A stretch of 20,325 bases of DNA from a virus, in the IMG/VR virus record IMGVR_UViG_3300009593_000164, positions 1 to 20,325 of that record; one strand, written 5' to 3'. Under the pieces are notes generated by a model. It searched no databases. It had not been told where the DNA came from and worked only from the letters and a program-made list of their open reading frames with translations. How positions within the stretch are numbered: the stretch's first letter is position 1; the number at the start of each line of letters is the position of its first letter. The position numbers were made by a program, and so were the translations under genes. This document shows, piece by piece, positions 1-20,325 of the stretch.

Positions 1-1
1 A

Positions 2-1123
2 TTCTTTAAAGAACATCCAGTACCTGTTCCTGATGTCAATTTCTTTGGTTTAGGTGCTAGATACCTGGCAACTAAAATAGCAGAGGGATTAAAAATAAAA
101 GAGTTTCTTAAAGATGTTGGATATGTTAGTAGTGATGGTGAAGTTGAGAAGTTCCCAAATATACTTCAGTTATATAATCCTTTCTCATTCATACCCTTAT
201 TGTTAAAATCATTCTTCCCACCAGCAAAGAATCCACCTCCGGAGAGTGATTCAGGAGGATTTAATTTTGGTAAATTCTTCTTTGGTGAGGATGCAGACAC
301 AGCAGGTGGCGATTCATCTAATGGATCGAAAACACCAACACCACCGGTTGGACCAACACCACCGGTTGGTACTGCAAGTAGTGCTGCAGCAAAAGCGACC
401 CATGCGATGACAGGCGAGCAAGGACAGAGAGACTTCGCTAATGCCATCTATAAGGCAGCTGTTGCTGCTGGTGCAAAGCATCCCGGAGTTGCTGCTGCCA
501 TTGCTTCATTTGAAACAGGATGGGGTAAATATGAGAAGGGAAATAATCCTTTTAATATGAAAGGTCTGGATGGCAACTTCCTAGATTTTGCAACGAGAGA
601 GGATTCTGTCAAAAAGTTTGTCAGAGATTGGGATAAAAATCATAGCGGTTATAGGAACTTGGAATCATTTGAAGATCCTAATGAGGCATTCGCTGCTATT
701 GTAAATGCATATGCACCAGCATCTGACAACAACAACCCTGAAAGATACAAGCAGTTTGTTGCTGACTTCCTTAAAGGTAAGATGTATTTGAAGAATGCTC
801 CTGTAATGGATACGGGTGGTAAGATTGGAAAGGGTATGTTTATGAACCTGGGCAGACCTGAATTTGTTATTGATGCAGACTCTACGAGAGCAATGGAAGA
901 TAATTTCCCTGGATTCTTAGATGCTCTGAACAAAGCAGATTATAATGGAGCACTTGCTGTCTTAAGAAACTATGCAAATTATGAAACTGGTGGAGTTCAA
1001 TTCATACCTATTCCAATGCCAGTAAAATCTGAAAGACCTGAAGTAAATATGTCTGGTGGTATGTTTGGCGCAGCATTTAATGCTGCCAATGATTGGAGTC
1101 AAATACTTTATGCAAACGGTTAA
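2..1123 (+). CDS. Tail-associated protein with glucosaminidase-like domain (3' part, 5' end outside window)
   Basis: The frame is open from base 2, so the gene begins upstream; 373 codons are visible. After about 70 residues of unrecognised sequence comes a Pro/Gly-rich linker with a tandem PTPPVG repeat. Visible residues ~136-256 then resemble the Glucosaminidase (Flg_hydro/endo-beta-N-acetylglucosaminidase) fold: an Ala-rich helix, the signature FETGWGK with candidate catalytic Glu171 (codon 512-514), then NPFNMKG and an FxDPxEAFAAIxNAYA segment. In tailed phages this domain cleaves peptidoglycan during injection. The C-terminal part (GGKIGKGMFMNLGRPEFVID) resembles the Gly-rich ending of some tape-measure proteins, so this could be the end of a tape measure or a separate hub-bound hydrolase. 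A gp27-like and a gp5-like gene follow, which supports a tail-tip role. The enzymatic fold is moderately sure; the identity of the whole protein is not. Confidence 0.6.
   Translation, partial: FFKEHPVPVPDVNFFGLGARYLATKIAEGLKIKEFLKDVGYVSSDGEVEKFPNILQLYNPFSFIPLLLKSFFPPAKNPPPESDSGGFNFGKFFFGEDADTAGGDSSNGSKTPTPPVGPTPPVGTASSAAAKATHAMTGEQGQRDFANAIYKAAVAAGAKHPGVAAAIASFETGWGKYEKGNNPFNMKGLDGNFLDFATREDSVKKFVRDWDKNHSGYRNLESFEDPNEAFAAIVNAYAPASDNNNPERYKQFVADFLKGKMYLKNAPVMDTGGKIGKGMFMNLGRPEFVIDADSTRAMEDNFPGFLDALNKADYNGALAVLRNYANYETGGVQFIPIPMPVKSERPEVNMSGGMFGAAFNAANDWSQILYANG
334..369 (+). repeat. Perfect 18-bp tandem duplication in linker
   Basis: ACCAACACCACCGGTTGG occurs twice in direct succession (334-351 and 352-369). 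It encodes two copies of a PTPPVG-type hexapeptide in the linker before the glucosaminidase-like domain. The copies are identical at the nucleotide level, which suggests a recent slippage duplication that changes linker length. Confidence 0.9.
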
Positions 1124-1127
1124 ATAG
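1120..1127 (+). promoter_or_regulatory. Weak TAAATA-type late-promoter match
   Basis: TTAAATAG overlaps the stop codon of the preceding gene and lies about 20 bases before the start at 1147. It shares the TAAATA core with the other late-promoter candidates here but lacks the fuller NATAAATA match. Low confidence. Confidence 0.2.
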
Positions 1128-1146
1128 AAGTAAGAGGTAATATTAA

Positions 1147-2490
1147 ATGTCAGATACTCCAATACTATCAAAACAAGCAGAACCAGCATCCATTAATAAG
1201 TTAGTAATTTTTTCAAACAAAGACAAGGAAAAACAAACTGACATTGCAAATGGAATTGTATCATTTAAATACTTTGAAAGTATTCTTCAAGATTCTATTA
1301 GAGCGATAGTAATTTTTGCTGATACTGGAAATTCTGTGGACAATAAAACTGCATTAGAAGGTTTGCCAATCGTTGGGACTGAAAATGTAGAATTGGAAAT
1401 AGTGGATAATAATAATCAGAAATTGAAATTAAAATTATATGTAAACCAAGTAAATCTTATTAGTAATTCTTCTACAAAATCATTAATTCAACTTGACTTG
1501 GTATCTAAAGAATATATTCTCAATGAAAAGGTAAGATTGAGTAATAGATTTGATGGTAGAATATCTGATCACGTTACGAAAATATTGAGTAATGGTAATA
1601 GAAATGGATTAGAGACAACAAAGAAAATAGATATAGAAGAAACATCAAACAACTATAATTTTTTTGGTAACAATAAGAAACCATACTATACAATCAATTG
1701 GTTGTGTAAGATGTCTGTATCTGCTAAAAATCAAAAGAGTGGAGAGAGTGCTGGATATTTTTTCTACGAGACTGCTGAAGGATTTAAATTTAAATCAATT
1801 GACGGATTGTTAGCACAGAAGCAAAAGAAATCAATTATGTTTAATGATTCATCAGATAGAGAAAGTATTCCCATAGGTTATGATATAAAAGCTCTTGGGT
1901 TTGAAAAGGATAATAATATAAACGTTAAAAGAAAATTGGAGATGGGTGCGTTTGCTACAAGAACAGTTACATTTGATCCATTTAGTTGTTACTATGAAGT
2001 TTTAAATTCTGATGCTAAAGATACAGAAGAGTATCTAAAATTGGGTGGTAAAGAGTTGCCAACATTTAATCCAGAGTTTGATGCATCTGATCCAAAGAAA
2101 GAGTTTTCTAGAACTACTTACTATCTTTTAGATACTGGAACGTTACCATCCGGATCGACTCAACAACAAATAGAAAAGTCAGCAGAAGAAAACAAAAAGA
2201 TCAAAAAGGTTATCAGCCAGTCAATAATGAGATATAATCAATTGTATTCTTCTATGGTTACTGTGACCACAGCAGCAGACCTTTCCCTACATGCTGGTGA
2301 TGCTATCTTTGTAGATTCTCCCGAACTTGCGAGCGATACAAAGAATGATGATGTTGATAAGAAGAGTGGGGGTCTATATATTATATCTGACATATGTCAT
2401 CACTACACTACAGAAGGAACATTCACCCAATTGAAAATAGTTAGAGATTCAATGGGTAGAAAAGGAAACCACACTACTAATCGGTTTTAA
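1147..2490 (+). CDS. Baseplate hub protein, gp27-like (candidate)
   Basis: Encodes 447 residues. AGAGG at 1133-1137, nine bases before ATG 1147, supports this start. The C-terminus (residues ~381-440) has the arrangement LHAGDAIFVDSPEL followed by GGLYIISDICHHYTTEGTF and a TQLKIVRDSMGR end. This resembles hub proteins of the gp27/gpD/gp44 type, whose last beta-barrel carries a 'property of the path/limit' loop and a final strand ending in variable charged residues. The N-terminal third (residues ~15-120) reads as beta-rich strands, as expected of the first barrel. Length is near T4 gp27 (391 residues). Such proteins form the trimeric ring that carries the gp5 spike, and a gp5-like gene lies just downstream, separated only by the CP12-like gene. 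The assignment relies on fold-like pattern and gene order; sequence identity to T4 gp27 is not evident by eye. Confidence 0.55.
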   Translation: MSDTPILSKQAEPASINKLVIFSNKDKEKQTDIANGIVSFKYFESILQDSIRAIVIFADTGNSVDNKTALEGLPIVGTENVELEIVDNNNQKLKLKLYVNQVNLISNSSTKSLIQLDLVSKEYILNEKVRLSNRFDGRISDHVTKILSNGNRNGLETTKKIDIEETSNNYNFFGNNKKPYYTINWLCKMSVSAKNQKSGESAGYFFYETAEGFKFKSIDGLLAQKQKKSIMFNDSSDRESIPIGYDIKALGFEKDNNINVKRKLEMGAFATRTVTFDPFSCYYEVLNSDAKDTEEYLKLGGKELPTFNPEFDASDPKKEFSRTTYYLLDTGTLPSGSTQQQIEKSAEENKKIKKVISQSIMRYNQLYSSMVTVTTAADLSLHAGDAIFVDSPELASDTKNDDVDKKSGGLYIISDICHHYTTEGTFTQLKIVRDSMGRKGNHTTNRF

Positions 2491-2495
2491 GTATT

Positions 2496-2714
2496 ATGAG
2501 CGATAAATCAATTCAACAACATATCAACGATGATAAGGATCTTCTAGAGAATCCTACACTCTCTCCACAGATGCGTCGTCATACGGAGGATGAACTTGAT
2601 CATCTGGAAAAATATCAAGCAGCACACCCCGACGACGATCATGATCCAACTGCATTTGAAATGTATTGTGATGAAAACCCAGAAGCAGACGAATGCAGGA
2701 TTTATGAGGACTGA
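2496..2714 (+). CDS. cp12: CP12-like Calvin-cycle inhibitor (auxiliary metabolic gene)
   Basis: Encodes 72 residues. The last 16 residues, YCDENPEADECRIYED, match the C-terminal signature of cyanobacterial CP12 (compare YCDDNPDAAECLIYDD as I recall it for Synechococcus). They include the Cys58-X8-Cys67 pair that forms the redox-active loop inserting into the GAPDH active site. CP12 is a small, largely disordered protein that links GAPDH and phosphoribulokinase into an inactive complex; phage copies are thought to turn down carbon fixation and favour the pentose phosphate pathway. The central AWDxVEELQAEAAHQ helix is only faintly kept (ELDHLEKYQAAHPDD), and there is no N-terminal Cys. The charged N-terminal half is unlike host CP12. 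It starts six bases after the hub gene, without an obvious ribosome-binding site, and its TGA overlaps the gp5 start by one base. Confidence 0.8.
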   Translation: MSDKSIQQHINDDKDLLENPTLSPQMRRHTEDELDHLEKYQAAHPDDDHDPTAFEMYCDENPEADECRIYED

Positions 2715-4567
2715 TGGAAGCAGGAGCACTATTTAATCCAGGATTTCTAGGAGGATCTTTCCTATGGTGGGTTGGTCAGGTTGCTGATCAATCAGTATGG
2801 AAGGAGAATGTAAAGGATAATAAACACAAAGGATCTGGTGAAATCCCTGGTTGGGGATACAGATATAAGGTGAGAATTATTGGTATTCATGATCAGGGTG
2901 AAGCAACAATACCCTCTGATCAACTGCCTTGGGCACAGGTAATGTATCCTGTTACTGCTGGTGGCGGGCAGGGTGCTTCTTACCAAACTCCAGGTATCAA
3001 ACAAGGTAACTTTGTGTTTGGATTCTTTCTTGATGGACAGGACCAACAAGTTCCTGTCATCATGGGAGTTCTTGGTGCTAATGCACAGATTCCAAAGTCA
3101 ACTCAGACAGGAACAACAGGAGGTCAGAACTTCACTTCACAAAGTGGACGTGCAGACACAGTTTCTGATAATGATCTGGTGACCGAGAGACCATCTGGAA
3201 CAACCACGGCAGGTCAACCTACGGGAGGAGATGATCCTAATAATCCACCAACACCAGATGTTGCACCAACCAAAGAGAGTCCTACTGATCCACATCAGGA
3301 GACAGTAGCAGATAAAACAAAAGATACCGTACTAAAGAAAAAGCGCCCTATATGGTGTACGGATCCGAAACAAACCTCTCCAATGAAAGGTATTCAAACC
3401 ATCATTGCAGATATACAGGAGCAAATTCAATTAAAGCAAGAAAGTCTTCAAGGGTATGTAAATGCGGTTCAGAAACCTATTAATATAGTTAATGGTTTAA
3501 TCAACCAGATCAATGATATTGATGCTCTCATTAGGAGTGCATCATGTGAGATTGCAAAGTTTTTAAGAGCTTTGATTGGTTTAGTTCAGGACTTTGTTAC
3601 TGACTTATTCACCAGAGTATTACAACCGATCTTTAAAATTGCTCCACCAACAATCAAAATTGAAATCCTTGATAAACTAGTCAAGGGACTGGAACTAATT
3701 GAATGTCTCTTTAATAAGATTGGACTTTCGTTATGCGACTCTGCTGAGAAATCTATTAGAGGTTCTTTTGCAAGAAGATCAGCAGGTCGTCCAGCACCAG
3801 CATCAGTTCAACCATTCTTGACTGATCAGTATAAAGACATTCCTTGGTTTGCTGATGTTGGAGATGGTAGATATAATCCAACACCAATGTGTTATGTTGA
3901 GGAATTAGTTGGTGAAATTATCGGGGAGAATATAAATGATATTATCAATGTGTTTGATGCTGCTACTTTACCTATCGTCAGACAGATTGAATCTAGTTTG
4001 GATGATGTTGGATCTTTAGGAGCATCAGCATCTGGTTCGTCAGGCACTAGACCTAGAGATCCTTTACTTCCAAACATTCCAAACCTTCCTGCCATCCCAA
4101 GTTTTGGTGGTCTTGGTGCTCTTGGTGGAGCAGGATTCGATATTGGATCTGCACTTGGTTTCATTAGTGCAATTGCTGGTATCTTTGCTTGTGATCTGTC
4201 ACTGATCTGCTCTCCAAATGAATATCACACTTTACAAGAGGGTGGAAACGCAACACCATCAGAGGATGAACCAAGTAATGTTGAAGTTGCACGAGTAGCA
4301 CAGAAGACTGCAGAAAATCCTCCAAGTGCAACTAATGATGGTCTAGATAATTTAAGTACAGAACAATTGAGAGGTAGATTAGATCCAACTGTCACTGGTG
4401 CTTCTAATCCAGCAGTATTCCAAGCTGCATCACAGGCAAGACAATCTGCAAGAGCAGAGGGTGTTAGTTCGGAAGAAGTTGAAAGAAGAGTTTTAGTAGC
4501 AACAGTTAGAGCATCTAAAGGATCACAACCTGTTACCACACCATCTCCTAAGTACGATACGCCATGA
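2714..4567 (+). CDS. 5: gp5-like baseplate hub/spike protein (OB-fold, no lysozyme domain seen)
   Basis: Encodes 617 residues. Residues ~44-125 have the gp5/VgrG OB-fold pattern: GWGYRYKVRIIGIHD, LPWAQVMYPVTAG, then GNFVFGFFLDGQDQQVPVIMG. This is the domain that docks the spike trimer on the hub ring. It is followed by a Thr/Pro/Gln/Asp-rich linker (~130-215), a long helical region (~225-350) with several Cys, and a Gly/Ser/Pro-rich stretch (~440-490). T4 gp5 carries a lysozyme after the OB fold; I see no such domain here, and no long C-terminal beta-helix of octad repeats. The start ATG 2714 overlaps the upstream TGA by one base, with TGAGGA just upstream, which suggests translational coupling. 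The hydrolase in the first gene and the beta-helical protein at 5829 may supply the missing parts. Confidence 0.75.
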   Translation: MEAGALFNPGFLGGSFLWWVGQVADQSVWKENVKDNKHKGSGEIPGWGYRYKVRIIGIHDQGEATIPSDQLPWAQVMYPVTAGGGQGASYQTPGIKQGNFVFGFFLDGQDQQVPVIMGVLGANAQIPKSTQTGTTGGQNFTSQSGRADTVSDNDLVTERPSGTTTAGQPTGGDDPNNPPTPDVAPTKESPTDPHQETVADKTKDTVLKKKRPIWCTDPKQTSPMKGIQTIIADIQEQIQLKQESLQGYVNAVQKPINIVNGLINQINDIDALIRSASCEIAKFLRALIGLVQDFVTDLFTRVLQPIFKIAPPTIKIEILDKLVKGLELIECLFNKIGLSLCDSAEKSIRGSFARRSAGRPAPASVQPFLTDQYKDIPWFADVGDGRYNPTPMCYVEELVGEIIGENINDIINVFDAATLPIVRQIESSLDDVGSLGASASGSSGTRPRDPLLPNIPNLPAIPSFGGLGALGGAGFDIGSALGFISAIAGIFACDLSLICSPNEYHTLQEGGNATPSEDEPSNVEVARVAQKTAENPPSATNDGLDNLSTEQLRGRLDPTVTGASNPAVFQAASQARQSARAEGVSSEEVERRVLVATVRASKGSQPVTTPSPKYDTP

Positions 4568-5802
4568 ATATAATACCTCCATCTATAGACCTAGTAAAAG
4601 TAGGATATATTAGTAAGACTGATGGATATATTCCTGGTCTCACAATAGATGAAGCAAACGAGCACGAGAAGTCATATCCAGGCACAACATATATCTTTGT
4701 TGACGCTGATGCAAATATTAGATATCTAACAATAGAGCAAGTCAAACAATTGACAACTGCCAGTTTAGAAAGAACCCCTATTTGTAATACTGGTCCAAGA
4801 CCATGTGGTCCACCGAGTATTGTATTTTTTGGGGGTGGAGGTGTTGGTGCTGAAGCAAATCCAGTTGTAGATAGAAATGGAAATTTACTTGCAATTGATA
4901 TAATTTCTCCTGGATATGGATACAGAACTCCGCCAACCATTCGAGTCATAGATCCCTGTGACAATGGTAGCGGTGCTGTTTTAAGCTCAAGAATAAAAAA
5001 TGGTCGAGTTACAGACGTAATTGTTATTGATAGTGGTAGAGGTTATTTACCACCAGGACAGACAGTTCCTCAATATCCTGCTAGGATTTGCCTTAAAGAA
5101 ATACTTGTAATAAATCCAGGTTTGAACTATAATTGTGGAGTAGATGAATTAGTTGTAACACCTAGTAATGGTGCAAAATTATCATATAGTTGTGATTCTT
5201 TTGGAAGAATAAGATCTGTCACTATTGTAAGTGGTGGATGTTATTCAGAGATGCCGACTATTACAATGAAAAGTAATACAGGTGTCAATGCATCATTTGT
5301 TCCTCTCTTTAGTGTTACTCCAGATCCAAGTGTACCGGAGGAAATACCAGCAACAGGTGTCGTTAGGGTTTATGATTTAGTTGGACTTACTCTTCAGGGA
5401 TATGTTGATGGTACAGAGTATTATGGAAACACTTTCATTGAGGGTGGAGTAGCGTATGCTGGAACTAGAAACACTGGTGTGATAGTTTATGAAACGAGAG
5501 CACAAAGTATTGGTGCAGCACCAGTTGAACTACGAACACTACCAGGAACTGATATCACCAATACTTTTGCTAATCCGGAAAGTCTTGGAACCTTACAACA
5601 AAGTGAAACCTCTTCATATGAAACAGAATCAGAAACACGACAAACCTATGTTGCACCACAACCATTAAGTCAAGATACTGTACCGATAGAAACTCCTCAA
5701 GTGGTAGAGAATCCAACAACCTATGATCAGGTAGAAAATGCCCGTCGACAACGTGTTGGTTGGAGAAGAAGGTGGGTATTACCAAGTGACCCAAATTACT
5801 AA
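4564..5802 (+). CDS. Virion structural protein with GxGY repeats
   Basis: Encodes 412 residues and starts in an ATGA overlap with the gp5-like gene, so it is probably translationally coupled to it. Residues ~107-240 carry about four degenerate repeats of the form I-x-PGYGY-x-PP-x-I, then a Gly/Ala turn, NGRVTDVIVIDSGRGY, and so on. These GxGY beta repeats are common in phage appendage and tail proteins, and a similar module occurs in the 1958-residue fibre at ~13020-13320. The repeat region is unusually rich in Cys for a virion protein (several CG/CN pairs). The last ~90 residues are Gln/Thr/Pro-rich and probably disordered, ending in a basic RRQRVGWRRR segment. Position beside the hub suggests a baseplate or tail-tip part; the exact role is unknown. 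Confidence 0.6.
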   Translation: MNIIPPSIDLVKVGYISKTDGYIPGLTIDEANEHEKSYPGTTYIFVDADANIRYLTIEQVKQLTTASLERTPICNTGPRPCGPPSIVFFGGGGVGAEANPVVDRNGNLLAIDIISPGYGYRTPPTIRVIDPCDNGSGAVLSSRIKNGRVTDVIVIDSGRGYLPPGQTVPQYPARICLKEILVINPGLNYNCGVDELVVTPSNGAKLSYSCDSFGRIRSVTIVSGGCYSEMPTITMKSNTGVNASFVPLFSVTPDPSVPEEIPATGVVRVYDLVGLTLQGYVDGTEYYGNTFIEGGVAYAGTRNTGVIVYETRAQSIGAAPVELRTLPGTDITNTFANPESLGTLQQSETSSYETESETRQTYVAPQPLSQDTVPIETPQVVENPTTYDQVENARRQRVGWRRRWVLPSDPNY

Positions 5803-5808
5803 TAAATA
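5801..5808 (+). promoter_or_regulatory. Late-promoter match AATAAATA
   Basis: AATAAATA directly follows the stop of the preceding gene and lies 20 bases before ATG 5829. It fits the NATAAATA/TATAAATA late promoter of T4-like phages, recognised by the gp55-type sigma factor. It would start a new late transcript for the 5829-8733 genes. Confidence 0.5.
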
Positions 5809-5828
5809 TTAAAACCAACCCCTAAGTT

Positions 5829-6374
5829 ATGGCAGAAAAGAGAAATTTTTGGACGCAAGTATGGAGTGCCATGAATGGTGCTATGATTTTTGGTGGGTTG
5901 AGTCCCAAGGGTGATGTCACATCAAGTTGTGAACTAAAAGCACTTGATGGTAGACATTTCTTTGATATGACTGAGGATGGTGTTCGTAAAGGGTGGACAA
6001 CTTGTAACACCCCTGGAGCATTTCAAGTTAGTGCTGGTGAAGACTTAGATAAAGATCAACATGCTGTTTTTATTAATGCAGAAAATGGTGATGTCATTAT
6101 CAGAGCAAGAAATGGAAAGTTAAAGTTAGAAGGTCTTGATGTACAGATATCTGCTACAGGAGCAGGAAGAGAGGGATTTGCAGAGATTACTGCAAATGAA
6201 GATATCAAGGTTACTGGTAAGAACATAACTATAAACCCTAGAAACTCACTCAAGTTAGTGACTAGTGGTATACTTACTCTAGATGGTAAGTTGGGAATTC
6301 AAATTCTAGGATCTATGTGTCATGGATCCTCATCTTCTACAAACAGCAGAAAGAAACCAGGACAAATAAAATAA
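5829..6374 (+). CDS. Beta-helical needle-like structural protein (VgrG/gp5 C-terminal type)
   Basis: Encodes 181 residues. Residues ~75-160 show alternating short strands such as AVFINAENGDVIIRARNG, KLKLEGLDVQISATG, GFAEITANEDIKVTG and KNITINPRNSLKLVTSG. This is the strand-turn pattern of VgrG/gp5-type triple-stranded beta-helices that form the membrane-piercing needle. The N-terminus (MAEKRNFWTQVWSAMNGAMI) is amphipathic, and a Ser-rich basic tail follows the helix. No Shine-Dalgarno sequence is evident before ATG 5829; a late-promoter match lies just upstream. By position and pattern it could be the separate needle part of the hub spike. That function is inference; the beta-helix reading is moderately sure. 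Confidence 0.5.
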   Translation: MAEKRNFWTQVWSAMNGAMIFGGLSPKGDVTSSCELKALDGRHFFDMTEDGVRKGWTTCNTPGAFQVSAGEDLDKDQHAVFINAENGDVIIRARNGKLKLEGLDVQISATGAGREGFAEITANEDIKVTGKNITINPRNSLKLVTSGILTLDGKLGIQILGSMCHGSSSSTNSRKKPGQIK

Positions 6375-6383
6375 GGAGACGAT

Positions 6384-7178
6384 ATGGCATTTCAATTTGA
6401 CGAAGAACACATTTATGACGGACACCATCTCGTTTGTCCGGAGGGTAAAATTCCTATTGCACTTGGAGTTGCCGCAACAAAAATTAAACATAGTGCGTAT
6501 GTTTCAGGTCTGGCATTGTATGGTGCTGACAAGAAGTTCCCGACTCCTTATGCTACGGTGATGATTACACCACCTGCACATAGTGGATTGCCATGTGTGG
6601 TTCCTGGAGCAACAGCCTATGGTCCTCCTAGTAATCCATTTTCATTGGCAGTTACTGGTTCTTCTGCCTTTCTTGGTAACATTGAGACTACCAAAGATGT
6701 AATTGTTGGAAGACATTTGGGTGCTCAGGGCGATGTGATTTCTAATTGCGGAGCTCATGTTCTTTCTGCAAAGAAGAACTTTGATATCCCACACCCAACA
6801 AAAGAGGGATGGAGACTTCGCCATACATGTCCTGAAGGACCCTCAAATGATGTCTACTTTAGAGGTAGGATTACAAATAAAAACAAGATCTATTTACCCA
6901 AGTATTGGGAGGAACTTGTTGATCCAACTACAATTACAGTCAATTTAACACCGATTGGTGCTCATCAAAATGTGATTGTAAAAAGAATTGGTGAAAATGT
7001 AGTTCACCTCCAAGCAAATGGTGGATTACCTATCAATTGCTTCTTTCATGTATTTGCAACTCGTGCAGATGGTGAGAGACTTATTCCAGAATATGAGGGA
7101 GAATCGCCTGCAGACTATCCGGGAAATAATGAAGAGTATTCTATTTCTGGATACCACTATGACATTAAGGAGAATTAA
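6384..7178 (+). CDS. Virion structural protein, paralogue A
   Basis: Encodes 264 residues. AAGGAG at 6373-6378, five bases before ATG 6384, fixes the start and overlaps the upstream stop. The C-terminal half (residues ~130-250) is a conserved block seen in marine phage structural proteins: KKNFDIPHPTKEGWRLRHTC, EGPxNDVYFRGR, LPKYWEELVDPTTITVNLTP and a final YEGESPADYPGNN. The same block recurs in the next gene. The N-terminal half differs and starts with a His-rich segment. No enzyme motif is seen. The neighbourhood suggests a tail, baseplate or short-fibre component; I do not know its T4 equivalent, if any. Confidence 0.6.
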   Translation: MAFQFDEEHIYDGHHLVCPEGKIPIALGVAATKIKHSAYVSGLALYGADKKFPTPYATVMITPPAHSGLPCVVPGATAYGPPSNPFSLAVTGSSAFLGNIETTKDVIVGRHLGAQGDVISNCGAHVLSAKKNFDIPHPTKEGWRLRHTCPEGPSNDVYFRGRITNKNKIYLPKYWEELVDPTTITVNLTPIGAHQNVIVKRIGENVVHLQANGGLPINCFFHVFATRADGERLIPEYEGESPADYPGNNEEYSISGYHYDIKEN

Positions 7179-7180
7179 TT

Positions 7181-7972
7181 ATGGCAGAACAAAATCTAGC
7201 ATTTGTACCAGAGTTTGATAGTAATGATTGTAGTGATAAAGGAATTACTGGACCATTTTCAACAAAATTTGACTACATTTTAAAGTCAACAACGGGTGGA
7301 AAAACTTATCCAACAACAGCTTCTGCAGGAAGTATGACATTTGATGTTTGTCGTCCATATATCCATTACAATGTTAATGTAGGAAATCTTAAAATAGAAC
7401 AAAACATTACTCATGTTGTCAACATCAACTCATCTGGGAACATAACTCTAGCAGGGACAGGAAATTTTGGCGGTAATGTGACCGCACCACTTTTTATTGG
7501 CAATCTTCAAGGAGTTGCTAGCGGAAATAAAGTATCATTTGATATCAAACACCCTAAAGAAAAGGGAAAAAGAATTCGTCACATTGTTGCTGAAGGTCCA
7601 GAACCAGGTATTTACATTAGAGGGAGACTGAAAGATAGTAATATAATCCCGCTACCAGATTACTGGGATGGACTGGTTGATAAGGAATCAATCACAGTAA
7701 CTCTAACTCAGATTGGATATTCCCAGGACCTCATTGTTGAGGAAAATATTGAATGGGGTAAAACAATCTATGTCAAATCAGGCAATGGTGCAAACATCAA
7801 TTGTTACTATGAAGTATGGGCTGCTCGCTGGTTAGATAGAGACAACCATGATGATAAATTACATGTGGTTTATGAAGGAGAGTCTTATGATGACTATCCA
7901 GGAAATAATGATGTGTTTTGGAAGTTGAATGAAACTCAACCACAATTTAGTGTTAGTGGAGGATTTCAATGA
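7181..7972 (+). CDS. Virion structural protein, paralogue B
   Basis: Encodes 263 residues, starting two bases after the stop of paralogue A with AAGGAGAA at 7167-7174 as ribosome-binding site. Residues ~117-245 match the upstream protein block by block: VSFDIKHPKEKGKRIRHIV, EGPEPGIYIRGR, LPDYWDGLVDKESITVTLTQ and YEGESYDDYPGNN. The N-terminal ~115 residues are unrelated to paralogue A, with a short beta region (NITHVVNINSSGNITLAG) typical of fibre shafts. The pair probably arose by duplication of the C-terminal domain with exchange of the N-terminal part. Structural role likely, exact role unknown. Confidence 0.6.
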   Translation: MAEQNLAFVPEFDSNDCSDKGITGPFSTKFDYILKSTTGGKTYPTTASAGSMTFDVCRPYIHYNVNVGNLKIEQNITHVVNINSSGNITLAGTGNFGGNVTAPLFIGNLQGVASGNKVSFDIKHPKEKGKRIRHIVAEGPEPGIYIRGRLKDSNIIPLPDYWDGLVDKESITVTLTQIGYSQDLIVEENIEWGKTIYVKSGNGANINCYYEVWAARWLDRDNHDDKLHVVYEGESYDDYPGNNDVFWKLNETQPQFSVSGGFQ

Positions 7973-8733
7973 GCGTTACTGTAGGATTAACAAGTGATAG
8001 TTCAGCATTATTACAACAAAATATAGATATAATTGCATTTAGAGATAGAGCACAAAGTCTTGCCGATGACTATGCTGTTCCGTCAGCAGATATTGATAAT
8101 TTAGCAATCACAAAATTTAATTCAATTATACAGACTCAAAATCATATTATAAGTGCTGGTGGAAATGTAGGATTAGGATCAACTTGCTATTCTGCAGATA
8201 CTAATATCTTTAGTACTAACTATGGTGACTTGGTAACTGGTATTGGAACAACATTAGGAGCACACACAGGAATTGTTGGAATTGGAACATCTACAGTTGT
8301 TGCAGTTGCTACTCTTAATCTAGATCTTTTGCAAGCATATCGATATCCAAAGATTGAATCTGGAACTCTTGATACATCAACAGATAATCCATTTGTAGGT
8401 GAAGGATATGTAACTTTAACTAGTGGCAATGCCGGAATAGGCAATAGTACTCGATACACTAGAGGTGCTGGTGCAGGATCAACAGTTTTTGCATTGGTAG
8501 GTGATTGTAATACGGCGGCTGGCATTGCTACATTGAGAACTTTATATACCAATCAGATAGCAGGTATATCCTCATTTGTGAGTGCTGCTACCGTAATTAA
8601 AGGAGAAAAAACTGAATATCAACTTCATGTTTGGTCGTATGGTAGAAAGATTGCTACCAATACCGTTAGTAATACTTCAATTACCACTGTAATTGACACC
8701 TTGGAGAATCCTGGACTTGGAGGTCCGTATTAG
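7969..8733 (+). CDS. Putative virion structural protein
   Basis: Encodes 254 residues; ATG 7969 lies in an ATGA overlap with paralogue B, so coupling is likely. The N-terminal ~60 residues look helical (SALLQQNIDIIAFRDRAQSL), followed by Gly/Thr/Ile-rich beta sequence with GIGT-type turns (LVTGIGTTLGAHTGIVGIGT) like those of phage fibres. I do not recognise the family. It is the last gene of this structural block, before a sigma-70-type promoter starts the next unit. Confidence 0.5.
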   Translation: MSVTVGLTSDSSALLQQNIDIIAFRDRAQSLADDYAVPSADIDNLAITKFNSIIQTQNHIISAGGNVGLGSTCYSADTNIFSTNYGDLVTGIGTTLGAHTGIVGIGTSTVVAVATLNLDLLQAYRYPKIESGTLDTSTDNPFVGEGYVTLTSGNAGIGNSTRYTRGAGAGSTVFALVGDCNTAAGIATLRTLYTNQIAGISSFVSAATVIKGEKTEYQLHVWSYGRKIATNTVSNTSITTVIDTLENPGLGGPY

Positions 8734-8735
8734 GG

Positions 8736-8764
8736 TTGACACTGACCTTCTCCTGTCGTATAAT
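8736..8764 (+). promoter_or_regulatory. Exact consensus sigma-70 promoter
   Basis: TTGACA (8736-8741), a 17-base spacer and TATAAT (8759-8764) reproduce the bacterial housekeeping promoter consensus exactly. It begins three bases after the stop of the upstream structural gene. The predicted transcription start near 8771 leaves only a ~17-base leader before ATG 8788. It would let unmodified host RNA polymerase transcribe the small gene early in infection. Confidence 0.85.
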
Positions 8765-8787
8765 ATGGAGGTAATCAAGCAAACCAC

Positions 8788-8970
8788 ATGCAAGAAGATT
8801 TCCTTTCCCGCTGCGTCGTTGATCCAGTAGCACGCAAGTTTTATTTGTACTCCGAGAATGGTGATGAACGTGTAGTTGATTGTGAGACTGTAGATCAGTT
8901 CATGTCAGTACTTGAACTGGTGCGTGACAAGTGTGATGATGATGTCCTTGCGTATGCTGACCCTGTGTGA
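8788..8970 (+). CDS. Small acidic protein of unknown function
   Basis: Encodes 60 residues, acidic, with three Cys and a pattern of short strands and a helix (ARKFYLYSENGDERVVDCET, then VDQFMSVLELVRDKCDDD). I do not recognise a family. It lies directly behind the consensus sigma-70 promoter and in front of a hairpin terminator, so it appears to be a monocistronic, probably early-expressed unit inside a late cluster. The GGAGG at 8767-8771 is 16 bases from the ATG and largely upstream of the predicted transcript start, so it probably does not act as ribosome-binding site; the mRNA may be nearly leaderless. Confidence 0.6.
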   Translation: MQEDFLSRCVVDPVARKFYLYSENGDERVVDCETVDQFMSVLELVRDKCDDDVLAYADPV

Positions 8971-8992
8971 GGGAAAATTGACTTTTGATTCT

Positions 8993-9043
8993 AAAAAAGG
9001 GGGTAAAAAAATCCCGGCAAATTTTTGACCCCTTTACTTTTTT
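8993..9043 (+). terminator. Rho-independent terminator
   Basis: AAAGGGG pairs with CCCCTTT. The stem extends inward through GGGGT/ACCCC and, after one mismatch, an A5/T5 run, with a TCCCGGC-containing loop. A T-rich tract (TTTACTTTTTT) follows. The A-rich left flank could allow some function on the - strand as well. The T tract ends exactly where the first tRNA begins. Confidence 0.75.
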
Positions 9044-9116
9044 GCTCCCTTAGCAATCTGGTGAATGCACCGAACTCATAATTCGGCTAAGGTGAGTTCG
9101 ATCCTCACAGGGAGCA
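9044..9116 (+). tRNA. tRNA with CAU anticodon (Ile2 or Met)
   Basis: A 73-base cloverleaf. Acceptor stem GCTCCCT/AGGGAGC with discriminator A and no encoded CCA; short D arm; anticodon stem CCGAA/TTCGG with loop CTCATAA (anticodon CAT at 9077-9079); T arm GTGAG-TTCGATC-CTCAC. CAU can mean elongator Met or Ile2 (modified to lysidine to read AUA). The pairs C4-G69 and C5-G68 agree with what I recall as the TilS recognition pattern for Ile2, in contrast to U4-A69/A5-U68 of E. coli elongator Met. Ile2 is therefore favoured but not settled. Confidence 0.85.
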
Positions 9117-9122
9117 CCTCAC

Positions 9123-9207
9123 GCGAGTGTGGCGGAATCGGTAGACGCACCAGACTTAAAATCTGTTGAGAATTAATCTCGTGGGGGTTCAAGTCCCCCC
9201 ACTCGCA
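9123..9207 (+). tRNA. trnL(uaa): tRNA-Leu (anticodon UAA)
   Basis: An 85-base cloverleaf with acceptor GCGAGTG/CACTCGC, discriminator A, anticodon stem CAGA/TCTG with loop CTTAAAA (anticodon TAA at 9157-9159), a long class II variable arm (TTGAGAATTAATCTC region) and T arm GGGGG-TTCAAGT-CCCCC. It reads UUA and UUG. It starts six bases after the CAU tRNA, so the two are probably co-transcribed. Confidence 0.93.
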
Positions 9208-9216
9208 CTAAATAAT
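9208..9216 (+). promoter_or_regulatory. CTAAATA-type late-promoter candidate
   Basis: CTAAATAAT begins on the base right after the tRNA-Leu discriminator and lies 16 bases before ATG 9233. The identical nonamer occurs before the 1958-residue fibre gene (9791), which supports a promoter role for the CTAAATA variant of the late motif. Confidence 0.4.
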
Positions 9217-9232
9217 CGAAAAATAGAATATT

Positions 9233-9502
9233 ATGAATTATCACATAACCACTGCATATTGTTGGTATAGTCGAAAAAAGACCATTGTGCTTATGTATTT
9301 CATAAATGAAATTCCGTTTACTTTTGATGAACTACCTCACCACGCGCTTTTCATCCCAGATGTTGTAGATGCAGCAAATGAAGAAAGATCTTTTGAACCA
9401 GAAGATCTATATAAAGCATCTAGTTACTTAATTGCAGAAGAATGCCATCCAATGCTTTTTGAGTTAGAATTAGAAAACCCAGAATTATTACCTGTGGATT
9501 GA
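9233..9502 (+). CDS. Hypothetical small acidic protein
   Basis: Encodes 89 residues, acidic after the first ~20. Not recognised. The segment FTFDELPHHALFIPDVVDAA, then FEPEDLYKASSYLIAEECHP, looks mostly helical. There is no clear ribosome-binding site at ATG 9233; an in-frame ATG at 9293 would give a 69-residue protein starting MYFINEIPFTFDEL, also without a clear site. The gene sits between tRNA-Leu and tRNA-Thr, and its TGA ends one base before the tRNA-Thr 5' end, so processing of the tRNA must cut immediately behind the reading frame. Confidence 0.55.
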   Translation: MNYHITTAYCWYSRKKTIVLMYFINEIPFTFDELPHHALFIPDVVDAANEERSFEPEDLYKASSYLIAEECHPMLFELELENPELLPVD

Positions 9503-9503
9503 T

Positions 9504-9577
9504 GCCAAATTAGCTCAGTTGGATAGAGCAACTGTTTTGTAAACAGTAGGTCAACAGTTCAAGTCTGTTATTTGGCT
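9504..9577 (+). tRNA. trnT(ugu): tRNA-Thr (anticodon UGU)
   Basis: A 74-base cloverleaf with acceptor GCCAAAT/ATTTGGC, discriminator T, D arm GCTC-AGTTGGATA-GAGC, anticodon stem ACTGT/ACAGT with loop TTTGTAA (anticodon TGT at 9538-9540), and a T arm with loop TTCAAGT closed by AACAG/CTGTT. No CCA is encoded. It reads ACA, a favoured threonine codon in the AT-rich genes around it. Confidence 0.93.
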
Positions 9578-9592
9578 TATAAAGGAGAAACT

Positions 9593-9772
9593 ATGAGAAT
9601 AAATTTATGGTATTCAAAAAGTATGCAACAGTGGAGATGGACTCTCTCTGAAGAGTTTAAAAATGGCAAAACTACGTTAGAACAACATGCCGGACAACAA
9701 GCAGAATTGCGTGATGCAATGGATGATGTAGCAAATACAGTGGAATATATTCTATCCCAAAAATTTGATTAA
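9593..9772 (+). CDS. Hypothetical 59-residue protein
   Basis: Encodes 59 residues from ATG 9593, chosen because AGGAG at 9583-9587 stands five bases before it; a longer in-frame start (TTG 9572) lies inside the tRNA-Thr and is rejected. The N-terminus MRINLWYSKSMQQWRWTLSE is Trp-rich and probably a small beta sheet, followed by a helix (QQAELRDAMDDVANTVEYIL). I do not recognise the family. It begins 15 bases after the tRNA and ends 56 bases before the giant fibre gene. Confidence 0.6.
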   Translation: MRINLWYSKSMQQWRWTLSEEFKNGKTTLEQHAGQQAELRDAMDDVANTVEYILSQKFD

Positions 9773-9790
9773 GTTACTCTTCCTCATCTA

Positions 9791-9799
9791 CTAAATAAT
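9791..9799 (+). promoter_or_regulatory. CTAAATA-type late-promoter candidate
   Basis: CTAAATAAT lies 29 bases before ATG 9829, between the non-structural island and the giant fibre gene, where a late transcript would be expected to start. It is identical to the motif at 9208-9216. Confidence 0.45.
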
Positions 9800-9828
9800 C
9801 CTAACAGAACTTATAGTGTTTAGATAAG

Positions 9829-12800
9829 ATGGGTCTTTCTAGATTAGAAAATTTTCTTAAGAATGCGCGTGGCAATATCCTGTATGTAAGTCCTAATGAC
9901 CTGGATTCTACAGATAGTGTTGAAAATAGGGGTAATTCGCTTACCAGACCTTTTAAAACTATTCAACGTGCGTTGATTGAAGCGTCAAGATTTTCGTATC
10001 AGCGCGGTCTGAATAACGACAGATTCGGACAAACAACTATATTATTATATCCTGGCGATCATGTTATTGATAATAGACCCGGATACATTCCAGATGGAGT
10101 GAATAATTATAGGTTGCGTGATGGATCAGTAACCGATGATTTGCCACCTTGGGATCTTGAGTCAGTTTATGATTTAAATAACCCAGATAATGTTCTCTTT
10201 AAAATGAATAGTGTTCACGGGGGTGTAATTGTTCCTCGTGGTACTTCTATTGTTGGTCTTGACTTAAGAAAGACAAAGATTAGACCAAAATATGTTCCTA
10301 ATCCATCAAACGATAATATTGAAAGATCTGCACTGTTTAGAATAACCGGTGCTTGTTATTTCTGGCAGTTTACGATTTTTGATGCCGATCCAAATGGCAC
10401 TTGTTATAAAGATTACACAGATAATACCTTTGTTCCCAATTTCTCTCATCATAAGTTAACTTGTTTTGAGTATGCTGATGGTCTTAATAATGTAAGTATT
10501 AAGGACGAGTTCCAAACTTACAGCACCAATAGAACTGACCTTGACATGTATTATGAAAAGGTTGGATTAGTATATGGAACTGCTAGTGGTAGAGAAATTG
10601 AACCTGATTATCCTTCAAGTGCCCTTGACATTCAACCAAAAATTGATGAATACCGTATTGTTGGTTCTACTGGAGAAACAGTTGGAATTACAAGTATTAA
10701 ATCGGGAGATGGTGATACCTCAACCACTGATATCACTGTAACCACTGAATCGGCTGTAGCTGGTCTTGATGTTGATACTCCATTTAGAGTTGAAGGAATT
10801 ACCGCAGACGGATATGATGGTCAGTTTGTTGTTAGTGAAAGAATAAGTTCAACAGAATTTAAATATGAAGTTCAAAATGCTCCTGCAAATGCGTTACCAG
10901 CGATAACGGGATCAACAGTTACTCTTCAATCTGATACTGTTACATCTGCATCTCCATATATCTTTAACACATCATTGAGATCTGTTTTTGGTATGTGTGG
11001 TATGCACGCAGATGGAACCAAGGCGACTGGATTCAAGTCGATGGTTGTTGCTCAATTCACTGGTATCAGTCTTCAGAAGGACGACAGTGCGTTTGTAAAA
11101 TATAATTCAACAACAGGGGTATATCAAGACAGCACTGTTTCTGGTAATGAAACATTGAGTACAGATTCTAGGTCAAAATATAAACCATCATTTGCTAACT
11201 TCCATATTAAGTGTTCAAATAATGGTGTTATCCAGGCTGTTTCTATCTTCGCAATTGGATATGCAGAACACTTTGTGGTGGAAAGTGGTGCTGACATGTC
11301 CATCACCAACTCTAATAGTAACTTTGGTGCAAATGCTCTTGTGTCTAGAGGATTTAGACCAGAGGCATTCACCCAAGATGACCAGGGATATGTAACTCAT
11401 ATCATTCCACCAAAAGAAGTTCCAATCACTGAAAGTGCGATTGAATTCAATGCGATTGACGTAGCAAAAACCGTTGGTGTAGCATCAACCGCACATTTAT
11501 ACCTTTATCAACAGACAAACCAAGATGCTCCACCAGAGAACGTATTAGAAGGTTTTAGAGTTGGTGCAAGATCTTCTGATAACCTTCATGTTCTGGTTCC
11601 TTCAGGTGGAACTTCTGTAGAATTCAAATCACGTATTGTGATGCCAAACTCTGAATCAAGTTCAGAGAAGAAGTTTTTAGTATCGCAAAGTTCAGCAGGT
11701 ATTAATAGTATCAGTAGTAATACCATTACACTAACAGAACCACATACTTTTGAAACTACAGAATCCGTTAGAGTTTTTAGTGACAGTGGAAGACTACCTG
11801 ACGGATTATCTCCAAACACAGTATATTATGTAATTACAGATTCAAATGCTGCTTCTGGTATTACGACAAATGTTGATATTCAACTTGCTAAAACAGAAAC
11901 TGATGCAAAGAACTCTAGCGCAATACCAATTAATGATCTTGGTGGCACTTTATCAATTGTAAGTAGGGTATCTGATAAAAATTCAGGTGATATTGGTCAC
12001 CCAATTCAATTTGATACTAATCAAGGTCAATGGTTCGTTAAAGTTGCATCAGCAAGCACAGAGAACCAAATTTATCAAAATGTTATTGTTGGTCTTGGTG
12101 TAGGTGTTCTAGGTAATTCAACACCTAGAACTTATATTAAGAGAAAGTCGGACACCAGAAACGCAGTTGATACAACGTATAGATTGAGATACGTTATTCC
12201 TTCTTCAATTGGTGGAAAGGTTTCTAGAGCTCCTCAAGATGCATTTATTTTACAAGAATCTGGCGACACTCTTGGTGCAACCCAAGAAGAAATCCAAACG
12301 TATTTTGGAACAGGTTCTATTTCTCATGTTAACCAATTAAGAAACTCTAAATTTGTCGCAGACGCAAAGTGGTTCAATGATAATACTGCCACCATTATTG
12401 CAGAACTTCCACATGATCTAACTGTTGGATCAATGGTTGAAATTACCAATATTAAGAGTGCTACTAACACTCTTGGTGTTGGAAACTCTGGTTTTAATGG
12501 TATCTTCAATGTTGTTGGTATTAGTAGTGCATTAGCATTTACAGTTGGAATTAACACTAATCCTGGAGAATTCCAAAATGACACGTTAACAAGAAATACT
12601 AATTTACCATACTTTAAGAGAAAGCAATATAGTACTGATTTTATTGTTCAAGGAGCACAAGAAATTCAACCACTTATTGGTGGTCAGCAAGATGGCATTT
12701 ACTACTTTACTGTAATTAATGGTTCTAATAACCCACCAATTTCTCCGTTTACTGATAGGAGTTTTGCACAACCTGTTTTAAATCTCTATCCTCAAAGAGA

Positions 12801-15705
12801 CAAAGATACTCCACTTTCTGATCCGTTGCCAACAACCTCACTTGCTGAAAGTGAGATAATCGGTTCTGTTATTATTGATGATGTTAAAAAAAGTATAACA
12901 AGAGAAACGATTGATAAGTTTGTCAAAGACACTGATGTTGGTGTTGGTATTACTGATATTGTAACATCAATTGGAAGGACAGACCATACAATTCATACTG
13001 AAATTGATCATGGATTTAACCGCATTATTAGGGTTAGTATTGCAAGTAGTGGAAATGACTATGGCACAGGCGCAAATGCAACGTATTTTAATGCAAAATT
13101 AGTATCTATTGGTAGTTCTGTAACTGGTAAACATGCTACAGCAAAAGTTGATGTTGCTGATAGTGGTGGAATTACTGCAGTTCAAATTATGGATGGTGGT
13201 AGTGCATATGGTGTTGGTAACACAATGCACGTTGTTGGTATTGCAACTACAGGAAACTCTCATGTTCCTGCAGTCGTCACTGTCACATCAATCTATGATA
13301 ATAGAGGCGATATTGTTAGAATTAGTGGTGTAACCTCAGCAACAAATGAACCATACAATACTGTTTATAGGTTAACTGGACTAGAAGTTGGTGCAGCTAA
13401 GAGTTTTGTTATAAATTCAGATTCATTATCTGGTGTTCAAACTGCAGGAATTGGATCTGCTCCATTAACCAATGCAACAGCATATCTAACAGGCGAAGAG
13501 CTGAAGATTAGCACATTTACATTTGATAGTACTTCTGGTATTGCAACAGTAACGACATCTACTAATCATGGATTAAAGGTCAATAATAAGATTAAGATTT
13601 CTACGGGCATTTCTACTTTTGCCGTCTTTAATGATGATTTTGTTATTACAGAAAACATTAGTCTTACCAAGTTTAGTATTTTAGTTGGATCTGGTGCAAC
13701 AAATTCGACTGGTGTGACAGGTTCTTCCATGTTTGCACTGCGTGGTGGTATTCAATCTAATGATGGTATCCCAACCGTTGAAAATGAAAGTTTGAATGGA
13801 AGAATGGTTCCACAATATGCAGGAATTACTACAACTCTTGCATCTGGTATTGCAAATGCTGTTACTGATAGTGTTTCTTTGACGGGAGTTGCAAATCTTG
13901 GATTGAAAATTGGCGATTATCTTGCAATTGATGATGAAGTTGTTAGAATTAAAACTGCTCCTGCAAACCCAGCATCTAACCCAATTCGGGTTTTCCGTGC
14001 GGTTCTTGGAACCAGAGCAGTTCCGCATGACAATAGCGCAATTGTTCGTAGAATTAAACCATTCCCAGTTGAATTAAGAAGACACTCTATCAACAGAGCG
14101 TCTGGTCATACATTTGAATATGTTGGATTTGGTCCTGGTAACTATTCCACTGCTCTACCTGATAGACAGGATCGTAGCAGAACTGCTACTGAAGAACTAT
14201 TAGCACAAACCATCAAAGAATCTGGTGGTGTGAACTTCTTCACTGGTATGAATGACAAGGGTATTTCATATTCTGGTAACAAGAAGTTGAGTAGTGTTAC
14301 TGGTCAAGAAGAAATCTTTGATAGTCCAATCAGAACTGTAACTGGTGAGGACATTTCTGCACAGAAATCAATTAACCTGGTTAATGCAACTGATGCTGTC
14401 ATTACCAACTCTCTTCGTGTTGATGGTGGAGCAGAAGGTAAATCTACATCAGAATTCACTGGTCCGGTAATCTTTACCAACAAGGTTTCATCTACTTCTG
14501 CAAGAGGTATTGAAGCAACATCTATATTCATTCAAGGTGACTCTACTGTTTCTCGTAAGCAAACTGTTGGTATTGCAACTCCAATTACTGCAGGAACCCC
14601 TGGTGATATCGTATACTTTGAAAACCCAGATCAAGGAAAATATGTTGGTTGGGTTTATACCACAGCAAATGAGTGGAGAAGATTTGGTAATGTAAGTCTT
14701 TCTAAAGAACAAGACATTTACTTGTTTGATCAAGTTGGCATTGCAACTACAGCAGTTTCAAATGCTACTTTCCAAGTTGGTTCTGGTTCAAGTATATTTG
14801 CTATTGATGGTGATGGTGTTGGTATCGGAACAACAGCAAATGGTAAGAAACTGCGTGTAGTTGGCGATGCTGAAGTCACCGGAAACGTTAATGTTGGTGT
14901 CATAACTGCTTCACAATTCCATGGCGATGGAAATAACTTGACAAACCTGAACGCATCAGCGACTGGTTGGGAGCAAGTGGCATCTGGTCTTGGAACTGGT
15001 ATTTACAATAGTTCTTTAACCAATGTTGGAGTTGGTACTACCGTACCTAGATTTAACTTACATTTGGGACATCCTGGTCTTGGTAGAACTGCACTCTTTG
15101 TTGAGGGTAATTCTATATTCCATGCGGGAATTGCTGCATCTGATATCACGGTTGGAGTTATTACTGCTAATAACTTCAGATTGAACAACAGCAGCACTGG
15201 TCATATCAATGCTGGTATCGTTACTACCGGAACACTGGTTGTTGGAACTTCAGGCACTGTCATTACGACGACCTCAGATCAAAAGATTGGTTTTGGTACT
15301 GTATCTCCTAGAGCACAAGTTGATATTGAAGGAAGACTTCGCCTGAAGAGTTATCATGAGGCAGTTCAATCAGTTTCTAGTTCTTCTGGTAACGCTGTAA
15401 TTGACATATCACTCGCCCAAAACTTTACAATTACTACAACCGAGAATATCACACAATTTACTCTCACTAATACTCCTGATGAAGTAACTACCTTTACGAT
15501 TAAAATCGTTCAGGGAAGTACGGGTCGTAATGTCGGTATAGATACATTTAAGAACTCTGGCGGTACTGCTATTCCAGTATATTGGCCAGGTGGAGTTCTC
15601 CCTGTAGTCACTGTTGGTGCAGGTAAATCGGACATCTATTCATTTAAATCATTTGATGGATGTAGCACACTTTATGGAGTCGTTGGAGGTCAGAACTTCG
15701 GATGA
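9829..15705 (+). CDS. Giant tail-fibre/appendage protein (1958 residues)
   Basis: The N-terminus, MGLSRLENFLKNARGNILYV, is followed by TRPFKTIQRALIEA (residues ~39-52), the entry motif of pectate-lyase-like right-handed beta-helices. VPRGTSIVGLDLRKTKI and ITGACYFWQFTIFD continue that pattern to ~residue 250. The middle contains Ig-like or beta-sandwich units marked by 'HGL...G..I.I' and 'F.V....S...F' (for example 11690-11960, 12360-12600, 13510-13740) and a GxGY-type module (13020-13320). The last ~400 residues are fibre shaft with repeated GIGT/GVGTT and VGVITA elements. The final ~40 residues (YWPGGVLPVV... YSFKSFDGCSTLYGVVGGQNF) form a tip domain that recurs in phage fibres. Probably a trimeric adhesion or baseplate-attached fibre. 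No enzyme residues are identified. A late-promoter candidate precedes it, and its stop overlaps the next start. Confidence 0.7.
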   Translation: MGLSRLENFLKNARGNILYVSPNDLDSTDSVENRGNSLTRPFKTIQRALIEASRFSYQRGLNNDRFGQTTILLYPGDHVIDNRPGYIPDGVNNYRLRDGSVTDDLPPWDLESVYDLNNPDNVLFKMNSVHGGVIVPRGTSIVGLDLRKTKIRPKYVPNPSNDNIERSALFRITGACYFWQFTIFDADPNGTCYKDYTDNTFVPNFSHHKLTCFEYADGLNNVSIKDEFQTYSTNRTDLDMYYEKVGLVYGTASGREIEPDYPSSALDIQPKIDEYRIVGSTGETVGITSIKSGDGDTSTTDITVTTESAVAGLDVDTPFRVEGITADGYDGQFVVSERISSTEFKYEVQNAPANALPAITGSTVTLQSDTVTSASPYIFNTSLRSVFGMCGMHADGTKATGFKSMVVAQFTGISLQKDDSAFVKYNSTTGVYQDSTVSGNETLSTDSRSKYKPSFANFHIKCSNNGVIQAVSIFAIGYAEHFVVESGADMSITNSNSNFGANALVSRGFRPEAFTQDDQGYVTHIIPPKEVPITESAIEFNAIDVAKTVGVASTAHLYLYQQTNQDAPPENVLEGFRVGARSSDNLHVLVPSGGTSVEFKSRIVMPNSESSSEKKFLVSQSSAGINSISSNTITLTEPHTFETTESVRVFSDSGRLPDGLSPNTVYYVITDSNAASGITTNVDIQLAKTETDAKNSSAIPINDLGGTLSIVSRVSDKNSGDIGHPIQFDTNQGQWFVKVASASTENQIYQNVIVGLGVGVLGNSTPRTYIKRKSDTRNAVDTTYRLRYVIPSSIGGKVSRAPQDAFILQESGDTLGATQEEIQTYFGTGSISHVNQLRNSKFVADAKWFNDNTATIIAELPHDLTVGSMVEITNIKSATNTLGVGNSGFNGIFNVVGISSALAFTVGINTNPGEFQNDTLTRNTNLPYFKRKQYSTDFIVQGAQEIQPLIGGQQDGIYYFTVINGSNNPPISPFTDRSFAQPVLNLYPQRDKDTPLSDPLPTTSLAESEIIGSVIIDDVKKSITRETIDKFVKDTDVGVGITDIVTSIGRTDHTIHTEIDHGFNRIIRVSIASSGNDYGTGANATYFNAKLVSIGSSVTGKHATAKVDVADSGGITAVQIMDGGSAYGVGNTMHVVGIATTGNSHVPAVVTVTSIYDNRGDIVRISGVTSATNEPYNTVYRLTGLEVGAAKSFVINSDSLSGVQTAGIGSAPLTNATAYLTGEELKISTFTFDSTSGIATVTTSTNHGLKVNNKIKISTGISTFAVFNDDFVITENISLTKFSILVGSGATNSTGVTGSSMFALRGGIQSNDGIPTVENESLNGRMVPQYAGITTTLASGIANAVTDSVSLTGVANLGLKIGDYLAIDDEVVRIKTAPANPASNPIRVFRAVLGTRAVPHDNSAIVRRIKPFPVELRRHSINRASGHTFEYVGFGPGNYSTALPDRQDRSRTATEELLAQTIKESGGVNFFTGMNDKGISYSGNKKLSSVTGQEEIFDSPIRTVTGEDISAQKSINLVNATDAVITNSLRVDGGAEGKSTSEFTGPVIFTNKVSSTSARGIEATSIFIQGDSTVSRKQTVGIATPITAGTPGDIVYFENPDQGKYVGWVYTTANEWRRFGNVSLSKEQDIYLFDQVGIATTAVSNATFQVGSGSSIFAIDGDGVGIGTTANGKKLRVVGDAEVTGNVNVGVITASQFHGDGNNLTNLNASATGWEQVASGLGTGIYNSSLTNVGVGTTVPRFNLHLGHPGLGRTALFVEGNSIFHAGIAASDITVGVITANNFRLNNSSTGHINAGIVTTGTLVVGTSGTVITTTSDQKIGFGTVSPRAQVDIEGRLRLKSYHEAVQSVSSSSGNAVIDISLAQNFTITTTENITQFTLTNTPDEVTTFTIKIVQGSTGRNVGIDTFKNSGGTAIPVYWPGGVLPVVTVGAGKSDIYSFKSFDGCSTLYGVVGGQNFG

Positions 15706-17552
15706 GTTTAAATCAACAATGGGATGAAACTCCCACCAATCTATTTCTAAACGGACCAACTCTTTCGTTTACTTCAGAACCATCTAGCATTACTTTAGGT
15801 AATGGAGAAAGTGGAACTTTTGTTGGACTTGCTACAGCAACATTTCCTGCCACAGTAAGTAATGCTGAAAGTGATGGTACAATTGTATATCGATGGTATA
15901 GGAAATTATCATCTGAAACCTCTTTTAGTGCTCTTAGTACAGGTTCAACTTTTTATTCTGGAGAAACAACTAATGTTTTAAGTATTGATTTTGCATTAAG
16001 TCCAGACTTTCATAAAAGTGAATATTATCTTCAAGCAACTTATAATCCTGTTGGTTTTGCTGCAACTGAAAAGACTGCAGGTGATGCTTCTAATGAAGCG
16101 ATTATAACAGCATCTGCAACACTCAATACCAATCCAGGACTTGACATTGCAACTGAACCATCAGATCAGACGGCAGTTGTTAATAGTGAAGCAACTTTTA
16201 CTGTTACACCAGAGTTGACTGATGTATCTCAGGGATCTGTAACATATCAATGGAGATTGAATGATCGACCCGTATCTGATGGCAATAATCAAACAACTAC
16301 GACATTAACAACCAGTTCAAATCAGTATAAGAACAATAATACTAGTGCTGGAAAATTGATTATTGATATTCCAGATAATGCCACTGATGTTCAGATAGAT
16401 ATTTCAGGTGGTCGTGGTGGTTCTGGTAGTGGATATGCTAATGGTAGTGGTGGAGGTGGTGGATATGGAAGAAGAGGATCCTTTATTCTCCCTGATGGAG
16501 GGAGAACTTTAGAACTTTACATTGGTACTGGTGGAGGAACACCAACTCGTGGTGGAAGTTCGACAAACTTTGGATTCCTCAAAGGAGGACAAGGTGGATC
16601 AGGAAACTCTTCCGGTGGTGGAGGAGGATCAGGATCTTTCGTTTATGATAGTAATTTAGGTGGATGGATTATTGCCGCTGGAGGTGGCGGAGGAGGGGGA
16701 GGAGGTGCTCTCAACTCCGGAACTTCTAATGGTGGAGGCACTGCTGGAGGTTTTAGTGCGTTAAGTTCTTTTACTGTCTCCGATAGTGCTTCTGGTGGCG
16801 GTGCTGGCTCAAATATTGGTTCTGGTGGAGGTGGAGGAGCAGGAGGATCAGGTTACAGAGGAGGAAACGGTGGTAGTGCTGGTGCTAACATTCCACCTCC
16901 ACCACCACCTCCACCACCGCCACCGCCACCGCCACCACCACCGCCGCCACCACCACCACCTCCGCCGCCACCACCACCTCCACCACCTCCGCCAGATCGG
17001 AGACGGAGACGGAGAAGTAGGAGAAGAGGTAAGATCATTTGCCAACATCTTGCAACACTTGGATATTTCAAGGATAAAGAGATGAATGATGCAGACCAAC
17101 GGTTTGCAGTATGGCTTAAAAATAATGATCCAGTTGCATATGATGGTTACATTGTTTGGGCTAGAACTGTCGTTGATCTAATGAACGGCGAAGGTCCAGA
17201 ATCTTTCAGAAAAATTACTTTCTTCTGGGAGAGAGATGATGAGAAGAGGATTTATCTTCAACAACAATTGGTATGCTATTATATGGATGCTCTTGCTAAA
17301 CCTTGGGCAAAAGAAATGGCACACCGCATGGATGCCAAAGGATATGAAAAATCAAATCCTGCCGGTAACTTAATGATGAAGATTGGATTGCCTTTATGCC
17401 GTTTGGTTGGAAAGGCAAAGAGTGATAATAAGATGAATCAAACTCTTAAAGTGTTCTTGATTTGGAAGATCGTAACTGTGCTGCTATTATCCGTTGGAAC
17501 AATTTCAACTATTGATTTCTTGTTAAATAAGATTAAAGGATTATTTAAATGA
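15702..17552 (+). CDS. Mosaic fibre: Ig-like, Gly-rich, polyproline, Arg tract, C-terminal membrane domain
   Basis: Encodes 616 residues; ATG 15702 is in an ATGA overlap with the giant fibre gene. In order: two Ig-like beta domains (~15-135 and ~145-200, with VYRWYRK and TYQWRLN strand motifs); a beta/Gly-rich domain (~205-397) like the polyglycine tips of phage adhesins; 34 consecutive prolines (398-431); D then RRRRRRSRRRG (432-443); and a domain from KIICQHLATLGYF to the end (444-616). That last domain looks helical, rich in Trp and charged residues, and ends in a hydrophobic helix (~584-606, VFLIWKIVTVLLLSVGTIST) with a basic tail. The first part fits a tail fibre. The last part has no known function to me; I believe comparable domains occur at the ends of other marine phage fibres. 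A single open frame, no sign of frameshift. Confidence 0.65.
   Translation: MSLNQQWDETPTNLFLNGPTLSFTSEPSSITLGNGESGTFVGLATATFPATVSNAESDGTIVYRWYRKLSSETSFSALSTGSTFYSGETTNVLSIDFALSPDFHKSEYYLQATYNPVGFAATEKTAGDASNEAIITASATLNTNPGLDIATEPSDQTAVVNSEATFTVTPELTDVSQGSVTYQWRLNDRPVSDGNNQTTTTLTTSSNQYKNNNTSAGKLIIDIPDNATDVQIDISGGRGGSGSGYANGSGGGGGYGRRGSFILPDGGRTLELYIGTGGGTPTRGGSSTNFGFLKGGQGGSGNSSGGGGGSGSFVYDSNLGGWIIAAGGGGGGGGGALNSGTSNGGGTAGGFSALSSFTVSDSASGGGAGSNIGSGGGGGAGGSGYRGGNGGSAGANIPPPPPPPPPPPPPPPPPPPPPPPPPPPPPPPPPPDRRRRRRSRRRGKIICQHLATLGYFKDKEMNDADQRFAVWLKNNDPVAYDGYIVWARTVVDLMNGEGPESFRKITFFWERDDEKRIYLQQQLVCYYMDALAKPWAKEMAHRMDAKGYEKSNPAGNLMMKIGLPLCRLVGKAKSDNKMNQTLKVFLIWKIVTVLLLSVGTISTIDFLLNKIKGLFK
16893..17015 (+). 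repeat. Polyproline (CCN)34 tract followed by (CGGAGA)3 Arg tract
   Basis: Bases 16893-16994 are 34 consecutive proline codons (21 CCA, 8 CCG, 5 CCT, no CCC). After one Asp codon, CGGAGA is repeated three times (16998-17015), giving six arginines, with four more basic residues following. It is low-complexity DNA prone to slippage, and the CCN run is roughly complementary to the GGN-rich stretch upstream. Confidence 0.95.
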
Positions 17553-17908
17553 CGGTTGAACATGATGAAAAAATGAATGATTTAATCAGTAACTTTGACA
17601 ATTGTGTTTTTTACAATGCAATTGTCAAAGATGATTATCCATATGATGAGTGGGAAGTAGATTTTCTTGCAGATTTTGCGATAAATGGATTAGAATCTCA
17701 AGTTCAAGAATATTATTATAGATCTGAAAGAATTATAAGTAAGATGAGAGAATTGGGTGTTGATACTGAAGAAACTTGGATTGAAATCGATAAAACTATC
17801 GTAGATCCTATTATAGAACTTATTGATGATGACAATGATGGAACCAATGTATATCAGAAAACCATTGAGATGTTAGCAACCCTAGAAACAAGATACGAGG
17901 TAACCTAA
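17549..17908 (+). CDS. Hypothetical acidic protein
   Basis: Encodes 119 residues, strongly acidic, mostly predicted helical (for example INGLESQVQEYYYRSERIISKMREL is one long helix-like run). ATG 17549 overlaps the stop of the mosaic fibre gene (ATGA), which suggests coupling. I recognise no family. Lying between two Gly-rich fibre genes and coupled to the first, it could be a fibre chaperone or assembly factor, like the small helper proteins often found next to phage fibre genes; that is only inference from position and size. Confidence 0.5.
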   Translation: MTVEHDEKMNDLISNFDNCVFYNAIVKDDYPYDEWEVDFLADFAINGLESQVQEYYYRSERIISKMRELGVDTEETWIEIDKTIVDPIIELIDDDNDGTNVYQKTIEMLATLETRYEVT

Positions 17909-17909
17909 A

Positions 17910-19142
17910 ATGGGAAGAGCGGCAGGGGGAAATGGAGCTACTAGTAGATATAGACTAACAACTACTGGGGGAGCTATAACAATAGCATCACAGGATGCTG
18001 CAGGAGTTACTCCCTATATTCAGGTTACTTATAAAGTTCCTGGTAGTGGTGGTACAACAGTGACTGAAACTACAACTTTATCTGGAACAAATACAGATAC
18101 TTTAACTATAAAATGTGACTCTGTAAAAACACAAGAATTAGATTGCGTGATAGACGGTTCCTCCATTCCTACAGTCCCTACCTCTGTTACGTCAGACACT
18201 GCAAAATTCTTTAGTATTAGTCAAAGTAACCTAGAGCAATCATTTGTTAATTTGGCTATTATTGATGACGAAACTGGTTCATATTCTGCAAGCAGTACAA
18301 ACCTTTATATTAATGACCTAACACTGACCCCATCATCAACAACATCATTAAGGAGTTTTATTTTATATGCAACGCAAAATATTCCAGTAAGGATTACTCT
18401 TGAGGGTGGAGGTGGTTCTCCATACGGATCATCACATTCTGGCGGTGCTGGAGGGAGAACAGTCTTTGATTACACATTACTTGCAAACACCGAGTATGTT
18501 TTTAAACTTGGAGTACATTCTGGCAATGTTCGAGGTGGTCTTGCAGGATACTTTTATGAAAAAGGATCACTACTAGTTGTATCTGGTGGTGGAGGAAATG
18601 CTGGTTCTGGTGGTAATGGTGGTAATGGCGGAGGTGCGGGAATTCAAGGAAAACCTGGTGTAGGTAATGGTGCTGGTATTGGTGGATCTGGATTAATAAA
18701 CGGAACATTACCAGGATCTGGTTTCTTGGCAGCAGGAGCAATAGGTGGTAGAGTAGAATCTTGCACCACAGGATATTATTGGGCGATTCAAGGAAAATCT
18801 CCTTGCGAAGATCTAGGAAAGGTTAACTTTAGAACTGCTAGTGGAACATCAGTAACTAATTCCACTAGTGATATAACCAGAGGATTTAAGGCAGATCTTT
18901 CATATAGTTTGGGTGGAAACCATGGATTCCGACTTAATGGCGGAAATAGTCAATTTGGTAATGGTGGTGGTGGTTGTGGCGCTATAGGAGGAAATGCAAC
19001 TTCTAATGGAGTTGGTGGAGGCGGTGGTGGATCAGGATATACTAATGGTGCTGTGACGGTTGTTGATACTGGTCTTGCACCACAACCTAGTGTGGGAGGA
19101 GCAGCATTTCCTGCAAGAGCAATTATAGAATTACGGACGTAG
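17910..19142 (+). CDS. Gly-rich fibre-tip/adhesin protein (gp38-like)
   Basis: Encodes 410 residues; GAGG at 17897-17900 precedes ATG 17910. The N-terminal ~140 residues are Thr/Ser-rich beta sequence (TTTGGAITIASQ and so on). From ~residue 165 the chain alternates short strands with long glycine runs: LEGGGGSPYGSSHSGGAGG, SGGGGNAGSGGNGGNGGGAG, GNGGGGCGAIGGNATSNGVG. This resembles the glycine-rich motifs of T-even gp38 adhesins, which fold as polyglycine-II bundles with variable loops that contact receptors. The Gly-rich domain of the upstream 616-residue protein is of the same kind. Two Cys pairs occur (CTTGYYWAIQGKSPC and around 18975). Likely receptor-binding; homology to gp38 itself is not claimed. 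Confidence 0.55.
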   Translation: MGRAAGGNGATSRYRLTTTGGAITIASQDAAGVTPYIQVTYKVPGSGGTTVTETTTLSGTNTDTLTIKCDSVKTQELDCVIDGSSIPTVPTSVTSDTAKFFSISQSNLEQSFVNLAIIDDETGSYSASSTNLYINDLTLTPSSTTSLRSFILYATQNIPVRITLEGGGGSPYGSSHSGGAGGRTVFDYTLLANTEYVFKLGVHSGNVRGGLAGYFYEKGSLLVVSGGGGNAGSGGNGGNGGGAGIQGKPGVGNGAGIGGSGLINGTLPGSGFLAAGAIGGRVESCTTGYYWAIQGKSPCEDLGKVNFRTASGTSVTNSTSDITRGFKADLSYSLGGNHGFRLNGGNSQFGNGGGGCGAIGGNATSNGVGGGGGGSGYTNGAVTVVDTGLAPQPSVGGAAFPARAIIELRT

Positions 19143-19149
19143 AAATATA

Positions 19150-19158
19150 CTAAATAGT
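19150..19158 (+). promoter_or_regulatory. CTAAATA-type late-promoter candidate
   Basis: CTAAATAGT lies 26 bases before ATG 19185, in one of the few intergenic gaps of the fibre module. A GGGGGAG stretch (19167-19173) between it and the start could serve as ribosome-binding site. Confidence 0.45.
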
Positions 19159-19184
19159 AAAAAATAGGGGGAGAGTGAACCCAA

Positions 19185-20325
19185 ATGGCTGTAAATAAGA
19201 ATTTTGTAGTCAAAAACGGTTTAGAAGTAAATAATAATCTTCTTATCGCTGATCTTGATACCCAGACAGTTGGTATAGGAACAACCATAGCACCGCATGA
19301 ATTGCATGTCGTTGGTGGTATTGGTGTAACGAATTTAAATGTTACTGGCGTCGCAACAATTGCCAATCTGAGGATCACTGGACCCTCTACGTTTGTTGGT
19401 GTTACGACTTTCACTGACAGTGTTTTCTTTCAGAAAGACGTATCTGTAAATGGCACGATTAACATCGATGCTGGTAGTGGTGGTTCAATCGGAACAGACC
19501 TTGTTATTCAGAGGCACGTAAGAGCTGGTGGTATCGTTACCTTCAGTGATTCACTCTTCGTTGGTAGTGGTTTAGGGCAATCAACTGGAACATTAGGACA
19601 GGTTTTCCAGGTTGCTGGTGTTAGTAGCGATGCATATATTGGTGGAACTCTGGGTATCGGCACCACCAACCCACAGGATCTGGCACTGCATGTTGTTGGT
19701 GATACAAGATTTGTTGGCGTAAATACTTTCCAAGGTGATGTTGTAGTTACTGGTAACCTGGACGTTACTGGTGACATCACCTATGATGAAATCACAGGTA
19801 GAAACCTTAATATCAGTGGTATTTCGACATTCCAAACCTTAACAGCAGGTAGAGTTGCTCTCGTAGGAACAGGAGATACTCTTACTGATGATGCTAACCT
19901 GGCATTTGTTAAAGGTGGCGGACAGTTAGTCCTTGGTGTTGGTGCAACAGTTGGCGGTGCACTAACGGTTGCTGGTGCAACTGACCTTAATGGTGCCCTA
20001 GATGTTAATGGTGAAGTAACTGTCAGTCCCAATACTGCTGGGAAGGACACAATTAAACTGACCACAAATGCTTCAAACGATGGTCGTGTTATAATTAAGT
20101 CTGATACAACCACTAAGGTTGATATTCAGGCAAATGGTGCTTCTTTCTTTGACGGAGGATCTGTTGAATTCAGGAGTGGTGATGGAGTTGGTATTGCAGA
20201 CACCATCTTCCACATTGGAGATACAAATACAAAGATCAGATTCCCTGCTGCTGATACAGTTACAGTAGAGACTGGTGGTGATGAGAGACTTCGTGTAGAT
20301 TCTGCCGGTCGTTTGCTTCTGGGCA
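19185..20325 (+). CDS. Tail fibre protein (5' part, continues past window)
   Basis: The frame is open from ATG 19185 (MAVNKNFVVKNGLEVNNNLL) to the end of the window, 380 codons without a stop. The N-terminus is the usual start of cyanophage fibres that encode a list of 'nodes'. It is followed by shaft repeats with GIGTT, LHVVGG, TGVATI and FVGVTTF elements, then VGGALTVAGATDLNGALDVN. Near the end stands a block (HIGDTNTKIRFPAADTVTVE, then GGDERLRVDSAGRLLLG) that recurs widely in marine phage fibres. The shaft repeats match those in the last part of the 1958-residue protein, which suggests shared ancestry. Likely a trimeric receptor-binding or shaft fibre; the C-terminal tip and any chaperone domain are outside the window. 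Confidence 0.8.
   Translation, partial: MAVNKNFVVKNGLEVNNNLLIADLDTQTVGIGTTIAPHELHVVGGIGVTNLNVTGVATIANLRITGPSTFVGVTTFTDSVFFQKDVSVNGTINIDAGSGGSIGTDLVIQRHVRAGGIVTFSDSLFVGSGLGQSTGTLGQVFQVAGVSSDAYIGGTLGIGTTNPQDLALHVVGDTRFVGVNTFQGDVVVTGNLDVTGDITYDEITGRNLNISGISTFQTLTAGRVALVGTGDTLTDDANLAFVKGGGQLVLGVGATVGGALTVAGATDLNGALDVNGEVTVSPNTAGKDTIKLTTNASNDGRVIIKSDTTTKVDIQANGASFFDGGSVEFRSGDGVGIADTIFHIGDTNTKIRFPAADTVTVETGGDERLRVDSAGRLLLG

What the first reader, a model, noticed from the sequence alone, without database searches (positions are those of the whole stretch)
15702..17552. Fibre fused to polyproline, Arg-rich junction and a membrane-spanning C-terminal domain
A host-recognition-type N-terminal part is joined through 34 prolines (a rigid rod of roughly 10 nm if polyproline II) and RRRRRRSRRR to an uncharacterised ~170-residue domain (KIICQHLATLGYF, NDPVAYDGYIVWARTVVDLM) that ends in a hydrophobic helix. 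A virion fibre with a transmembrane end is unexpected. It could insert in the host envelope during entry, act as a pore or holin-like part, or carry the fibre to a membrane site. This is the strongest candidate for an undescribed system in the window.
Basis: partly seen in the sequence, partly recalled or inferred. Interest (0 to 1): 0.78.

Follow-up and report, generated by a model that had tools for sequence, protein, structure and literature searches.

The report
Phage adhesin with membrane-anchored C-terminal domain
A marine cyanophage protein that looks like a fibre-tip adhesin carries, on a 34-proline arm, an undescribed helical domain with a membrane-anchor end, and relatives of that domain sit on DNA-ejection and other virion-type proteins of quite different phages, so it may be a shared module for engaging the host envelope.

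Summary
ORF 15702-17552 (616 aa) has 34 prolines, RRRRRRSRRR, and a 173-residue C-terminal domain (CTD) ending in a hydrophobic helix. The same architecture occurs in Synechococcus phage SynMITS9220M01 and in metagenomic cyanophages. The CTD has no gathering-level match in Pfam, PHROGs or NCBIfam and no PDB fold. It heads a large viral family of about 75 contigs, always at a C-terminus and nearly always after a Pro-, Gly- or Asn-Cys-rich linker. The hydrophobic tail is conserved (55 of 58 distinct sequences), and a small adjoining ORF usually follows. Remote, tail-less relatives end podovirus DNA-ejection proteins and other head-region proteins. Relative to Bellamy gp28 and S-SM2_031, the polyPro-CTD-partner cassette splits one Gly-rich adhesin gene in two; a separate lineage shows a similar split. 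The Pro-tract codons are scrambled between 99%-identical phages, yet its length is exactly kept. Best explanation (about 0.4): an accessory adhesin domain that docks into the host envelope at entry. The main rival is an assembly or chaperone module.

The parts
9829..15705 (+). Upstream 1958-aa tail fibre protein; its stop overlaps the start of the finding (ATGA)
   Evidence: PHROG 529 tail fibre E=0; same order in SynMITS9220M01, Bellamy, S-SM2, P-TIM68
15702..17552 (+). 616-aa protein of the finding
   Evidence: homologue SynMITS9220M01_028 QJT70041.1
15702..16316 (+). N-terminal part with Ig-like repeats (about residues 1-205)
   Evidence: PHROG 24848 E=1e-42 over residues 7-391; profile hit to a phage tail protein (9c2d, E=3.5e-4) and to Ig light chains in the PDB
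16317..16892 (+). Gly-rich adhesin-like part (about residues 206-397)
   Evidence: sequence; PHROG 2155/29022 virion structural proteins; Gly_rich_2 PF21722 in N-parts of homologues
16893..16994 (+). 34-proline tract (residues 398-431), about 10 nm if polyproline II
16998..17027 (+). Arg-rich junction RRRRRRSRRR (residues 433-442)
   Evidence: 7-8 Arg in close relatives, absent in L010
17031..17420 (+). Core of the CTD (IIC...GYxxWA...PWAxEMA...C), all-helical
   Evidence: alignments A2, A5; AF2 pLDDT 86
17469..17525 (+). Predicted membrane helix (residues 590-608) in the C-terminal helix 580-614
17549..17908 (+). Partner ORF, 119 aa, type A; start overlaps the CTD stop (ATGA)
17910..19142 (+). 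Second half of the ancestral adhesin gene (410 aa)
   Evidence: PHROG 24848 positions 392-783, E=3.9e-38; aligned to the C-terminal half of Bellamy gp28 and S-SM2_031

Best explanation
ORF 15702 is a host-contact protein of a T4-like cyanophage. Its N-terminal Ig-like and Gly-rich part is the first half of a fibre-tip adhesin whose second half is now ORF 17910. At the Gly-rich break it carries an accessory module on a stiff arm of 33-34 prolines: a compact helical domain ending in a tail-anchor helix. I propose that in the virion the anchor helix is kept shielded, perhaps by the small partner protein. Once the adhesin has found its receptor, the arm lets the domain reach the cell surface and seat in or on the host envelope, firming up adsorption at the entry site. 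Shown: architecture, conservation, modular family, membrane-helix conservation, partner linkage, gene split, and homology of the core to C-termini of DNA-ejection proteins. Inferred: presence in the virion, location at the fibre tip, membrane insertion, shielding by the partner, and timing at entry.
For: The gene follows and overlaps a fibre gene, and the N-part matches PHROG 24848 and Ig/Gly-rich virion proteins. The CTD always sits at the C-terminus, usually after a flexible or stiff linker, on other tail or adhesin-like N-parts: Gly_rich_2, PA14, DUF4815. The tail helix is conserved in 55 of 58 distinct sequences. The core is homologous to the C-terminus of podovirus DNA-ejection proteins: hhalign E=2.5e-9 to HMO-2011/HTVC033P/MW202481 and 1.8e-16 with bridging sequences, against 0.2 and 0.64 for unrelated control profiles. 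tblastn links are L111 to HMO-2011 8e-7, L111 to SynMITS9220M01 3e-4, HMO-2011 to HTVC033P 3e-6, HTVC033P to MW202481 1e-9. The MW202481 carrier matches 'DNA ejection protein' PHROG 4287 (2.6e-7) and lies near 'released from the phage upon host infection' PHROG 2534 (2e-11). Ejection proteins form the trans-envelope conduit (PMC8402733, PMC8954989). The Pro tract keeps its length while its codons are scrambled, so a fixed-length arm appears selected.
Against: No proteomics, adsorption or membrane data were found for any member. The podovirus and HMO-2011-type members lack the membrane helix, and ejection proteins sit inside the capsid, so a shared function need not be envelope insertion. A tail-anchored protein made in the cytoplasm could insert into the host inner membrane before assembly. 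The N-part adhesin fold could not be modelled (pLDDT 37). Most cyanophages lack the CTD, so it is dispensable in general.
Confidence: 0.4

Rival explanations
1. Assembly module: the CTD and the downstream small protein form a dedicated folding or assembly pair, with the CTD acting as a C-terminal chaperone or membrane-localised assembly site for the split adhesin; it may be removed before or during virion assembly.
For: A small partner ORF follows in most CTD loci, overlapping or abutting the stop, in two unrelated families. Phage fibres commonly have a downstream chaperone gene, and such chaperones can be required for host recognition (PMC7289586, PMC9608196). The CTD sits between two halves of one adhesin gene.
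Against: No match to known fibre chaperones or self-cleaving domains. Partner types swap on the CTD tree (9 changes) and some CTDs have no partner (L018, L020-L023, L039, L042-L044). The same core also ends DNA-ejection proteins. A stiff 33-34-Pro arm is odd for an assembly domain.
Confidence: 0.27
2. Intracellular membrane protein: the fusion is a non-virion membrane-tethered protein, acting for example in superinfection exclusion or lysis timing.
For: A C-terminal tail anchor is what one expects of a cytoplasmic protein tethered to a membrane.
Against: The carrier proteins are fibre, adhesin, DUF4815 and ejection types, and no lysis gene was recognised next to it in the window. The only holin in the fold search is a chance-level match (E=4.4).
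Confidence: 0.13
3. Invading cassette: CTD plus partner is a recombination cassette that spreads between Gly/Pro-repeat-coding regions and has little to do with adhesin function.
For: The cassette splits Gly-rich genes in two lineages at different loops. CTD clade and N-part are uncoupled: L036 has the IICQKL-type CTD in the same split adhesin as ICTKL-type L084/L105/L106. Usually one copy per virus.
Against: No integrase, endonuclease or reverse transcriptase is encoded in the cassette. CTD residues and the Pro-tract length are strongly conserved, which implies function for the carrier phage.
Confidence: 0.12

Closest known systems
SynMITS9220M01_028 (QJT70041.1), Synechococcus phage SynMITS9220M01
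   Same: Same 616-aa architecture; CTD 88% identical; same partner and following Gly-rich gene
   Different: 33 Pro, RRRRRRRR and no Asp before the Arg tract; annotated only as hypothetical protein
Bellamy gp28 / S-SM2_031 / PHROG 24848
   Same: Same position behind the fibre gene; Ig-like and Gly-rich halves homologous to ORFs 15702 and 17910
   Different: One uninterrupted gene of 821 or 845 aa without polyPro, CTD or partner
T2/S16/PP01 gp38 fibre-tip adhesin (PMC12892980)
   Same: Gly-rich protein encoded just after the distal fibre gene
   Different: As far as I know gp38 has no Ig-like repeats, polyPro arm, helical CTD or membrane helix; no significant sequence match was found here
Podovirus DNA-ejection proteins with this CTD (MW202481.1, PHROG 4287), HMO-2011 phage1322_49, HTVC033P gp76
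   Same: Homologous C-terminal core behind a linker; a further ORF often starts at the stop
   Different: Unrelated N-parts, head or ejection gene position, no membrane helix
Intact Gly-rich/PA14 adhesins with terminal CTD (L033, L034, L069, L075, L090)
   Same: CTD plus type B partner after a Gly linker
   Different: CTD follows the complete adhesin domain; a PA14-like domain occupies the loop where split versions break

Membership tests
CTD family defined here (alignment A5) | C-terminal position, IIC.KL, D, GYxxWA, PWA.EMA motifs and helical core | tested here: met
   Invariant C4, L7, D22, G39, Y40, W43, A44, P91, W92, A93, M96, A97 over 43 sequences; model pLDDT 86
CTD family defined here (alignment A5) | Conserved C-terminal membrane helix | tested here: met
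   Window KD19 2.12; 55 of 58 distinct members at 1.6 or more
PHROG 24848 (cyanophage Ig/Gly-rich protein) | Profile match over the N-part | tested here: met
   E=1e-42, residues 7-391
gp38-type fibre-tip adhesin | Encoded directly after the distal fibre gene; Gly-rich motifs | tested here: met
   ATGA overlap with the 1958-aa fibre gene; Gly runs
gp38-type fibre-tip adhesin | Poly-glycine II sandwich fold | tested here: inconclusive
   AF2 model of residues 1-394 unusable (pLDDT 37)
gp38-type fibre-tip adhesin | Receptor binding at the fibre tip | not testable with these tools
   needs adsorption or structural experiments
DNA-ejection (E) protein | Ejection-protein N-part and head/ejection gene position | tested here: not met
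   Window N-part matches PHROG 24848 and lies in the fibre module; only the CTD core is shared
Holin | Small protein with 1-3 membrane helices in a lysis setting | tested here: not met
   616 aa, one helix in a fibre module; no Pfam, PHROG or NCBIfam holin match
Pfam DUF6787 (PF20584) | Score above the 27.5-bit gathering cut-off | tested here: not met
   16 bits, E=0.016, over the hydrophobic tail
Diversity-generating retroelement target | Reverse transcriptase in the genome | tested here: not met
   No PF00078 match in SynMITS9220M01 or in three contigs; relevant only to the scrambled Pro codons

The most novel reading that the evidence does not exclude
One undescribed domain superfamily serves phages of different morphologies as an exchangeable host-envelope engagement module: on ejected proteins without an anchor in podoviruses, and on receptor-binding adhesins with a membrane anchor and a fixed-length polyproline arm in T4-like phages. 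The fibre would then insert into the host envelope rather than only bind a receptor.
Probability: 0.3. Interest if true: 0.85.

Novelty: new variant of a known kind. Interest (0 to 1): 0.6.

Why it matters
Receptor-binding fibres are normally thought to touch only the cell surface, while ejected proteins cross the envelope. A shared C-terminal domain on both classes, with a membrane anchor on the fibre side, would link adsorption to envelope entry and give a testable handle on how reversible binding becomes irreversible in abundant marine and freshwater phages. It also adds a modular family without a match in Pfam, PHROGs or NCBIfam, and a rare case of a homopolymer tract kept at fixed length while its codons turn over.

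Tried and rejected
PDB searches with the CTD model found nothing convincing (Foldseek best E 0.67; VIA Z 3.1 or less, typical of helical bundles), nor did sequence profiles. In BFVD only matches with E 0.001 or better, or prob 1.0, were used; the holin at E 4.4 is chance. DUF6787 and PA0613_fam matches are below cut-off. The scan of cellular genomes gave a single weak match on a 4.6-kb Desulfobacteraceae MAG contig (31%), so the family looks essentially viral. The second AF2 job on the N-part failed from a shallow alignment and was not used for fold search. Gly-rich Pfam models did not score on the joined split halves, so the split in L036/L084/L105/L106 rests on the MAFFT alignment to intact homologues. 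A DGR explanation of the scrambled Pro codons was rejected: no reverse transcriptase. Strand slippage was tested as shared codon blocks: none above shuffles. Paper searches found no study of this domain. One diagnostic slip: the CTD identities printed for L003 against the others (0.32) were computed out of register; the 4-kb comparison on the next line (1.0 for L003-L002) and the L002-SynMITS value (0.990) are the valid ones.

Full report
WHAT IS THERE. The window is the baseplate/fibre region of a T4-like cyanophage (Kyanoviridae type; nearest isolate Synechococcus phage SynMITS9220M01). Its start overlaps the stop of the 1958-aa fibre gene (ATGA), and its stop overlaps the start of a 119-aa ORF (17549-17908, ATGA).

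THE ARCHITECTURE IS CONSERVED. SynMITS9220M01_028 is also 616 aa with the same layout, as are IMG/VR contigs L002 and L004; L003 begins inside the tract, and L010 (CTD 59% identical) has 28 Pro and no Arg tract. Among 50,697 phage records SynMITS9220M01 is the only close match to the CTD, so it is an accessory feature rare in cultured phages.

THE PROLINE TRACT. Between SynMITS9220M01 and L002 the flanking fourfold sites are 96-98% identical (274 of 284), but within the tract only 13 of 33, no better than chance, and with no shared codon order (Fisher p=5e-16). The tract length is nevertheless exactly 33 in both, and 33-34 in all four close cyanophage members with a complete tract. L003, from an independent assembly, agrees with L002 over the 14 codons it holds. 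No reverse transcriptase was found. This is unexplained at the DNA level; at the protein level it suggests selection for an arm of fixed length (inference).

A LARGE FAMILY. Profile scans of IMG/VR gave 30 and then 75 loci. In every full-length case the CTD ends its protein, nearly always after a low-complexity linker (polyPro, polyGly or Asn-Cys repeats). N-parts include Gly_rich_2, PA14 and DUF4815 proteins. Invariant positions include C4, D22, GY(39-40), WA(43-44), PWA(91-93) and MA(96-97). Most genomes have one copy (18 of 20 records searched), two have two. The C-terminal hydrophobic segment reaches KD 1.6 in 55 of 58 distinct sequences, the rest of the domain in 2. AlphaFold2 gives a confident helical model (pLDDT 86) without a PDB match.

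REMOTE RELATIVES ON EJECTION PROTEINS. Single-sequence searches link the family to HMO-2011 phage1322_49, HTVC033P gp76 and podovirus MW202481. Profile comparison confirms it: E=2.5e-9 without bridging sequences, 1.8e-16 with them, against 0.2 and 0.64 for two unrelated control profiles. These versions lack the membrane helix. In MW202481 the carrier matches PHROG 4287 'DNA ejection protein' over its N-part and lies two genes upstream of a PHROG 2534 protein 'released from the phage upon host infection'. At least 198 IMG/VR stretches encode this version, and all 80 kept share the same N-part. In L118 the carrier follows a protein matching internal-virion and connector PHROGs. In HMO-2011, HTVC033P and L117 it lies between portal and scaffold or coat genes.

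PARTNER ORF. A small ORF follows directly in most loci. Two families were found: type A (window, 113-148 aa; SR.DNC..YN motif) and type B (57-111 aa); neither has a PHROG match of note or a PDB match. Types A, B and none need 9 changes on the CTD tree, so the partner is exchangeable. Several loci have none.

THE SPLIT ADHESIN. PHROG 24848 (799 positions) is matched in its first half by ORF 15702 and in its second half by ORF 17910. In Bellamy (821 aa) and S-SM2 (845 aa) the two are one gene. The polyPro-CTD-partner cassette therefore sits inside what is one gene elsewhere. A similar break, at another loop of a Gly-rich domain, is seen in L036, L084, L105 and L106, where intact relatives carry a PA14-like insert. 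I infer, but have not shown, that the two halves still form one structure, which would place the CTD next to the adhesin.

MECHANISM. The best-supported reading is an accessory envelope-docking module on a fibre-tip adhesin (0.4). It rests on carrier type, linker design, the conserved anchor helix and homology to the C-terminus of ejection proteins, which build the trans-envelope conduit (PMC8402733, PMC8954989). The main counter-arguments are the missing helix in the ejection versions and the lack of any virion or membrane data. The assembly/chaperone reading (0.27) is favoured by the partner ORF and by the habit of phage fibres to have downstream chaperones (PMC7289586, PMC9608196). An intracellular membrane protein (0.13) and an invading cassette (0.12) remain possible.

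VERDICT. Observation confirmed; interpretation partly supported. The domain family appears undescribed, is widespread and is more interesting as a module than as a single odd fibre. Filed as a new variant of a known kind: phage host-contact proteins with an undescribed C-terminal domain.

Noticed in passing
window 16893-16994; L001; L002: Pro-tract codons are randomised between phages whose flanks are 96-98% identical at fourfold sites, yet tract length is exactly conserved; no DGR reverse transcriptase found.
   Followed up: partly
L128 4001-4312 and L129-L208: A very common freshwater podovirus group carries a remote CTD version on a DNA-ejection protein (at least 198 IMG/VR stretches).
   Followed up: partly
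L036, L084, L105, L106 versus L033, L034, L069, L075, L090: One loop of a Gly-rich adhesin domain is a hot spot: PA14-like insert in some viruses, a gene break with CTD and partner in others.
   Followed up: partly
L024-L030, L066 partner ORFs: Type A partners of these contigs have an N-terminal extension with a C-x2-C...C pattern that looks like a possible metal site, absent in the window's copy.
   Followed up: no
L098 about 3001-4600; contig of L066 (G012): Two CTD-bearing genes within one virus (in tandem in L098); in G012 the second has an in-frame TAA.
   Followed up: no
L072 3508-4848: A type-B-like partner segment is fused to the start of a 446-aa protein instead of standing alone.
   Followed up: no
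window 9044-9577: Three tRNA genes (Met-CAT, Leu-TAA, Thr-TGT) just upstream of the fibre gene.
   Followed up: no
window 6384-7178 and 7181-7972: Two adjacent ORFs share a similar segment (HPTKEGWRLRHTCPEGP / HPKEKGKRIRHIVAEGPE) and look like paralogues.
   Followed up: no
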